DNA from: a bacterium HR17
GTDB lineage: Bacteria > Armatimonadota > Fervidibacteria > Fervidibacterales > Fervidibacteraceae
Reading direction: 5' to 3'
NCBI GenBank assembly: GCA_002898575.1
Contig: BEHT01000020.1
Coordinates: 1-61,771, forward strand
Length of the DNA: 61,771 nucleotides
In this document: positions 1-61,771 of the stretch, one piece after another
Layout of the letters: each line of letters begins with the position of its first letter
How positions within the stretch are numbered: the stretch's first letter is position 1
Translations under genes and position numbers: made by a program
The notes under the pieces: model-generated
Told to the model about the DNA's origin: nothing
Databases searched by the model: none
What the model saw: the letters and a program-made list of their open reading frames with translations, nothing else

Positions 1-126
1 GTGGTCTCCTTGCATGCTTATCCTGTCTTTATCATCAAAGAAATGGACGAAAAATTGTGTAAGCATCTTGAAGGGGACCTTCCGCTTCCCGCATTGAACC
101 TCACTTTGAAAGCACTGCGACACTGA
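1..126 (+). CDS. Possible 3' end of a gene cut by the window edge
   Basis: The first forward frame is open from base 1 to a TGA at 124-126 and gives 41 residues. The tail has an alternating hydrophobic pattern (YPVFIIKEM) of the kind that ends beta-sandwich domains of secreted proteins. No start or family can be assigned because the upstream part lies outside the window. An open frame this short could also occur by chance, so this is only a possibility. Confidence 0.3.
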   Translation: MVSLHAYPVFIIKEMDEKLCKHLEGDLPLPALNLTLKALRH

Positions 127-543
127 CGCAAAAGTTCCAACCCCAGCAGATGCCCAAGGTGCAAGGTAAAGGAAGATGCCGAGAATTTGCAGGTTGCCGG
201 ATTTTGCTGACTTGACAATGTTGTCGGAAAGTGAGAAATCCCATTTACCTTGTTCAGGTTAGATATGTGCCCAAATGCTTAACTTGCCCACATTTACAGC
301 ACCCTACCCCTTGCACGTTCAAAACTCCCCGCACAATTTGTGGCATGGAACCTCTACAGGCGAGTGAGTGGCAACGATTTTTCTTGTGCAAGGAGAAAGA
401 ATTAGTTCTGGGGTGGCATGCTCCTGCATGACCAAGAGATTTTCGGCTCACTTGTAAGTTCGCCCTCCCGTAACGAAAAACCCTTCGGCTCACAAGGATA
501 TTTGCCCTCCAAGAAAATCTTCAAGCGGCTTAAAAGGGCGACC
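127..543. other. Gene-free stretch, about 0.4 kb
   Basis: No frame here looks like a protein: the short ones lack a convincing ribosome binding site and family motifs. It is the downstream region of the minus-strand permease-amidohydrolase gene. The only structure I see is a pair of degenerate direct repeats at 442-510, listed separately. I see no stem followed by a T-run that would serve as a clear terminator. Confidence 0.5.
442..510. repeat. Two degenerate 27-bp direct repeats
   Basis: Copies at 442-468 and 484-510 both begin TTCGGCTCAC and both end GCCCTCC; about 20 of 27 positions agree. Read on the minus strand each has the form GGAGGGC...TGAGCCGAA. The same form, GGAGGGCGGC...GAGCCGCC, recurs at 50378-50400 next to ppx, so they may belong to a small interspersed repeat family. 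Confidence 0.4.
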
Positions 544-2751
544 TTATTTCACCTGCACGACCAATTGCCCGCCTTTCATGACCCAGCGCAATTTCGCCAA
601 CGCCGTGATGTCTTTGGTCGGGTCGCCTTCAACAGCGATCAAGTCCGCCGATTTCCCTTCGGCGATGATGCCGGCATCAATGCCCAGCCAGTGGGCACAT
701 CGGGAGGTAGCTGCCTTCAGCGCTTCCACATTTGGCAAACCCGCTTGAACGAGCAAGCGCAACTCGCGATGGACAGCGGGACCGTGAAAGGTTCCTTGAT
801 TGCCTGCGTCCGTCCCGCAAACGATTGGAACGCCAAGACGAAAAGCGCGGCGGACATTTTCCATGTTAGTCTTCAAGCGTTCATCCCATCGGCTGAATTG
901 CATGCCTCGCCGCCACATCGCAACCCACCCCCCTTTGCTCAAACTTTCGCGCACTTCCTTTGGCACAACTTCACGAACGAACGGCTCATCATCCAGCGAT
1001 TCGCCTGCGCCCGCTTTTCGCATCCCTTCAGCGACCGAAAGGGTCGGGACAAAGATGACTTTGCGCTTTGCCATCGCTTGAAGCGTCGCATCGTCAATGG
1101 CATTGGCAAAAGAACCATGCTCAATCCCGTCAGCACCCAGTTCAACAGCAGTTCGGACATCTTCGGCGGTGTCGGTGTGGACAGTGACTTTCAAGCCAAG
1201 TTGATGGGCTTTTTCAACCAGTGCTGCCAAAACTTCCCGCTTCATGCGCGGGTAAGTGAACCAACCGATGCCTCTGCCGTAAATCGCTTTGATGTTGTCA
1301 ACGCGTTTTGCCAAATCGTTAAGTTCGGCAGATACTTCCTTTGGTGTATCCACTTGCCGCACAAACGGACGGATGTCGGGTGCCCAGAAAAACAACTCCG
1401 TCGGGTGACCGTTGGGAGCAGTGAAGGCAGGACCGACGACGACCAACCGGGGTGCTGTCAGCAACCCCTGCTTTTCTCTGTCGCGCAATCTCACCACAAG
1501 GTCAGTATGGTCGCAGCAACTTTTAATCATCGTCACACCGCACCGTAAATAGCCGAGCAAGCGTCGTTCCATCGCTTCCCTCTCATCTTCATTTCCAATG
1601 GCAGCGAAAGCGAAACCTCCGTCGCTTCCCAAATGGACATGGGCGTCACCCAAGCCGGGCAAAACGGTTAAATGCTTGGCGTCCACGACGCGAGCGAAGC
1701 GCGACGCCGAAACGAAACCGTTGTGCATCTTAACAACGCGCCCGTTATGGATGACGACGGTGACTTGCTCACGCAATCGGTCACTTAAGCCATCCCACAT
1801 GCGTCCCGCATAGATGACGACAATGCCGCGAGGTTTGAACAAAAATGCCAGCGTCGTGTCCGTTAATTTGGGAAATGCCAGCACAAGGAGCGTAGCGGCG
1901 ATGACCTTTAACCGTGCGGGTGTCGGCAATTTTTCTTCGGGTTCCCATCGGAAGAGGGCATGGGCGAACCAAAACCCGACGGCAGCGGTGACGAGCAAAG
2001 CAACGGTCGGCGAAACGAGGGCATCCCAGCCTTTGCCGACGACGATGGCTTTGCAAGCCCGAAAAACATGGGTCAAAGGCAAAAACTCGCCGACCTGCTG
2101 CCACGAAGGAGGAATGAGGAAATCAGGGACTGTCGCACCGCTCAAAAATATCATCGGCATGAAGATGAGTTGGGCGATGGACGGGGCGACTTTGGTGTTG
2201 TCGGCGACCGCCGCCACGATCAATCCCAACGCCAGCATTGCCATCGCCCCTGAAAGCACTACGACCGCCAATTTGCTCCAGTCCAATGTTAAGGGCACTT
2301 TCAGCAACACTGCCATGAAAGCGATAACGAGCGCCGTCGCCAAAACAATGAGAAGCAGTTGGGCGAAAGTGACGGAAAGGAGCAAAGTGGTCAGAGGTAA
2401 GGGCGTCACGCGGTAGCGCCGCAAGATATGCTGCTCCCGCATCGTCACCAGCGGTAAAGCGGTGCCGAATATTCCGTTAGATGCCAGCGTGATAGCGACG
2501 ATCTGCATGATGACCGTCCAGCGCTCTTGCGCCGTCCCTCGCCCAAAGACGGCGGAGAAGATTACGGCGAAGCCGAGGGGGAAGCCGAAGTTCCAAAAGA
2601 GAGCCTGCCGGTCTCGGAAGTTCATCGCTAGGTTGACCTGCGTGTTGCACCAGAAAGCGTGCAACTCAACCATCTCCCTTAAGGGGACGACGCACCCATC
2701 AACCCCATCAAGGTTCAGCGAGAGCCCTGCCTTCCTACCGAGATCGCTCAT
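544..2751 (-). CDS. ABC-2 permease fused to an amidohydrolase
   Basis: This 735-residue protein joins two families in one open frame. Residues ~27-270 are an ABC-2 type permease with about six hydrophobic segments, the partner of the ATPase encoded just upstream. Residues ~281-293 form another hydrophobic segment. Residues ~310-735 are an imidazolonepropionase-like metal-dependent amidohydrolase: DAHVH (369-373), a lysine in a typical carboxylysine position (K488), H525 in TVHTD, H545 in EHG and D648 in CGTDAG. The ATG overlaps the ATPase stop as ATGA, which fixes the start and implies translational coupling. If the permease half ends in the cytoplasm, the extra helix would place the hydrolase outside the membrane; that is inference. 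The hydrophobic stretch before the hydrolase looks like an old signal peptide, suggesting that a secreted enzyme gene fused to the permease gene. Substrates are unknown. Confidence 0.85.
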   Translation of the reverse strand: MSDLGRKAGLSLNLDGVDGCVVPLREMVELHAFWCNTQVNLAMNFRDRQALFWNFGFPLGFAVIFSAVFGRGTAQERWTVIMQIVAITLASNGIFGTALPLVTMREQHILRRYRVTPLPLTTLLLSVTFAQLLLIVLATALVIAFMAVLLKVPLTLDWSKLAVVVLSGAMAMLALGLIVAAVADNTKVAPSIAQLIFMPMIFLSGATVPDFLIPPSWQQVGEFLPLTHVFRACKAIVVGKGWDALVSPTVALLVTAAVGFWFAHALFRWEPEEKLPTPARLKVIAATLLVLAFPKLTDTTLAFLFKPRGIVVIYAGRMWDGLSDRLREQVTVVIHNGRVVKMHNGFVSASRFARVVDAKHLTVLPGLGDAHVHLGSDGGFAFAAIGNEDEREAMERRLLGYLRCGVTMIKSCCDHTDLVVRLRDREKQGLLTAPRLVVVGPAFTAPNGHPTELFFWAPDIRPFVRQVDTPKEVSAELNDLAKRVDNIKAIYGRGIGWFTYPRMKREVLAALVEKAHQLGLKVTVHTDTAEDVRTAVELGADGIEHGSFANAIDDATLQAMAKRKVIFVPTLSVAEGMRKAGAGESLDDEPFVREVVPKEVRESLSKGGWVAMWRRGMQFSRWDERLKTNMENVRRAFRLGVPIVCGTDAGNQGTFHGPAVHRELRLLVQAGLPNVEALKAATSRCAHWLGIDAGIIAEGKSADLIAVEGDPTKDITALAKLRWVMKGGQLVVQVK

Positions 2752-3683
2752 TCAATGCTATGCCCGGTCAAACGAACGAAGACGTCTTCCAGCGTCGGTC
2801 GAGCGATGGAAAGGTGCAGCAGCGTCGTTTGCTGCTGCCTTAGCAATTCCAGCAAGGCGGGCAAGGTGCGGGTCAAATCGGTCGTCCACAAACGGGTGAC
2901 GCTTTGCCCGTTTTCGTTCATTTCGCCACCGGCGTTTGTGACGGCAGGGAGTCGTCTAAGCAAATCTACCATCAACGGTCGGTCAGTGACGATTTCCACT
3001 CGTGACGCTTCACCGCTTTGGGCAGTCAGGTTCTGCGGCGTGTCCAAAGCGATGAGTTCGCCCCTGTCCAAGATCGCCACGCGGTCACATAGCCGCTCCG
3101 CTTCTTCAATGTAGTGGGTCGTCAAGAGCACCGTTTTTCCGTCGCCTTTGAGTTTCAGGATGAGTTCATGAAGCCCGCGCCTTGCATGGGCATCTAAACC
3201 TGCTGTCGGTTCGTCCAAGATGACCAATTTGGGGTCGTTGACCAACGCCAGCGCTAACGCCAAGCGTTGTTTCTGTCCGCCCGAAAGCGTATCGTAAAGG
3301 CGGTTCGCCCATTCATCTAAACCTGCCCATCGCAGCAGTTCGCTAACAGGACGACGGTGTCGGTAAAAACTCCCGAACAACTCCAACGCTTCACGGACGC
3401 GAATCTTGGGCGGTAGCGCCGTCGCTTGCAACTGAACGCCCATCAGTTCCTTGACGGTGTTGGGTTCGCGGAGAGGGTCATGCCCAAAGATGCGGATCGT
3501 GCCGTCATCGGGGATGCGTAACCCTTCCATGCATTCCACCGTCGTCGTTTTCCCGGCGCCGTTGGGACCGAGCAAGCCGAAGACCTCGCCTTCGGCAACT
3601 TCAAAACTGACACCCTTCACCGCGACGACTTGCCCGTAGCGTTTGACCAAACTGTTGACTTGCACTGCGACCATGTCCGTCAT
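2748..3683 (-). CDS. ABC transporter ATP-binding protein
   Basis: Drives the permease half of the next gene, most likely as an exporter. The 311-residue protein has a complete nucleotide-binding domain: Walker A GPNGAGKTT (39-47), signature LSGGQKQR (133-140), Walker B LVILDEP (153-159) and the H-loop in LLTTHYIEEAE. The ~80-residue C-terminal extension is typical of DrrA/CcmA-like ATPases that pair with ABC-2 permeases. The stop overlaps the permease-hydrolase start by 4 nt. A second ATG three codons in, behind GGGGATGA, could also be the start. A 107-bp gap containing a hairpin separates it from infB upstream. Confidence 0.92.
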   Translation of the reverse strand: MTDMVAVQVNSLVKRYGQVVAVKGVSFEVAEGEVFGLLGPNGAGKTTTVECMEGLRIPDDGTIRIFGHDPLREPNTVKELMGVQLQATALPPKIRVREALELFGSFYRHRRPVSELLRWAGLDEWANRLYDTLSGGQKQRLALALALVNDPKLVILDEPTAGLDAHARRGLHELILKLKGDGKTVLLTTHYIEEAERLCDRVAILDRGELIALDTPQNLTAQSGEASRVEIVTDRPLMVDLLRRLPAVTNAGGEMNENGQSVTRLWTTDLTRTLPALLELLRQQQTTLLHLSIARPTLEDVFVRLTGHSIE

Positions 3684-3718
3684 CCCCGTCAGGCGATTTG
3701 AGGGTTCTTTTTCGCCAT

Positions 3719-3746
3719 TTAGAAGCGCTGCAGGCTGCGCTTCTAA
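3719..3746. repeat. Perfect 10-bp inverted repeat between infB and the ABC ATPase gene
   Basis: TTAGAAGCGC at 3719-3728 pairs with GCGCTTCTAA at 3737-3746 across an 8-nt loop. It lies after the infB stop and before the ATPase start. No T-run follows on either strand, so it is not a standard intrinsic terminator. It could reduce read-through, act as an mRNA end, or bind a regulator of the ABC operon. Confidence 0.5.
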
Positions 3747-3790
3747 CGCTGAGCGCGTAGTGCCACGACGGTCTGACGGCGCGGGCTACT

Positions 3791-5890
3791 TTAGCGTTGC
3801 GCAGCAACCAACTCAGCGGGGCGTTCCTTGATTTCGTCTACACTGCGTTGCACTTCCACGATTTGGAAGGCTTCAATCAAATCACCGTTCTCAAAAGCGG
3901 AGAAGTTGTCCACACCGATACCGCATTCCATGCCTTCCAAAATTTCCTCTCGGTCTTCGGTGAAGTGGCGGAGCGAGACGATGCGACCGGTGGCGATGAC
4001 TTGTCCGCCACGAATGATGCGGCACTGAGCGCCTCTCACGATACGCCCTTTCTGGACGAAACAGCCGGCGACCGTGCCGATACGGGTGCGGAAGGTAGCG
4101 CGCACCTCGGCGACACCCAACACTTCCTCACGCCGAATGGGTTCTAACAACCCGACGATGGCGCGCTTGACATCGTCCAGCAACTCGTAGATGATGCGGT
4201 AAAGCCGCACATCAACAGGTTCATGCTGCAGCGCCCGCCGCCCAGAAGGGTCAATGCGGACATTGAAGCCCAAGACGACGGCGTTAGATGCCGCCGCCAA
4301 CATCACATCGTTCTCCGAAACATCGCCGACACCCTTGTGGATGACACGCACCTTCACCTCAGGGTGCTCAATACGGCTGAGGGCGTAAAGGATGGCATCC
4401 AACGACCCTTGCACATCGGCTTTGACGATGAGGTTAAGCTCTTTGACTGCACCAGATTGCACTTGAGCGAAAAAGTCTTCCAGCGTCACCCGCCGCGCGG
4501 GTTGCAAGATGCGTCGGCGTTGCTCTTCCAATCGCTGCTGAGCAATTTCTTTAGCGATGCGTCCGTCCTCAACGACCTCCAAGCGGTCACCGGCTTGGGG
4601 CAACTCTTCCAGCCCCAAGATGCTGACCGGCGTTGACGGACCGGCTTCCTTCAACTCTTCCCCCTTCCAGTTCGTCATCAGACGGATGCGCCCGTAAGTC
4701 GCACCAGCGACGACCCAATCACCTTTGTGCAGTGTCCCTTCTTTGACGATGACGGTTGATGTCGGTCCGCGACGCGGATCCATCTTGGCTTCCAAGATAT
4801 AACCCCATGCGGGCGCTTCGGGATCGGCTTTCAAGTCCAGCAAGTCGGCGAGGAGCAGGATCATTTCCAACAATTCAGGGATACCGTCGCCCCGCAAGGC
4901 AGAAATATTGACGCAGACCGTGTCGCCCCCCCATTCCTCGGGAATCAGACCGTGCTCTGCCAACTGGGCTTTAACGCGGTCGGGATTGGCGTCGGGGCGG
5001 TCAATTTTATTGATGGCGACGATAATGGGCACACCGGCTGCTTGAGCGTGATGGATGGCTTCCACTGTTTGGGGCATCACGCCGTCGTCAGCGGCGACGA
5101 CTAGAACGACGATGTCCGTGACCATCGCCCCCCGCGCCCGCAAAGCGGTAAAGGCTTCATGCCCCGGCGTATCAATGAACACGATTCGGCGCCCTTGCCA
5201 CTCTACCTCGTAAGCACCGATATGTTGTGTAATTTGCCCATACTCTTGCGCGGCAATGTTGGTCTTACGGATCGTGTCCAACAAAGTCGTTTTGCCGTGA
5301 TCCACATGCCCCATCACGGTCACGACGGGAGGGCGTGGAACCAGCCTTTTGTCAACGGTGGGCTTTACCTCCTTAGTCTCTACGGTCTCACCAGCGTCTT
5401 CTGACGGCGGAGGTTCTTTTGGGTGCTCCTCAACGGGAGGTGTCGTCGGCTCAGTGACGGTCGGCGGTGGCGAGATTGCCGTCGTTTGCCCATCCGTCGG
5501 CTGCGGAGGCGCCGTTTCCCGTTCCACGACAAAATCGTACCCCATTTCTTTGACCAAGCGGATGACCGTTTCCAGTTCCAGCGGCTGGTGTGGGGCGACG
5601 ACAATCCCCCAACTCATCAAGGTGCGCGTGATTGAACCGATGTCCGTGCCCAACCGTTGGGCTACTTCTGTGACAGGCAGCGGGTGCGGTGGCAAGTGGA
5701 CAGTGCGTGCTGCCACCGTCGTCTTGCCCTGCCGCTCCCGCACCAACTCCCGCACCGCTTCTGCGGTCTTTTCGTCAATGGTGCTGGAATGACTTTTCAC
5801 CTCTTCCCCCAACTGCCGCAACAGATCCACCAGTTCTTTGTTGCTGACGCCTAATTCGCGGGCGAGGTCGTAAACGCGCACTTTCGTCAA
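3791..5890 (-). CDS. infB: Translation initiation factor IF-2
   Basis: GTPase that brings initiator tRNA to the small ribosomal subunit and promotes subunit joining. The 699-residue protein has an IF2_N domain (residues 1-50), a second N-terminal repeat (~70-120), a Pro/Glu/Thr-rich linker (~125-180), then the G domain: GHVDHGKTT (194-202), DTPGHE (240-245), NKID (294-297). IF-2 domains II-IV fill the rest. The start appears to be TTG at 5888-5890: an AAGGAG lies 11 nt upstream, and the nearby ATG and GTG codons are in other frames, while the next in-frame GTG falls inside the conserved KVRVYDLA N-terminus. It is the last gene of the nusA-ylxR-infB cluster. The rbfA gene often found downstream is replaced here by the ABC transporter. 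Confidence 0.97.
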
Positions 5891-5982
5891 CCAACATCAC
5901 GCTCCTTGTTCGTCCAAGCACCTGTCGCAAGGTGCTTTGCGGGCAGACATCCCATAGTTTTATCGCGGTTTTCCCCGCGTTT

Positions 5983-6303
5983 TCACCGCACCTTTACGGG
6001 TGGAAGGTTTCCCGTCATCCATATCGCTTCTTTCGCTAACAGGCGCATCAACCCAACTATATCAGGCACGGCGCGCCGCAAGGCGTGATGCCACCGCTTT
6101 CCCTTAAAAGCAGCGATAAGGCAATCCATCGTTGGGCAAACATAAGCACCGCGTCCGCCCTTATTTTGTGAGAAATCTACCACAACCTGCCCATCCCGCA
6201 AAACGCTGACCCGCAACAGCGTGCGCTTGACAGAATAGCGACGACATCCCAGACAAAGGCGTTCAAAATTACCGCCCTTGTTCCTCTGACGGCGCCGACT
6301 CAT
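5983..6303 (-). CDS. ylxR: YlxR family RNA-binding protein
   Basis: A 106-residue member of the YlxR (DUF448) family, found between nusA and infB in many bacteria; members bind RNA or nucleoid and have been linked to transcriptional control. The diagnostic CxxC region (CLGCRR) is at ~residues 17-22 and the GGRGAYVCP motif is present, followed by a basic helix. The start is chosen at ATG 6303; an in-frame GTG three codons earlier is nearer the GGAGG but only 3 nt from it. The gene overlaps the nusA end by 35 nt, so it is translated from the same mRNA. No L7Ae-type gene follows it, unlike in Bacillus. Confidence 0.9.
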   Translation of the reverse strand: MSRRRQRNKGGNFERLCLGCRRYSVKRTLLRVSVLRDGQVVVDFSQNKGGRGAYVCPTMDCLIAAFKGKRWHHALRRAVPDIVGLMRLLAKEAIWMTGNLPPVKVR

Positions 6304-7576
6304 TGACGCCACTGACCTCCGAAGGTTCGCTTGCGGGCGCGAGGGCTGGTGCTTGTGCGGGAACCGAGACTGTCATCGCCCCCGTCAAAGGCGGCGATGT
6401 TACGCCTTCTTTTGCCTCTTCAACACGCGGCTCGTCAACAGCAACGGCTTGAGGCGGTGGCTGCGGTATCGCCGTCTCCGATTGCGTTTCGGGCACGATC
6501 AACCGCCCTAAGCGTTCGGGCGTGCGGATGTCAATGCGCCAACCTGTCAGACGGGCGGCTAAACTGACATTGCGCCCTTGTCGCCCAATCGCCAAGGAGA
6601 GTTGGTCTTCAGACACGACAACTGTCGCCGTGCGCTCGTCAAAATTCATGATGACGACACTAGGGCGCGCCGGGCTGAGGGAATGGATGAGAAATTCTAC
6701 CTCGTCTTCGCTCCACGCAATGATGTCCACGCGTTCGTTCCGCAACTCTTGCATGATCGCGTTGATGCGTTTCCCTTGAGGACCGATACAAGCCCCAACC
6801 GGGTCAATACTGGGGTCTTTCGCTGCGACGGCAACTTTTGAACGGTAACCTGGATCGCGCACTAACCCTTTAATTTCAACTTCGCCTTTGGCGATTTCAG
6901 GGACATGTAACTCCAACAGTTTGCGCAGCAACTCTTTGTGCGTGCGGGACACCCGCACGATCGGTTCAGTAGACCCTGTCGGCTCCCGCACTTCGTAGAC
7001 ATACACTTTCACCTGTTCACCTTTTTGCAGGTTCTCCGTCGGCACCTGCTCGCGGCGGGGTAAAAGCGCTTCTCCTTTCCCCAAAGAGAGGTAGAGGTTG
7101 CCGTAGGAGTCCTTGCGCAGCACTTGAGCGGTAACGATTGTGCCGACTTTGTCCTTAAACGCCTCGTAGACACGCCGCTGCTCTACCTTGCGGATGCGTT
7201 CCATCATCGCCTGCCGCGCCAATTGCATCGCTGACCGCGTGAACTCACTGAGGGGTAAATCCACGCGCACTTTGTCCCCGATGTTTGCGTCGGGGTGAAC
7301 CTTCCGAGCCTCCTCTAGGCTGATCTCCGTGTGGGGGTTGTGCGGTGTTTCTACGACCGTCTTTTCCAGCGCCAGTTTCAGCACGCGGGCGTCCAGATCC
7401 AAGATGGCGACGATGCGCGGACGCATCCGCCGGCGCTGATGGCGTCCCGCATCCCGCATAAACTGCTTCTCATACGCCAAGCGGATGCCGTCGCACATCG
7501 CGCCCAGCACTTCCTCCAAGGGCAACTCCTTTTCTTTAGCGATTTGTTGGACGAGTGCGACCAAATCAGCATGCAT
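6269..7576 (-). CDS. nusA: Transcription termination/antitermination factor NusA
   Basis: RNA polymerase-associated factor controlling pausing, termination and antitermination. The 435-residue product shows the N-terminal polymerase-binding domain, an S1 domain (~135-200) and two KH domains with GPQGKRI and GRQGRNV. The C-terminal ~80 residues are a Pro/Ala/Val/Glu-rich tail rather than the acidic repeats of enterobacteria. ATG 7576 follows GAGGTG by 7 nt. It starts the nusA-ylxR-infB cluster; rimP, which normally precedes nusA, is missing here, and the upstream neighbour is divergent. A hairpin followed by a T-run lies in its leader (7607-7643), which could allow attenuation. Confidence 0.96.
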   Translation of the reverse strand: MHADLVALVQQIAKEKELPLEEVLGAMCDGIRLAYEKQFMRDAGRHQRRRMRPRIVAILDLDARVLKLALEKTVVETPHNPHTEISLEEARKVHPDANIGDKVRVDLPLSEFTRSAMQLARQAMMERIRKVEQRRVYEAFKDKVGTIVTAQVLRKDSYGNLYLSLGKGEALLPRREQVPTENLQKGEQVKVYVYEVREPTGSTEPIVRVSRTHKELLRKLLELHVPEIAKGEVEIKGLVRDPGYRSKVAVAAKDPSIDPVGACIGPQGKRINAIMQELRNERVDIIAWSEDEVEFLIHSLSPARPSVVIMNFDERTATVVVSEDQLSLAIGRQGRNVSLAARLTGWRIDIRTPERLGRLIVPETQSETAIPQPPPQAVAVDEPRVEEAKEGVTSPPLTGAMTVSVPAQAPALAPASEPSEVSGVNESAPSEEQGR

Positions 7577-7606
7577 GCCCGAGCACCTCGCGATTTAAGC
7601 AACACG

Positions 7607-7643
7607 CAAAAGAAAAAGTGGGCGCGCCAGCGGTCACCCACTT
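7607..7643 (-). promoter_or_regulatory. Terminator-like hairpin in the nusA leader
   Basis: On the minus strand AAGTGGG (7643-7637) pairs with CCCACTT (7622-7616) and is followed at once by TTTCTTTT. It lies 31-67 nt upstream of the nusA start codon with no minus-strand gene before it that it could terminate. It may be a transcription attenuator controlling nusA-ylxR-infB. The stem is only 7 bp with a 14-nt loop, so it may also be chance. Confidence 0.4.
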
Positions 7644-7795
7644 GCAGATAACGACAGCGTACCGACCACCTTTAGAGTTTAACCCTTTCCCGCTCTAAAC
7701 GAAAGGCTCTCTCCCGCCGCCTCCTGGCGTGAACGCGCCGTCATCCCCCGCGTTACAATTATATGAACACATTGGTGAAAAAGGAGGGTCAGGTC

Positions 7796-9076
7796 ATGGC
7801 GACGGAACAGGAGGGCGAACGCAGGGCTTCGCGGCGGTCGTTTCTGCGCGCGACGGGCTTGGCGGGGTTGGGCGCTATCGCTGCTGGATGGAAGCCCAGC
7901 AGGGTCTACGCACTGGCTGGAAGCCAGCAAGTCGTCGGTGCCAACAGCCGCATCGGGGTCGGCATCATCGGTTGTGGCGGTCAAGGCAACGCCCACATCC
8001 GCACCATCCAACGGTTGCAGCAGGAAGGTGAGAACATCGCCGTCGTCGCCGTCTGCGATGTTTACCAGAAACGCTTGGACACAGCGGTCAAACGGACAGG
8101 CGCCAAACCCTACCGCGATTACCGCGAACTGTTGCGCGATCCCAATGTGGACGCCGTGTTCATCGTGACGCCCGAACATTGGCATGCCCAAATGGCTATT
8201 GACGCGATGAATGCAGGTAAAGCCGTTTACTTGGAGAAGCCGATGACCCGCTACCTGGACGAAGCCAAAGCCGTTTACGAGACGGCGGTGCGCACAAAAG
8301 CCGTCATCCAAGTCGGTTCCCAGTGGACTTCAGAGCCTCGTTGGCGGCAAGCCGGCGAATTGGTGCAGCAGGGCAAGTTGGGCAAAGTCGTCTGGGCGCA
8401 AACGAGTTACTGCCGCAACTCCAAAGGCGGCGAATGGAACTATCCCATTGACCCCGACGCGAAGCCCGGCGTCAACTTGGACTGGGACATGTTCCTCGGT
8501 CCTGCACCCAAGCGCCCGTGGGATCCGGAGCGCTTTTTCCGCTGGAAAAAGTTCTGGGACTACACGGGCGGCATCGTGACCAATCTGTTTCCGCATGTCT
8601 TGCACCAAATTTTTCTCGTCGCCGGTGCGGAATTTCCCACGCGGGTCGTCGCGACGGGCGGCACCTTCGTTCACAAAGACCGCGAAATTCCCGACACTTT
8701 CCACATGATGGCGGAGTTCCCCAGCGGTTGGGTGTTGGTCGTCGTCGGTTCTACTGCCAACGAACGCGGGTTGGAAATTTTGGTGCGCGGGCACAAGGCT
8801 AACTTGTTCCTTTCAGGCAGCGAGTTCGTCATCCAACCTGAGCGGGTTTACGCCGATGAAGTGGAGCCGATGCGTCTTCCTGCGCCGGCGTTGACCGACC
8901 CGCTCAAAGCGCACCACAAGAACTTCTTTGACTGCGTGCGCGATCGCACCAAAACGCTCAACTGCCCGATTGATGTCGCCTACAAAGTCATGGTCACGCT
9001 GGCGTTAGCGGAGTTGTCTTATCGGGAGAGCAAAATGAAGCAATTTGACCCTGAGCGGCAAATCGTCCGCGCATAA
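7796..9076 (+). CDS. Gfo/Idh/MocA family oxidoreductase with Tat-type signal
   Basis: NAD(P)-dependent oxidoreductase of the glucose-fructose oxidoreductase/inositol dehydrogenase family, acting on a sugar or sugar derivative. The 426-residue protein opens with a twin-arginine-like stretch (SRRSFLRATGLAG) and then the Rossmann motif GCGGQGNAH (~residues 53-61), the EKPMTR motif, and a C-terminal beta-sheet domain. ATG 7796 is chosen over an upstream in-frame ATG because GGAGGG precedes it by 6 nt. It is monocistronic: divergent from nusA and convergent with galK. A TACAAT at 7755-7760 could be the -10 box. The export signal implies cofactor-loaded translocation, as for periplasmic Gfo, but the substrate is unknown. 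Confidence 0.9.
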   Translation: MATEQEGERRASRRSFLRATGLAGLGAIAAGWKPSRVYALAGSQQVVGANSRIGVGIIGCGGQGNAHIRTIQRLQQEGENIAVVAVCDVYQKRLDTAVKRTGAKPYRDYRELLRDPNVDAVFIVTPEHWHAQMAIDAMNAGKAVYLEKPMTRYLDEAKAVYETAVRTKAVIQVGSQWTSEPRWRQAGELVQQGKLGKVVWAQTSYCRNSKGGEWNYPIDPDAKPGVNLDWDMFLGPAPKRPWDPERFFRWKKFWDYTGGIVTNLFPHVLHQIFLVAGAEFPTRVVATGGTFVHKDREIPDTFHMMAEFPSGWVLVVVGSTANERGLEILVRGHKANLFLSGSEFVIQPERVYADEVEPMRLPAPALTDPLKAHHKNFFDCVRDRTKTLNCPIDVAYKVMVTLALAELSYRESKMKQFDPERQIVRA

Positions 9077-9083
9077 CAGTCCC

Positions 9084-9113
9084 TGTAGGGGCGAGAGACC
9101 TCTCGCCCCTACA
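9084..9113. terminator. Strong hairpin between convergent genes
   Basis: Perfect 14-bp stem: TGTAGGGGCGAGAG (9084-9097) and its complement at 9100-9113 with a 2-nt loop. It fills the 45-bp gap between the oxidoreductase and galK stops, so it could act in both directions. There is no T-run. GTAGGGGCGA palindromes are also a common type of interspersed repeat, so it may be a repeat element serving as a terminator. Confidence 0.65.
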
Positions 9114-9121
9114 CTCACCCC

Positions 9122-10324
9122 TCAACCCCCAATCGGCTCGCTGCGCGCACCGTCTGCCGCCCGCACGACAAACAGGTGGGGTTTGGGGGCTGTTTCGCCC
9201 AACAGCGCCCGATAGCACTCTGGCACTTCACGGAGGACTTGCTCTACTGCACTTTCCCGAACCATTGCGATGCAAGCGCCACCAAAACCAGCGCCTGTCA
9301 ACCGAGCACCAAATACACCAGGCACGCTCGTCAACGCCCGCACCATCGCGTCCAATTCCACGCAACTGACTTCGTAATCGTCCCGCAATGAAGCATGGGA
9401 CGCCGACAAAAGCGCTCCCGCGCGATACAAATTGCCGTTACGCAACGCCTGCGCGAAGTCCTTGACCCGGTTGTTTTCGCTGGTCACATGGCGCGCCCGG
9501 CGCCGAACGGGGTCGGGCAATCGCTCAAACAGCAGTTCCACCTCGTCATTGTCCACATCGCGCAGACTACGGATAGGACGCCCCAGCAATTCGCGCAACA
9601 ATTGCACCGCTGTTTCGCATTCCTGCCGTCGCTGATTGTATGCCGATGCCGCCAGCGTGCGGGGTTTGCCTGTATCGGCGCCGATAAAAACGATGCCGTT
9701 GGGCAACGGCACCCACTCGTGGCTCAAATCGCGGCAATCTAACAGCAACGCGTGGCGGTCTTTGCCCAGCAAGCACGCCATCTGGTCCATGATGCCGCAT
9801 TGCACACCGACGAACTCGTTTTCCGCCTGCTGACACCACCGCGCTACAGTCACTTTGTCCACTTCCGCGCCTGACAGGTGCGACAACGCCAGCGCGACAC
9901 CGACCTCAAGCGCCGCCGACGAACTGAGCCCTGCACCGATGGGGATGTCGCTGGCGATGACAGCATCCATACCTGTCAAACGCACACCGTTGCGCCGTAA
10001 AACCCATGCGACGCCGCGCGGGTAATTGCGCCAATCGCCGCGTTCCGACGGTTGAATGTCGGTCAGGCGGAACACGTCGCGTCCGTTCAAATCGGTGGCG
10101 ACGATGCACACTGTGTCGTCATCGCGCGGACGCGCCGCCACACACAACACGCGGTCAACGGCGATGGGCATCACAAAGCCTTCGTTGTAGTCGGTGTGCT
10201 CGCCGATAAGGTTGATACGCCCCGGCGCCGTGACAAGGAGTTGGGGCGCGCTGCCAAAGAAATCTTGAAAGCGGGCGATCGCACGCTTTCGTGCGTCCAT
10301 ACCGTCTTGGACCGGCGCCGCCAC
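9122..10324 (-). CDS. galK: Galactokinase
   Basis: GHMP kinase that phosphorylates galactose at C1 with ATP, the first Leloir step. The 400-residue product has the galactokinase signature (GRINLIGEHTDY near the N-terminus), the phosphate-binding GLSSSAALEVG and the GHMP C-terminal motif TGAGFGGA. The start is GTG 10324: AAAGGAGGG lies 6 nt upstream, while the longer open frame upstream lacks a binding site. galT and galE are not in the window. The next gene upstream on the same strand encodes a large glycosidase-like protein, which may supply galactosides; that link is inferred from position. A palindrome at 10369-10381 lies upstream. Confidence 0.95.
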   Translation of the reverse strand: MAAPVQDGMDARKRAIARFQDFFGSAPQLLVTAPGRINLIGEHTDYNEGFVMPIAVDRVLCVAARPRDDDTVCIVATDLNGRDVFRLTDIQPSERGDWRNYPRGVAWVLRRNGVRLTGMDAVIASDIPIGAGLSSSAALEVGVALALSHLSGAEVDKVTVARWCQQAENEFVGVQCGIMDQMACLLGKDRHALLLDCRDLSHEWVPLPNGIVFIGADTGKPRTLAASAYNQRRQECETAVQLLRELLGRPIRSLRDVDNDEVELLFERLPDPVRRRARHVTSENNRVKDFAQALRNGNLYRAGALLSASHASLRDDYEVSCVELDAMVRALTSVPGVFGARLTGAGFGGACIAMVRESAVEQVLREVPECYRALLGETAPKPHLFVVRAADGARSEPIGG

Positions 10325-10368
10325 TATAGACCCTCCTTTACCGTTCGTGAGTTTGTCCCGCGCTCCGG

Positions 10369-10381
10369 GCAAATAATTTGC
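10369..10381. promoter_or_regulatory. Palindrome upstream of galK
   Basis: GCAAATAATTTGC is a perfect 13-bp dyad 45 nt upstream of the galK GTG, an AT-rich island in GC-rich sequence. It could be an operator or contain a -10 element of the galK promoter. It is too short to exclude chance. Confidence 0.3.
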
Positions 10382-10475
10382 GGCGCTTTGGACGGCGATG
10401 ACCTGCACGCTTTGGCGTCAGGGTGACCAGGAACGAAGTGGTAACGACGCCGTGGGGGATGGAGCAGCGACGCGT

Positions 10476-13151
10476 TCAAGGCGTGACCAAGTAGTAGAGC
10501 GTGTCAGGTTGAAGCCCAATGTGCGCGGCGTTGCCGATAACTTTCACCGGATAACCGTTGTCGTCCAACGCCGTCACGCGCAATCGGAGGGCATCAGGGC
10601 GATGGAATTGCAGCGTACCCGTGCATTGACGCATCAGCAACGGCGCAGCGCCCAACTGAACGATGCGCAGCAAATCGCCCTGCGGTTCTGTTTGCCAACC
10701 GTTGTTTTGCTCTTCGGTCACGACTTGCACCAAAACTTTGCGGGAAGTTCGGAGGGGATTGCCGTCCATCGCCACGACGAGCACCGCACCGTAATCGTCG
10801 CCGAACTCCAGTGCCACATCGGGCAACTCTATGCGTCCCATGTCACGCAGAAAGCCGACTGCCCCTTGCGCCATCGGGCTTTTGAGCAGCACAACCCCTC
10901 GCCCGTAGTCCCACTCCAACTCGCCCGTCGCGCTTGTTACCCTTTGACGGTTGCGGTCAATGAAGCGGGACAAGTCAGCGATTTCCGATGAGCCACCTTG
11001 TTCGCTGATGTTGAGCGACACGCGCCCGACGAAAAAGGCGAGTGGGTCAAGAGCCTCCAGTTGGTCAGTTTTGGCGGTGCCGCCAGCGGGAATATCCTTT
11101 GCCCGCAGTTCGTCAAGGTTGACGGGCGCCCGCACGGGCACACCCCTGAGCGCAAACAGATCCGCTAACTTCACTTCCACTTTGACGACCGTACTGGCAG
11201 TTTTGATCAACCCCTTGCGATACAGCCAAGCGCAGGCAGGAAATTGCCCCATCACCGTCGGCGTTTGGATGGCGAACTTGCTCAACATGCGCTGCCAAAA
11301 CGGTCCATTGAGCGCAAAAAAGAAAAAGCCGTCGCTGCCCTGCAAAGCCCCGTAAGCAGCGCACAAGATGGGAAACTCGGCGCGGAAACGGTTGGGTGGT
11401 GTCCAGTTGATTTCGCTGATGATGGACGGTTTGCCGTTGTAGCCGATGTCCATGACAGGCAGCGAAAAAGACGGCTCGCGGCGGGGCAAAAGGAGGGCGG
11501 AGCGGTCGGCGTAAAGGTCGCCGACGCTGACTGCCCAGCCCGCCCGTTCGCCTTTGTGCGGTCCCGAAAAGTAACCGTGCCTGTCTACGAAGTCGCCGAC
11601 AAGGTTGCTCCATTTGTCCAACGGTCCAAGCGTCCGTTCGTCAGCGGTGATCCAGTTGGAGCAAACGACCAAACCTTTGAAGCCCAATTCAGTTTTGAGG
11701 AACCGCGTCATGGCGGCGAAAAAGGTGCGTTGGTGGTGCGCCAAGAACGCGGCGGTATCTTGGCATCGTTTGTCCCGTTGGTTGAAAATCTCCCACAAGG
11801 ACAAAAAGCCGATGCGCTTTTGCGTCAAGTCATCGCGGGGGTGCCTGCGCCCGTTCCACGCCTTCAAAGCGTTGTCCAACGAGCCGTATTTGCGTTCCAA
11901 CCATTCAGCGAACTCGCGTTCCAGCAACGCCATCTGCGGTGCGGGAACGGCGTCGTAGTTGAAAGTCCAAAAAAGGTAACTGTCTTCGTTGACGAGTTCC
12001 ACATATGCGACGGCAGGTTCGCCGCTCAACGGCACACCCGTGTAAGGGTTCGGCGTCGTCAACAGCGCCCGCCACCAACGCTTATAGATGTCCTGAAACT
12101 CACGGTTGAAAAAAAGCAGCGCAAACGGGTGTTGGTCTCTGTAGCCTGTAAAGCCGTCGCGTTGTTCCGACAACCGCAACCACAGCGGGAAGTAGATGGA
12201 CAGCCCCGTGTAAATGCCCTGTCGCTTCATGGCAGCGACGAAGTAAAACAAACGGTCAAGGTAGCCCGCATCTGTTTGACGAAAGTCGTCGTTGCGCCAG
12301 ATGGGACCGTGCACACGGACGATGTTGACGCCTAATTTCGCCAAGTGGCGGGCGAGGTAATCCACGAACGGTTTAGGAAGACGCACGATGTCGGGACCTG
12401 CGTTGACGCCCCAAAAACGAACGGGCTCACTTGTTTTGCTGTGCACGAACTGGTCACCTTTGACAACGATGAAACCCTTTTCGCCCGCAACCTTCTCGTT
12501 AAGCGACCTCAGGTCAATCGGTGAGGGCAAAAACGCATCGGTGTCAGGGTCAAAAGGGAACCAGCCAGCGATGTCCACTTTTGCCCGTTCGCTCGGCTTG
12601 AGTTTGCCCTTAGGTATCCACAAGCGGTTGATGAGCAGGAAGCAGTCATAAGCGGCAGCGCCTTCGGTGTTCGTTTGCTCAAGGCGCAAGCGGTGTTTGC
12701 CAGCGGTCAAACTCGCTTGTCCTGCGTAAACCCAGTTGGCGACGATGAAAGGGCGCAACTCTTCGCTGTCAATGAGCGAGACTTCCGAGGGAACTTCCTG
12801 CCACGGTTGGTCGTCGAACCTCCAACGAAACGGACCGTGTTTCCAAAACTTGCGGACGAAAAAGTGGTAGTTGCCCGTCTGCGGGACGGTGACTTCGTAT
12901 TCGGCGAAAGGCGTTTGGGCGTATTTGCCTGCGATGCCAATCCAACGCCCCTCGGAAAGGACAGCGGCTTCGCGCTCGTTTTGGGGTGCGAAAGGGTTGC
13001 GCTCGGGAGGCGGAAAGTTGGTCGCGACGGGACGCTCCGCTTCCCACCAAACCCAAACGCGTTGGGATGGGCTCGCCTGCCCGCTCAGCCATCGCACCAG
13101 CAACACACTCAGCGTCAAAAGTGTCAAACTCGCCCACCATCGCCGACACAC
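10476..13151 (-). CDS. Large secreted glycoside hydrolase-like protein (clan A TIM barrel)
   Basis: Predicted extracytoplasmic polysaccharide- or glycoside-cleaving enzyme. With a GTG start at 13151 it has 891 residues: a short basic n-region, one hydrophobic segment (signal peptide or anchor), a beta-sandwich, CBM-like region (~30-180), then a GH5/GH42-like barrel. The segment FWGVNAGPD is typical of the barrel's first strand; E389 in VELVNED fits the acid/base after strand 4, and E580 in ISEINW fits the nucleophile after strand 7. The C-terminal ~230 residues look like beta-sandwich domains. The GTG follows AAAGGGG by 9 nt; an in-frame ATG at 13208 has no binding site and would give an unusually long n-region. 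Specificity cannot be read from sequence alone. It lies upstream of galK on the same strand. Confidence 0.8.
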   Translation of the reverse strand: MCRRWWASLTLLTLSVLLVRWLSGQASPSQRVWVWWEAERPVATNFPPPERNPFAPQNEREAAVLSEGRWIGIAGKYAQTPFAEYEVTVPQTGNYHFFVRKFWKHGPFRWRFDDQPWQEVPSEVSLIDSEELRPFIVANWVYAGQASLTAGKHRLRLEQTNTEGAAAYDCFLLINRLWIPKGKLKPSERAKVDIAGWFPFDPDTDAFLPSPIDLRSLNEKVAGEKGFIVVKGDQFVHSKTSEPVRFWGVNAGPDIVRLPKPFVDYLARHLAKLGVNIVRVHGPIWRNDDFRQTDAGYLDRLFYFVAAMKRQGIYTGLSIYFPLWLRLSEQRDGFTGYRDQHPFALLFFNREFQDIYKRWWRALLTTPNPYTGVPLSGEPAVAYVELVNEDSYLFWTFNYDAVPAPQMALLEREFAEWLERKYGSLDNALKAWNGRRHPRDDLTQKRIGFLSLWEIFNQRDKRCQDTAAFLAHHQRTFFAAMTRFLKTELGFKGLVVCSNWITADERTLGPLDKWSNLVGDFVDRHGYFSGPHKGERAGWAVSVGDLYADRSALLLPRREPSFSLPVMDIGYNGKPSIISEINWTPPNRFRAEFPILCAAYGALQGSDGFFFFALNGPFWQRMLSKFAIQTPTVMGQFPACAWLYRKGLIKTASTVVKVEVKLADLFALRGVPVRAPVNLDELRAKDIPAGGTAKTDQLEALDPLAFFVGRVSLNISEQGGSSEIADLSRFIDRNRQRVTSATGELEWDYGRGVVLLKSPMAQGAVGFLRDMGRIELPDVALEFGDDYGAVLVVAMDGNPLRTSRKVLVQVVTEEQNNGWQTEPQGDLLRIVQLGAAPLLMRQCTGTLQFHRPDALRLRVTALDDNGYPVKVIGNAAHIGLQPDTLYYLVTP

Positions 13152-13314
13152 GACGCTCAACCCCTTTCGTTTGCGTGGTGTTGCGAGGAATGATAGCGCC
13201 ACCGTCATCGGAGCGTGACATACTGACAGCGGGCAGCGCGTGACAAGCGGTGCGCTGTGCCGTTGCGCGCATCGCCAAGGAGCGCCGCGCGATTTGCAAG
13301 GAGGTGCGTCGGTG

Positions 13315-14133
13315 ATGGTGACGACGGAGCAAAAGCGGTCCTTTCAGGAACAGGGCTTCCTGCGGTTGGAGCAAGTGTTTCCGCCGCAGGAACTGGAGCA
13401 GTTGCGGGCTGAACTGGACTACATCATCCACACTTTTGCCGACTGGAACGCGGCGTGGCGGGGCGAATGGCGCAAGGAATATGTGGACGACCCGACTTTA
13501 GTGAACCGCGTGAAGTTGGTCGCCATCCACGAGTTGCAGCACTATTCGGCGGCGTGGGCGCGCGCCATCCTGAAGCCCGAACTGACCGAAGCCATCGCTG
13601 ACCTGATGGACGCAGACGCGTTGGAGTTTCACCACTGCACCTTACACGCCAAACCGCCAGGCGAAGGCGCACCGTTCCCACTGCACCAAGACGACCCGTT
13701 CTACCCGCATGAAAACGGGCTGCTTTACATTGACGCTTTGCTGCATTTGGACGACGCTGACGAAGAGACAGGATGCATTCACTTTTTGCCTGGCAGCCAC
13801 AAACTCGGTCGGTTGGAGCACATCATAGGTCCCGATACAGCGCCGCACCTACCGACGGACAAGTTCCGTTTTGAGGACACCGTTGGCGTTCCGGCGAAAG
13901 CGGGCGATGTCGTCGTGTTCTACTTGTGGACCGTGCATGGGTCGGCGGTCAACCGGAGCGATCGGTGGCGGCGCATCGTGCGCATCGGTTACCGCCACCC
14001 CGCTAACCGTCAGTTGGGCGGGCAAGCGATGGGGCGACCAGGCATCATGGTCAAAAGTGTTCGCCCCAAAGTGGAAGGCATCACGGTGGATGTTTACGGT
14101 AATTGGCAACCGCGCGAAGCGGTGCGGGTGTGA
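13315..14133 (+). CDS. Phytanoyl-CoA dioxygenase (PhyH) family protein
   Basis: Fe(II)/2-oxoglutarate-dependent oxygenase of the PhyH superfamily, 272 residues. The iron facial triad is visible: H and D in LHQDDPF, and the distal His in WTVHGSAVNRS, followed by the arginine that binds 2-oxoglutarate (RRIVRIGYR). The GCIHFLPGSHK segment is typical of the family. ATG 13315 follows GGAGG by 9 nt. It is divergent from the glycosidase gene and convergent with the sugar-binding protein gene. Members hydroxylate very diverse small molecules, so no substrate is assigned. Confidence 0.88.
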   Translation: MVTTEQKRSFQEQGFLRLEQVFPPQELEQLRAELDYIIHTFADWNAAWRGEWRKEYVDDPTLVNRVKLVAIHELQHYSAAWARAILKPELTEAIADLMDADALEFHHCTLHAKPPGEGAPFPLHQDDPFYPHENGLLYIDALLHLDDADEETGCIHFLPGSHKLGRLEHIIGPDTAPHLPTDKFRFEDTVGVPAKAGDVVVFYLWTVHGSAVNRSDRWRRIVRIGYRHPANRQLGGQAMGRPGIMVKSVRPKVEGITVDVYGNWQPREAVRV

Positions 14134-14141
14134 GGGTGCGG

Positions 14142-15128
14142 TCAAAAGTCGTAGCGGTCAATATTGGCTTTGGTGAACTTGAGGGGCGGACCCAGCAGAA
14201 TTTCGTCGCCGCGCACTTGCCGTTTGCCCAACCGCCCTGCAGGCAATGCCTTCACGCCCCGCTTAAGTGTCCCATCGCAAATCGCACGGGCAGCGTAAAC
14301 GGTCAGGTAACCCAAGTCAACAGGGTTCCAAAGGATGACGGTTTTGACGGTGCCGTCACGCACATAATCGCGCATGCTCTTAGGTGTGGACAACCCGACG
14401 ACGGCGACCTTGCCTCTTTTGCCCGCTTGCCGCACGGCTTCGGCGGCGCCCGGAAATGCCACCGACGAGATGGCAAAGATGCCTCGCACCTGCGGATACG
14501 CCCGCAAGATATCCATCGTGACCTTCAGCGCTAACTCCAAACTCTCTTCGCTGGGTTTAACCGTCAGCAAACGCATCTTAGGGTAGCGCTTCGCCATGTA
14601 GGCTTTCATCCGCTTGAGCCACTCGGTTTGGTTGGGTGCGGTAAACGAACTGGTGACGACCGCAACGGGCGCGTCGGTCCCCGCTTGCTTAGCCATCTCG
14701 TCCACGAGGGCGCGAGCGATGTCGTCGTAAGTCGCTTGGTTAACGAAAAACTCGCGGGCGTCGCGCCGTGCATCGGCGTCCCAAGTGAGGACATGAATGC
14801 CCCGCTGCAACGCCCGTTTGAGGGCGGGAGCGATGGCGTTCGGGTCGTTGCACGCGACGGCGATGACATCCGGCTGGCGCGGAATCCACGCTTCAATCAG
14901 GTCCACCTGCCGTTCCACTGTCGCTTCCGTCGGACCTTCGTAAACCAGCCGCACATTCTTCAACTCGTCAGCAGCCTCCCGCGCACCCTTTTCGCAGGCG
15001 TTGAAGTAGTCAATGCCTTTAATTTTCGGGATCATCACGACGGTGATAGGTTTGGTTTTGCGCGGTGGTGCGCTCAAGCACAAACCCAATGCCACGCTAC
15101 ACGCCAACACCACACTTAGCCAACGCAT
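14142..15128 (-). CDS. Periplasmic sugar-binding protein (ABC transporter type)
   Basis: 328-residue substrate-binding protein of the Peripla_BP_4 family (rhamnose/ribose/autoinducer-2 type). A signal peptide spans residues 1-20 (MRWLSVVLACSVALGLCL). The mature protein starts with the strand PITVVMIPKI and has the two-lobe pattern, with the IPRQPDVIAVACNDPNA segment and the WDADARRDAREFFVNQ ligand-site region typical of this group. No permease or ATPase gene is adjacent, so it either works with a transporter encoded elsewhere or acts as a sensor. It lies just downstream of rpmG on the same strand, with a 19-nt gap. Confidence 0.88.
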   Translation of the reverse strand: MRWLSVVLACSVALGLCLSAPPRKTKPITVVMIPKIKGIDYFNACEKGAREAADELKNVRLVYEGPTEATVERQVDLIEAWIPRQPDVIAVACNDPNAIAPALKRALQRGIHVLTWDADARRDAREFFVNQATYDDIARALVDEMAKQAGTDAPVAVVTSSFTAPNQTEWLKRMKAYMAKRYPKMRLLTVKPSEESLELALKVTMDILRAYPQVRGIFAISSVAFPGAAEAVRQAGKRGKVAVVGLSTPKSMRDYVRDGTVKTVILWNPVDLGYLTVYAARAICDGTLKRGVKALPAGRLGKRQVRGDEILLGPPLKFTKANIDRYDF

Positions 15129-15146
15129 CGCTTTCTCCCCTTTCCG

Positions 15147-15302
15147 TTAGCGCGTCTCGCGATGGACGGTGTGTTTGCGGCAGCGCTTGCAGAACTTGCG
15201 CAACTCCAACCGCTTCTGTGCACCGCCCTGTTCACGCTTGCGGGTCGTCACATAGTTGCGCGATTTGCATTCGGTGCACTCCAATTGCACGGTAATGCGC
15301 AT
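15147..15302 (-). CDS. rpmG: 50S ribosomal protein L33 (zinc-binding form)
   Basis: 51-residue ribosomal protein L33. The short basic protein begins MRITVQLEC and carries two CxxC pairs (C9/C12 and C38/C41), the zinc-ribbon form. The internal segment RNYVTTRKR is highly characteristic of L33. ATG is at 15300-15302 and TAA at 15147-15149. In many bacteria rpmG sits next to secE and nusG; here it is between hemC and a sugar-binding protein gene, so the usual cluster has been split. The gene is easily missed because of its length. Confidence 0.95.
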
Positions 15303-15388
15303 CGTCGTTCACCCCATTTGTCGCAGTTTTTCAAGGGAAGGCGTTTTGTTCCCGGTGCTGTTGCAGGCAACTCTCGGCAGCCCGAATT

Positions 15389-16348
15389 TTAGCGCACAGT
15401 CGTTGCGCCTTGCGTTAAGAGCGCGTGAGCAGCGGCGACACCCAATGCGTGAGCGACAGCGTTCCACTGTTGGGGGTCATCGGGCAATGCGGTGGTGGCG
15501 TAATGGCGCCAAACATGGCTGCCGTCGGGGGCAGCCACAGCGACCCAAAGGAGCAGTTGGTGCCCCTGCACTTGCGCCCATGCGCCGACAGCGGTGTGGC
15601 AGCCAGCGCCTAAAGCGTGCATCGCTGCCCGTTCCGCTGCGACTTCCGCGCGCAATTGCGGCTCGTCCAGTGACGCCAGCAACTCCAGCGTCGCCGCATC
15701 GCCAGCGCGCGACTCCACCGCTAACACCCCTTGCCCCGCTGCAGGGCAGCAGAGTTCAGGTGGCAGCAAGCAATTGATGCGTTCATGCAAGCCCAACCGC
15801 AGCAATCCGGCAGCCGCGACGACGATGGCGTCATACTGCCCCGCGTCCAATTTGCGCAACCGCGTGTCCACATTGCCCCGCAGTTCCAGCAGTTGCCAGT
15901 GCGGGAAGGCGTATTTGAGTTGGGCTTGGCGGCGCAGCGACGAAGTGCCGACCCGCGCGCCGACGGGCAGTTGAGCGACGACCGTTTGCCAATCGTAGGT
16001 GCCTGCCATGCCCCGCACGACCAACGCATCGCGCGGCTCAATGCGGTTGCACAGCGCCGCCAGCGTTAAACCGTCGGGCAGTTCCGTCGGCAAGTCCTTG
16101 AGGCTGTGGACGGCGCAATCAATCGCGCCCGCTAGCAAGGCAGATTCAATCTCCTTGACAAAAAAACCTTTGCCCGCCACTTCCCGCAAGGGGCGGTCGG
16201 TGATGACATCACCTTTGGTGCGGATGACGACAATTTCAACGGGTAAAGTTGGGTCGCGCGTCGTCAACGCCTCCACGACCCATTGGGTCTGCACCAGTGC
16301 CAATTGGCTGCCCCGCGTGCCGATGCGCAGCGGGTGGCGAGTAGACAT
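15389..16348 (-). CDS. hemC: Porphobilinogen deaminase (hydroxymethylbilane synthase)
   Basis: Condenses four porphobilinogen molecules to hydroxymethylbilane in tetrapyrrole synthesis. The 319-residue protein has the N-terminal IGTRGSQLAL motif, the SLKDLP segment, the conserved arginines in GTSSLRRQAQL, and the cofactor-binding cysteine in LGAGCHTAVG. ATG 16348 is used; an in-frame TTG six codons upstream is possible but lacks a properly spaced binding site. No other hem gene is nearby, so it is an isolated pathway gene here. Confidence 0.95.
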   Translation of the reverse strand: MSTRHPLRIGTRGSQLALVQTQWVVEALTTRDPTLPVEIVVIRTKGDVITDRPLREVAGKGFFVKEIESALLAGAIDCAVHSLKDLPTELPDGLTLAALCNRIEPRDALVVRGMAGTYDWQTVVAQLPVGARVGTSSLRRQAQLKYAFPHWQLLELRGNVDTRLRKLDAGQYDAIVVAAAGLLRLGLHERINCLLPPELCCPAAGQGVLAVESRAGDAATLELLASLDEPQLRAEVAAERAAMHALGAGCHTAVGAWAQVQGHQLLLWVAVAAPDGSHVWRHYATTALPDDPQQWNAVAHALGVAAAHALLTQGATTVR

Positions 16349-16384
16349 CGCCGTGTCATCTCCCAACCCTTCACCTTTGCCGGT

Positions 16385-17443
16385 TCAATCTCGGGCGAAC
16401 GCGACGGGACGCGTTTGCTTCAGGTAAGGTTGCAAGCGTTGCAAGACGACATCCTCCGTGTCCCCCACATCGTCCACATTCTTGAACAGCCAGAACTCCA
16501 TCGGGAAGACGAATTCGCTTCCGGGGCGGATGGTCACGAAGTGGCTCAGGCATTCCACTTCAATGAACTCTTGACACGAATAAACCTCCACTGTGCAGCC
16601 GCCGTCAGGGTAAACGCCCTTCGGGTTGACGGGGAAGCGTTTGACGAACAACACGCGGTCTTTGGGATGGTAATAAGCGACCCAACCTTGCTTGGTGTCG
16701 GTGCCGATTTTAGCCTCGTCGTTATGGCGTTGGTTGGTGACGGTGGCGCTGACGCGGTAGGTGCCGACGACTTTCTCGCGGGGCGGGACTTTCGCCTGAT
16801 CCACGACGATGAGCCGATTGAAGAAGGAAAAGCGCGGGTCGGTTGGGTTGGCGTAACTCCACAAAACGATGCGCCGAATGTCAGCGAAAGCGGCGAGGTT
16901 GCCGACATCCAGCGGGACGATCGCTCTGCCGCCAGGCTTCATGACGGGCAAACTCCACGCGGCGTAGGTGACAGGACGGCGCCAAACATTGCGCAGGCGC
17001 ATCGTCACCCGCACGCAGGGCTTATCAGGATACAAACGCACTTCCACAATTTTCTGGATACCGCTATTGGGCTCGCGCGGTCCGTAGACGCGCAATCCGC
17101 CACCGCGCAGCCGCTCCACCTTGCAAGGCACATTGTCAGGGAACCAAGTGATGTGGTAAACCTCGGGCGCCAGCCACGGGCGCCAACCGCCCCGCAGTTT
17201 GAACTCCTTTTCGCCTGCCTTGCCGACTTCGTCGGCACGGACATGAAAGATGTTGTTGCCACCGACGGGACGAAAGTCAATAATGCGCGGACCGACATCC
17301 GTCGTGACATAGACTTCTACAAGTCCGTTACTGAGTTTGAGGGTGCGCGCCCAGCCCCGATAGTTGACCTGTTCCACCTTCACCTGCGCCACTGCTCCGA
17401 CCGTCGCAAGCGCCATAAGCGCTGCCATCCACAACCGGCGCAT
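16385..17443 (-). CDS. Secreted DUF4380-like protein
   Basis: 352-residue exported protein resembling DUF4380 members, which have a galactose mutarotase-like beta-sandwich. Signal peptide at residues 1-19 (MRRLWMAALMALATVGAVA). The mature part shows the typical GLVEVYVTTDVGPRI strand pair, then RPVGGNNIF and the WFPDN segment. ATG 17443 follows GGAGGTGG by about 6 nt; the longer frame upstream has no such site. It is divergent from a sugar isomerase-like gene, sharing a 199-bp region rich in repeats and palindromes, so the two may be co-regulated. A carbohydrate-related role is inferred from fold and context only. Confidence 0.75.
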   Translation of the reverse strand: MRRLWMAALMALATVGAVAQVKVEQVNYRGWARTLKLSNGLVEVYVTTDVGPRIIDFRPVGGNNIFHVRADEVGKAGEKEFKLRGGWRPWLAPEVYHITWFPDNVPCKVERLRGGGLRVYGPREPNSGIQKIVEVRLYPDKPCVRVTMRLRNVWRRPVTYAAWSLPVMKPGGRAIVPLDVGNLAAFADIRRIVLWSYANPTDPRFSFFNRLIVVDQAKVPPREKVVGTYRVSATVTNQRHNDEAKIGTDTKQGWVAYYHPKDRVLFVKRFPVNPKGVYPDGGCTVEVYSCQEFIEVECLSHFVTIRPGSEFVFPMEFWLFKNVDDVGDTEDVVLQRLQPYLKQTRPVAFARD

Positions 17444-17463
17444 CGTTTGCCACCTCCATGCGC

Positions 17464-17623
17464 GGTAAAGTTTACCCGTGCAATTTTGGCACAAGGTTCT
17501 TTCGCAGCGGACGGCGCTATCGCCCGACCGAGCAAGGTGACGGCACTACAAGGGGACAGTATTTCGCCCAAATTGCGATGGCTCGCCGTCCGCAAACATT
17601 GCGAAACATTGCGCCAAAATTGC
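17464..17623. promoter_or_regulatory. Divergent control region with palindrome and repeated motif
   Basis: Between the DUF4380 and isomerase genes I see GGTAAAGTTTACC (17464-17476, perfect dyad). GCAATTTTGGC (17480-17490) is the exact inverted complement of GCCAAAATTGC (17613-17623), and a near copy GCCCAAATTGC lies at 17566-17576. Two tandem AAACATTGCG units are at 17594-17613. The pattern looks like operator sites for one regulator serving both promoters. No regulator gene is adjacent. Confidence 0.4.
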
Positions 17624-17642
17624 CCGACGGGGTGACGGCACA

Positions 17643-18512
17643 ATGACACGCCGAGCGTGGTTGAGAGCGACCGCGTTAGGTAGCGCCGCTGCGTGGGCAA
17701 GTGCCATCGCGGTGGCAGGACAAACGCACAGCGAAGGAGGGCGAACGCAGATGGCGCAGTTCAAGCAGGATTTGTGTTGGTGGTGCTTTGCACGCCAAGG
17801 GGTAGACCCCAAGCGGCTTATTCAGGAAGCCAAAGCGATCGGCTATGCCGGCTTTGAATTGGTGCCCCGCGAATGGTGGGACGCCATCAAGGACGCAGGC
17901 TTGGAAATCGTCACCATCGGCGGACACAATTCGTTGACGGATGGACTTAACCGCAAGGAAAATCACACCCGTATTGAGGACGAAATCTTGCGCAACTTGG
18001 AACTGGCAAAGCAATACGGCATCAAGACCCTTATCTGCTTTTCGGGCAACCGTCGTGGGCTCAGCGACGCAGAGGGCATTGAGAACACCGCCGAAGGGCT
18101 ACGCCGCGTCGCCAAAGCCGCAGAAGAGGCGGGCGTCACGCTGGCGCTGGAGGTCCTCAACAGCAAAGTGGACCACAAGGACTATCACGCCGACCGCACT
18201 TGGTGGGCGGTGGAAGTGTGCAAGCGGGTCAATTCGCCCCGCGTGCGGGTGCTCTACGACATCTACCACATGCAAATCATGGAAGGCGATGTCATCCGCA
18301 CCATCCGCGACAACTTCCAGTGGATTGCCCACTTCCACACCGCAGGCAACCCCGGTCGGCGCGATCTGGATGACGAGCAGGAACTCAACTACCGGGGCAT
18401 CATGAAGGCGATTGCGTCGCTGGGCTACACGGGCTATGTCGGGCAGGAATTCATCCCCAAAGGCGATGTGTTTGCTGCCATTCGTCACGCCTTTGAGGTC
18501 TGCTCGGTATAA
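17643..18512 (+). CDS. Xylose-isomerase-like TIM barrel protein (sugar isomerase/epimerase family)
   Basis: 289-residue member of the AP_endonuc_2/xylose isomerase-like family; hydroxypyruvate isomerases and sugar epimerases belong here. A twin-arginine-like leader (TRRAWLRATALGSAAA) precedes a barrel starting KQDLCWWCF. Metal-site candidates are E in LALEVLNSK, D and H in LYDIYHMQIMEG, H in WIAHFHTAG, and E in YVGQEFIP. ATG 17643 follows GGGGTG by 8 nt. The mscS gene follows 34 nt downstream on the same strand. Its divergent partner is the DUF4380 gene. The exact reaction is not determinable. Confidence 0.85.
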   Translation: MTRRAWLRATALGSAAAWASAIAVAGQTHSEGGRTQMAQFKQDLCWWCFARQGVDPKRLIQEAKAIGYAGFELVPREWWDAIKDAGLEIVTIGGHNSLTDGLNRKENHTRIEDEILRNLELAKQYGIKTLICFSGNRRGLSDAEGIENTAEGLRRVAKAAEEAGVTLALEVLNSKVDHKDYHADRTWWAVEVCKRVNSPRVRVLYDIYHMQIMEGDVIRTIRDNFQWIAHFHTAGNPGRRDLDDEQELNYRGIMKAIASLGYTGYVGQEFIPKGDVFAAIRHAFEVCSV

Positions 18513-18545
18513 CGGCACGGTCCGAGTGCAGCGGGGGCATGGCTC

Positions 18546-19358
18546 ATGGACGCGTTGCAGGCGCTATGGCGTTGGGCTCATACACCTCTTTTGACCGTCG
18601 CCGGCGTCAGCATTTCTGTAGCGAAACTTGTGCAAGCCATCGTTGCCTTCGCTGTCGTCGCGTGGGTCGCCAACGCCGGCGCCCGTATGGCACGGCGCTA
18701 CTTTCAGGGACGGGAAGACATCAGTGACTACGCCGCTGCGTTACTGGCGCGTTGGGTCAAGGTTGCGCTGTGGGTCATTGGGGTTGTCATTGTCGCCGAC
18801 CTGATCGGCTTTCGGTTGACTTCCTTCAACATTTTCGCCGGCGCTATCGGCGTCGGTATCGGCTTTGGGCTCCAAACGGTCGTCAACAACTTTGTCTGCG
18901 GGTTGCTGCTGATGGTGGAACGGACGATGCGGGTCGGCGATGTCATCAGCGTCAGCGGTGAAATGGGACGCGTTTTGCACATCGGTGCCCGTGCCACCTT
19001 ATTGGAAACCCCGCGCGGCGCCGTCATCGCCATCCCCAACACGCAGTTCATCGGCTCACCCGTCATCAACTGGACCGCCATCGGCAAAAGGACACGCGTC
19101 CACCTGACTGTCAGCACCGCAACCGTAGACGACCCCAAACAAGTGGAGGCAGCACTCCTGCAGGCAGCACGGGAACATCCGCAAGTGCTTAACGACCCGT
19201 CGCCGCAGGTTTGGTTGACGAAGGTCGGTGACACGCTCGCCTTTGAGTTGCTTGTCTGGACAGACGACCCGCTAGACGGTGCCCGGCAAGTGCAAAGCGA
19301 CCTCAACTACGCCATCCACCATGCCCTGACCCAACGCGGCATCGCTTTGAAAGGTTGA
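18546..19358 (+). CDS. mscS: MscS family small-conductance mechanosensitive channel
   Basis: Inner-membrane tension-gated channel that releases solutes on osmotic downshock. The 270-residue protein has three hydrophobic segments before the pore helix. The pore-lining region AGAIGVGIGFGLQTVVNNF has the Gly/Ala pattern of TM3, followed by the beta domain (RVGDVISVSG) and the C-terminal alpha/beta domain. Length matches E. coli MscS (286). It may be cotranscribed with the preceding isomerase gene and is convergent with the next hypothetical gene, with only 3 nt between stops. The symbol denotes the family; whether this is the main channel of the cell is not known. Confidence 0.92.
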   Translation: MDALQALWRWAHTPLLTVAGVSISVAKLVQAIVAFAVVAWVANAGARMARRYFQGREDISDYAAALLARWVKVALWVIGVVIVADLIGFRLTSFNIFAGAIGVGIGFGLQTVVNNFVCGLLLMVERTMRVGDVISVSGEMGRVLHIGARATLLETPRGAVIAIPNTQFIGSPVINWTAIGKRTRVHLTVSTATVDDPKQVEAALLQAAREHPQVLNDPSPQVWLTKVGDTLAFELLVWTDDPLDGARQVQSDLNYAIHHALTQRGIALKG

Positions 19359-19361
19359 CCG

Positions 19362-20309
19362 TCACCGCCACGCGCGGCTAAAAGAAACTTGCCCGACCCA
19401 GCCGCTGCGTCCGATGCCGGCACTCACGCGATGGACGCCGATACGCCAGCCATAAGGGTGACAAAGCCACGCGCCAAGGTTTAACCGCCCCCGATTGTCC
19501 ACTTCCGCCTGCACTCGCACTAAATCCAGCACGGCGATCACATCGCGCCACCGCTCGCTGAAGCGCCACCGCCGAGTCAAGTGGCTCAAACTGTAGGAGA
19601 CGCCTACCCACACCGGCGGCAAAGTGCCTTCGCCCCCACCGACGGTCACATTCCAGTCGTTGGGTTGGGAGCGGTAACCCAGTGCGATGAACGCATCACC
19701 GTCCCGTTGCCCGACGCTAACGCCCCAGCGCTGCGAACGGATGAACGCCACCTTCCACGCGAAAGCCCCATCCCTGTTGAGCGTGCGTTCAATTGCCAAC
19801 TCCACCGGCAGCCATCGCCCGCCCGTTAGCGATAACCACACGCGATGGCGCGGTGAACGGCTGAACCGGGACACACCGACTCGCACGCTTTGTGCTACCG
19901 CTGCGTGGGCGTCGGGGAGCGCAATCGTGCCCGATAAACCGCTGAGCGATGGGACACTGCTGTCCAGCGTGTAGCGGAACGCGACAGCGCTATCGCCGAA
20001 ACTGGCTTGCAACCGATGCACGCCATCGGTGACAGTCCATCGCGCTTTCGCTGCGATGACCGCCGGTTTATCACCCGCGCAAATGCGACACCCCGCAACG
20101 GCGTCATTGGGCACCGCTCGGTCGTCCACGACCAAGCGCAGTCTTTTGCGCTGGCTCGGCGTTAGCGCCTTCAGGATGACGCTGACATGCGGTAACGCGA
20201 ACACGACCCCATCAGGCTTGGGGTAATGCACGATATTTGCCCCTTGTCCGAACCCCGTTGAGCCGAGGGCTACGACGCATCCCAACAGCATCGTCCTACG
20301 CATTGTCAT
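19362..20309 (-). CDS. Secreted hypothetical protein, beta-rich
   Basis: I do not recognise a family. With ATG 20309 the protein has 315 residues and a signal peptide (MTMRRTMLLGCVVALGSTGFG), then a strand-rich mature part. The C-terminal half alternates aromatic and hydrophobic residues in segments such as WLPVELAIERTL, WKVAFIRSQRWG and VRVQAEVDNRG, and ends in Trp-Arg. This pattern recalls outer-membrane beta-barrel strands but is not proof. The open frame runs 48 codons further upstream into the 172-bp repeat, but that part is low-complexity and unlikely to be translated. Its promoter region therefore abuts the left copy of the repeat. Confidence 0.6.
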   Translation of the reverse strand: MTMRRTMLLGCVVALGSTGFGQGANIVHYPKPDGVVFALPHVSVILKALTPSQRKRLRLVVDDRAVPNDAVAGCRICAGDKPAVIAAKARWTVTDGVHRLQASFGDSAVAFRYTLDSSVPSLSGLSGTIALPDAHAAVAQSVRVGVSRFSRSPRHRVWLSLTGGRWLPVELAIERTLNRDGAFAWKVAFIRSQRWGVSVGQRDGDAFIALGYRSQPNDWNVTVGGGEGTLPPVWVGVSYSLSHLTRRWRFSERWRDVIAVLDLVRVQAEVDNRGRLNLGAWLCHPYGWRIGVHRVSAGIGRSGWVGQVSFSRAWR

Positions 20310-20340
20310 CGGGTCACCGTTAAACTTCCCGCGTGATAGT

Positions 20341-20512
20341 AGGGTAACCATTTGCCTCCTTGTCTCTCCCAACAGTCTCCTTCCTTTCACATCTCCCCCC
20401 TCCATCCCTGTCCCTCTCATCTCCTCGTAAGGCGACGGAAGATGGAAGGGCACCTTGAGGCTCTCTCTAATTTGAGCACGATCGCTTAAAAAGGCGATGG
20501 CGCAATAAGTTT
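20341..20512. repeat. Left 172-bp direct repeat
   Basis: Identical to 22543-22714 except for one base (T at 20506, C at 22708). It begins AGGGTAACCATTTGCC, contains a roughly 75-bp tract that is almost all pyrimidine on the plus strand (~20353-20428), and ends with ATCGC...GCGAT around 20480-20498, a small inverted repeat. It lies directly downstream of the glycosylase stop and upstream of the beta-rich hypothetical gene. Confidence 0.95.
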
Positions 20513-20520
20513 AAAGAAAG

Positions 20521-21459
20521 TCAAGGCAAGTTTTGCCGGTAGGCTGACCATCTTAAGTGCTCATCGCTTCCGCGTCCTGCCAAGCACGCTGTTCGTATTG
20601 GGCATTCAGCACAGTTTGGTTGCGTTTCAAAGCACCAGTTCATTGCGATGGTAAATGCACCCTCATCAACGAACATGGGAATGGCTTGCGGCGCGCCTTT
20701 GACAAGCGTCTCAATACCGCTCCGAATGTCCTTTGCTACGATGATGAAAGGGCGTTGCGGTTCGTAGACGACCGTCTTCACTGCTCCTGCTCGGCAAAAG
20801 ACTTTGTCGACATGCCCGTCAACGACCATTAGAGTGTCTTCCAAGTTCACATCAACTTTCCGCCAGATCGCTCCAAACAGCCAGATTAACCAATTTGTCA
20901 GCATACGAACGGCTTTTGGGTCATTGCCGACCCAACCGCCATTCAAAATCGGATCGTCCCGAAAGAAAGCCCAAAGGTTATGCACACCTTGCTGCAACTT
21001 GTCCTCCACGATTTCGTAAAGGAGGCGGTCAAGTCCACTGATGAAAAAAGCGAAAGCCGCAAAGCGATACAAGAACAGCGATAACGGTTTAATGCCACCT
21101 AACGCTCCGACGCGATAAATCTTTGCTCCTTTCTCGCCACCAACCCGGTAAAAGACTGCCAACACTTCGTAGAACTGGCTTACGACCTTCAATGGTTCGT
21201 CAAGTAGTTGTCGCTTAAAAGCAGCGAACAGGGCGCGCACCAATTCCCGCACTTTGTTTGTGTCGCCTTGCTGGTTTAGCAAAGTCCGAAGGAGCAAAAA
21301 ACGAGTGATTGCTTCATGGTCATGAAGTGGTAGGTCTTCGGGCAAAGCCATGCTTTCACGCCAGTTCCTTTGCCAAAAGTCCTGTCCAATAGACTGGAGG
21401 CGTTGAAGGAATTGGACAAGTTCATCATCGCTTAAGCCTTTTTGAATGACCCTGGGCAT
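20521..21459 (-). CDS. HhH-GPD superfamily DNA glycosylase with [4Fe-4S] motif
   Basis: Predicted base-excision DNA glycosylase/AP lyase, paired with a methyltransferase. The 312-residue protein has the landmarks of the endonuclease III superfamily: LLRTLLNQQ (~57-65, matching the LLSAQ helix), a lysine in the hairpin (K182 in GNDPKAVRML), the catalytic aspartate in VVDGHVDKVFCR (D214, matching VDTHIFRV), and C276-X6-C283-X2-C286-X5-C292, exactly the EndoIII/MutY iron-sulfur spacing. Lys to Asp is 32 residues rather than the 18 in EndoIII; archaeal AGOG enzymes have that longer spacing as I recall, though they lack the cluster. The region before the hairpin is longer than in EndoIII. It starts inside the end of the methyltransferase gene (35-nt overlap, GGAGGT upstream). 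It is not the housekeeping enzyme; that is nth at 40 kb. Function as a repair partner or a restriction-like toxin is open. Confidence 0.75.
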   Translation of the reverse strand: MPRVIQKGLSDDELVQFLQRLQSIGQDFWQRNWRESMALPEDLPLHDHEAITRFLLLRTLLNQQGDTNKVRELVRALFAAFKRQLLDEPLKVVSQFYEVLAVFYRVGGEKGAKIYRVGALGGIKPLSLFLYRFAAFAFFISGLDRLLYEIVEDKLQQGVHNLWAFFRDDPILNGGWVGNDPKAVRMLTNWLIWLFGAIWRKVDVNLEDTLMVVDGHVDKVFCRAGAVKTVVYEPQRPFIIVAKDIRSGIETLVKGAPQAIPMFVDEGAFTIAMNWCFETQPNCAECPIRTACLAGRGSDEHLRWSAYRQNLP

Positions 21460-22345
21460 CGCGCGCTGCCGACCTCCTCTGTTTGACTTGTTCGGAAAGC
21501 CATGTGCGCAAGTGGCGTGCATCGTCGCGGATGATGACTTCAAATCGTGCGTCGTCCAAAAGCGATGCATTGTCCATGCCGACCTTTTGACGGATGATGG
21601 GCAAAAGTTCCAAGTCCAGTTCATAGCCGATACAAGATCGTCCAAGCAAGCGCGCTACCTTCATTGTCGTCCCGCTTCCCAAAAAGGGATCAAGAACCGT
21701 CTCTCCTTTGTGCGAAAACAACAAGATGAGCCGACGGGCTAATTCTTCGGGGAACGCTGCAATGCCTTCTTCCAGTCGTCCCTTAAGCGGCAAGACATTC
21801 GTGATGTGCCAGACATTCAGATACCACTTGCGCTTCTGATACTCGTTCAGGTCAAGCCGCGACGCTTCCCGCACTTCATCGGACACGCTGCGATAGTCAA
21901 ATCGCCCTTTTTGAAAAATCAGCACGCTCTCTTGCACATTGTCGGGGTAGAAGTAAAGCGGGTAGGGATGTTGCAAAAGGACACCGCTGCGGCGGCTGAT
22001 GCGGATATAGCCTTCGGGCTTGAGCCAAACGAGGCGGTCGCGGTAACGGAAGCCAATCTCCACGAAGATTTTGGTCAAATCGGAGACGATAGGGTAGCGT
22101 TCGCCGTTGACGAGGACATCGTCGCAAACGACGCAGACGGTTCGTCCATCCGCCAGCACCCGCCAAATCTCCCGCGCCACTGCATGCATCGTCGCACAAT
22201 AGGCGTCGTAGGAAGGAAACAAATCGGGATAGTCAAAAGGTGCATTGAAGTAGGGTGGGCTGGTGACGACCAGATGCACTGTTCCGTCAGGCACTTCCGC
22301 CATGTTTTGAGCGTCGCCGAAAACGATCCGAAAAGTCATAGACAC
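21425..22345 (-). CDS. Site-specific DNA methyltransferase, beta class (N4-cytosine or N6-adenine)
   Basis: Transfers a methyl group from S-adenosylmethionine to an exocyclic amino group in DNA. The 306-residue protein has catalytic motif IV TSPPY (28-32) before the AdoMet-binding motif I DPFLGSGTT (219-227), the order of the beta class. PEELARRLILLFSHKGETVLDP around motif X/I is typical. SPPY is common in N4-cytosine enzymes but also occurs in N6-adenine ones, so the base is undecided. GTG 22345 is preceded by GGTGAG; an ATG two codons later is the alternative. The only partner gene is the overlapping HhH-GPD glycosylase downstream. No standard restriction endonuclease is adjacent. Confidence 0.9.
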   Translation of the reverse strand: MSMTFRIVFGDAQNMAEVPDGTVHLVVTSPPYFNAPFDYPDLFPSYDAYCATMHAVAREIWRVLADGRTVCVVCDDVLVNGERYPIVSDLTKIFVEIGFRYRDRLVWLKPEGYIRISRRSGVLLQHPYPLYFYPDNVQESVLIFQKGRFDYRSVSDEVREASRLDLNEYQKRKWYLNVWHITNVLPLKGRLEEGIAAFPEELARRLILLFSHKGETVLDPFLGSGTTMKVARLLGRSCIGYELDLELLPIIRQKVGMDNASLLDDARFEVIIRDDARHLRTWLSEQVKQRRSAARDAQGHSKRLKR

Positions 22346-22542
22346 ATTGTCTCACCCCATCGGGCAAAGTTAGCTGCAGCGTTCAGTGTCTGTGGTCACC
22401 CGCAGAAGAAATTGCTGCCTTGTTGAACGGAATTCCTTGCTTCAACTTTGCCCCACTCATTAAGTCCGCGACACAGACCCCCTTTCCGCTTGGTTACTTT
22501 GACACTTGAGGTATCCCCTTTGAGCGTAACTTCACTACACGA
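22346..22542. other. Upstream region of the methyltransferase gene
   Basis: No gene seen. It should hold the promoter of the methyltransferase-glycosylase operon. A dyad at 22422-22446 is listed separately, and an AGACA-cat-TGTCT dyad spans the proposed GTG start (around 22339-22351), which could hide it in a small hairpin or bind an autoregulator. Confidence 0.4.
22422..22446. promoter_or_regulatory. Dyad sequence upstream of the methyltransferase
   Basis: GTTGAA (22422-22427) and TTCAAC (22441-22446) flank the palindrome GGAATTCC, giving an imperfect 25-bp dyad about 80 nt upstream of the methyltransferase start. Operons of this kind are often autoregulated through such sites, but no controller gene is present, so an operator role is speculative. 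Confidence 0.3.
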
Positions 22543-22714
22543 AGGGTAACCATTTGCCTCCTTGTCTCTCCCAACAGTCTCCTTCCTTTCACATCTCCCC
22601 CCTCCATCCCTGTCCCTCTCATCTCCTCGTAAGGCGACGGAAGATGGAAGGGCACCTTGAGGCTCTCTCTAATTTGAGCACGATCGCTTAAAAAGGCGAT
22701 GGCGCAACAAGTTT
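22543..22714. repeat. Right 172-bp direct repeat
   Basis: Second copy of the repeat at 20341-20512, same orientation, one mismatch. It lies 198 bp upstream of the methyltransferase start and 74 bp beyond the end of the AllA-like gene. In both copies the purine-rich strand would be read by minus-strand transcription entering the next gene. Confidence 0.95.
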
Positions 22715-22788
22715 GTTGCGAATGTAAAGGTTAGGCGACCGACCGAGACACCCTACAAAACGCGGGAGAGCACCGCTCAATGTGCTCG

Positions 22789-23241
22789 TCATCCCCAATC
22801 AACGCACAGCACAACACCGAGTTCTGTCGGCAGGTGCACCTCAACGGTGTGCTCATGCCAGTCGCTTCCTTGTGCGTTGTCGTAAAGGGCGTGGTCGCGG
22901 TCAACGGGAATGGGCAAGGCATGCCAAACCTCCGGCGCCAAGCAAACGCCGGCTGTTCCATCGCTCAAAAATGCCCGAAACTGCGTGTGGGTCAGCCGCT
23001 CGGACGGTGGTGCCACGATGAACACGGTGGGAACGGGTTCACGGGGCACAACGATTTGCTCGCCGTCGCGGTGTGCACTGACCCACTCAACCTGCGCCGT
23101 GCGATATGCGCGCATCCGGTTGCGGACGACAGTGCCGACCCGCAGTCGCGGCGTCACCGTGGCGAAATCGTGGACGACAGCACCGAAGGGTGCGAAAGCG
23201 TCTTCGGTGAGCGGCTCACACCGCAGCACGATACGCCCCAT
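22789..23241 (-). CDS. Ureidoglycolate lyase (AllA)-like cupin protein
   Basis: 150-residue member of the AllA cupin family; the reference enzyme splits ureidoglycolate to glyoxylate and urea in purine/allantoin breakdown. Diagnostic segments are EPLTEDAFAPFGAVV at the N-terminus, VFIVAPPSE in the core and GVCLAPEVWHALPIPV, where His would be a metal or substrate ligand. The stretch DWHEHTVEVHLP near the C-terminus adds further histidines. No other allantoin-pathway genes are nearby, so the substrate may differ. It is divergent from the second oxidoreductase gene (164 bp between starts). Confidence 0.78.
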   Translation of the reverse strand: MGRIVLRCEPLTEDAFAPFGAVVHDFATVTPRLRVGTVVRNRMRAYRTAQVEWVSAHRDGEQIVVPREPVPTVFIVAPPSERLTHTQFRAFLSDGTAGVCLAPEVWHALPIPVDRDHALYDNAQGSDWHEHTVEVHLPTELGVVLCVDWG

Positions 23242-23405
23242 CGTCCTTCACCGTCAGTATTGTGCCATCATGTTTGCCTGCTGGCGCAAGCGACTGCGCC
23301 GCTCAATAACTGTGGGTGCTGCACGCTAACGCGCCCATCAATATCAAGTTGCTCGGGGGCGACAGCCGTCTTGCAAGTGACTGAGCGGAAAAAGGAGGAT
23401 GAGCG

Positions 23406-24419
23406 ATGGCGAAGGGGCTATCGGAAATTCGCTGCGCCGTCATCGGTTACGGCGGCGCGTTCAACATGGGCAAGCATCACGCGATGCAGATGGAGCAAAC
23501 GGGCGTCATGAAAGTCGTCGCATTCTGCGATCTTGACCCGCAGCGGTTGGAAGTAGCCAAGGCGGATTTTCCCCATGCCCGCACCTACCAAAGCGTGGAC
23601 GATTTGCTAGCGCGGGAAGATTTTGACCTTGCTGTCATCGTCACACCGCACAACACCCATGCGCCGCTGGCGCTGAAGTGCCTGAGGGCTGGCAAGCATG
23701 TCATCGTGGAAAAGCCGATGTGCCTAACGGTCAAGGAAGCGACGGCGATGATTGAGACGGCAAAGCAAAAGGGTGTGATGCTGACGGTTTACCACAACCG
23801 CCATTGGGACGGCGATTTCATGGTGCTCCGCGACATCGTGCAAAGCGGGTTCATCGGTGAGGTGTTCCATGTGGAGATGTTTGGCGGCGGCTATCACAAG
23901 CCGAGCGCATGGTGGCGGTCAGATAAAGCCATCTCAGGCGGTCTGTTTTACGACTGGGGTGCCCATTACCTTTGGTGGCTGCTGCAACTCATCCCACACA
24001 AAATCCAGAGCGTCGTCGGCTTCTTCCACAAACTCAAGTGGCACGAAGTCACCAACGAAGACCATGTGCAAGCCGTCATTCGGTTCGCTAACGGGGCGAT
24101 GGCGGATGTGCAATTCTCCACGATTGCGGCGGCGACTAAACCCCGCTGGTTCATCTTGGGCACGGACGGTGCCGTCGTCAGCGAGCAAAACCATTTCCGC
24201 GTCACTTTTTTCGTCAACGGCTATCGCGCCGAGACGACCGTGCCTTATCGGCAGAGCACTTGGCAGGAGTTTTACCGCAATGTCGCCAACCACTTACTGC
24301 GCGGCGAAGAGTTGGTCGTCAAGCCCGAACAGGCGCGGCGCGTCATTGCGGTCATGGAATACGCCGAGCGCTCAGCGAAGCAAGGCGGCAAAGCGTTGTC
24401 ACTGCCGACGGAAACTTAA
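23406..24419 (+). CDS. Gfo/Idh/MocA family oxidoreductase (cytoplasmic)
   Basis: 337-residue NAD(P)-dependent sugar or cyclitol oxidoreductase. The Rossmann fold begins IRCAVIGYGGAFNMGKHH, an unusual variant with GYGGAFNMG in place of the standard GxGxxG spacing. It is followed by EKPMCLT with the conserved lysine, and a histidine-rich segment (YHNRHWDGD). Unlike the oxidoreductase at 7.8 kb it has no export signal. ATG 23406 follows AAAAAGGAGG by 7 nt. The SMR exporter gene begins 48 nt downstream on the same strand, so the two may be cotranscribed although no functional link is obvious. Confidence 0.9.
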   Translation: MAKGLSEIRCAVIGYGGAFNMGKHHAMQMEQTGVMKVVAFCDLDPQRLEVAKADFPHARTYQSVDDLLAREDFDLAVIVTPHNTHAPLALKCLRAGKHVIVEKPMCLTVKEATAMIETAKQKGVMLTVYHNRHWDGDFMVLRDIVQSGFIGEVFHVEMFGGGYHKPSAWWRSDKAISGGLFYDWGAHYLWWLLQLIPHKIQSVVGFFHKLKWHEVTNEDHVQAVIRFANGAMADVQFSTIAAATKPRWFILGTDGAVVSEQNHFRVTFFVNGYRAETTVPYRQSTWQEFYRNVANHLLRGEELVVKPEQARRVIAVMEYAERSAKQGGKALSLPTET

Positions 24420-24467
24420 GCGGTGCAACCTTTACCCACAAGCGAACCTCACAAGGGTGGTCGCGTA

Positions 24468-24800
24468 ATGGAATGGGTCTACTTGCTGCTCGCGGGCATG
24501 CTGGAGATCGTCTGGGCTGTAGCGTTGAAACTCTCCAACGGCTTCACGCGCCCGATGCCCGCCGCAGTGGTCATCGTGGCAGGACTGTTGAGTTTGTTCT
24601 TTTTGTCGCTGGCGGCACGGCATATCCCCATCGGCACGGCTTACGCCGTCTGGACGGGCATCGGTGCAGCCGGTGTCGCCACCGTGGGCATTCTTTACTT
24701 CAACGAACCGCGCGACTGGTTGCGCTTGCTCTTCATCGCACTCATCATCGCAGGTGTCGTCGGTCTCCATCTCGTTGAGTTAACTGGCGCCAAGAGGTGA
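24468..24800 (+). CDS. SMR family efflux protein, Gdx/SugE type
   Basis: 110-residue four-helix proton-coupled exporter of the small multidrug resistance family. The essential glutamate is E13 in GMLEIVWAVALK. The WAVALKLSNGFTR segment matches the guanidinium-exporter (Gdx, formerly SugE) branch rather than EmrE. Four hydrophobic segments fill the protein. ATG 24468 follows AAGGGTGG. There is no ykkC-type guanidine riboswitch in the 48-nt gap upstream, so guanidine control is not supported. SMR proteins work as dimers; a single gene suggests a dual-topology homodimer. Confidence 0.88.
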   Translation: MEWVYLLLAGMLEIVWAVALKLSNGFTRPMPAAVVIVAGLLSLFFLSLAARHIPIGTAYAVWTGIGAAGVATVGILYFNEPRDWLRLLFIALIIAGVVGLHLVELTGAKR

Positions 24801-25192
24801 AAGCGACTTTGCCTTGCCAAGCATGCCCGCGTAACCGTTTCGCCTTCGCCTGAAGGCTACAAAATGCATGACCGCAACCCTCCGCGCAATCCTGCGGCGA
24901 GAAGGGCAACGCTCAAAAAGAACAGCGCCGTCCAGACACTGCAACCGCGCCAAACATCCCTCGGACATTGCCGTGAGGTTGAAAGGTAACAGTTCTGCAC
25001 CGGGCTCAAAGCCTTCAGGAAGGCGACCGTAAGGGGCGACGACATTTGTATGCCGCTCCAATTGGCGAATGTGACTTTTGCGTTGCCAGAAAAGTGAGAG
25101 GTGCCAGCGAACGCGATTGCGATAGCCGATTTGCCTTCGTCACGCTTTCGCCGTTGAGCGCAACTTTTTTTCAAACCTTTGCGCGCTGAGGG
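24801..25192. other. Gene-free stretch, about 0.4 kb
   Basis: I see no gene here that I can support. A short minus-strand frame ends in a hydrophobic stretch (ALFFLSVALLAAGL, around 24860-24930) that could be the remnant of a decayed membrane protein, but there is no start signal or family motif. A run of eight T residues occurs near 25164-25171 without a clear stem. Confidence 0.4.
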
Positions 25193-25221
25193 TTGACGGG
25201 GACGGTCAGGGACGCTATCTT
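25193..25221 (+). promoter_or_regulatory. Sigma70-type promoter for the second ABC operon
   Basis: TTGACG (25193-25198), 17-nt spacer, TATCTT (25216-25221). Transcription would start near 25228, leaving a leader of about 180 nt before the ATPase ATG at 25409. Confidence 0.55.
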
Positions 25222-25241
25222 GTGGAATGGCTGTCGGGTAT

Positions 25242-25338
25242 ACGCCTTTTACCGTGTCCAAGGAGCCGAGGGTCGCGGCTTCGCTCCTTGTTTCCCAGAT
25301 CGCGTTAACCCTTGTATTGCAAAAGGCGTTCATGCCTT
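25242..25338 (+). ncRNA. Structured 5' leader, possible cis-regulatory RNA
   Basis: ACGCCTTTT (25242-25250) is perfectly complementary to AAAAGGCGT (25321-25329). They enclose a perfect 8-bp hairpin, CAAGGAGC (25259-25266) with GCTCCTTG (25283-25290). The downstream arm can instead form a local hairpin, AAGGC (25323-25327) with GCCTT (25334-25338). The two pairings exclude each other, as in switching leaders. I cannot match it to a known riboswitch class. Confidence 0.4.
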
Positions 25339-25408
25339 CTATTTGACCTTGCTGCGCCGTCAATAGTGCGTGCACTGCAGAGTTAGGCGCGGAAGGAACT
25401 ACGCATGC

Positions 25409-26332
25409 ATGTGGGCGATTGAAACGCGGGACTTGACCAAAGTGTTTCGGACGCTGACGGGCAAAGCGGTGACGGCGGTGAGCGGGTTGAACTTGCGCGT
25501 GCCCGTCGGGGATGTGTTCGGGTTTCTCGGTCCGAACGGGGCGGGCAAGACGACGACGCTGCAGTTGCTCTTGGGCAACATGCGCCCGACGCGCGGGACA
25601 GCGTTCCTCTTCGGGCACCCCGTCGGAGACCCGGAAATCCGTCGCCTCGTCGGCTACCTACCCGAAAAGTTTCAGTTCCACGACTTCTTGACTGCCGAAG
25701 AGTTTTTGGATTTCCACGCCCGCCTGCACGGTTTACCGGCGCGTTTGCGGCGCCAGCGCGTTGACGCTGTGTTGGAATTCGTTGGGTTACAGCAACGACG
25801 GCGTTCCAAACTCCGTGAGTTTTCGCGGGGCATGCTGCAGCGGTTGGGGCTTGCCCAAGCGTTGCTCAACGAACCGCGCCTCGTCATCTTGGACGAGCCG
25901 ACTTCCGCCTTAGACCCGCTGGGGCGACGGGCGGTGCGCGACCTCATCGTGCAGTTGAAGGCACAAGGCGTCACCGTGTTCCTCAATTCCCACCTGCTCA
26001 GCGAAGTGGAGATGACTTGTGACACCGTCGCCATCATCAACAGAGGACGGCTCCTCTTTCAAGGACAGTTGAGGGAATTGCTGCAAGTGCCGACGCAGTT
26101 GGACATCCGCGTCCAAAACCCGTCGCCGCAATGGCAACGCATCGCAGCGGCGTTCGGGGAAATCGTCGCGGTCAACGGTGATGTGTTGTCCGTGCGAACG
26201 CGCGACGAAAATGCGGTGCCCGATTTGGTCGTGGCGCTGGTCAATGCAGGTGCGCGGTTGCTTAGCGTTGTGCCGAAACGCTTATCGCTGGAAGATTTGT
26301 TCGTGCAGGTGGTCACCGATGAGCGGCGCTGA
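25409..26332 (+). CDS. ABC transporter ATP-binding protein
   Basis: 307-residue ATPase of the CcmA/DrrA-like group, energising the membrane protein encoded next. It has Walker A GPNGAGKTT (~residues 42-50), signature FSRGMLQRLG (an RGM variant of LSGGQ usual in this subgroup), Walker B RLVILDEPTSALD and the H-loop NSHLLSEVE. A C-terminal regulatory-type extension follows. ATG 25409 lies 11 nt after GGAAGGA. The gene overlaps the permease start by 14 nt. It sits behind a promoter and a long structured leader. Confidence 0.92.
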   Translation: MWAIETRDLTKVFRTLTGKAVTAVSGLNLRVPVGDVFGFLGPNGAGKTTTLQLLLGNMRPTRGTAFLFGHPVGDPEIRRLVGYLPEKFQFHDFLTAEEFLDFHARLHGLPARLRRQRVDAVLEFVGLQQRRRSKLREFSRGMLQRLGLAQALLNEPRLVILDEPTSALDPLGRRAVRDLIVQLKAQGVTVFLNSHLLSEVEMTCDTVAIINRGRLLFQGQLRELLQVPTQLDIRVQNPSPQWQRIAAAFGEIVAVNGDVLSVRTRDENAVPDLVVALVNAGARLLSVVPKRLSLEDLFVQVVTDERR

Positions 26333-27209
26333 GCGCCTCAGCGTTCTCGCGGCACCAACGGCTTCGCCGTGGCAGCGATGGGTCGTGCCTGTCTTCGCCA
26401 TCGCCTGTCTGACGGTCAAGGAAGCGACACGACGGTGGGCGTTCATCGGTGGGTTACTGTTGGGTGCGGGCATGATGGCGTTGCTGGCATATGTGTTCGC
26501 GAATGTGCGCCGACATGGCGAATTCCTACCGGCGGAGGTACAAGCGAGCCTCGTCGTTCACTTCGGCTTGGTCATCACCCGCTTTTTCAGCGCCGTCATG
26601 GCGACGGCGCTGGCGTGCGGCGCGATTGCGACGGAGTTGGAGCGCGGGACGCTGACGCTCGTCGTCACCAAACCTATCCGACGATGGCAAATCGTCGTCG
26701 GCAAATGGCTGGGGTTTGCGTTCGTGCTCACCCTCAACCAATTGATTTGGCTGGCGGTGATTGAATGGGGTGCGTGGAACCGTTTGGGACAATGGCATTG
26801 GGGCGTTTGGAAGGCAGGCGCGATCGGGTTGCTTTACCCGCTGCTGTTCACCAGCCTCAACCTGCTGCTGTCGGTGCATTTGCCTTGGATTTTTGTGGCA
26901 CTGTTGTCGCTCGTCTTCATGGGCATCGGTTGGTCGGAGACAGCGATGCGCAACATCGGGACACTGGCGAATTTACCTCGTCTGCTGACGCTTTCACAAA
27001 TTGCAGGCTACCTGATGCCGACGGGGCGCTTGGCGCGCTGGATGGTCGTGCGCAGCGAAGTGCTGGATCTCGTGCCCCGCCTCAGCGGACCGCCCGGCGT
27101 GGAAATGCCGGCGCCGACCGTCGGGGACTTGCTGTATGTCACCGCTTACATCGTGGGGGCGTTACTGTTGGCGTGTTGGCTGTTCGGGCGCAAAGAGATT
27201 GCAGGGTGA
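26319..27209 (+). CDS. ABC-2 family permease
   Basis: 296-residue membrane protein with about six hydrophobic segments and the cytoplasmic loop ATELERGTLTLVVTKPIRRWQIVVGK, characteristic of ABC-2 (NosY-like) permeases. It starts at ATG 26319 within the last codons of the ATPase gene, so translation is coupled. Together they form a two-gene ABC transporter, most likely an exporter. The cargo is not indicated by neighbours. It is convergent with the thioredoxin-like gene, 41 bp between stops. Confidence 0.9.
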   Translation: MSGAERLSVLAAPTASPWQRWVVPVFAIACLTVKEATRRWAFIGGLLLGAGMMALLAYVFANVRRHGEFLPAEVQASLVVHFGLVITRFFSAVMATALACGAIATELERGTLTLVVTKPIRRWQIVVGKWLGFAFVLTLNQLIWLAVIEWGAWNRLGQWHWGVWKAGAIGLLYPLLFTSLNLLLSVHLPWIFVALLSLVFMGIGWSETAMRNIGTLANLPRLLTLSQIAGYLMPTGRLARWMVVRSEVLDLVPRLSGPPGVEMPAPTVGDLLYVTAYIVGALLLACWLFGRKEIAG

Positions 27210-27250
27210 AGCGCAAAGCCGAAAGACAACGGCGCCGCGCGACACGCCCA

Positions 27251-27820
27251 TCAACTCGTAAACAGGAACGACACGCGCTCTGCCCATTCGGTGTCGGGAT
27301 AGTTGTTCCACACCTGCGTCCACGCTGCCTTGAGCCCTTCAAGGTCACCGCCTTTGTAGCGGGCGACGCCGAGCCAGAACAAGGCTTCCGCGGCGACGCT
27401 GGGGTAGCGTTGCGCTGCCTCTTCAAACCGCTGAGCGGCGCTTGCAAAGTCGCTGCGATGGAACGCTGCAAACCCTTGCACCAGCACCAACTTGCCCAAC
27501 AGTCGCTCTTTGCCGATGAAGCCCTCAAAACGCAACTGCTCTACGCCGTCACCGTCAGCGACCAACAGCGTGGGTGTCCAACGGACATGATATTGTTGCG
27601 CCACTTGTTGAGCGTCGGCGTCCTCAAGGATGTTGAGTTTGACAGGGACAAAGGTTTGTGTGATAGCGTGCGCCACTTCAGGGTCAGGGTAGACAGCGGC
27701 ATCCAGCCGCACACACCCGCCTCAGCGGGGCGCGGCGGAAAAATCGGCGAAAACGAGTTTACCTTCCTGTTTCGCCCGGCGCAAGGCGTTTTCCCATTTC
27801 GTCTCCCACTGAATTGCCAT
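27251..27820 (-). CDS. Thioredoxin-like protein with in-frame TGA, probable selenoprotein (UGGC motif)
   Basis: A frame of 190 codons from ATG 27820 (behind GGAGGTGAG, 7 nt) to the stop at 27251 is broken only by TGA at 27722-27724, codon 33. Read through, it gives a thioredoxin-fold start (residues 1-32, with LVFADFSAAP), then U33-G-G-C36, aligning with the thioredoxin CxxC, then the continuing fold (YPDPEVAHAI, FVPVKLNI, VRWTPTLLV with the cis-proline) and a C-terminal TPR-like half (GFAAFHRSDFASAAQRFEEA). Just after the TGA, GCGGC-TGGAT-GCCGC can form a hairpin whose loop has G at position 2, 18 nt past the TGA, as in bacterial SECIS elements. Without readthrough a GTG at 27712 would give only a truncated protein lacking the active site. 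A Sec apparatus is not in the window, so recent nonsense mutation remains possible. Confidence 0.72.
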
Positions 27821-27878
27821 TGCTCACTCACCTCCGCCGCAAAAGTTTAGCCCACCGATAGCGTTTCGTTAGAGCGCC

Positions 27879-28961
27879 TTAACTTGTCCGTGCCTTCTCC
27901 ATCGCCCAACATGCAGCGGCAGCAGGCGCCAAAAAGAGCGCGGGGTCATCGTCAAATTGCCGTCCCATGCTCTCCAACGGCACCTCGTGCTGACGCAGCA
28001 ACGCGATTGCCGCGTCACCCGCCCACCAAACGACCTCGTGACAGTCGGCGATGCCTGACGCTGCCAGTTGGCTCCGCAAAGTGACGGTTTGTTTTGCGTC
28101 GGACAGCAGCGGGAACACGACCGTCGCCCGCGTGTGGGTCAGCCGGGTTAGCACGGTGACAGTGTGGTGGCTGATGCCCCGGTGACGGGGGCGGGGATCG
28201 GCGAAACTGAGGCGGGGTGCGACGACCGCGCGCCCATGCAAATCGTTCACGGCGTCAATCAACCAACCCATCTCCACGCCCGAAAAACCTAAGGGCGTCG
28301 CAGTGCCTAAATGCCCTGGTCCTGATGCGACGATGGCGGCGTCGGCTTCCAACGCTTTGGCGCACAGCAGCGCCGTGTAGGCGTTGACGCACTCTACATC
28401 GCCGCCGAAGGCTTGCCCGCAAGTGATGGTGACATCCAGCAAGCCAGCGGTTTTCAGCCGGCGCACCAACCGACTGAAAGGCAAGGGCAACGCAGCGCTG
28501 TCGGTCATGATGTAAGCGACTTTGGCGTCGGGTTTGACAACTTTGATGCCAGCGGCAGCCGGAGCGAGGAAACTGTGCAAGGGACAAAGGATGACGGGTA
28601 ACCCGTCCAACGCGTCGGTGCGCAACAGCGCGTCCCGCAGTGGGTTGCCCTGCTCCTCGGCGCAAGTGACATTGACTTGCAGCGGCGTGTAGCGGAGTTT
28701 GACGATGTGCCCCGACTGGCGCGCCTCGCAATTGGGACGGGTCAGGTTGGCGACGACAAAGTGATAGCCGCCGGTGCCCAAGCCTAACTCCACTGCGATG
28801 ACATTGAGCAGGACTGCGTCGCCCTGTCGCACCTCACCCGTCAACTCCGGGTAGGCGACGGCGCGGGCGACTTCGCCGTCTTCCGTCCCGACCTCCAACT
28901 CCTGCACCGCGTCGTCGTGATAGGTCACGGCGCGGACAAAGCCGGCAATGAACCGCCGCAT
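27879..28961 (-). CDS. DUF3866 family protein
   Basis: 360-residue protein of the DUF3866 family, of unknown function. Family-like features are the N-terminal segment with repeated VGTEDGEVARAVAYPELTG, then VAVELGLGTGGYHFVVANL, PVILCPLHSFLAPAA, and TITCGQAFGGDVECVNAYTALL. The glycine-rich VASGPGHLGTATPLGFSG suggests a nucleotide- or phosphate-binding loop, but that is only a guess. No signal peptide. It is divergent from the LarA-like gene. I do not assign a function. Confidence 0.82.
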   Translation of the reverse strand: MRRFIAGFVRAVTYHDDAVQELEVGTEDGEVARAVAYPELTGEVRQGDAVLLNVIAVELGLGTGGYHFVVANLTRPNCEARQSGHIVKLRYTPLQVNVTCAEEQGNPLRDALLRTDALDGLPVILCPLHSFLAPAAAGIKVVKPDAKVAYIMTDSAALPLPFSRLVRRLKTAGLLDVTITCGQAFGGDVECVNAYTALLCAKALEADAAIVASGPGHLGTATPLGFSGVEMGWLIDAVNDLHGRAVVAPRLSFADPRPRHRGISHHTVTVLTRLTHTRATVVFPLLSDAKQTVTLRSQLAASGIADCHEVVWWAGDAAIALLRQHEVPLESMGRQFDDDPALFLAPAAAACWAMEKARTS

Positions 28962-29034
28962 TTAACGCCACCTCGCTCCCTACTGGCAAACGGTTTTTTT
29001 GGACATTTGGCATCTCACGGCGATCGTCGCACGC

Positions 29035-29040
29035 TACAAT
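29035..29040 (+). promoter_or_regulatory. Possible -10 element of the LarA-like gene
   Basis: TACAAT lies 74 nt upstream of the proposed GTG start in the DUF3866/LarA-like divergent region. A well-spaced -35 box is not visible (nearest TTGGCA is 22 nt upstream), so support is weak. Confidence 0.3.
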
Positions 29041-29108
29041 TTGGCGCGGTAGCGCGTCCTAAAGTAATGCGTGAAGTCTGCGTCAGGTGCAAGGGTGGTG
29101 ACTTGGTT

Positions 29109-30701
29109 GTGGTGACCGTGACGGAGCGGGCAGCGTTGGTCACCGTCGTGGAAAGCGAACGGCAAAAGTTTTTGCTGCATTACGGTGAAGGGTTCTTGTG
29201 GGAAAGTTTGCCTGTCGGGACTCGGGTCATTTACCCGCCTCCGCCCCTTGAACCCATCGCCGATGTGGACGCCGCTATTGAGCGGGCGTTAGAAAACCCC
29301 ATTAACGCCGACCCTTTATCAGCGCAACTGCGGCGCGGCATGCGGGTAACGATCGCCTTTGATGACCTGAGTTTGCCCTTACCCCCGATGCAAGCGCCCG
29401 ACATTCGTCAACGCATCATTGAGCGCCTCTTGCAAAAGTGTGCCGAGAAGGGCGTGGACGATGTGCACCTCATCGCCGCCATCGGCTTGCACCGCAAGAT
29501 GACGACAGACGAATTGCGCCATCAGGTCGGCGACCGCGTGTTGAAAGCTTTTTACCCGCTGCGGCTTTACTGCCATGACGCCGAAGACACCCGTAACCTC
29601 GTGTTTATGGGTAAGACGGAGGTAGGTGAAGAAGTATGGCTCAACCGACGCGTCGCCGAGAGCGACTTGGTCATCTATGTCAACATCAACCTGTCACCGA
29701 TGGACGGCGGGCACAAATCGTTGGTGACGGGGTTGACCAACTACGCCACGCTGCGCCACCACCACAACGCCCCCATGTTGCTGACCTCATTTTACATGGA
29801 CCCGCCCCGTTCACCTTTTCACGGCGTTTTGCAGCGGCAAGGGCGGTTGATTGAGCGGCACATCCGCCACTTCCAGATTGAGACCGTCCTAAACACCGAC
29901 ACTTTCCCTCCCCTCTTTGCCTTTTTACAAAAGCGTGAGAGCGAGTGGACGGTGTGGGACAAAACTTGGTTCAGCGTCGTCCGCACGGTGTGTCGTTGGG
30001 CGCCCTTTGAGCTCAATTGGCGCGTTTGGCAGGGGGTGCGGGCGCCCTACGGCGTCATCGGCATTTACGCAGGTGAAGTGGAAAGCGTGCACGAACGCAC
30101 TTTGCAACGCTTAGCCGAGCAGCAAGAGGTGGAAGTCAACGGGCAGACCGACATCGTGATCTGCGGCGTGCCTTACCTTTGCCCCTACAATGTCAACAGC
30201 GTCATGAACCCGATTTTGGTTTTCTGTTTGACGCTGGGCTACACCTTCCACCTGATGTCCATCGGCAAACCGCTTTTGCGGCAAGGCGGTGTCCTCATCT
30301 TCACACACCCGCTCTACGAACGCTTTCACGAACAGCACCATCCCAGTTATGTGGATTTTTGGCGCTATGTGTTGCCACAAACGCGCGACCCCAAAGAGAT
30401 GGAACAGCGGTTTGAAACAGCCTTTGCGACCGATGAGCGTTACATTCAGGCTTATCGCCGCGACTACGCGTATCACGGCGTCCATCCCTTCTACATGTGG
30501 TATTGGGGCAGTTTGGGAGCGATGTATGCGGGCAAAGTGATTTTCGTCGGTGCCACCAAACATGTCGCAGAACGGTTGGGTGTGGAGACAGCACCGTCGT
30601 TGCGCGAAGCCATCGCCATGGCGAAAAGTTTTCTCGGCAACGCTGACGCGTCCATCACTTACTTTCACTTCCCGCCGATCTTTTCCTGTCGGGTGCGTTG
30701 A
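29109..30701 (+). CDS. LarA-like (DUF2088, lactate racemase domain) protein
   Basis: About 530 residues with similarity to the nickel-pincer racemase LarA. The central part has AFDDLSLPLPPM, AAIGLHRKMTTDEL (matching the G-x-HR-x-MT helix with its catalytic His), GEEVWLNRRVAESDLVIYVN and GGHKSLVTGL (matching SGGRK with its lysine). The second catalytic-histidine segment (PHxxAG in LarA) reads NLSPMDGG, so His is missing and the protein may not be a standard racemase. It is ~100 residues longer than LarA, with a large C-terminal half rich in aromatic residues. LarB, LarC and LarE are not adjacent. GTG 29109 follows AAGGGTGG by 8 nt; ATG 29067 in the same frame is an alternative without a binding site. 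Confidence 0.72.
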   Translation: MVTVTERAALVTVVESERQKFLLHYGEGFLWESLPVGTRVIYPPPPLEPIADVDAAIERALENPINADPLSAQLRRGMRVTIAFDDLSLPLPPMQAPDIRQRIIERLLQKCAEKGVDDVHLIAAIGLHRKMTTDELRHQVGDRVLKAFYPLRLYCHDAEDTRNLVFMGKTEVGEEVWLNRRVAESDLVIYVNINLSPMDGGHKSLVTGLTNYATLRHHHNAPMLLTSFYMDPPRSPFHGVLQRQGRLIERHIRHFQIETVLNTDTFPPLFAFLQKRESEWTVWDKTWFSVVRTVCRWAPFELNWRVWQGVRAPYGVIGIYAGEVESVHERTLQRLAEQQEVEVNGQTDIVICGVPYLCPYNVNSVMNPILVFCLTLGYTFHLMSIGKPLLRQGGVLIFTHPLYERFHEQHHPSYVDFWRYVLPQTRDPKEMEQRFETAFATDERYIQAYRRDYAYHGVHPFYMWYWGSLGAMYAGKVIFVGATKHVAERLGVETAPSLREAIAMAKSFLGNADASITYFHFPPIFSCRVR

Positions 30702-30715
30702 TCTGACCCGAAGGG

Positions 30716-30744
30716 TTGATTTTCAGTGCATCGTGTGTTATAAG
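30716..30744 (+). promoter_or_regulatory. Sigma70-type promoter of the small basic peptide gene
   Basis: TTGATT (30716-30721), exactly 17 nt, TATAAG (30739-30744). It is one of the best promoter matches in the window. The transcript would start near 30751 and end at the terminator at 30913-30950, about 200 nt. Confidence 0.65.
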
Positions 30745-30765
30745 TGATAGCGGTGATGCCATCCT

Positions 30766-30800
30766 CTCGCCGACGGGTTTGGGGGTTGCCCGACGGCGAG
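30766..30800 (+). promoter_or_regulatory. Leader hairpin of the small peptide transcript
   Basis: CTCGCCG-A-CGGG (30766-30777) pairs with CCCG-A-CGGCGAG (30789-30800): eleven base pairs with one A-A mismatch and an 11-nt loop. It sits between the promoter and the ribosome binding site, ending 33 nt before the ATG. It may stabilise the mRNA or control it. Confidence 0.5.
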
Positions 30801-30833
30801 CAATGAAACTCTTCAACGAAGGGGGTGCCAGGG

Positions 30834-30902
30834 ATGGCGCAGAAGAAGGCGACCGGCGGCAAGAAAGCCGCTGGCGGCAAGAAGACCAGCAAGAAGAAGT
30901 AG
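30834..30902 (+). CDS. Very small lysine-rich basic peptide (22 residues)
   Basis: ATG 30834 to TAG 30902 encodes 22 residues with ten lysines, built from KKA-TGG-KKA-AGG-KKT-type units. It resembles the basic tails of bacterial histone H1-like proteins and ribosomal proteins, so nucleic acid binding is the likely property; no family can be named. GGGGGTG lies 6 nt upstream of the ATG. The gene has its own promoter (TTGATT-17-TATAAG), a structured leader, and a perfect 14-bp terminator 11 nt after the stop, so the transcription unit looks real. The RNA itself might be the functional product. Confidence 0.65.
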   Translation: MAQKKATGGKKAAGGKKTSKKK

Positions 30903-30912
30903 CCCTTCAACG

Positions 30913-30950
30913 GCGAAAGCGCACCGTCTCAGCGGTGCGCTTTCGCTTTT
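30913..30950 (+). terminator. Strong intrinsic terminator
   Basis: Perfect 14-bp stem (30913-30926 with 30933-30946), 6-nt loop TCTCAG, then TTTT. It ends the small basic peptide transcript. On the other strand it could also stop transcription of the convergent hydrolase gene ending at 30991. Confidence 0.9.
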
Positions 30951-30990
30951 ACCTCGCCGAAGATTTTTTGCCGCGCCGCACTTTCCCCCC

Positions 30991-31689
30991 TCAAATTTCC
31001 ACCGATTCGCCCGGCTGCAAAACGCGCACCGTCGTTTGCGGGCACTCCGCTTGCACTTTCCGGGCAAACTCGTCAGGGTTCACTTCAATGACAGGGAAGG
31101 TGCCGTAGTGGATAGGCACCACGATTTTGGGGCGCAGCAACTTCGTCGCTTCTGTTGCGTCGTCCACGCCCATCGTAAAGTTGTCCCCGATGGGCAAAAA
31201 CGCCAAGTCAATCGGGTGACGGTCACCGATGAGCCTCATGTCGCCGAACAAACCCGTGTCACCGGCGTGGTAAATAGTCTTGCCACCTACGAACAACAAC
31301 ACGCCAGCGGGTGTTCCCGTGTAAACGATGGTGCCATCGTCTTCCACGAACGCCGAGCCGTGCCATGCAGGCACGAACTTCACGCGCCCAAACGGAAACG
31401 CGTGACTGCCGCCGATGTGCATCGGATGCACCTGTTTTGCACCTTTGCGCTGACAATAAGTCACCAATTCAAAGACGCCGATGATAGGGCAATTGTTGCG
31501 GTTGGCGATGGCGACCGCATCGCCCAAGTGGTCGCCGTGCCCGTGCGTGACGATCACGGCGGACACCGTCAGGTCTTCGGGTTTCGCCGCCGCTTTCGGG
31601 TTGCCCGTCAAAAACGGGTCAATCACGATGCTGTGTGTGCCGTCGCTGACCAGAACGCACGCGTGACCCAGAAAAGTTGCTTTCACCAT
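30991..31689 (-). CDS. UPF0173 family metal-dependent hydrolase (metallo-beta-lactamase fold)
   Basis: 232-residue cytoplasmic hydrolase of the metallo-beta-lactamase superfamily. The zinc motif THGHGDHLGD, the later HMHIGGSH..., AGDTGLFGDM and the final HYGTFP histidine are present in the order expected for UPF0173 proteins such as E. coli-type UlaG relatives. ATG 31689 follows GGAGGTGG by about 5 nt; the upstream extension of the frame is not needed. Substrate unknown. It is the last gene of a minus-strand run with the prenyl synthase and exonuclease VII genes. Confidence 0.9.
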   Translation of the reverse strand: MVKATFLGHACVLVSDGTHSIVIDPFLTGNPKAAAKPEDLTVSAVIVTHGHGDHLGDAVAIANRNNCPIIGVFELVTYCQRKGAKQVHPMHIGGSHAFPFGRVKFVPAWHGSAFVEDDGTIVYTGTPAGVLLFVGGKTIYHAGDTGLFGDMRLIGDRHPIDLAFLPIGDNFTMGVDDATEATKLLRPKIVVPIHYGTFPVIEVNPDEFARKVQAECPQTTVRVLQPGESVEI

Positions 31690-31726
31690 CGCGACCACCT
31701 CCATGTCATGTTTTTTGAGCGCGCCC

Positions 31727-32647
31727 TCACATTTGCCGCTCCAACAGAAACTGCGCCAGTGCCTCCAAGAGGTCGGCGCGTTCGTCAAGAGCGCGTAGTG
31801 CCTTGATAGCCTGGGCAACAGCGTCTTCCGCCAACCGGCGCGATCGCTCCAATCCGAACACCGTCGGGTAAGTCAGTTTCTTTTGTCGCTCATCTTTGCC
31901 GACGCTCTTGCCTAACTTCGCTGGATCACCCGTCACATCCAAAATATCGTCAGTGATCTGGAACGCCAGACCGAACCAGTAACCGAATTCGTGCAGCGCT
32001 GTCAGTTGCCTTGCTGTCGCGCCACCGATCAACCCACCGATGACACAGCAGGCGCGTATCAACGCCGCTGTTTTGCGTTCGTGGATGAGCCGCACCTTTT
32101 CAGGCGACCGGTCGGCGTAGCCAACTGCTTGCTCCATAATGTCCATCGCTTGCCCTCCGACAAGCCAGCGCGACCCAGCCGCTTCCGCCAAAGTGGCGAT
32201 GCACTTCACCACTGTCGCTGCGTCCACGCCGCGTTCGGGCAACTTCGTCGCCAACCATTCAAACGCCAGCGTTAACAGCGCGTCGCCGCACAACACCGCC
32301 ATGCCTTCGCCGAACACTTTATGACAAGTCGGTTTGCCTCGCCGAAAATCGTCGTCGTCCATGCAGGGCAAATCGTCATGGACGAGCGAGTAAGTGTGCA
32401 AGACCTCAACGGCGCAGGCGGCGGGCAGCGCCTTGTCTTCGTCGCCACCGACGATGCGGCAACTTTCCAACACCAAAAACGGGCGCAACCGCTTACCACC
32501 CGCCAGCACGCTGTAACGCATCGCGCGGTGCAGCGTTGACGGCAACTCGGTCTCCTTTGGCAGCCACGCGTCCAACGCTGCGTCCACTTTCCGGAGACAC
32601 AGCGTCCAGCGCTCTTGCAATATCGCCATCGCTTCAGTGGCGTTCAT
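31727..32647 (-). CDS. ispA: Polyprenyl diphosphate synthase (farnesyl/geranylgeranyl type)
   Basis: Chain-elongating prenyltransferase that condenses isopentenyl diphosphate with allylic diphosphates. The 306-residue protein has the first aspartate-rich motif DDLPCMDDDDFRRG and the second QITDDILDVTGD, plus the GGKRLRP substrate-binding motif and GKDERQKKLTYP. Length and the short-chain pattern fit farnesyl or geranylgeranyl diphosphate synthase. It directly follows xseB (26-nt gap); xseA-xseB-ispA is a common order in bacteria, usually followed by dxs, which is absent here. Confidence 0.92.
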   Translation of the reverse strand: MNATEAMAILQERWTLCLRKVDAALDAWLPKETELPSTLHRAMRYSVLAGGKRLRPFLVLESCRIVGGDEDKALPAACAVEVLHTYSLVHDDLPCMDDDDFRRGKPTCHKVFGEGMAVLCGDALLTLAFEWLATKLPERGVDAATVVKCIATLAEAAGSRWLVGGQAMDIMEQAVGYADRSPEKVRLIHERKTAALIRACCVIGGLIGGATARQLTALHEFGYWFGLAFQITDDILDVTGDPAKLGKSVGKDERQKKLTYPTVFGLERSRRLAEDAVAQAIKALRALDERADLLEALAQFLLERQM

Positions 32648-32673
32648 CGTTAGGTCACCTGTCGCAGAGAAGG

Positions 32674-32937
32674 CTACAGCGCATCGGGGTCAATTTCGTC
32701 CACACGCGCAGCGCCGTCGTCGCCCGCTGTTACAACTTTGATGCGTTTTTCGGCGGCGTTCAGTTTCCGCTCGCAGAATTGCCGTAGCCGCTGCCCCTCT
32801 TCGTAGAGACGCACCGTTTCATCCAACGGGAGTTCGCCCGATTCCAGCAACCGCACGATTTCTTCCAACCGCTCCATCGCCTCTTCAAAACTCATCGGTG
32901 CCTCTTCAGGCGACGGTTCAAAGGGTAGATGAGCCAT
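32674..32937 (-). CDS. xseB: Exonuclease VII small subunit
   Basis: 87-residue helical subunit that binds the large subunit in several copies. The family signature is clear: SFEEAMERLEEIVRLLESGELPLDETVRLYEEGQRL (read here in parts: SFEEAMERLEEIV, LLESGELPLDE, LYEEGQRL). The start codon overlaps the end of xseA by 20 nt, so the subunits are translated together. Confidence 0.95.
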   Translation of the reverse strand: MAHLPFEPSPEEAPMSFEEAMERLEEIVRLLESGELPLDETVRLYEEGQRLRQFCERKLNAAEKRIKVVTAGDDGAARVDEIDPDAL

Positions 32938-34390
32938 CGCGCTTCACCACCTCGTTGACCGTGATGCGTAAGGTTCCATCTGCCATGACGACTTCGGCGT
33001 TGTGCGCGACGGTGAGATGCGCCGCACGGGTCAGCACCCGCTTCGTTTGCGGGTCACGCACCAACGCATAGCCCCGCTGTAGGACGGCGTAAGGGCTCAG
33101 CGCCTCTAACTTGCCTGCCAATGCTGCTAGGGTGCGGTGGCGTCGTTCTATGGCGGCAGCGACCGCCGCCTGCAGCCGTTCGGTATAGCGTGCCAACCGT
33201 TCCCGCCACTGCCCCAATTGGGCGTGTGGGCTGCAACACACGAGCCGATGTGCCAGTTCCATCCAGCGTCGCCGCTGAACAGCGATGCGTTGATAGGCGT
33301 GAGCGTCCAATCGCATACTTGCATCGTCCAACCTTTGCCAAAAACCGCCGCATAAACTGAGCGGGTCAGCGAAACAGCGCCGTTCACTGAACTGCAACAA
33401 CCGTTCGCGCAGTTGACGCAGCCGATGCCGCACCGCTTGTTGCAAACGGGAGTCCAACTGGCGCAAACGGTTGAACAACTCCTGGCGGTCTGGCACGACC
33501 CGTTGGACAGCCGCTGTCGGTGTCGGGGCACGCCAATCGGCGGCGAAATCCGTCAGGACGACATCCACTTCGTGTCCGACAGCACTCACTGTCGGGATGC
33601 GTGACTCGGCAACCGCCCGGACGACCGTTTCCTCATTGAACGCCCAAAGGTCTTCAATAGAACCGCCGCCGCGCCCGACAATGAGCACATCCAGTTTGCC
33701 GACGGCTTGCGCCACCGCTGGGGAGTTTGCCAATCGGATAGCGCGCACCAGCGACGCCGGCGCTTCAGCGCCTTGCACAAAGGCTGCAAAGACAACGATT
33801 TCCACGCCAGCGTGACGCTCGCGGGCGATACGCACCATGTCCCGCAAAGCAGCGGCGTCAAGGGAAGTAACGATGCCGATGCGTTCGGGGAAAGACGGCA
33901 ATGCGCGCTTGCGCTGTGGGTCAAACAGTCCCTCGGCTTGTAATTTGCATCGCGTCTCTTCAAACCGTTGCCACCAAAAGCCTTTACTGACTTCACAGAG
34001 GACCGTCGTCGCTTCAATCTGCAACTCACCGCCCCGGCGAGATACCCGCACGCTCCCCAACACTTTCACGCGTTCGCCCTCGCGCGGCATTTTTTTGAGC
34101 GTTTTTACCCGCTCCCGCCACATCACCCCCGAAATCTGGCTGTGCTCGTCACGCAAGGTAAAGTAAACATGTCCGCTTTGCCACACTTGCCAGCGCGAGA
34201 TTTCGCCCTGCACCCAAATCCGCTGTAAGAGGCTGTCCTCGTTTAACAACTGCCGCACATAGTTGTTGACCTCAGTAACGCTCCAGACCGTCTGGATCTC
34301 GTGCCAACCCTCACACTCAACGCGTTGCACGAACGCCTGCCACAGTTCGTCGGCGTCGGTTTCCGAAAACTGCTCTGACCAAGCGTCCAT
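32918..34390 (-). CDS. xseA: Exonuclease VII large subunit
   Basis: Catalytic subunit of exonuclease VII, which degrades single-stranded DNA from both ends. The 490-residue protein has an N-terminal OB-fold tRNA_anti-like domain (WVQGEISRW, HVYFTLRDEHSQISGVMW), the catalytic domain (IGIVTSLDAAALRDM, VGRGGGSIEDLWAFNEE, SAVGHEVDVVLTDFAADWRAPTPTAA) and a coiled-coil C-terminal region. The ~35 residues before the OB-fold are longer than in E. coli XseA. ATG 34390 follows GGAGGTGG by 5 nt. First gene of the xseA-xseB-ispA run; divergent from the HEAT-repeat gene. Confidence 0.95.
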   Translation of the reverse strand: MDAWSEQFSETDADELWQAFVQRVECEGWHEIQTVWSVTEVNNYVRQLLNEDSLLQRIWVQGEISRWQVWQSGHVYFTLRDEHSQISGVMWRERVKTLKKMPREGERVKVLGSVRVSRRGGELQIEATTVLCEVSKGFWWQRFEETRCKLQAEGLFDPQRKRALPSFPERIGIVTSLDAAALRDMVRIARERHAGVEIVVFAAFVQGAEAPASLVRAIRLANSPAVAQAVGKLDVLIVGRGGGSIEDLWAFNEETVVRAVAESRIPTVSAVGHEVDVVLTDFAADWRAPTPTAAVQRVVPDRQELFNRLRQLDSRLQQAVRHRLRQLRERLLQFSERRCFADPLSLCGGFWQRLDDASMRLDAHAYQRIAVQRRRWMELAHRLVCCSPHAQLGQWRERLARYTERLQAAVAAAIERRHRTLAALAGKLEALSPYAVLQRGYALVRDPQTKRVLTRAAHLTVAHNAEVVMADGTLRITVNEVVKRDGSSTL

Positions 34391-34495
34391 AAACGCCACC
34401 TCCACCTACCCATTTTGTCATCGGCGCCCCGCTGTTGCCTATCGGCGCGATGCTTCGCAGGGCAATGGCACAATCTTTGCTGGGTGGTAATTGCC

Positions 34496-36484
34496 ATGCG
34501 GCGGTATCGGCTATGGCTTGCAGCGCTGCCGTTCTGCGGTCTTGGCGTTTTGGCGCTGCTGCGTTGGTTGCCTGCGTCACCCGTTGACGCGGCGTTACGG
34601 GAACTCGCCAGCCCTGACGCCACCCAGCGGCGGGCAGCGTTGCGTCGGTTACAAGACGCTTTGCCGACGATGGCGCTCCCGCACGAACAGCGCCGACAGT
34701 TGACCGACCGTTTGGTCGCTTTGGCGGAGCATGACCCGAACGCGACCGTGCGGTTGCAAGCGTTGGCGTTGCTGCCGATGGTGCAAGCACCCATTGCGAC
34801 CGTCCGGCGGTTAGCCTTGCGCGCCTTAAAGCGTTCGGCAGCAGAAGCCTACTGGGCGACGGAAGTGCTGCCGCAGGTCGCTGATGCAACGACTTGGGAG
34901 CGTCTGATGGACGCTTATGAGCGAAGGACCACAGAGCATCTGCACCCCGTTCAGCGCGACCGTTTAGTGCGGTTGTTGCGCCAATTGCCTCCGACCCATT
35001 GGCGGCGTTTGTGTCGGCGCATCGGACAACGCCCATCTGTGTGGCAACCTATCGTGGCAGGTTTGCGGGCGCCGTCAGCGGCAACACGACGGGAACTGGT
35101 GCGGTGCGCCTTGAGCGATGATGCCGCGACGCGCGAGGGGGCATTGCTGTTGCTGACGCGCTTTCCGCCCGACCCCCAAGAGGCAGCGCACCTTGCGCCG
35201 TTGGCACACCATCCCGACCCCAAGGTGCGCGAAGCCGTGTTCCGCATTTTCGCCCAAGCGCCATCGCGACAAATCCTTGCGCAACTGAAAGCAGCGCTGA
35301 ACGCGCCGCCGCCTATCGCGCACTATGCCAGCATTGCGCTGCTGCGCCTGGGTTCGTTGCACCCTGAAGAAGGGCGCAAATTGCTGAAGCGCCCCGACGC
35401 TGTGTTGCGGGCACAAGGGGCGTTAGCCCTCGCGCCTTCCGACGATGAACGCGATTTTCAACAACTTTGTGCGGCGCTGCACGATGCCGACTTGGAAGTC
35501 GTTCGCACCGCTGCCGCCGCGCTGGCGGCGAAAGGGACAAAGGGCATCACGGCAGTTTTGCGGTTCTATCGCGCTGAACCGCGCCCCGAACGCCGTGCGG
35601 CGCTGTTGGGCGGCATCGCGGGCGTCGCACATCCGCAAGTGATCGCGATGTTGGTCGCCGCGCTGAAAGGCGGCGATTGGCGTGAACGCGCCGTCGCGCT
35701 GTCGGGTTTGGCGTTGCAAAGGGATAAAGCCTTGCCTGCGATTGAGGCGTTGACGCAATCGCCTCATCGCGAGGAGCGGTTGGCTGCCGTTGATGCTCTC
35801 AACGCTATCGGCACACCAGCGGCGTTGAAAAAGTTGCTGCGGTTGGCGCAAACGGAAACTGACCCGCAAGTGCAGGCGCAGGCGCTGACGACGCTCAGCA
35901 ACCGCCGCGTCAAAGAAGCCTTGCCCTTGTTGGCGCAAGCGCTGCGGTCAAAGGACACCGATTTGGCAAGTTGCGCGGCGTTCGGGTTGACCCGCTACGG
36001 TGCGCAAGGGCGGGGCATTTTGCGCGATGCGTTGCAGCACACCAGCGACCCGCAAACGCGTCATCTCGTAGCGCGTGCGTTAGCCATCGCTGGCGATAAA
36101 GCGGGCATGAGCGAACTGACGAGACGGTTGAGCGCTAACTTGTCTGAAGACCAACGGACCGCGCTGTTGCAATCGTTGGCGCGCGCTGGCGACCCAAAGG
36201 CATTACAGGAACTCGTAGAGTTGCTGGGCAGCGACCGACCCTTGACGCGCTTACGGGCGCGAGCGGCGCTGTTTGCGGTCGGCGGGCTTGCGGTGCCGGC
36301 GCTTATGAACGCCTTAAACGATGCCAACCCGCGACGGCGCGCGGAAGCGGCGCTGTTGCTGGGTGCGTTGCGGGCGACGGTTGCCCGTGAGAAATTGGTG
36401 GCGCTGACGGCAGACAACGACCCGCAAGTGCGCGACGCCGCTCAACGGGCGTTGGCGCGCTTGGATGTGTTGCCACTGCCGTGA
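34496..36484 (+). CDS. Membrane-anchored HEAT-repeat protein
   Basis: 662-residue protein with one N-terminal hydrophobic segment (LWLAALPFCGLGVLALLRWL) followed by about fifteen HEAT/PBS-lyase-like helical repeats. The repeats show the usual spacing of ~30 residues with motifs such as DPKVREAVFRIFA, DLEVVRTAAAALA, DPQVQAQALTTLS and DPQVRDAAQRALARL. Such repeat stacks act as protein-binding scaffolds; no catalytic domain is seen. ATG 34496 follows GGGTGGT by 7 nt. ychF starts 31 nt after its stop on the same strand. Partners are unknown. Confidence 0.85.
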   Translation: MRRYRLWLAALPFCGLGVLALLRWLPASPVDAALRELASPDATQRRAALRRLQDALPTMALPHEQRRQLTDRLVALAEHDPNATVRLQALALLPMVQAPIATVRRLALRALKRSAAEAYWATEVLPQVADATTWERLMDAYERRTTEHLHPVQRDRLVRLLRQLPPTHWRRLCRRIGQRPSVWQPIVAGLRAPSAATRRELVRCALSDDAATREGALLLLTRFPPDPQEAAHLAPLAHHPDPKVREAVFRIFAQAPSRQILAQLKAALNAPPPIAHYASIALLRLGSLHPEEGRKLLKRPDAVLRAQGALALAPSDDERDFQQLCAALHDADLEVVRTAAAALAAKGTKGITAVLRFYRAEPRPERRAALLGGIAGVAHPQVIAMLVAALKGGDWRERAVALSGLALQRDKALPAIEALTQSPHREERLAAVDALNAIGTPAALKKLLRLAQTETDPQVQAQALTTLSNRRVKEALPLLAQALRSKDTDLASCAAFGLTRYGAQGRGILRDALQHTSDPQTRHLVARALAIAGDKAGMSELTRRLSANLSEDQRTALLQSLARAGDPKALQELVELLGSDRPLTRLRARAALFAVGGLAVPALMNALNDANPRRRAEAALLLGALRATVAREKLVALTADNDPQVRDAAQRALARLDVLPLP

Positions 36485-36515
36485 ACGGAAACAACCAAGG
36501 AGCGTGCACGCTGCG

Positions 36516-37613
36516 ATGCACGAAGTCGGTATCGTTGGGCTGCCCAATGTCGGCAAGTCCACGCTGTTTAACGCCCTTACCCGCGCCCACGCGGCGGTCA
36601 GCAACTACCCGTTTTGCACGATTGAGCCCAACGAAGCCGTCGTCGCTGTTCCTGACCGGCGCCTTTACGCGTTGGCGCAAATTGTCGGGCAAGAGCGGGT
36701 CGTGCCCGCCACCTTCAAATTCGTGGACATCGCAGGGCTCGTCCGTAATGCCCACAAGGGCGAAGGGTTGGGCAACCAGTTTCTTAGCCACATCCGCAGC
36801 GTAGACGCCATCGTCCATGTCGTCCGTTGCTTCGTTGACCCGACCATCATCCATGTAGAGACAACTGTTGACCCCGTGCGGGATGCGGAAATCGTGGAAC
36901 TGGAACTGATAATGGCGGACTTGGAAGTCGTGGAGCGGCGCTACCAGCGGATCAGCAAAATTGCCCGCAGCGGCGACACAGAAACGAAAGGGGAAGCAGC
37001 GCTGCTGGAAAAGGTGTGGGCACATTTGAACGCAGGGCGACCGTTACGCACCTTGCCGCTGAGCAAAGAGGAGCGGGAACGATTGAAGCCCTACCAACTG
37101 CTAACGCTGAAGCCGATGCTGCTGATCGGCAACGTGGACGAGACACCCGAGAGCCACGCCATTTTTGAGCGCTTAAAAGCGTGGGCGAACGAGCGCGAAC
37201 TGACAGCGTTACCCATCAACGCTCGTTTGGCAGCGGAACTAACAGAACTGGACGAAGCGGACGCAGCGGAACTGGCACAACTCTATGGCGACGAAGTGCA
37301 GGCATTGGAGCAAATTGTGCGGGCGGCGTTTGAATTGCTTGATGTCGTCGTGTTCTTCACACCCGTCGGTAAGGAAGTGACGGCGTGGGTCGTGCCCAGA
37401 GGCACGCCCATCGTGAAGGCGGCGGGCAAAATTCATTCGGACATGGAAGCAGGTTTCATCCGCGCTGAAGTCATCCCTTTTGAGCGGCTCAAGCAAGCGG
37501 GCTCGTGGGACGCCGCTAAAGAGCGCGGCTGGGTAGACATCAAGGGCAAGGATTATGAAGTGCAGGACGGCGATGTCGTCGTCATCCGATTCCAACCCCG
37601 CAGCCAGAGGTGA
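36516..37613 (+). CDS. ychF: Ribosome-binding ATPase YchF (Obg-like)
   Basis: 365-residue P-loop protein of the Obg superfamily; YchF prefers ATP and binds the ribosome. It begins with GIVGLPNVGKSTLFNAL (G1), has DIAGLVRNAHKGEGLGNQFL (G3 and switch), a coiled-coil insertion (~130-200), and a C-terminal TGS domain (VVVFFTPVGKEVTAWVV). Where GTPases have NKxD the sequence reads IGNVDE, as expected for YchF. ATG 36516 is 13 nt after AAGGAG, rather far, so an in-frame GTG four codons earlier is possible. The first Uma2 gene begins 6 nt after the stop. Confidence 0.95.
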   Translation: MHEVGIVGLPNVGKSTLFNALTRAHAAVSNYPFCTIEPNEAVVAVPDRRLYALAQIVGQERVVPATFKFVDIAGLVRNAHKGEGLGNQFLSHIRSVDAIVHVVRCFVDPTIIHVETTVDPVRDAEIVELELIMADLEVVERRYQRISKIARSGDTETKGEAALLEKVWAHLNAGRPLRTLPLSKEERERLKPYQLLTLKPMLLIGNVDETPESHAIFERLKAWANERELTALPINARLAAELTELDEADAAELAQLYGDEVQALEQIVRAAFELLDVVVFFTPVGKEVTAWVVPRGTPIVKAAGKIHSDMEAGFIRAEVIPFERLKQAGSWDAAKERGWVDIKGKDYEVQDGDVVVIRFQPRSQR

Positions 37614-37619
37614 CCTTGC

Positions 37620-38159
37620 ATGGCGGTCGTAGCGAAGCGGACTTGGACAGACGAAGAACTGCTGAAAATCAAGCACGAAGGTAAGGTGGAGCTGGTGGAC
37701 GGTGAGGTGATTTTTATGCCTCCTGCGGGATTGGAGCAGGGGGGTATCAGTGCGGACTTGCTGACGCGCCTGAACAATTATGTTCGGCGGCACAAGTTGG
37801 GACGGGTGTTTGACGCTCAGACAGGCTTTCGCCCCCACAACAACATGCGCGCACCTGATATCGCTTTCGTCAGCAAAGAGCGATTGCCCCAAAAGTTGCC
37901 CAAGGGTTTTTTGCAGGTGGCACCGGATTTGGTCGTGGAAGTTTTCGGACCGCACGAGACAGTAGGGGACTATGAGGGGAAGGTGCAAGAGTATTTGAGT
38001 TGGGGCGTTCGGTTGATTTGGCTCGTTGACCCCAACACTCAAACGGTGACGGTCATCCGACAAAACGGCGAACGAAAGACGCTGAAAGGCAACGATGTCC
38101 TCAGCGGCGAAGAGGTCGTCCCCGGCTTCAAAATCCGTGTCAAGACGATCTTCGCGTGA
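37620..38159 (+). CDS. Uma2 family PD-(D/E)XK nuclease-like protein, copy 1
   Basis: 179-residue Uma2 (DUF820) protein; the family has a PD-(D/E)XK nuclease fold and expands greatly in some bacteria, with no established physiological role. The N-terminus [27 protein letters not shown] is typical. [12 protein letters not shown] and [12 protein letters not shown] supply the catalytic-type D and ExK-like residues, and [21 protein letters not shown] is the conserved C-terminal core. ATG 37620 is 6 nt after the ychF stop. Residues 40-52 (LEQGGISADLLTR) differ from copy 2, which is otherwise nearly identical. Confidence 0.9.
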   Translation: MAVVAKRTWTDEELLKIKHEGKVELVDGEVIFMPPAGLEQGGISADLLTRLNNYVRRHKLGRVFDAQTGFRPHNNMRAPDIAFVSKERLPQKLPKGFLQVAPDLVVEVFGPHETVGDYEGKVQEYLSWGVRLIWLVDPNTQTVTVIRQNGERKTLKGNDVLSGEEVVPGFKIRVKTIFA

Positions 38160-38170
38160 GGTGACCTTGC

Positions 38171-38710
38171 ATGGCGGTCGCAGCGAAGCGGACTTGGACA
38201 GACGAAGAACTGCTGAAAATCAAGCACGAAGGTAAGGTGGAGTTGGTGGACGGTGAGGTGATTTTTATGCCTCCTGCGGGAGCGGAGCAGGGCGCAGTAA
38301 GCATGGATTTGGCGACGCGCCTGAACAATTATGTTCGGCGGCACAAGTTGGGACGGGTGTTTGACGCTCAGACAGGCTTTCGCCCCCACAACAACATGCG
38401 CGCACCTGATATCGCTTTCGTCAGCAAAGAGCGATTGCCCCAAAAGTTGCCCAAGGGTTTTTTGCAGGTGGCACCGGATTTGGTCGTGGAAGTTTTCGGA
38501 CCGCACGAGACAGTAGGGGACTATGAGGGGAAGGTGCAAGAGTATTTGAGTTGGGGCGTTCGGTTGATTTGGCTCGTTGACCCCAACACTCAAACGGTGA
38601 CGGTCATCCGACAAAACGGCGAACGAAAGACGCTGAAAGGCAACGATGTCCTCAGCGGCGAAGAGGTCGTCCCCGGCTTCAAAATCCGTGTCAAGACGAT
38701 CTTCGCGTGA
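38171..38710 (+). CDS. Uma2 family PD-(D/E)XK nuclease-like protein, copy 2
   Basis: Tandem copy of the preceding gene, 179 residues, starting 11 nt after its stop. Apart from V4A and the patch [13 protein letters not shown] (about residues 40-52), the protein is identical to copy 1, and even third-codon positions match over the last ~380 bp. The patch lies in the helix following the first beta hairpin. Identity elsewhere implies very recent duplication or ongoing gene conversion. Confidence 0.9.
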
Positions 38711-38726
38711 CGAAGGGGGATGCAGC

Positions 38727-40187
38727 ATGGAACTGTGGCGGTTAACGGTGCACGAAGCCCATGAGTTGCTAAAGCGGCGGGAAATTTCGGCGACGGAGTT
38801 GACCAAAGCCGTTTTGGAACGCATCAGCCAAGTGGACGGCAAGGTGCAGGCGTTCCTGACGGTCACCGACGAACTGGCGCTGAAGATGGCGGAAGACGCC
38901 GACCGACGGTTCGCCAGCGGCGAGGGTATTACGCCGTTGACGGGCATCCCCATCGCCATTAAGGATAACATGTGCACGAAGGGCGTTCGCACGACTTGTG
39001 CGTCTAAAATCCTGCATAACTTCGTCCCACCTTACGACGCGACGGTCGTCGCCAAGTTGAAAGAGGCGGGCGCAGTCTTCATCGGCAAGACCAACATGGA
39101 CGAGTTTGCGATGGGGTCGTCCACCGAGTTTTCGGGGTTCTTTCCGACCCACAACCCTTGGGATTTGAGCCGCGTGCCGGGCGGTAGCAGCGGTGGCAGC
39201 GCTGCAGCGGTGGCGGCAGGCGAATGCTTGGCGGCGCTGGGCAGCGACACGGGGGGCTCTATCCGCCAGCCCGCCGCCTTTTGTGGTGTCGTCGGGCTGA
39301 AACCGACCTACGGGCGCGTGAGCCGTTACGGGCTTGTCGCTTTCGCGTCGTCGCTAGACCAAATCGGACCGATGACGCGGGATGTCACTGATTGCGCCTT
39401 GCTGCTGAACGCCATCGCCGGGCACGACCCAATGGACAGCACTTCCATCCCGCAACCCGTCCCCGATTACACGCAGGCGTTGGTCGCCGATGTTAAAGGG
39501 ATGCGTATCGGGTTGCCCCGCGAATATTTCGGTGACGGTATTGACCTGCAAGTGGCGGCGATAGTGCAGCAGGCAGCTGAGCGGTTGGCGCAAGCCGGCG
39601 CAGAGTTAGTGGAAGTGAGTTTGCCGACGACCGAATACGCTTTGGCGGCTTACTACATCATTGCCCCCGCCGAAGCGTCCAGCAACTTGGCACGCTACGA
39701 CGGCGTGCAATACGGCTACCGTGCGCCTGTCGCCGATGACATCGTGGCGATGTATTGCCGCACCCGCAAGGAAGGGTTCGGGCATGAAGTCAAACACCGC
39801 ATCATGCTGGGCACTTACACCTTGAGCGCGGGCTACTACGAAGCCTATTACTTGCGAGCGGCAAGAGTGCGCACGCTCATTCGGCGCGATTTTGAGCGGG
39901 CGTTTGAGCGGTGTGATGTGCTGCTGACGCCGACATCGCCCGTCCCACCGTTTCGGTTGGGCGAACGCACAGATGACCCCTTGCTGATGAAGATGAGCGA
40001 CATCTGCACCATCCCCGCCAACATGGCAGGGCTGCCCGCTATCAGCGTCCCGTGCGGTTTTCTGGACGGGTTGCCCGTCGGCGTGCAGTTTATCGGCAAA
40101 GTGCTGGATGAAATGACGCTGCTGCGCGTCGCTTTCACCTACGAACAACTTTCGGGCTACCGCAACTTGCTGGCACCAATTGGGTGA
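38727..40187 (+). CDS. gatA: Glutamyl-tRNA(Gln)/aspartyl-tRNA(Asn) amidotransferase subunit A
   Basis: Amidase subunit of GatCAB, which makes Gln-tRNA(Gln) and/or Asn-tRNA(Asn) by transamidation. The 486-residue protein has the amidase Ser-cisSer-Lys triad: lysine in [12 protein letters not shown], cis-serine in [15 protein letters not shown], nucleophile serine in [12 protein letters not shown]. Downstream [14 protein letters not shown] and [11 protein letters not shown] are typical GatA. ATG 38727 is 6 nt after GGGGGA. gatB and gatC are not adjacent, so the subunits must come from other loci. It lies between the Uma2 pair and nth. Confidence 0.95.
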
Positions 40188-40239
40188 TGCGCGACGCCCA
40201 CCGCGCGCCGTCGTGAAAGGAGCGACGAAAAGGTTGTGC

Positions 40240-40941
40240 GTGGATGAAACGACCATCCGTGAAGTGGACCGACGGCTGCTGGCAATGTATGGCGACAAGC
40301 AGTGGCAGCAGCGGGCGGAACCGTTGGACGAGTTGATTTTGACCGTGCTGTCGCAGCACACTAACGACCTCAACCGCGACAAAGCCTTCTCCGAATTGAA
40401 GCGGTGTTTTCCGCGATGGGCGCAGGTGCTCCAAGCGCCGACGAAAATGGTTGCTGCCGCCATCAAAGTCGCGGGGCTCGCCAATCAAAAAGCACCCCGC
40501 ATCAAAGCCATCTTGCAGCGCATCGCCGCAGCGAACGGCGGCAAGTTGACCTTGGACTTCCTCAGCACGGTGCCCGTGCCCGATGCGCTGGCGTGGTTGC
40601 AGCAGTTGCCCGGCGTCGGTCCGAAAACGGCAGCGTGCGTGTTGCTGTTTGGTTTCGGTAAGCCGGTTTTCCCAGTAGACACACACATTTACCGCATCGC
40701 CAAGCGGTTGGGGTGGATCGCCCCGAAGGTGAGTGAAGCCCGCGCCAACGCGGTGCTGGACAGCATCGTCCCAGACGACATCAAGTATCGGCTGCATTTG
40801 AACCTCATCCAGCACGGGCGCAAGGTGTGCCGGGCGCAACGCCCGCGCTGCGCGGTTTGCCCGCTGACCGATTTGTGCGCCTATTTCCGCGCCGTCGGGT
40901 CGCAAAACGCGGCGTCCAGCCAAACCGCTGAAATGCGGTAG
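40240..40941 (+). CDS. nth: Endonuclease III (DNA glycosylase/AP lyase)
   Basis: Removes oxidised pyrimidines and cuts the AP site. The ~233-residue protein has LILTVLSQHTND, the helix-hairpin-helix PGVGPKTA with the catalytic lysine, VDTHIYRIAKR with the catalytic aspartate 18 residues later, and the iron-sulfur motif C-X6-C-X2-C-X5-C (CRAQRPRC.AVC.PLTDLC). Start uncertain: GTG 40240 follows AAAAGG; TTG 40234 or GTG 40213 are possible. This is the housekeeping member of the superfamily and a useful comparison for the divergent glycosylase at 20.5 kb. It follows gatA by 52 bp. Confidence 0.93.
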   Translation: MDETTIREVDRRLLAMYGDKQWQQRAEPLDELILTVLSQHTNDLNRDKAFSELKRCFPRWAQVLQAPTKMVAAAIKVAGLANQKAPRIKAILQRIAAANGGKLTLDFLSTVPVPDALAWLQQLPGVGPKTAACVLLFGFGKPVFPVDTHIYRIAKRLGWIAPKVSEARANAVLDSIVPDDIKYRLHLNLIQHGRKVCRAQRPRCAVCPLTDLCAYFRAVGSQNAASSQTAEMR

Positions 40942-40957
40942 GGCGCAGACTCCCCGA

Positions 40958-42223
40958 TCACTCCAGCGGCACGGGCAACACGCAAACAGGTGTCGGGATG
41001 GCTAATTGCTGCCCCGTCGGTCGCAAGTTGCCTGTTTGGTCAATACGAAAGATGACGAGGTTGTCGGTGTCTTGGTTGGCGACGAGCAAGTAAGTGCCTG
41101 TCGGGTCAACGGCGAAATGGCGGGGCGTCTTGCCTTGCGTTGGGACCTGCCCCAGCGGGCGCAACCGTCCATCGGCTTCAATAGCGAAAACGGCGATGCT
41201 GTTGTGCCCGCGATTGGAGCCGTAAAGGAATTTGCCCGACGGATGCACTTGCACTTCCGCTGTCCAGTTGTCACCCGAAAAACCTTCTGGCAGCGTGGAC
41301 ACCGTCTGGATTTCGGTCAGTGCGCCCCTTGAGGCATCGTAACGGAAAGCGGTGACGGTGGAGTTGAGTTCGTTAATGACGAAAGCAAAACGCCCGTTGG
41401 GGTGAAAGGCAAAGTGGCGCGGTCCGGCGCCCGGTGCGACCGCTGCAAAAGGCGGTTCATTGGGCGTCAGCGCACCTTTCGCCACATCAAAGCGGTAGAT
41501 GAGCACTTTGTCCAACCCCAAATCGGCGACGAAGACGAAACGGTTGGCAGCGTCCAAGTTAACCGAGTGGGCATGCGGTCCCTCTTGACGCTTAGGGTTG
41601 ACGCCTTTGCCTTCGTGTTGCACGACTGTCGTCGGTGCCCCCAAACGCCCGTCAGGCTCAACGGGCAAAACGGCGACAGAGCCTGTGCCGTAGTTGGCGA
41701 CCAACACGAAGCGCCCTTGCTTGTCAACGGTCAAGTGACAGGGAGCGGTGCCCTTGGACGGTTGCCGGTTGAGCAAGGTGAGTTTGCCTGTTGGTGGGTC
41801 AACGACGAAAGCGCTGACGGTGCCGGTCCGTTCGCCGTTGAACTCGCCGACTTCGTTGACAGCGTAAAGGAAGCGATGGCTGGGGTGAATCGCCAGAAAT
41901 GATGGGTTGGTGGCTTCCGCCACCAACACGGGTTCGGTCGGTGTGCCTGTCGTCAAATCCAACTCAAAGGCGTAAATGCCTTTGCTGCCACGATAGGTGT
42001 AAGTGCCGACATAAACGCGCAAGCGTTGCGGTTGCGTCACCATCACCTTTCCACTCCCTTCGCGCCGTGGAGTTAGAGGACGCAACGGCGTGTTGGGACG
42101 GGGCGCATTCAGGTCATCCGACCGCAACACGGGCAGCGTCCCCTGCGTGCAACCCGCCAACAACACCAACAACCCGATGAGCCAACCCTTGCCCCATCGT
42201 TGCACCTTAAGCGCGTGGACCAT
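40958..42223 (-). CDS. Lactonase-family beta-propeller lipoprotein (YbhE/Pgl-like)
   Basis: 421-residue seven-bladed propeller of the 6-phosphogluconolactonase (PF10282) type. The N-terminus ends in a lipobox, LLVLLAGC, so it is probably a lipoprotein outside the cytoplasm, unlike the cytoplasmic E. coli Pgl. Blade motifs include VYVGTYT, NPSFLAIHPSHRFLYAVNE, GRFVLVANYGTGSVAVLP, GPHAHSVNLD, GPRHFAFHPNGRFAFV and TPRHFAVDPTGTYLLVANQ. ATG 42223 follows AAAAGGTG. Being exported, it more likely acts on an extracytoplasmic lactone or binds a polymer than in the pentose phosphate pathway. Confidence 0.88.
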   Translation of the reverse strand: MVHALKVQRWGKGWLIGLLVLLAGCTQGTLPVLRSDDLNAPRPNTPLRPLTPRREGSGKVMVTQPQRLRVYVGTYTYRGSKGIYAFELDLTTGTPTEPVLVAEATNPSFLAIHPSHRFLYAVNEVGEFNGERTGTVSAFVVDPPTGKLTLLNRQPSKGTAPCHLTVDKQGRFVLVANYGTGSVAVLPVEPDGRLGAPTTVVQHEGKGVNPKRQEGPHAHSVNLDAANRFVFVADLGLDKVLIYRFDVAKGALTPNEPPFAAVAPGAGPRHFAFHPNGRFAFVINELNSTVTAFRYDASRGALTEIQTVSTLPEGFSGDNWTAEVQVHPSGKFLYGSNRGHNSIAVFAIEADGRLRPLGQVPTQGKTPRHFAVDPTGTYLLVANQDTDNLVIFRIDQTGNLRPTGQQLAIPTPVCVLPVPLE

Positions 42224-42304
42224 CGTTGTCACCTTTTGGGCTCTCTTGCCCGCAGTTTTTGCCATGCGGCTTCAACATACTGCACGCGATGCGTGCACAC
42301 CCGT

Positions 42305-43570
42305 TTATTGCTTAGGTAGCGGGCGGGTGAGCCGTTGGGTTTCGTAGCGCAACCGCTTTGTGCCCGCGCTGGTCATTTGTTGTCCTTGTTCCAACCGCGC
42401 CGCTTCCTGCTCGGCAACTTTCGCCAATTCCGTTTCGCCGATGTTCAGCAACCGTGTCGCCGATTGGCGCAGCAGACGGGTCGCTGTCCCGATGTCGCCG
42501 GCTTTCGCCGCTTCCAAGGCGCGCGTCTGCAACTTGAACGCCGTCGCCTTTTCCACCAAATTCATCACGCGCGCGTTGACGGGTTGAGCGGCTTGTGGGT
42601 CCTCGGTGAACTCCACCACGATGTCGGCGCGCACCTTTTCGCCGAAGCGGTTTTCGTGGGGCAAATCATAGGTCACTTCGGCTTGGGCGATGCGGAAAGT
42701 GCCTTTGGGTTTCGTCGCGACGGATAACTCCACCAAAATCGCTTGCCCTGCATCGCGCTCCAAATCACCCAGCAGCACCTGCACATCGCGGTCGGACAGC
42801 GGTTGGTAGCCTAAGTTGGCGATCAACGGGAACACCCGCCACACTTGGCGGGGCGCGACGCCTTGTGCCAGTTTCAGCGTCAAGAAGGCGTTGCGGGCGA
42901 CGACCCGCTTGGCGCTGCGGACGGCAAACTGAAAATGCGGGAGGATTTGCTCAGGGCGCTCAATGAACTCGGAGAACCCGCCCAAACTTTTGGTCGCGTT
43001 CGCCAGCGCGTCCAGCAAATCTTCGTTCCAGTCTTCACCCAACCCGAAGGCGTAAAGGGGCACACCCATCTCCTTGAGTTGGTGCGCCAACTTTTGGCAC
43101 TCATCTTCGTCGCCATAAGTTTGCCCGTCTGTCAGCAGCACCATCCGCGACACACGGTCGGGTGTCAGGTGCTTGCGCAATTCCTGAAGCCCCAACTGCA
43201 TCCCTTTGCTCATTTCGGTGCCGCCCCGATCGGTGATACCGCTGACTTTGGCTTTAAGTGCGGCTTTGTCGCTGACCGGCGTCGCGGGCACCAACACCTC
43301 AGCGCGGTCGTCAAAGATGACGATGCTCACGATGTCGTTAAAGTCCAGTTGGTCAATGACCAGTTGGACGGCTTGGCGCAGGTTCTCAATTTTTTCGCCT
43401 GCCATGGAGCCGCTGCGGTCAAGGACGAAGCACAGATTGAGGGGTGCCGCCTGCGGGAGCCCCTCGCCGACGGGCACAACTTCAAGGAGCACATATTGCA
43501 GCTGCGGGGCAGCGTTCGCCAGCATTTTCGGGCGAGCCAAGGTCGTGATGAGTTTGACTTCATCCGCCAT
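42305..43570 (-). CDS. VWA domain protein of a MoxR-type module
   Basis: 421-residue protein with a von Willebrand A domain at ~residues 40-215. The metal-site motif is DRSGSM, with the later T in GGTEMSKG and D in LLTDGQTYGDE. It resembles YfbK/batA-like proteins without membrane segments. The rest is beta-rich, ending in a helical part (EKATAFKLQTRALEAAKAGD, parts only) that recalls domains following VWA in TerY/YfbK relatives. It lies 134 bp downstream of moxR on the same strand. MoxR ATPases with VWA partners act as metal-insertion or assembly chaperones in known cases. Confidence 0.88.
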   Translation of the reverse strand: MADEVKLITTLARPKMLANAAPQLQYVLLEVVPVGEGLPQAAPLNLCFVLDRSGSMAGEKIENLRQAVQLVIDQLDFNDIVSIVIFDDRAEVLVPATPVSDKAALKAKVSGITDRGGTEMSKGMQLGLQELRKHLTPDRVSRMVLLTDGQTYGDEDECQKLAHQLKEMGVPLYAFGLGEDWNEDLLDALANATKSLGGFSEFIERPEQILPHFQFAVRSAKRVVARNAFLTLKLAQGVAPRQVWRVFPLIANLGYQPLSDRDVQVLLGDLERDAGQAILVELSVATKPKGTFRIAQAEVTYDLPHENRFGEKVRADIVVEFTEDPQAAQPVNARVMNLVEKATAFKLQTRALEAAKAGDIGTATRLLRQSATRLLNIGETELAKVAEQEAARLEQGQQMTSAGTKRLRYETQRLTRPLPKQ

Positions 43571-43704
43571 CGCAAGTCCCTCCTTTCACCGTCACAAAAC
43601 AGTAGCGCAACTCCGGCGCCGACGACCGACGCGTTTTTTGCGCCCAGCGCCCTTTGCGTCAGCGGGGTAGGGTCGCCTTCCTTGGCACTTCTCACAAACA
43701 ACGC

Positions 43705-44700
43705 TCAGGGCTCGGCGATCGTTTGCAACAACTTTGCGATGATGTGTTCGGGCGTGATGCTGTCGGCTTCAGCGGCGAAGTTCAAGACGAGCCGATGGCG
43801 CAACACGGGCAACGCGATGGCGCGAACATCTTCCGCGCTGGCGGCGGTGCGCCCGTGCAACAACGCCCGCGCTTTGGCGCCTAACATCAGCGCTTGCGAG
43901 GCGCGCGGTCCAGCGCCCCATTGCACCCATTGGCGAACAAAATCAGGGGCGATAGGTTCTTTGGGGCGCGTGGCGCGGACTAACTGGACGGCATATTTGC
44001 CGACCCGTTCGGGCACGGGCACTTGGCGCACCAACTCTTGCGCCTGCAGCAACTCCGCACGCCCCATCGCGACCCGCAAGGCGGGCTCGTAAGCCGAAGT
44101 CGTCAGGTGCACGATGGCTTCCTCTTCGTCGGCGGAGGGGTAGTCCAGCACGATGCTGAACAAAAAGCGGTCCAGTTGCGCTTCAGGTAACGGGTAAGTG
44201 CCTTCCATCTCTATCGGGTTTTGCGTCGCCAGCACGAAAAAGGGTTGGGGCAATTCGTAAGTGCGCCCGCCCACGGTCACCTTGCGCTCCTGCATCGCTT
44301 CCAGCAGCGCCGATTGCGTCTTAGGCGGGGCGCGGTTGATTTCATCGGCAAGGACGATGTTGGCGAAAATCGGTCCAGGCAAAAACTCAAACCGGCGGCG
44401 CCCCGTTTCAGGGTCTTCCTGCAACACATCGGTGCCCAAGATGTCGCTGGGCATCAAATCGGGCGTGAACTGAATCCGTTTGAAGGTCAGGTCCAGCACG
44501 CGGGCAAGGGTGCTGACCAGCAGCGTTTTCGCCAAACCCGGCACGCCAATCAGCAACCCGTGCCCTTTCGCCAGCAGCGCGATGAGCAACTGCTCAATGA
44601 CTTGGGTTTGCCCGACGATAACCTTGCGCAACTCCCCGACGATGGCTTCGCGAACCGCTGCGATGCGCTCAACGGCGTGCAGTTCCTGCGCCTTGGTCAT
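43705..44700 (-). CDS. MoxR family AAA+ ATPase
   Basis: 331-residue AAA+ chaperone-like ATPase. Walker A variant GVPGLAKT, Walker B VLADEINRAPPKTQ, sensor segment VLATQNPIEMEGTYPLPEAQLDRF and the C-terminal helical lid are all present and typical of MoxR. ATG 44700 follows GGAGGGTG by 5 nt. It is encoded in one strand-run DUF4175-DUF4159-MoxR-VWA. Such modules in other bacteria usually also carry a DUF58 gene, which is not found here. Client unknown. Confidence 0.95.
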   Translation of the reverse strand: MTKAQELHAVERIAAVREAIVGELRKVIVGQTQVIEQLLIALLAKGHGLLIGVPGLAKTLLVSTLARVLDLTFKRIQFTPDLMPSDILGTDVLQEDPETGRRRFEFLPGPIFANIVLADEINRAPPKTQSALLEAMQERKVTVGGRTYELPQPFFVLATQNPIEMEGTYPLPEAQLDRFLFSIVLDYPSADEEEAIVHLTTSAYEPALRVAMGRAELLQAQELVRQVPVPERVGKYAVQLVRATRPKEPIAPDFVRQWVQWGAGPRASQALMLGAKARALLHGRTAASAEDVRAIALPVLRHRLVLNFAAEADSITPEHIIAKLLQTIAEP

Positions 44701-44723
44701 ACAGTCACCCTCCAATCGGCGAG

Positions 44724-45515
44724 TCAATGGGTCAAGGCGTAGTAGACTAAGTTGACGCCGAAGCGGAAGGCGTATTCAAAGTCGGGCGGCAAGCAGGCGC
44801 ATAACGGTCCCGTCCAACGCCAACTTTGCCAAGCGCACTCTTCGGCGTTCTGCGAATAGACCAGCACTAACCGCCCGTTCAGTTCCATACCTTCGTGAAA
44901 AGTTTTACCCCCGCGACGGGCAGGCACGATGCGGTCAATGTGATAAGGCACGCGGTAAAGCGGATGGTTCAGCGGGATGGGCTTCAGCGGGGCTTCAGGC
45001 AGCAGCGCTTGCAGTTCAGGGCGCAACTCGGGGCGCAACCGCAATTTGGCGCTACATTCGCTGACGAACAAAAACCCGCCACCTTTCAGGTAGCGGCGCA
45101 ACCGCTCGCGTTCCGTCGGCGTTAGGTTCATCGGTTGGTGCTCGCTGACAAAAATGAGCACGGGAAAGCGGAAAAGGTCATCGTTGTCCAGCGAGACGAT
45201 GACCCGTTGCGGGTAAAGGTGCGTCCACCCCGTGCGTTCGGCGACATTGCGGATGAGATTGAAGTCGCTCATCGGGTCAACCCGCAAGGTGCTTTCGCGC
45301 AACCGCAAACGGGCGATGGCGATGATGTGCGGCGGTAATTGGGGCGCTGGCGGCAACGCCTCCAGTTTTTCGGGCGGTCCGACGGCTTCCCCCGCCGGCG
45401 GCGCAGGCGGTTGGCTGACCGCCGCCATCAACCCCGTCAAAAGTAAAGCGATGACCGACCAACGCCGCATCGCGTTCACCGTCCTGCCTCGCAACGGTCG
45501 TTGTCCGCCATTCAT
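44724..45515 (-). CDS. DUF4159 domain protein
   Basis: 263-residue protein with an N-terminal signal or anchor segment (VIALLLTGLMAAVS) and a DUF4159 domain (~65-263) whose fold is related to glutamine amidotransferase-like N-domains. Typical segments are DFNLIRNVAERTG, FRFPVLIFVSEHQP, LRRYLKGGGFLFVSEC and the C-terminal FEYAFRFGVNLVYYALTH. ATG 45515 overlaps the stop of the DUF4175 gene as ATGA. DUF4159 proteins are common in MoxR/VWA membrane clusters; function unknown. Confidence 0.82.
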   Translation of the reverse strand: MNGGQRPLRGRTVNAMRRWSVIALLLTGLMAAVSQPPAPPAGEAVGPPEKLEALPPAPQLPPHIIAIARLRLRESTLRVDPMSDFNLIRNVAERTGWTHLYPQRVIVSLDNDDLFRFPVLIFVSEHQPMNLTPTERERLRRYLKGGGFLFVSECSAKLRLRPELRPELQALLPEAPLKPIPLNHPLYRVPYHIDRIVPARRGGKTFHEGMELNGRLVLVYSQNAEECAWQSWRWTGPLCACLPPDFEYAFRFGVNLVYYALTH

Positions 45516-48500
45516 CGCACCTGTCGCTGATACTTCTGCACGGCATCGCGGTAAGCGGGCGGAACAGTGATGCGGGGCACGAAGATAGGGGGCACATTCG
45601 TCGCAGGGGAACGCGACGGTTCAACGAACGCTGCCCCCCCCTTGGCGCCTCGCAGCGCTTCGGGCACCTGGCGCAATGGCGGTCCGTGCTCTACAAAGCG
45701 CCCCCAGTTGAGGTCGGGCAGAGCGGGCTTTTGCCCTTGCGCTTGTTGGTGTTGTTGCCCTTGCTGGTGACCTCGCTGTTGCCCGCTCAGCGCTTGCGCC
45801 AACGCGAACAACGTCGCCAGCACTTGCCGTTGTCGCTCTTGGGCGGGTTGTCCCGTTTCACCCTGCGGCAGTTGATTTTCCAGCCAACGCAATTGCTCTT
45901 GCGCGTCGCCTAAGCGCTGGCGCAGTTCGGGCGGCAAAGTTTCGCCGAAAAAGCCTTCCATGCGGCTGAGCGCCCGACGGATGTTGCCCTCTTCTGCGCC
46001 CAGCCCTTGCAGTTGGGCGGGCGACGGCATTTGACCTTGTTGGCGCTGCTGATGCAGGCGTTGCGTTTGGCGCAACAATTGGGCTTGACGGCGCGCCAAC
46101 GCCATCGCTTCGTTTTCGCCCGCACCCATCCGCTGGGCTGTTGAGCCTTGCTCCGTTTGCAACGCTCGCCGCAACGCTTCGCTCAACTGTTGCAGCGCTT
46201 GTTCCGCACGCCGTTGGGCAGGCGCCGCTTGCCGCAGGTTCATTAAGCGCAGGTCGGCTTCCGCTTGTCGCATCTGCTCTATCGCATCTTGTAAGTGGTG
46301 GGGTGCTTCAGGCGACAGTTGAGGCGTTCGCTCCATCACCGCCCGCAGCGGGTGTCGCAACCCTTCGGCGCGTTGGCGTAATTGCTGCTGGTGTCCCGCT
46401 AAATCTTGCGGGGTCGTGAGCGGAGGCTGCATCGGTGTTTGCCCTGTCAACCGCTCCACTTCCTGCCAACTGGGCGGCGTCGGGGGTGCAAAGCGCTCGC
46501 GTTGGGCGCGCTCAGGGGCGTCAGGCGTTGAACGCTCACTTTGCGTCACGCGTTCTGTCACTTGACGGACCGCCATTTGGTCGCGGCGCAACCGCTCCGT
46601 TTGCTCCAACAGTTGCGCCAGCAAGTTGCGTTCTTGACGATACAGTTGCGCCAGCGGGTTTTGTGTCGGCGAAGTCAACCGCTCTTCCACATCGCGCAAA
46701 TCGGCGAGGGCATCGCTGGCGTGCAATTGAGCGAGTGCCCCTTGCTCATCGCGCATCGCTGCTGCCGCCTGCTGTTGCGCAGCGGTGGTCGGGCGCCGCT
46801 CCAACACTTCAGCGGCGTCGCGTAACTGAAACGCCACATCCGCCTCGCCCAACTTCGCCCATCGTTCCACTTCGTTCCGCAGGGCTTGGCGCAACTGTTC
46901 GGTGCTTTCGGCGACGACCTTTTGTGTCGGGGCAAGGGACGATGGCGATGCGTGATGTTGCAAGCGGCGCACGACGCTCTCCTGCATCGCCCGCAAGCGG
47001 CTGGCTTCCTGCGCCAGTTCTGCTAAGCGCTGTTCACCTATCGCCCGCTCCAACGCCCGTTGCATTTGCCACAGTTCGTTGCGCGCCGCCACCCCATCGC
47101 CCTGCTGCAAATGCGTTTGCAAATGCCGCAACCATTGTGCCAACCACGCCAACGGTAGCGGTTGATTTGCCCATTGGGCTTGTTGCCATTGCTCTTGCCA
47201 CCAGCGCTGCCATTGAGCGACTTGCGCTTGTGCCTTTTGCCATTCGCCCTTTTGCAGCCAACTTTCCAGTTGCCCCAACCGCTGCCGCCACGCTTCAGGC
47301 GTGCCGACGAGTTCTTCGGGTGTGCCGATGCGCACCGTGAGCCATTGCGAAAATGTCGTCTTTGCACCCGAAACAGTATCGTTGTCCTTAGCGACGCCCC
47401 GCAGCCAAAGGCATTTGCCGGCGGCATCAACGGGCACAGGAATCGCCACCGACCGCTCCACTTCCTTGCCCATTGCCATCGCCAGCGGCACGGTCTGTGG
47501 GCGCGACGGTGGCGTTCGCGCATCGTTGACGCCTATTTGCAGCGCCAACGCGCTGACGCCGAAATCGTCTTGCGCCTGCACGACGAGCGGCACAAAGCCC
47601 CCTGCCATCGCGATGCTGACACTCGTCGCAATGCTCACCTGCGGCGGACGGTCGGGCAAAACCGTGACGCGGTAGCGGGGTGTCGTCCCTTCAAAGCCGT
47701 CACGGTCGCGCAACCGCAACTGCCATTGAAACGGACGCAGGGCAGTGAAGCGCAAATGAACTTGTCGCTCTCCCGTTTGCAGGGCGAAAGACGGTAACGG
47801 TGAGGCAAGGCATCGGGCTTGCTGTAACGGAGCGGACGCCGTGGCGATGACGCTCACTTGCGTGCCTTTTAGCACGCGCAAGTTCGCGGCATCGGCGGTG
47901 AAGCTTTCGGACGGCAAACCCGTGTAATCGGGCGGTTCAAGCGTGACGAGCCATTCGGTCACTTTTGGCAGCGTGGCAGCGCGCACGGAAATGGCGGCGC
48001 TTTTGATGCGCCCGCAAACGGCTTGCAGCGTTCCGCTGTCAGTCACTGTCAAAGACGCGGCGAAGCGGTTATCCCCTACAGATGTCATTGGCAGCCAGCG
48101 TTCGCCGGCGACCGTGCGCCAGCGCAACCGCACCGAAGTCGCTTTGCCGCCCTCCGCCTGCGCGATCGCCGTCACTTGCGTCCCTTTCAGCACAACGGTG
48201 TCGCTGACTTGCAAATGCAACTTGCCGCTGCGCTCAAACGCCAGCACGGCGTGCGCATCGCGGTAAAGGGCGATAACGGCGGTGACAGAAACATCTGACC
48301 AACGGGCAGCTGCGAAGGCGACAATGAGCAGGGGGACAGCGATGATGGCGGCGACAAGGGCGCGACGACAATGGGACTGCGTCAATTGGCGCACCGCACC
48401 GTTGCGCGCTGCCGTTTGCCATCGCTCCCACGCCTGCTCAATGGCTACTTTGGCGAATGTGGGCGAAACGAACGGCTCATCGTCGCGCAACTTTGCCAAG

Positions 48501-48862
48501 TCTAACGCATTGCGGATAGCGTCACTCCCTAACAACGCGTCGGCGTCGGCAGCAGCACGGTTGAACGATTCGCACCACCACCAGCGAGTGCCAACGACGA
48601 CGGCGATCAGCAGCAAAAAAGCAGCGGCAAAAAGGGCGATGGGAACGGCGACGACGATGGCGGCAGGCGTGAGCGTATGGCGAGCGGCGTAAAGGATAGC
48701 GAAGAGGGTGAAGGCGACAGCGACCGCCGCCAGCGACACGGCGACGGCAGCGAGCGCTACCCAGCAGCGGCGCCGCCAGACAAGCCCTCGCATCGCCCCC
48801 CGCAGCGCTTTGGCAGGTTCAAACCGCTCTTGTAGCAACAGGGTGTCGTGGGTATGCACCAT
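45512..48862 (-). CDS. DUF4175-like large membrane protein
   Basis: 1,116-residue protein. Two transmembrane segments lie near residues 33-60 and 70-92, with a third near 168-188. A beta-rich, probably extracytoplasmic region (~200-490) has repeated VVLKGTQVTAIAQA-type strands. A very long Gln/Arg/Ala-rich coiled-coil part (~500-1060) and a short proline-rich end follow. The architecture matches DUF4175 family proteins of MoxR clusters. It is first in the run DUF4175-DUF4159-MoxR-VWA, preceded by a 9-bp inverted repeat. A structural or assembly role at the cell envelope is likely by analogy only. Confidence 0.75.
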   Translation of the reverse strand: MVHTHDTLLLQERFEPAKALRGAMRGLVWRRRCWVALAAVAVSLAAVAVAFTLFAILYAARHTLTPAAIVVAVPIALFAAAFLLLIAVVVGTRWWWCESFNRAAADADALLGSDAIRNALDLAKLRDDEPFVSPTFAKVAIEQAWERWQTAARNGAVRQLTQSHCRRALVAAIIAVPLLIVAFAAARWSDVSVTAVIALYRDAHAVLAFERSGKLHLQVSDTVVLKGTQVTAIAQAEGGKATSVRLRWRTVAGERWLPMTSVGDNRFAASLTVTDSGTLQAVCGRIKSAAISVRAATLPKVTEWLVTLEPPDYTGLPSESFTADAANLRVLKGTQVSVIATASAPLQQARCLASPLPSFALQTGERQVHLRFTALRPFQWQLRLRDRDGFEGTTPRYRVTVLPDRPPQVSIATSVSIAMAGGFVPLVVQAQDDFGVSALALQIGVNDARTPPSRPQTVPLAMAMGKEVERSVAIPVPVDAAGKCLWLRGVAKDNDTVSGAKTTFSQWLTVRIGTPEELVGTPEAWRQRLGQLESWLQKGEWQKAQAQVAQWQRWWQEQWQQAQWANQPLPLAWLAQWLRHLQTHLQQGDGVAARNELWQMQRALERAIGEQRLAELAQEASRLRAMQESVVRRLQHHASPSSLAPTQKVVAESTEQLRQALRNEVERWAKLGEADVAFQLRDAAEVLERRPTTAAQQQAAAAMRDEQGALAQLHASDALADLRDVEERLTSPTQNPLAQLYRQERNLLAQLLEQTERLRRDQMAVRQVTERVTQSERSTPDAPERAQRERFAPPTPPSWQEVERLTGQTPMQPPLTTPQDLAGHQQQLRQRAEGLRHPLRAVMERTPQLSPEAPHHLQDAIEQMRQAEADLRLMNLRQAAPAQRRAEQALQQLSEALRRALQTEQGSTAQRMGAGENEAMALARRQAQLLRQTQRLHQQRQQGQMPSPAQLQGLGAEEGNIRRALSRMEGFFGETLPPELRQRLGDAQEQLRWLENQLPQGETGQPAQERQRQVLATLFALAQALSGQQRGHQQGQQHQQAQGQKPALPDLNWGRFVEHGPPLRQVPEALRGAKGGAAFVEPSRSPATNVPPIFVPRITVPPAYRDAVQKYQRQVR

Positions 48863-48881
48863 CGGCGTTTGCCCCCTGTAT

Positions 48882-48908
48882 CTTTGGACGAGCGGTCAGC
48901 GTCCAAAG
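48882..48908. promoter_or_regulatory. Inverted repeat upstream of the DUF4175-MoxR operon
   Basis: CTTTGGACG (48882-48890) and CGTCCAAAG (48900-48908) form a perfect 9-bp dyad with a 9-nt centre, ending 19 nt before the operon's start codon. No T-run follows, so it is more likely an operator or leader hairpin than the argJ terminator. Confidence 0.4.
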
Positions 48909-49015
48909 GGTGGCGTGCCGCCCCCTGCAAACGCAATGACAGCCGCCAAACGGTCAAGCGTTCCCACGCTGCCGAAAGATGTTGCAGCGCTGTCACAACA
49001 GCACCTTAGTGACCG

Positions 49016-50248
49016 TCAGGTCGTGTATTCGGCATTGAAGCGCACATATTCGGTGCTCAGGTCGCAAGTCCACGCTGTCCACGCAGCGGCGCCCAAGCCC
49101 AAGTCAATGTGCAGGCGGATTTCGCGGCTGGCTTTGAGCCATTCGTGGGCAGCCGTCGCATCAAAGGCGACAGGTTCGCCGCTGCGGAAGCATTCAAACT
49201 CACCGATGCGGATGGTCAGCGTGTCCTGCTTGACGCGTGCGGGCGCCCTTCCGACGGCGGCGGCGATACGCCCCCAGTTAGGGTCGTTGCCAAACAGCGC
49301 CGTTTTGACCAGCAGTGAGTTGGCGACGGTCAGGGCGACCGTGCGGGCTTCGTTTTCGCTCACAGCGCCCGTGACTTGCACTTCCACCAACTTCGTCGCC
49401 CCTTCGCCGTCGGCGGCGATCATTTTCGCCAGCCGTTGGCACAACGCCGTCAGCGCCTCCCGAAACCGCGTGAAGGCGGCGCTGCCTTCCGCAATTTCGC
49501 TACCGCCTGCCATCCAGTTTGCCATCAGAACTACTGTGTCGTTGGTAGAAGTGTCGCCATCAACGGTGATGCTGTTGAAACTGCGGTCAACGGCGTAGCG
49601 CAGTGCCGCTTGCAGGGCTTTGCGCCCGACGCAGGCGTCCGTGCTGAGAAAGCACAACATCGTCGCCATGTGAGGCGCGATCATCCCCGCACCTTTGGCG
49701 ATGCCGCCGATGTGGACAGTTTTTCCCGCCAATTCTAACCGCACGGCGGCGAATTTCGGGCGCGTGTCCGTCGTCATGATGGCTTCAGCGGCGCTTTGCC
49801 CGCCATCTCGCGACAGTTGTGCCGCCGCCATTTGGATGCCTTGACGCACTTTGTCCATCGGCAGTCGCACGCCGATGACACCTGTTGAGGCGACCAACAC
49901 TTCGTGGGGCTGGATGTTCATGTGCCGTTGCACACTCAGTTCGTTCGCAGTCCATTCGCACATCTTGCGGGCATCTTCAACACCCTGCTGTCCCGTGCAG
50001 CAGTTGGCGTTACCGCTGTTGACGACGATGGCACGCACCGTCGCTTTCTGCGGGCGCAGGTTTTCCTTGCAGACCGCAATGTGCGCTGCCTTGACCTTGT
50101 TCGTCGTGAAGGTCGCTGCTGCGACGCATGGCAGTTCACTGACGATGAGCGCCACATCCTTACGCCCGCTGGCTTTGATGCCGCAAGCGACGCCCGCCGC
50201 CCAAAAGCCCTCGGGCGTCGTGACTGAACCGTTGTCCAGCCACTCCAT
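49016..50248 (-). CDS. argJ: Bifunctional glutamate N-acetyltransferase/ornithine acetyltransferase
   Basis: Transfers acetyl from N-acetylornithine to glutamate and may also use acetyl-CoA, recycling acetyl groups in arginine synthesis. The ~410-residue precursor self-cleaves before the threonine of ASTGVIG; the oxyanion and substrate segments GNANCCTGQQG, IGGIAKGAGMIAPHMATML and DGDTSTNDTV are intact. ATG 50248 is taken; an in-frame GTG five codons upstream sits on the binding site AAGGTG itself. Other arg genes are not in the window. The DUF4175 operon follows after 153 bp. Confidence 0.95.
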   Translation of the reverse strand: MEWLDNGSVTTPEGFWAAGVACGIKASGRKDVALIVSELPCVAAATFTTNKVKAAHIAVCKENLRPQKATVRAIVVNSGNANCCTGQQGVEDARKMCEWTANELSVQRHMNIQPHEVLVASTGVIGVRLPMDKVRQGIQMAAAQLSRDGGQSAAEAIMTTDTRPKFAAVRLELAGKTVHIGGIAKGAGMIAPHMATMLCFLSTDACVGRKALQAALRYAVDRSFNSITVDGDTSTNDTVVLMANWMAGGSEIAEGSAAFTRFREALTALCQRLAKMIAADGEGATKLVEVQVTGAVSENEARTVALTVANSLLVKTALFGNDPNWGRIAAAVGRAPARVKQDTLTIRIGEFECFRSGEPVAFDATAAHEWLKASREIRLHIDLGLGAAAWTAWTCDLSTEYVRFNAEYTT

Positions 50249-50285
50249 CCCAACCGTCACCACCTTCGTCAGAAAAAGTCGCCGA

Positions 50286-50427
50286 GACGGCGTTCCCGCG
50301 CCGTCAAAACAGCCCTTTGTGAAAAGCGGCGCGCTTTGCTAAGCCCTGACCAATTGTGCGACGATGCACCGAATCTCGGAGGGCGGCTCTCTGAGCCGCC
50401 GCATGCCAAACCCTGACCAATTGTGCG
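50286..50427. repeat. Cluster of short repeats between argJ and ppx
   Basis: In the 240-bp divergent region there are: GACGGCG/CGCCGTC hairpin (50286-50305); a 17-bp direct repeat CCCTGACCAATTGTGCG at 50344-50360 and 50411-50427 (67 bp apart); and between those copies a perfect GGCGGCTC-TCT-GAGCCGCC hairpin (50382-50400), part of GGAGGGCGGC...GAGCCGCC, similar in form to the repeats at 442-510. The array may be a small mobile or REP-like element. Confidence 0.6.
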
Positions 50428-50488
50428 GCGGTGCGGCGCAAGTTGCTGGCGGCAGTGGCAGGATTTGGTGCGACGAGGAGGCACGAGG

Positions 50489-51406
50489 ATGCGGGTCGCA
50501 ATCTTGGACATCGGCACGAACGCCGTCCGCTATCTGTTGGCAGAACGCCGCGGCGACGCATGGGTGGATGTGGACATTGGCGGCACTATCACGGGATTGG
50601 GGCGCGGATTGCAGGAGCGAGGCGAACTGTCGCCTATCGCTGTGGAAGCAACTTTAGGGGCTGTGTCGGCGTTTGTCCGACGGCTCAAAAGTATGGGCGC
50701 GCAGAAGTTCGTCGTGTTGGCGACGGAAGCGGTGCGAGCGGCGCACAACGGCGCGGCATTTTTGCGCCGCTTAGAGCAAGTCGCTGGCGTCCCCGTGAGG
50801 GTGCTCAGCCGCGACGAAGAGGCGCAATGGGCCTTTGTCGGGGCAACTTCAGGGTTGCGCATGGGCTTCCGCAGCACGGCGACCTTCGCCGTCGCTGATG
50901 TCGGCGGGGGCAGCACCGAAATCGCCATCGGCAAACTGGAGCGTCCTGAGCGCTGGCTCAGTTTGCCTGTCGGGTCGCGCCGCCTCACAGAGCAGTTTCT
51001 GCGCGATGACCCTCCGCTCCCTGAGCAACTGGACACCGCTTATCAAGACGCGTTGGCGCAACTGCAGCCAGCAGCAGGGTTGCTGCGGGACGCAGAAATG
51101 CTTCTGCTGACCGGCGGGACAGCCGCGCAACTGGGCATGCTACGGCTGCAGTTGCAGCGCTTTGACCCGTCCCGTGTTCACGGGTTGCCCATTCGCCCCG
51201 ACACAGTGCACGAGTGGCTGCAGCGGTTGGCGGCGATACCCGCCGCCGAACGCCGCCAAGTGCCGGGCATGGAATGGGGGCGCGAAAGCGTCATCATCGC
51301 CGGGCTGTTGTTGCTGTTGGCGGTGATGGAAACGGCGGGCAAAGAAACGGCATTGCTGAGCGCCCGCTCCGTTCTCCACGGCGCGTTGCTGGTCACCGAC
51401 GATTGA
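50489..51406 (+). CDS. Exopolyphosphatase/guanosine pentaphosphatase family protein (Ppx/GppA)
   Basis: 305-residue member of the actin-like Ppx/GppA family, which hydrolyses inorganic polyphosphate or pppGpp. It has the phosphate-1 motif LDIGTNAVRYLLAE, the conserved VLATEAVRAAHN and catalytic-glutamate region RDEEAQWAFVGA, and phosphate-2 motif VADVGGGSTEIAIG. The length fits the short Ppx form (as in many Gram-positives and Aquifex), without the HD-type C-terminal domain. ATG 50489 follows GGAGG by 8 nt. Divergent from argJ; its 3' end overlaps the small membrane protein gene on the other strand by 14 nt. Confidence 0.9.
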   Translation: MRVAILDIGTNAVRYLLAERRGDAWVDVDIGGTITGLGRGLQERGELSPIAVEATLGAVSAFVRRLKSMGAQKFVVLATEAVRAAHNGAAFLRRLEQVAGVPVRVLSRDEEAQWAFVGATSGLRMGFRSTATFAVADVGGGSTEIAIGKLERPERWLSLPVGSRRLTEQFLRDDPPLPEQLDTAYQDALAQLQPAAGLLRDAEMLLLTGGTAAQLGMLRLQLQRFDPSRVHGLPIRPDTVHEWLQRLAAIPAAERRQVPGMEWGRESVIIAGLLLLLAVMETAGKETALLSARSVLHGALLVTDD

Positions 51407-51767
51407 GTTGACGCCATAGCCATTCCGCATACTTGCGCCCTACAAACCCGACCGCCGCACCGACACCAGCAAACAACGCCACATTGCCCAGCAGCACCTC
51501 CACGCGGTGCAACCCGACGAACTCGCGGTCAAGGTCAATGCGGATGCGCCAAAGGTAAAGGCGCCACAGCCCGTAAGTGAGCGGCAAAAGCGCACCGCAC
51601 AACAAGCCTGTCAAGGCGCCTAACGCCCATTTGCGCGGGTGAGTCCACCGGCGCGCCGCCACCACGCCCACCGTGACGCCAGCGAGGACGCCGATAAACG
51701 CTGCCACCTGCAGCCACCGATCAAAGGCATCCACTGTGATGAGTTCGCGCATCAGTTCGGGTTGCAT
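51393..51767 (-). CDS. Small membrane protein of unknown function
   Basis: 124 residues with three likely transmembrane segments (~20-38 AAFIGVLAGVTVGVVAA, ~49-67, ~92-109 LLGNVALFAGVGAAVGFVG) and short basic loops (RRWTHPRK). I recognise no family. It lies 22 nt downstream of the fumarylacetoacetase-like gene on the same strand and overlaps the convergent ppx end by 14 nt. It may be the last gene of the division-cluster run. Confidence 0.6.
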   Translation of the reverse strand: MQPELMRELITVDAFDRWLQVAAFIGVLAGVTVGVVAARRWTHPRKWALGALTGLLCGALLPLTYGLWRLYLWRIRIDLDREFVGLHRVEVLLGNVALFAGVGAAVGFVGRKYAEWLWRQLNRR

Positions 51768-51789
51768 CGTTGGTGCGCACCGTGCCGGG

Positions 51790-52671
51790 TCATTGCGCTA
51801 AGCCAATGACTTTATTGCGCAAGACGCCGATGTTTTCAACGCCCGTCTCCACGATGTCGCCGACTTGCAGCAACCTTGGCGGCTTGCGGAAGACACCGAC
51901 GCCGGCGGGCGTGCCCGTCGCGATGACATCGCCGGGGCGGAGGGTGAAGCACTGTGAAATGAAGGCAACGATGTCGGGGATTTTGAAGATCATGTTCGCT
52001 GTCGTGCTGTCCTGCAACCGTTCACCGTTGACGGCGCACCACAGCCGCAAGTTTTGCGGGTCGCTGATTTCGTCGGGCGTGACCAAGCACGGTCCCATCG
52101 GAGCGAAGGTGTCAAAACTCTTCGCCCGAAACCATTGGCTTTCGCGGAACTGAATATCGCGGGCGCTGACATCGTTGATGACGGTGTAACCGGCGATGAC
52201 GCTCTTCACTTGCTCAGGCGAGAGTTGTTTGGCGCGTTTGCCGATAACGATGGCGAGTTCCACTTCGTAGTCCAACTGCGTCACTTGCGGTGGGTAAACG
52301 ATGTCGTCAAAGGGTCCGACGGTGCAAGCAGGGGCTTTGGCGAACAACAGCGGGTTAGGAGGGGGCTCTTGGTGCCCTTCTTCAGCGTGGTCGCGGTAGT
52401 TGAGCCCCAGCGCGATGATGGTGCGGGGTTCAGGGATGGGAGCCCCCCACCGAACGCCGTCGGCTTCCACCAACGCCGCTGCTTGCAACTCGGCGACAGG
52501 TGCGCTCAGCACTTTATACGCCAACGCCCAATAGTCGCCGTCCAAGAAGGCGATGGGGTCGGGCGGGATAGACCCGCGCGATGCGATGTTCAGGTCCACG
52601 ATGTGCCGTCCACCGTCCACGAGGGCACCCAATCGCTCTTCACCCCGTTCGCCGTAAGTGACCAACCGCAT
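51790..52671 (-). CDS. Fumarylacetoacetate hydrolase family protein
   Basis: 293-residue enzyme of the FAH superfamily, which cleaves or isomerises C-C bonds in diketo acids (e.g. fumarylpyruvate hydrolase, HpcE-type isomerases). The substrate-loop segment IIALGLNYRDHAEE and the metal site in LDYEVELAIVIGK (E-x-E...), then YTVINDVSARDIQFR, FAPMGPCLV and DVIATGTPAGVG are all typical. ATG 52671 is 7 nt after AGGGGGA. It lies 38 nt downstream of ftsA in the position where ftsZ is normally found. Its metabolic link to division is probably accidental. Confidence 0.92.
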   Translation of the reverse strand: MRLVTYGERGEERLGALVDGGRHIVDLNIASRGSIPPDPIAFLDGDYWALAYKVLSAPVAELQAAALVEADGVRWGAPIPEPRTIIALGLNYRDHAEEGHQEPPPNPLLFAKAPACTVGPFDDIVYPPQVTQLDYEVELAIVIGKRAKQLSPEQVKSVIAGYTVINDVSARDIQFRESQWFRAKSFDTFAPMGPCLVTPDEISDPQNLRLWCAVNGERLQDSTTANMIFKIPDIVAFISQCFTLRPGDVIATGTPAGVGVFRKPPRLLQVGDIVETGVENIGVLRNKVIGLAQ

Positions 52672-52709
52672 TGACTTTTCCCCCTTTTTCTGCCGTGCAG
52701 TTTTGTTTT

Positions 52710-53957
52710 TCAACGCCACCAACTTTTGACGCGCCGCATCAATCGGTCAACCCATCGGCGCCATGAAGAAGGCGGTGCCGCTGTCTCGCGGTGCTGGCGA
52801 ATGCCGTGCAAGACCAAGCCGACCAGCGTCGCATACATCGGGTTGCGCAACTCGTGAGGGGATCCAGGGGCAACCATCGGTTCACCGAGGCGTACGGGCA
52901 AGTTGAACACTTCCTGCGCCAGTTCCACGACACCGTCCAACAACGAGCCACCGCCCGTGAGGACGACGCCGCCCGCCATCAGCGTCGTCCAGCCGCCTTG
53001 GTGAAGTCGCTCCGCCGCCAATTCAAACAATTCACGCATGCGCGGTTCAATGATTTCTGCCAGCGCTTTGCGGGTGACGGGACGGGGTTTTCCTTGCCCC
53101 AACTCCAGCACTTCTACTGTTTCGTCACCTGCGCGGTGGGGCAAAGCGCTCCCGTAAGTGACTTTAAGCCGTTCGGCTTCTTCTAGGGGCGTGCGCAAGC
53201 CGATGGCGAGGTCGCGGGTGACATGGTTGCCTCCGACCGGCAACGCGAAGGTATCCATCAACGAGCCGTCCAAAAACACAGCGACATCGGTCGTGCCCCC
53301 GCCGATGTCCATGACGACGGTGCCCAGTTCACGCTCACTTTCTGAAAGGACGGCTTCGCCGGCAGCGAGGGGTTCCAACACCATGCCAGCGACTTCCACA
53401 CCGGCGCGACGGACACATGCATCCAAACTGCGCACGAAGGAGATGTCGGCGGTGATGACCAACGCTTGCATCTTCACTTCACGGGCGGCTAACCCCAGTG
53501 GGCGGCGGATACCCCCGACACCGTTGACGACAAATTGGCGGGGCACTATGTGCAGAACGATTTGGTCGTCCCGCTGGAATTGGCGTCGGGCGCGTCGGTG
53601 CAGTTCGTCCAGATGCGTCGTGTTGATGTGCACATCGTCACCCGACAACGATAAGGACACATTGGTGGGATGGGCACGGATGTGGTGTCCCGTGATCCCG
53701 ACCCACACCGATTGAATTTGGGCACCGCCGGTCTGTTCGGCGCGCTCTAGGCTCTCCGCGATAGCGGCAGCGGCTTCCTCAAAATCCACGACCGTCGCCC
53801 GCTGCACGCCGCGGGACCGCACGGACGAAAAACTGACTGTATCCCAACCGTCGGGCAGGACACGGGCGATCAAAGTGCCCACCTTCGTCGTTCCCACATC
53901 CAACCCGACGACATAAATCGCCGGAGTGCCCCACAGCACGCCGTTGTCACCCCGCAT
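52710..53957 (-). CDS. ftsA: Cell division protein FtsA
   Basis: Actin-like protein that tethers FtsZ to the membrane and recruits the divisome. The 415-residue protein has phosphate-1 LDVGTTKVG, the SHS2/1C region with EVKMQALVITADISFV, phosphate-2 VVMDIGGGTTDVAVF and adenosine motif GVVLTGGGSLLDG. The C-terminal RRWVDRLMRRVKSWWR is the membrane-targeting amphipathic helix. ATG 53957 overlaps the end of the DUF1290 gene by 11 nt. ftsZ does not follow, which is unusual for a dcw cluster. Confidence 0.95.
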   Translation of the reverse strand: MRGDNGVLWGTPAIYVVGLDVGTTKVGTLIARVLPDGWDTVSFSSVRSRGVQRATVVDFEEAAAAIAESLERAEQTGGAQIQSVWVGITGHHIRAHPTNVSLSLSGDDVHINTTHLDELHRRARRQFQRDDQIVLHIVPRQFVVNGVGGIRRPLGLAAREVKMQALVITADISFVRSLDACVRRAGVEVAGMVLEPLAAGEAVLSESERELGTVVMDIGGGTTDVAVFLDGSLMDTFALPVGGNHVTRDLAIGLRTPLEEAERLKVTYGSALPHRAGDETVEVLELGQGKPRPVTRKALAEIIEPRMRELFELAAERLHQGGWTTLMAGGVVLTGGGSLLDGVVELAQEVFNLPVRLGEPMVAPGSPHELRNPMYATLVGLVLHGIRQHRETAAPPSSWRRWVDRLMRRVKSWWR

Positions 53958-54360
53958 GGGTCACCCGCTGCCGCCACCGCTGCAGCAGGATGCGCCGAAC
54001 GATCGCCAAATTGTTGAAAATGCGGGTGCCGAAGGCGACCGATGCTGCCAACGCGAAGTCCACATTGAGCCAATCGCCCAGATACGCCAGCGTCGCCGCT
54101 GCGACCATGTTGACGAAAAAGCCCGACAAAAAGACGCCCGTGTCGTAGGTGCCTTCCATCCGCGAGCGCAGTGCCCCCAAAGTGGCGTCCAGCGCCGCCA
54201 GCAACGCCAGCCCCAAGTAAGCGGGCAACCGCTGCTGGAAGGCAGGAGGCAGCCACCCTAAGGGCGACACGAAGAAGCCGACGAGTAGCCCGACCAGCAA
54301 AGCGACCAAACCCAGCCACATGCTTCTCGCGCCCCATCCGTTGGCAGGATGCCCCGTCAT
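53947..54360 (-). CDS. sbp: Small basic protein family membrane protein (DUF1290, Sbp)
   Basis: 137-residue membrane protein of the DUF1290 family, found between DUF881 genes and ftsA in Firmicutes and others; function unknown but tied to division by location. It has about three transmembrane segments, the diagnostic YLGLALLAALDATLGALRSRMEG, then FLSGFFVNMVAAATLAYLGDWLNVD and AVAFGTRIFNNLAIVRR-type end. ATG 54360 overlaps the DUF881 stop as ATGA; an internal ATG at residue 14 would give the more usual length. Confidence 0.88.
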   Translation of the reverse strand: MTGHPANGWGARSMWLGLVALLVGLLVGFFVSPLGWLPPAFQQRLPAYLGLALLAALDATLGALRSRMEGTYDTGVFLSGFFVNMVAAATLAYLGDWLNVDFALAASVAFGTRIFNNLAIVRRILLQRWRQRVTHAG

Positions 54361-55070
54361 TCTATCGGGCGGGCAAACTGCAGTGGCGGCGTCACGCTCA
54401 ACGACGGCACGATGACATCCTTGTGCTGCGAAATCGTGACGGGAATGCCCGCTGCCTGTAGATCGTCCACGATGCCTTTGGGCATCGTCAGTGCCTTCAG
54501 CAATTTGTCTGGGTCACCGATGGCAACGACCTCGTAAGGCGGACTAATGGTCGCCCCATTGACGGTGATGAGGCTGCCGACACAGCGGATAGCGGTCGTC
54601 GCGACAATCCGCTGGTCGTTGATGGCGATAGCCTCTGCACCCGCGTTGCGCAACTCGTTGACGATCATCAGCAAGTCGGTGTCGTGGACGATGCCAAAGG
54701 AAGGGTCACCGATGGACGGTTTAGGGGCGTCCGTGACGCGGACGATAATGCCCGGTCCCCGCACCCGCGTCAAGCCCGCAAGCACCCGTAACCGTTGCAG
54801 TTCCGCCGTTAGCCGTTCGGTAATGCTGCGCCCTTCCGCCATCGCCTGCTCGTAGTTACGCAATTGTTCCCGCAGTTTATCTACCTCTTGCCGCAAGTGG
54901 CGGATTTCGTCTTGCGCGCTGGCTAAACGGTCAATCAAAACGACGGCGCGAGCCCCTTGCGGGGCTTGCTGGGAACTGAGGGTGCGCACCTGCACCGCAA
55001 TCAACAAGCCGAGGGTGAAGCAAATAGCGACAACGGCAAACCGTTGCTCCCATTGGGACGCCGAGCGCAT
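54357..55070 (-). CDS. DUF881 family protein of the division cluster
   Basis: 237-residue protein anchored by one N-terminal transmembrane segment (FAVVAICFTLGLLIAVQV), then a coiled coil (~45-95), then the DUF881 domain with GPGIIVRVTDAP, HDTDLLMIVNELRNAGAEAIAINDQRI and ISPPYEVVAIGD. Members occur with ftsQ, Sbp and ftsA in many Gram-positive genomes; the function is unknown, probably at the cell envelope. ATG 55070 follows AAGGTGA. Cotranscribed with both neighbours. Confidence 0.92.
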   Translation of the reverse strand: MRSASQWEQRFAVVAICFTLGLLIAVQVRTLSSQQAPQGARAVVLIDRLASAQDEIRHLRQEVDKLREQLRNYEQAMAEGRSITERLTAELQRLRVLAGLTRVRGPGIIVRVTDAPKPSIGDPSFGIVHDTDLLMIVNELRNAGAEAIAINDQRIVATTAIRCVGSLITVNGATISPPYEVVAIGDPDKLLKALTMPKGIVDDLQAAGIPVTISQHKDVIVPSLSVTPPLQFARPIE

Positions 55071-55102
55071 TGGATGTCACCTTCTCTATCTTTCACCCAC
55101 GC

Positions 55103-55774
55103 CTACGGACGAGTTTGATACCAAACGCTGATCGCCGTCAGACCGCTCAGGTCAGCCACCCACGGCGGCGTTAAACCCATTTGTTTGCGCAACGCTATGC
55201 CTAACCGCACCTTCATGGGCAAGGCGAACCGATTACCTAACCGCAGCCATGTGTTGTCAGGGAGACAAACAGCGACCTCGCCAAATTGGCTGACCCAAAC
55301 AGCCCGCACAGGCACGCGCTCTCTCGCGCACACGGTCAGCGTTTGATACACTGCAGGCATACATTTTTGCACCGATTCACGCGGGGGTAACAACAGGAGC
55401 GGAAAACCAGTTGCTGTCAAGGGCACCTGCACCCATCGTCGTCCGTGACAATCTACCAACGCCCCTTTGTCCCCTTGCGGCACAATGCCCAGCAAGCGGG
55501 GGGCTTGGGCAGTGATAACGACGGTGTGGGGAAAACGCCATCGCACCTTCACGGAGCCGACCAATTCGCCCTTTAACCACGCTTCCACCCGCTGAGGCGT
55601 TGCCCACCAGAAAGGACGCCCCAAAAGTTGCGCGTTCACGCGCGCCATCGCGCCGAACCCGATGGGGGCATCACCCTCCCACGCGACCCGACGCACCATC
55701 GTGCCGGCTGTCAGCCCTATCAGCAGGACGACCACCGCACTCGCTCGCACGACCCATCGGCGATAGCGCTTCAT
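55103..55774 (-). CDS. ftsQ: Cell division protein FtsQ/DivIB
   Basis: 223-residue bitopic membrane protein of the divisome. A short basic N-tail and one transmembrane segment (ASAVVVLLIGLTAGTMV) precede an extracytoplasmic part with a POTRA-like domain and a beta domain (SVKVRWRFPHTVVITAQAPRLL pattern, in parts; ALVDCHGRRW). Sequence conservation in this family is low, so the call rests on topology, the PRLLGIV...LVD pattern and position between ddl and the DUF881-ftsA genes. ATG 55774 is close behind GGAG. Confidence 0.82.
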   Translation of the reverse strand: MKRYRRWVVRASAVVVLLIGLTAGTMVRRVAWEGDAPIGFGAMARVNAQLLGRPFWWATPQRVEAWLKGELVGSVKVRWRFPHTVVITAQAPRLLGIVPQGDKGALVDCHGRRWVQVPLTATGFPLLLLPPRESVQKCMPAVYQTLTVCARERVPVRAVWVSQFGEVAVCLPDNTWLRLGNRFALPMKVRLGIALRKQMGLTPPWVADLSGLTAISVWYQTRP

Positions 55775-55803
55775 AATCTCCAGCCACCTGCCTGTAGGGC
55801 GTT

Positions 55804-56844
55804 TTAACCTGTCGGTGCCGCGAGGGCATCCTCCACCAACATTTGCACCAACGCCTCAAATGACCACCCAGCCGCCCGCGCAGCATCGGGCACCAAACTT
55901 ACTTCCGTCATGCCGGGGATAGCGTTCAGTTCCAGCACGAAAAGCCGCTCGGCTGCGTCCACCATCATGTCGGTGCGCGTGACGCCCCGGCACCGCAGCA
56001 AAGTGTGAATGCGCACCGCTATCACTTGCGCTTCCCGCTGCGCTCGTTCCGAGACGGATTGAGGCGGGATATGGTGTTCCGCCATCCCTGGCGTGTATTT
56101 TGTAGCGTAGTCAAAAAATTGGGTCTTAGGCACGATTTCCACGACGGGCAACGCCTGGGCGCTTTCGCCCTGACCGATGACGGCGACGGTGATCTCCGCG
56201 CCCACAATGCGCCGCTCCACTAACGCTTCTGGGTCGTAGCGCAACGCTTCCGCAAGCGCCGCTCGCAACGCCTCGCGGTCGGGTTTTTCTACGACGCTGG
56301 CACCGATGGTGGAACCTTGTGCCGCTGGTTTGACGACGCACGGATAGCCCAGCCGCTCTTCCACCGCATCTATTGCACCGTGCGGGTCGCGCTCAAACGC
56401 CAACCGGGTCACGACGGCATGGTCTGGGGTCGGAATGCCCTCCGCAACCAAGAGCCGCTTGAAATGGATTTTGTTCATCGCCAGAAAGCAGGCGGTCGGC
56501 GGGGAAAAGGCGTAAGGCACCTGCAACAGTTCCAGCATCGCTTGCAGCGTCCCGTCCTCGCCGTAACCGCCGTGCAGCACCGGAACAACGACATCCGGTT
56601 GGATTGCCCCGATCCACTGGGGTAATTCCTTCGGTGAACAGAACATCAACGCCTCCGCGTTCGCTGGGGGCAAAGGGTGAGGGGGCAAGGAACCCGCGTA
56701 GCGGTAAGAAAGGTCAACGGGGAACACTTGATAGCCTCGGCGCACCAGCGCTCGTGAGACCGCTTGCCCCGACCGGAGCGAGACTTCGCGTTCGGGCGAA
56801 TCGCCTCCCATCAAGACCAAAACCCGCACCATCGCGGCGGTCAC
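55804..56844 (-). CDS. ddl: D-alanine--D-alanine ligase
   Basis: ATP-grasp enzyme that joins two D-alanines for the peptidoglycan precursor. The 346-residue protein has VLMGGDSPEREVSLRSG, HGGYGEDGTLQAMLELL, the ATP-grasp core CVVKPAAQGSTIGASVV, and metal ligands in FVLELNAIPGMTEVSLVP (E and N of LELN). The GTG start overlaps the murB stop as GTGA; an in-frame ATG four codons later is also possible. Position between murB and ftsQ is the classic dcw order. Confidence 0.95.
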   Translation of the reverse strand: MTAAMVRVLVLMGGDSPEREVSLRSGQAVSRALVRRGYQVFPVDLSYRYAGSLPPHPLPPANAEALMFCSPKELPQWIGAIQPDVVVPVLHGGYGEDGTLQAMLELLQVPYAFSPPTACFLAMNKIHFKRLLVAEGIPTPDHAVVTRLAFERDPHGAIDAVEERLGYPCVVKPAAQGSTIGASVVEKPDREALRAALAEALRYDPEALVERRIVGAEITVAVIGQGESAQALPVVEIVPKTQFFDYATKYTPGMAEHHIPPQSVSERAQREAQVIAVRIHTLLRCRGVTRTDMMVDAAERLFVLELNAIPGMTEVSLVPDAARAAGWSFEALVQMLVEDALAAPTG

Positions 56845-57752
56845 CCGTCCTCGCCGACGATTTGCACTTCATACTCCAGCGCGATACCGAACTTGTCAAG
56901 GACGGTTTGACGCATCACCTCTGCCAACGCCAACACATCCTTCGCCGTCGCCTTGCCCAAATTGACGATGAAGTTGGCATGAACGGTGGAAACTTGCGCG
57001 TCGCCGATGCGCACGCCTTTTAACCCTGCGGCTTCCAACAGCCGTCCCGCACGGTCGCCGGGCGGGTTTTTGAAGATGCAACCGGCGCACGGTAGGTTGA
57101 CCGGTTGCGTTTTCCGCCGGTAGTGCCAACGCTGGCGGATGCGATCCATGACGGCGGTCGGGCTGTCAGGGTGGAGCGCCAGCGCCACACTGACCACGAC
57201 GAGCCCGTGCTCCCGCAGGTTGCTCCAACGGTAACCGAACTGCAAATCCTTGGCGGTCAACTCGCGCATCTCTCCGTCGCTGTCTACGACGGTGACCCGG
57301 CGGACTCGTTGCCCGATGAAATCCTCGGCGGTTCCCGCGTTAGAAATGAGCGCCCCGCCGACCGTGCCGGGCACGCCCGTGCAACATTCCAAGCCACCTA
57401 AACCCCGTTGCGCGGCTCTCACGAGCAAATGGGGCAAATACGCCCCCCCGCCGACTTCCACTTCCGTCGTGTCAAAGTTGATCTGAGCCAACTCTCCTGT
57501 CAAGTGCAAAACGATGCCGCGAATGCCGCCGTCGCGGACAATCAGGTTGCTGCCTTCGCCTAAAACGAATATCGGTAGGTCGCGCTCGCGCGCAAACTGG
57601 ATGACGCGGCGCAACTCTTCTGGCGTGCACACATGCACCAATGCGTCGGCGGGTCCGCCGACTTTCAAGGTGGTGTGCTCTGCCATCGGCGTGTTGAACT
57701 GCGGCGGTAAACTGATCAGGCGCGTCAAAAGGTGCCTGTCCTTGTCGGTCAT
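56841..57752 (-). CDS. murB: UDP-N-acetylenolpyruvoylglucosamine reductase
   Basis: FAD enzyme that reduces the enolpyruvyl group to make UDP-MurNAc. The 303-residue protein shows NTPMAEHTTLKVGGPADALV, FVLGEGSNLIVRDGG, GVPGTVGGALISNAG and the C-terminal PAGCIFKNP-type segment (PCAGCIFKNPPGDRAG), which places it in the type II group with a serine replaced by Cys in the AGCIFKNP loop. ATG 57752 lies in a run of GGAGG repeats. The stop overlaps ddl by 4 nt. Confidence 0.95.
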   Translation of the reverse strand: MTDKDRHLLTRLISLPPQFNTPMAEHTTLKVGGPADALVHVCTPEELRRVIQFARERDLPIFVLGEGSNLIVRDGGIRGIVLHLTGELAQINFDTTEVEVGGGAYLPHLLVRAAQRGLGGLECCTGVPGTVGGALISNAGTAEDFIGQRVRRVTVVDSDGEMRELTAKDLQFGYRWSNLREHGLVVVSVALALHPDSPTAVMDRIRQRWHYRRKTQPVNLPCAGCIFKNPPGDRAGRLLEAAGLKGVRIGDAQVSTVHANFIVNLGKATAKDVLALAEVMRQTVLDKFGIALEYEVQIVGEDG

Positions 57753-57793
57753 CCCTCCGTCAACCTCCGCATCGGCGGTGGTGCAAGGCGGCT

Positions 57794-59224
57794 CTAACAC
57801 CCTGGTCCCTCGTCCCCTTCAGCGCAGCGACCTGCGGCGTTAGACAACGCTGTCATCAATTTTGGTGCTATTTTGTAGATATCGCCGGCGCCGACCAATA
57901 AAACAGCGTCGTTGGGGCGCGCGAAACGGACGACTTCTGCAACTATATCGTCGCAATTGGGTGCGAACTTGACATATGTTTGCGGCGTGCGTGCACGGAC
58001 GGCGTGAGCAATTAGCTCCCCCGTGACACCCTCTGTCAGCGGCTCCGCTGCGGCGAAAATGTCCGTTACCCAAACGCCATCCGCGTTTGCGAGGGCGTCG
58101 CCAAACGCTTGCCATAACCGTTGGGTGCGGCTGTAACGGTGGGGTTGAAAGACCACCCAAAGGCGTCCTCCGCAAAACACTTGGCGCGCGGTCTGCAGCA
58201 ACGCCTGCACTTCTGTCGGATGGTGCGCATAGTCGCTCACGATAGTTATGCCGCGAACGCGCCCGATGGTTTCAAACCGACGACGCACCCCACGAAACTG
58301 GGCGAGGGCGTCAGCGACGACAAAAAAGGGCGTTTGGGTCAGTTCCAAACATGTGCACAACGCCGCCAAGGCGTTGGCGACATTGTGTTCGCCAGGCACG
58401 CGCAGCCGCACCTCACCCAACTCGCGCGGACGACGCCGCACCCGAAATCGCCACGTCCCATCGGGACAGGGTGCGACAGCGTAGGCGGTGTAGTCAGCTT
58501 CGTTGCGCACCCCGAACCCCACCCACCAAACAGGGCGGGACACCGTGAACGGCAACCGACGGGCACGCGGGCAGTCCGCGTTGACCACCAACAACCCCTC
58601 CGCGCTCAGGCGCGCGGCGAACGCGGCGAAGGCGGCTGTCACGGCGTCTTCATCGGCATAATGGTCGGGATGGTCCAACTCAATGTTGGTGACGACGATG
58701 TGGGTCGGCGAAAGTTTCAAAAAGGAGCCATCGGACTCATCAGCCTCCACGACCATCCAGTCGCTATGCCCGATGCGGCAGTTGCCCTCAAAATTGATGA
58801 CCTCCGCACCGACCAGCACTGTCGGGTCGTAGCCCAGACAAGCAAGGATGTGCCCGATCATCGCCGTCGTTGTGCTTTTGCCGTGGGTGCCAGCGACCGC
58901 GATGGAGGTTTTGCCGTGCAGCAAAAGCGCTAATGCATCCGTCCTGTGCAGCGTTGGCAACCCCCTCTGTCGCGCCGCCACCAATTCAGGGTTGTCCGCA
59001 GCGATGGCGCTGCTGACGATGACCGCTTCCGCGTCGCCGACCTGATGGGCGGCATGCCCGATGAACACTTTTGCCCCTTTACGCTGCAACCGCTCCGTGT
59101 AAGACGACCCCTCCAAATCCGAACCTGACACTTGCACCCCTTCCGCCAACAGCACCTCGGCAATCGCGCTCATGCCCGCCCCTCCGATACCGACCATGTG
59201 CACCTTGCGGTAAGGAAACGCCAT
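57794..59224 (-). CDS. murC: UDP-N-acetylmuramate--L-alanine ligase
   Basis: Adds L-alanine to UDP-MurNAc with ATP. The 476-residue Mur ligase has the N-terminal Rossmann GIGGAGMSAIAEVL, the P-loop GTHGKSTTT, central motifs VVEADESDGSF and NIELDHPDHY, PGEHNVANALAA and YAHHPTEV. ATG 59224 follows GGGAGG. It lies between murG and murB with 36-41 nt gaps, in the usual order. Confidence 0.96.
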   Translation of the reverse strand: MAFPYRKVHMVGIGGAGMSAIAEVLLAEGVQVSGSDLEGSSYTERLQRKGAKVFIGHAAHQVGDAEAVIVSSAIAADNPELVAARQRGLPTLHRTDALALLLHGKTSIAVAGTHGKSTTTAMIGHILACLGYDPTVLVGAEVINFEGNCRIGHSDWMVVEADESDGSFLKLSPTHIVVTNIELDHPDHYADEDAVTAAFAAFAARLSAEGLLVVNADCPRARRLPFTVSRPVWWVGFGVRNEADYTAYAVAPCPDGTWRFRVRRRPRELGEVRLRVPGEHNVANALAALCTCLELTQTPFFVVADALAQFRGVRRRFETIGRVRGITIVSDYAHHPTEVQALLQTARQVFCGGRLWVVFQPHRYSRTQRLWQAFGDALANADGVWVTDIFAAAEPLTEGVTGELIAHAVRARTPQTYVKFAPNCDDIVAEVVRFARPNDAVLLVGAGDIYKIAPKLMTALSNAAGRCAEGDEGPGC

Positions 59225-59260
59225 GTCCCGTTCGCCTCCCGCGATGTCGGGCAAAGCCGC

Positions 59261-60370
59261 TCACTGCACGCCCAAGAATGTCAGAATAATGTCCACGATT
59301 GCCTCTGCCGCGTGCGGTTTGGCGAGGGCGCGAGCGGCACCGCGCATCGTCGCCAACCGTTCTTCATCGTGCAACAACGCTAGCACCGTTTTTGCCAAGC
59401 GTTCGCCCGTCAACTCGGCATCCAACACCATGTCCGCTGCACCCCGCCGCACGACGCTCAACGCGTTAAACCGCTGATGGTCGTAAATCGCAAACGGATA
59501 AGGCACCAAAATTGCAGGCACGCCGGCGACCAATAACTCAGCGATGGAACTGGAACCCGCCCGCGAGACGGCTAAATCGGCGGCATGCAAAAGTTTGGGA
59601 ATGTCTTCGCGGTAGCCGAAAGGACGATAGCGCGACCGCCACGCAGGGGGCAGCGCAGCGTGGAGGCGCTGGGCTTCGGCTTCCCAGTGCCGACCACACG
59701 CGTGCACGATGTGCAAAGACGGTTCTGCCATCAAGCGGGGCAACGCGTCCCACACCGCTTCGTTCAACCGGCGCGCCCCTTGACTGCCGCCAAAGACCAA
59801 CAGTAAGCGGTCCGCCGCCGTTAAGCCCAACTGCTTACGGACGGTATCGCGGTCACCCTCACGCACCTCAGGGCGCACGGGTGTGCCTGTCCAAGCAGCG
59901 CGTCCCGGCGGGAAAAAGGCGGTGGCTTCAGGAAAGCCAGTAACGATGAAACACGCCAACCGCGCTAACCACCGATTGGTGCGCCCCGGCACAGCGTTGG
60001 CTTCAAACAACACACAACGCGCGCCGAACATACGCCCTGCCAACAGGGCGCAAACAGAAGCGTATCCACCTGTCCCGACGACGACCTGGGGGCGCCAACG
60101 CCGAAAGAGCCTGACAGTTTGCGCCAAACCGTAAAGCACCGCTGCACCGGCTGTGACCGTGCCCAACGAGACGACGCGGCGCGGAAAGGGCATCACTGCT
60201 AGCCCGTAGAACGGATAACCTCGGTCGGCAAGGAGTTGGCGGTCCAGCCCGCGAGCGGCGCCGATGAACAGCAGGTGCAAGTCAGGCAGTTTCGCCTGAG
60301 CGGCGGCGGCGATAGCGAGGGCGGGGTAGATGTGCCCCCCGGTGCCCCCGCCCGCCATCACCCAGCGCAT
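59261..60370 (-). CDS. murG: UDP-GlcNAc:undecaprenyl-PP-MurNAc-pentapeptide transferase
   Basis: Membrane-associated GT28 glycosyltransferase that makes lipid II. The 369-residue protein starts MRWVMAGGGTGGHIYPALA with the first G-loop, has GTGGYAS, the donor-site GGSQGARRLNEAV, YREDIPKLLHAADLAVSRAGSSSIAELLVAG and PAILVPYPFA. ATG 60370 follows GGAGGAGG; the upstream frame is only overlap with ftsW. The first 89 nt lie inside the end of ftsW. Confidence 0.95.
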   Translation of the reverse strand: MRWVMAGGGTGGHIYPALAIAAAAQAKLPDLHLLFIGAARGLDRQLLADRGYPFYGLAVMPFPRRVVSLGTVTAGAAVLYGLAQTVRLFRRWRPQVVVGTGGYASVCALLAGRMFGARCVLFEANAVPGRTNRWLARLACFIVTGFPEATAFFPPGRAAWTGTPVRPEVREGDRDTVRKQLGLTAADRLLLVFGGSQGARRLNEAVWDALPRLMAEPSLHIVHACGRHWEAEAQRLHAALPPAWRSRYRPFGYREDIPKLLHAADLAVSRAGSSSIAELLVAGVPAILVPYPFAIYDHQRFNALSVVRRGAADMVLDAELTGERLAKTVLALLHDEERLATMRGAARALAKPHAAEAIVDIILTFLGVQ

Positions 60371-61523
60371 CACCCATCCGCCTCCTCCGCTGACTGCCCG
60401 TCGGTTGACGCGCTGCGTTGACCAACAACCCCATCGCCAACAAAGTGCTCCACAGCGAAGAGCCACCGGCGCTCACGAAAGGCAGCGGGATCCCTGTCGG
60501 GGGCAACAGCCCTGCGTTGACGGCGATGTGCAGCATCGCTTGCGACCATAAAGCAAATCCCAACCCTCCTGCAGCCCCGGATGCGAACGGGTCAGCAGTG
60601 CCCGAAGCAACCCGTAGCGCCCAATAAGCCAACAAGGTGAAGAAAGCCACTACGCCCACACTGCCCAGAAATCCCAACTCTTCGCCGATGACGGCAAACA
60701 CGAAATCGTTGTGGGCTGACGGCAGGAAAAGAAATTTCTGACGGCTTTGAAACAAACCGCGTCCAAAGAGACCACCGGCGCCTAACCCCAGCGTCGCTTG
60801 GCGGGATTGGTAGTGCATTTTGGGGTCGTCACGGCGAACAAACCCATGCGCAGATTGAAGCCGTCGGTATTGGTAGGGATGTATGACAGCCGAATGGGCG
60901 AAATAGCCCAATGCCCCCAAGCCCATTAAGGTCGCGACCCACACGGGCAACGGCATGCGCGCAAACAGCAAAGCAAACGCCCCGACGGCACCTAAAATGA
61001 GGGCGCCGCTCAAATGGGGTTGCATCGCGACCAAGACGACGGTCGCAACCCATAACCCGACACCTACGAGCCACCAACCGACCTGTTGTTGCCAGCGGGT
61101 CGCCTTCCACCAGTGCGCCATGACGGCTGCTAATGCCAGCACCAATGTCACTTTCGCAAACTCCGAAGGTTGCACCCGCACATCTTTGAACGCGAGCCAT
61201 CGGGCGGCACCGCCGGCTGCCTCGCCCCAAAAAAGCGTCGCGACCAGCGCCGCTACAACGGCAACATGCAGCGCCAACGCGCAGCGCTGCACCCACCGAA
61301 AGGGACACAGCGCCGCCGCCGCAAAGAGAACGAGACCACCTGCGAGAAACAACAACTGCCGCATCGCTATAGCGAAAGCATTGCCCCAAAGTGCGTTAGA
61401 CAAGGGGTAACTGGCGCTGAACAAAAACAACCATCCCCCGCCCACACCCAACACCGTCAGGGCAAGCAACCATCGTGACGCAGCCCTTGAGGACGAAGGC
61501 AAAGCGGCGGTCTGTTCGCCCAC
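60282..61523 (-). CDS. ftsW: Peptidoglycan glycosyltransferase FtsW (SEDS family)
   Basis: Polymerises lipid II at the division septum with its partner transpeptidase. The 413-residue protein has about ten transmembrane segments and the SEDS signatures: VQPSEFAKVTLVL, AHGF..DPKMHYQSRQA..LG.GG.FG.G region (GLGAGGLFGRGLFQS), LPSAHNDFVFAVIGEELGF and the C-terminal PLPFVSAGGSS. The last ~35 residues are Arg/Gly-rich and are encoded within murG, an unusually long overlap of 89 nt, so this tail is probably not functional. Start at 61523 is the best available; murD and mraY are not upstream in the window. Confidence 0.94.
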   Translation of the reverse strand: MGEQTAALPSSSRAASRWLLALTVLGVGGGWLFLFSASYPLSNALWGNAFAIAMRQLLFLAGGLVLFAAAALCPFRWVQRCALALHVAVVAALVATLFWGEAAGGAARWLAFKDVRVQPSEFAKVTLVLALAAVMAHWWKATRWQQQVGWWLVGVGLWVATVVLVAMQPHLSGALILGAVGAFALLFARMPLPVWVATLMGLGALGYFAHSAVIHPYQYRRLQSAHGFVRRDDPKMHYQSRQATLGLGAGGLFGRGLFQSRQKFLFLPSAHNDFVFAVIGEELGFLGSVGVVAFFTLLAYWALRVASGTADPFASGAAGGLGFALWSQAMLHIAVNAGLLPPTGIPLPFVSAGGSSLWSTLLAMGLLVNAARQPTGSQRRRRMGDALGDGGRGHRGAHLPRPRYRRRRSGETA

Positions 61524-61555
61524 GCCCGATCCCCCTTTTCATCGCTCGCTCGCCG

Positions 61556-61765
61556 TTACGCTTTCAACAATCCCCACAACAGCGTCAAAAAACTGACAAG
61601 CAGCATACAGAGCCACCATCGCGCGACAGGACGCCATTGACCGTCGGCGCCCATTCCGTGCCACACCGTCGTCCAGAGCGCGATGGTGAAACCTAAAAAC
61701 CCCACCAATGCAGCAGCGACCCCTGCGGCGTTCAAATCGCTCGCGGTCAAGATGCGTTCAGGCAT
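61556..61765 (-). CDS. Small hydrophobic protein upstream of ftsW, possibly partial
   Basis: 69 residues from ATG 61765 with two hydrophobic segments (AGVAAALVGFLGFTIALW and WWLCMLLVSFLTLLWGLL). The frame remains open to the window edge two codons upstream, so the protein could be longer. It occupies the place where murD usually precedes ftsW. I recognise no family. The gap to ftsW is 32 nt, consistent with one operon. Confidence 0.55.
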   Translation of the reverse strand: MPERILTASDLNAAGVAAALVGFLGFTIALWTTVWHGMGADGQWRPVARWWLCMLLVSFLTLLWGLLKA

Positions 61766-61771
61766 TGCGTT

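Follow-up and report, generated by a model that had tools for sequence, protein, structure and literature searches.

A predicted selenoprotein combining a thioredoxin fold with a TPR-like C-terminal domain in an Armatimonadota genome

The window, i.e. the whole 61,771-nucleotide stretch analysed here, is contig BEHT01000020.1 (positions 1 to 61,771) of bacterium HR17 (GenBank assembly GCA_002898575.1; Armatimonadota), whose draft genome comprises 3.15 Mb in 75 contigs and is 96% complete. A sequence-only reading had proposed a probable selenoprotein gene at 27251-27820; these coordinates proved correct, and the strand, which it had left unstated, is the minus strand. The features of the locus are as follows:

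27251..27820, minus strand: predicted selenoprotein gene, Sec at codon 33 (translation with TGA read as U, Pfam, homologs, structure model)
within 27251..27820, minus strand: thioredoxin-fold domain (about residues 1-112) and TPR-like helical C-terminal part (about residues 113-189)
27827..27835, minus strand: ribosome-binding site GGAGGTGAG upstream of the ATG (read from the sequence)
27722..27724, minus strand: in-frame TGA, codon 33, the U of UGGC (translation; TGA or Cys aligned in homologs)
27696..27710, minus strand: SECIS-type hairpin GCGGC[TGGAT]GCCGC, +12 to +26 after the TGA
27251..27253, minus strand: true terminator TGA, codon 190 (translation)
27879..28961, minus strand: DUF3866 (PF12982) gene, the upstream same-strand neighbor
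28917..30701, plus strand: gene with a lactate racemase N-terminal (LarA-like) domain, the divergent neighbor

The frame opens with an ATG at 27820 and runs on the minus strand for 189 codons to a TGA stop, while a plus-strand reading of 27251-27820 gave no sensible frame and was rejected. The ribosome-binding site that had been called good is indeed present at 27835-27827; it is strong and ends 6 nt before the ATG, with the GGAGG core at a distance of 10 nt. Translation bore out the claim that the TGA at codon 33 is the sole internal stop, in the context R-U-G-G-C-V, with the predicted selenocysteine as the first residue of a UxxC motif (U33-G-G-C36). The same gene order, with the DUF3866 gene upstream on the same strand and the LarA-like gene diverging, is seen in Armatimonadetes bacterium SKYB36 (genome G003, locus L049), a member of the same family whose ortholog is 55% identical and has a TGA at the same codon.

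Comparison of the window gene with this ortholog gave dN 0.41 and dS 1.49 upstream of the TGA and dN 0.45 and dS 2.97 downstream of it; dS is near saturation here, such that the direction of these values is trustworthy and their magnitude is not. Likewise, substitutions per codon position were commonest at the third position on both sides (0.35/0.29/0.52 upstream and 0.38/0.31/0.61 downstream). Thus, the impression that the coding pattern is alike on either side of the TGA held up, with dN/dS well below 1 and purifying selection on both sides, and together with the retention of the TGA in homologs this means that the frame is real beyond chance. An alternative is that the interruption yields two products through termination and restart, namely a 32-residue peptide and a 153-residue protein beginning with the GTG at 27712; the listing of open reading frames does give 27251-27712 with a GTG start, and automatic annotation would probably pick it. 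However, such a restart would cut the thioredoxin fold at its active site, with the loss of the first strand and the entire UxxC motif; moreover, the 32 upstream codons are equally constrained and homology runs across the TGA. We consider this alternative highly improbable and favor a single product read through codon 33.

To recover relatives we searched genome contigs, where a single-protein query produced no match and an alignment query succeeded. We thus assembled 15 full-length proteins sharing the two-part thioredoxin and TPR-like plan, the window gene included, and examined codon 33 in each. TGA occupies exactly the same column in 12 of the 15: eight read UGGC (seven from Armatimonadota and one from a Deltaproteobacteria MAG), two read UYGC (both Armatimonadota) and two near-identical members from Nitrospirae MAGs read UAGC. 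Two others have Cys in place of Sec, one in genome G046 (CVSC) and one in a Rubrobacteraceae MAG (CGGS). The remaining member (L070, G249:C85:45665-46216) has neither, its LVGS motif having lost both catalytic residues; its genome contains two selB genes and a tRNA-Sec. Eight further Armatimonadota genomes contain the TGA form; seven of them have selB, tRNA-Sec or both, and the eighth (G108), in which neither was found, is 73% complete. In the Cys-carrying G046, neither selB nor tRNA-Sec was found at the thresholds used. No relatives of the gene were found in phage records. Shorter thioredoxin-like proteins of Armatimonadota (L016, L017 and L021, in genomes G016, G045 and G007) also display a TGA at the first position of the CxxC site (UGYC, UGWC).

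These data bear on the possibility that a former CxxC gene acquired the TGA, either through a recent nonsense mutation or through an error in base calling, as a single base separates TGA from the Cys codons TGC and TGT, and the assembly is a draft. This is refuted by 11 other, distant homologs (28-54% identity) from separate assemblies, all of which have their TGA at the matching codon. The constraint on both sides of the TGA is also a strong argument against a pseudogene, as it persists downstream of the stop, and we assign this explanation a negligible probability; an in-frame UGA within a conserved reading frame is instead the configuration of bacterial selenoproteins of the UGA/SECIS type.

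Downstream of the TGA, the GCGGC/GCCGC hairpin with the loop TGGAT lies where it had been described, with a loop G at +18 and another at +19 (positions 27704 and 27703). It fits the bacterial SECIS type, in which a stem-loop closely follows the UGA and its small apical loop has a G near the start. We evaluated it against synonymous-codon shuffles, scoring how often an equally good hairpin with a loop G 16-37 nt after the TGA arose; the scoring rule is our own and the members are related, hence the resulting P values are not to be multiplied. The hairpin alone modestly exceeds chance in the window gene (P=0.045), and comparable values were obtained for the G003 ortholog (P=0.017) and for L051 (0.044), L067 (0.065), L064 (0.035) and L066 (0.050), with P<=0.003 in the two Nitrospirae members. 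Certain TGA members show no hairpin signal by this simple criterion (L060, P=0.51; L069, P=0.38; L065, P=0.20), and the two Cys homologs gave P=0.23 and 0.54 in the same test. The SECIS signal in single members is weak. In the four members sharing the +18 register, 93% of the stem cells are standard pairs as against at most 57% when the 3' arm is slid, and one G-C stem pair is replaced by U-A through compensating changes in both arms, albeit in four sequences only. No curated SECIS family applies, as a scan of the window with Rfam at gathering thresholds returned no match.

The earlier reading had proposed looking for selA, selB, selC and selD in the genome, and all four are present. Profile searches of the host genome recovered selB on contig C34 (409.5 bits against a cut-off of 242), selA on contig C14 (581 bits) and selD on contig C2 (385 bits), and a tRNA-Sec with the anticodon UCA is encoded on contig C7 (78.3 bits); from its sequence and fold the latter has acceptor and T arms that read as 8/5 and an encoded CCA. 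The host selD (L116, G000:C2:7112-8038) is itself a selenoprotein gene with an in-frame TGA in the motif GGUACK, followed by the hairpin GGTCC[GGC]GGACC, whose loop GG, at +18/+19, occupies the register seen for the window gene. A further alternative is that the UGA is read as Cys or Trp by some other tRNA, e.g. a SelC-like tRNA-Cys, and the genome does code for an extra tRNA-Cys with tRNA-Sec-like features (see below). However, the GCA anticodon of this tRNA cannot pair normally with UGA; moreover, a canonical tRNA-Sec(UCA) and complete selA/selB/selD are present, and TGA serves as an ordinary stop both at the end of the selenoprotein gene and in the neighboring ABC permease gene. This makes a Cys or Trp reading exceedingly unlikely.

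The full Sec machinery, along with the retention of TGA or Cys at this codon in distant relatives, argues that the UGA at codon 33 is read as selenocysteine, and neither of the findings named beforehand as fatal to this idea (a genome devoid of Sec machinery, or homologs with neither Cys nor TGA) holds. On these sequence-based grounds we place the probability that the gene encodes a bacterial selenoprotein at roughly 0.96, in support of the original proposal of selenocysteine insertion. As a ribosome reaches codon 33, SelB carrying Sec-tRNA-Sec(UCA) would bind the downstream hairpin; Sec would then be inserted instead of termination, and the UGA at codon 190 would end the protein. Since termination is in competition with Sec insertion, some of the product would be the 32-residue fragment.

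The product had been described as thioredoxin-like. This is correct for its N-terminal half, and the TPR-like C-terminal half had been missed. Pfam searches recovered Thioredoxin_2 (PF13098; E=2.2e-14, 54.1 bits against a cut-off of 27), together with Thioredoxin_7, and TPR_6 in the C-terminal part (E=7.2e-8). A confident AlphaFold2 model (mean pLDDT 96.5, pTM 0.89) likewise places TPR-like helices after a thioredoxin fold, with U33 at the active-site position directly before the helix formed by residues 34-43. The nearest solved structures are DsbD gamma, other thioredoxins and the Trx-TPR protein YbbN. With DsbD gamma and thioredoxins the protein has its fold and the placement of the active site in common (PDB profile E=7e-15 for 2fwe; target-normalised Foldseek TM 0.73-0.75), but, unlike DsbD gamma, it has no membrane part, possesses a TPR-like domain and has Sec in place of the first Cys. 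Escherichia coli YbbN (PDB: 3qou; Foldseek rank 3, E=2.5e-7) has the same two-part plan of an N-terminal thioredoxin and a C-terminal TPR domain, but only this general plan is in common (18% identity, overall rmsd 11.9), the TPR part being much shorter in our protein (about 77 residues). By eye, no signal peptide is recognisable in the product. Taken as a DsbD-gamma/thioredoxin-type domain, the N-terminal part would use U33 as the nucleophile and Cys36 as the resolving residue. We infer that the protein is most likely a cytoplasmic selenol/thiol-disulfide reductase, with the TPR-like helical domain probably holding a partner or substrate.

Related thioredoxin-like domains occur in the NCBIfam seleno_TsoB, Trx7/PDZ and VPGUxxT selenoproteins (E=2e-12 to 3e-6), whose architectures and Sec motifs differ from those of the window protein; it falls far short of the cut-offs of all three models (45.8 against 805, 26.4 against 300 and 31.5 against 275, respectively), and none of the NCBIfam models gives a score up to its threshold. 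A 2026 inventory lists 119 prokaryotic selenoprotein families, one of which, the thiol:disulfide interchange family, is defined by PF13098 and UxxC, with WP_011366075.1 as its representative (Table 1, PMC13188914); this family has been recorded in Geobacter and Syntrophus (PMC1794560). The window protein has in common with it a Thioredoxin_2 domain and Sec as the first residue of UxxC, a likeness at the level of domain and motif. As the domain and motif are already known from this inventory, the Trx-TPR selenoprotein is an addition to a known class and not a new kind of system. None of the entries of the inventory names the Trx-TPR form (PMC13188914), which is perhaps a new subfamily. We see about even odds that it constitutes a distinct, uncatalogued subfamily, mostly with Sec, distributed across several phyla and employing two SECIS registers, the loop G lying near +18 for the branch of the window gene and near +25 for the Nitrospirae and most of the FNPGUGGC branch. 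Selenoproteins of Armatimonadota were not described in any of the literature we searched, and this gene thus adds one to the lineage. It is a well-supported predicted selenoprotein, conserved in several phyla, that is probably mis-annotated as a truncated protein without its active site, and its Sec, Cys and catalytically lost forms offer a clean set for asking why Sec is kept.

Outside the window, a second Rfam tRNA-Sec match above the cut-off (55.9 bits) was recovered in the host genome at G000:C22:52032-52122 (minus strand; L115 1123-1032, minus strand). This tRNA has the anticodon GCA, U73 and a long variable arm; ARAGORN calls it a tRNA-Cys(GCA), and its candidacy as a second selC was rejected. 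An ordinary tRNA-Cys is also encoded in this genome on contig C47. Of 291 genomes surveyed in the phylum, the host alone has a full-length tRNA of the C22 type, and weaker second tRNA-Sec matches in G058, G105 and G255 were rejected as tRNA-Ser. The selC* tRNA-Cys reviewed in PMC7609411 has GCA, U73 and modified 8/4 arms with a bulge; the C22 tRNA resembles it in GCA and U73, but its acceptor and T arms read as 7/5, not as 8/4 with a bulge. About 40 nt downstream of this tRNA, on the same strand, lies a further gene:

G000:C22:51731-51991 (L134; L115 about 991-729), minus strand: SelW-like Rdx gene with the motif CVPC, TGC being the codon at the site in question

In all ten SelW-like relatives found in the phylum, TGA stands at this TGC site. 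Selenocysteine at the sense codon UGC of this homolog was considered and is disfavored, as the hairpin is missing and the C22 tRNA has U73, an identity base of CysRS (PMC7609411). As a SECIS-type hairpin is found in each of the ten TGA relatives (L135-L144) and not in the TGC copy, the latter is probably a plain Sec-to-Cys replacement. The hairpin is conserved across the ten Armatimonadota relatives, for the most part as CCGTC[AGTNT or GGTCT]GRCGG, and is placed at about +15 to +17 relative to the TGA.
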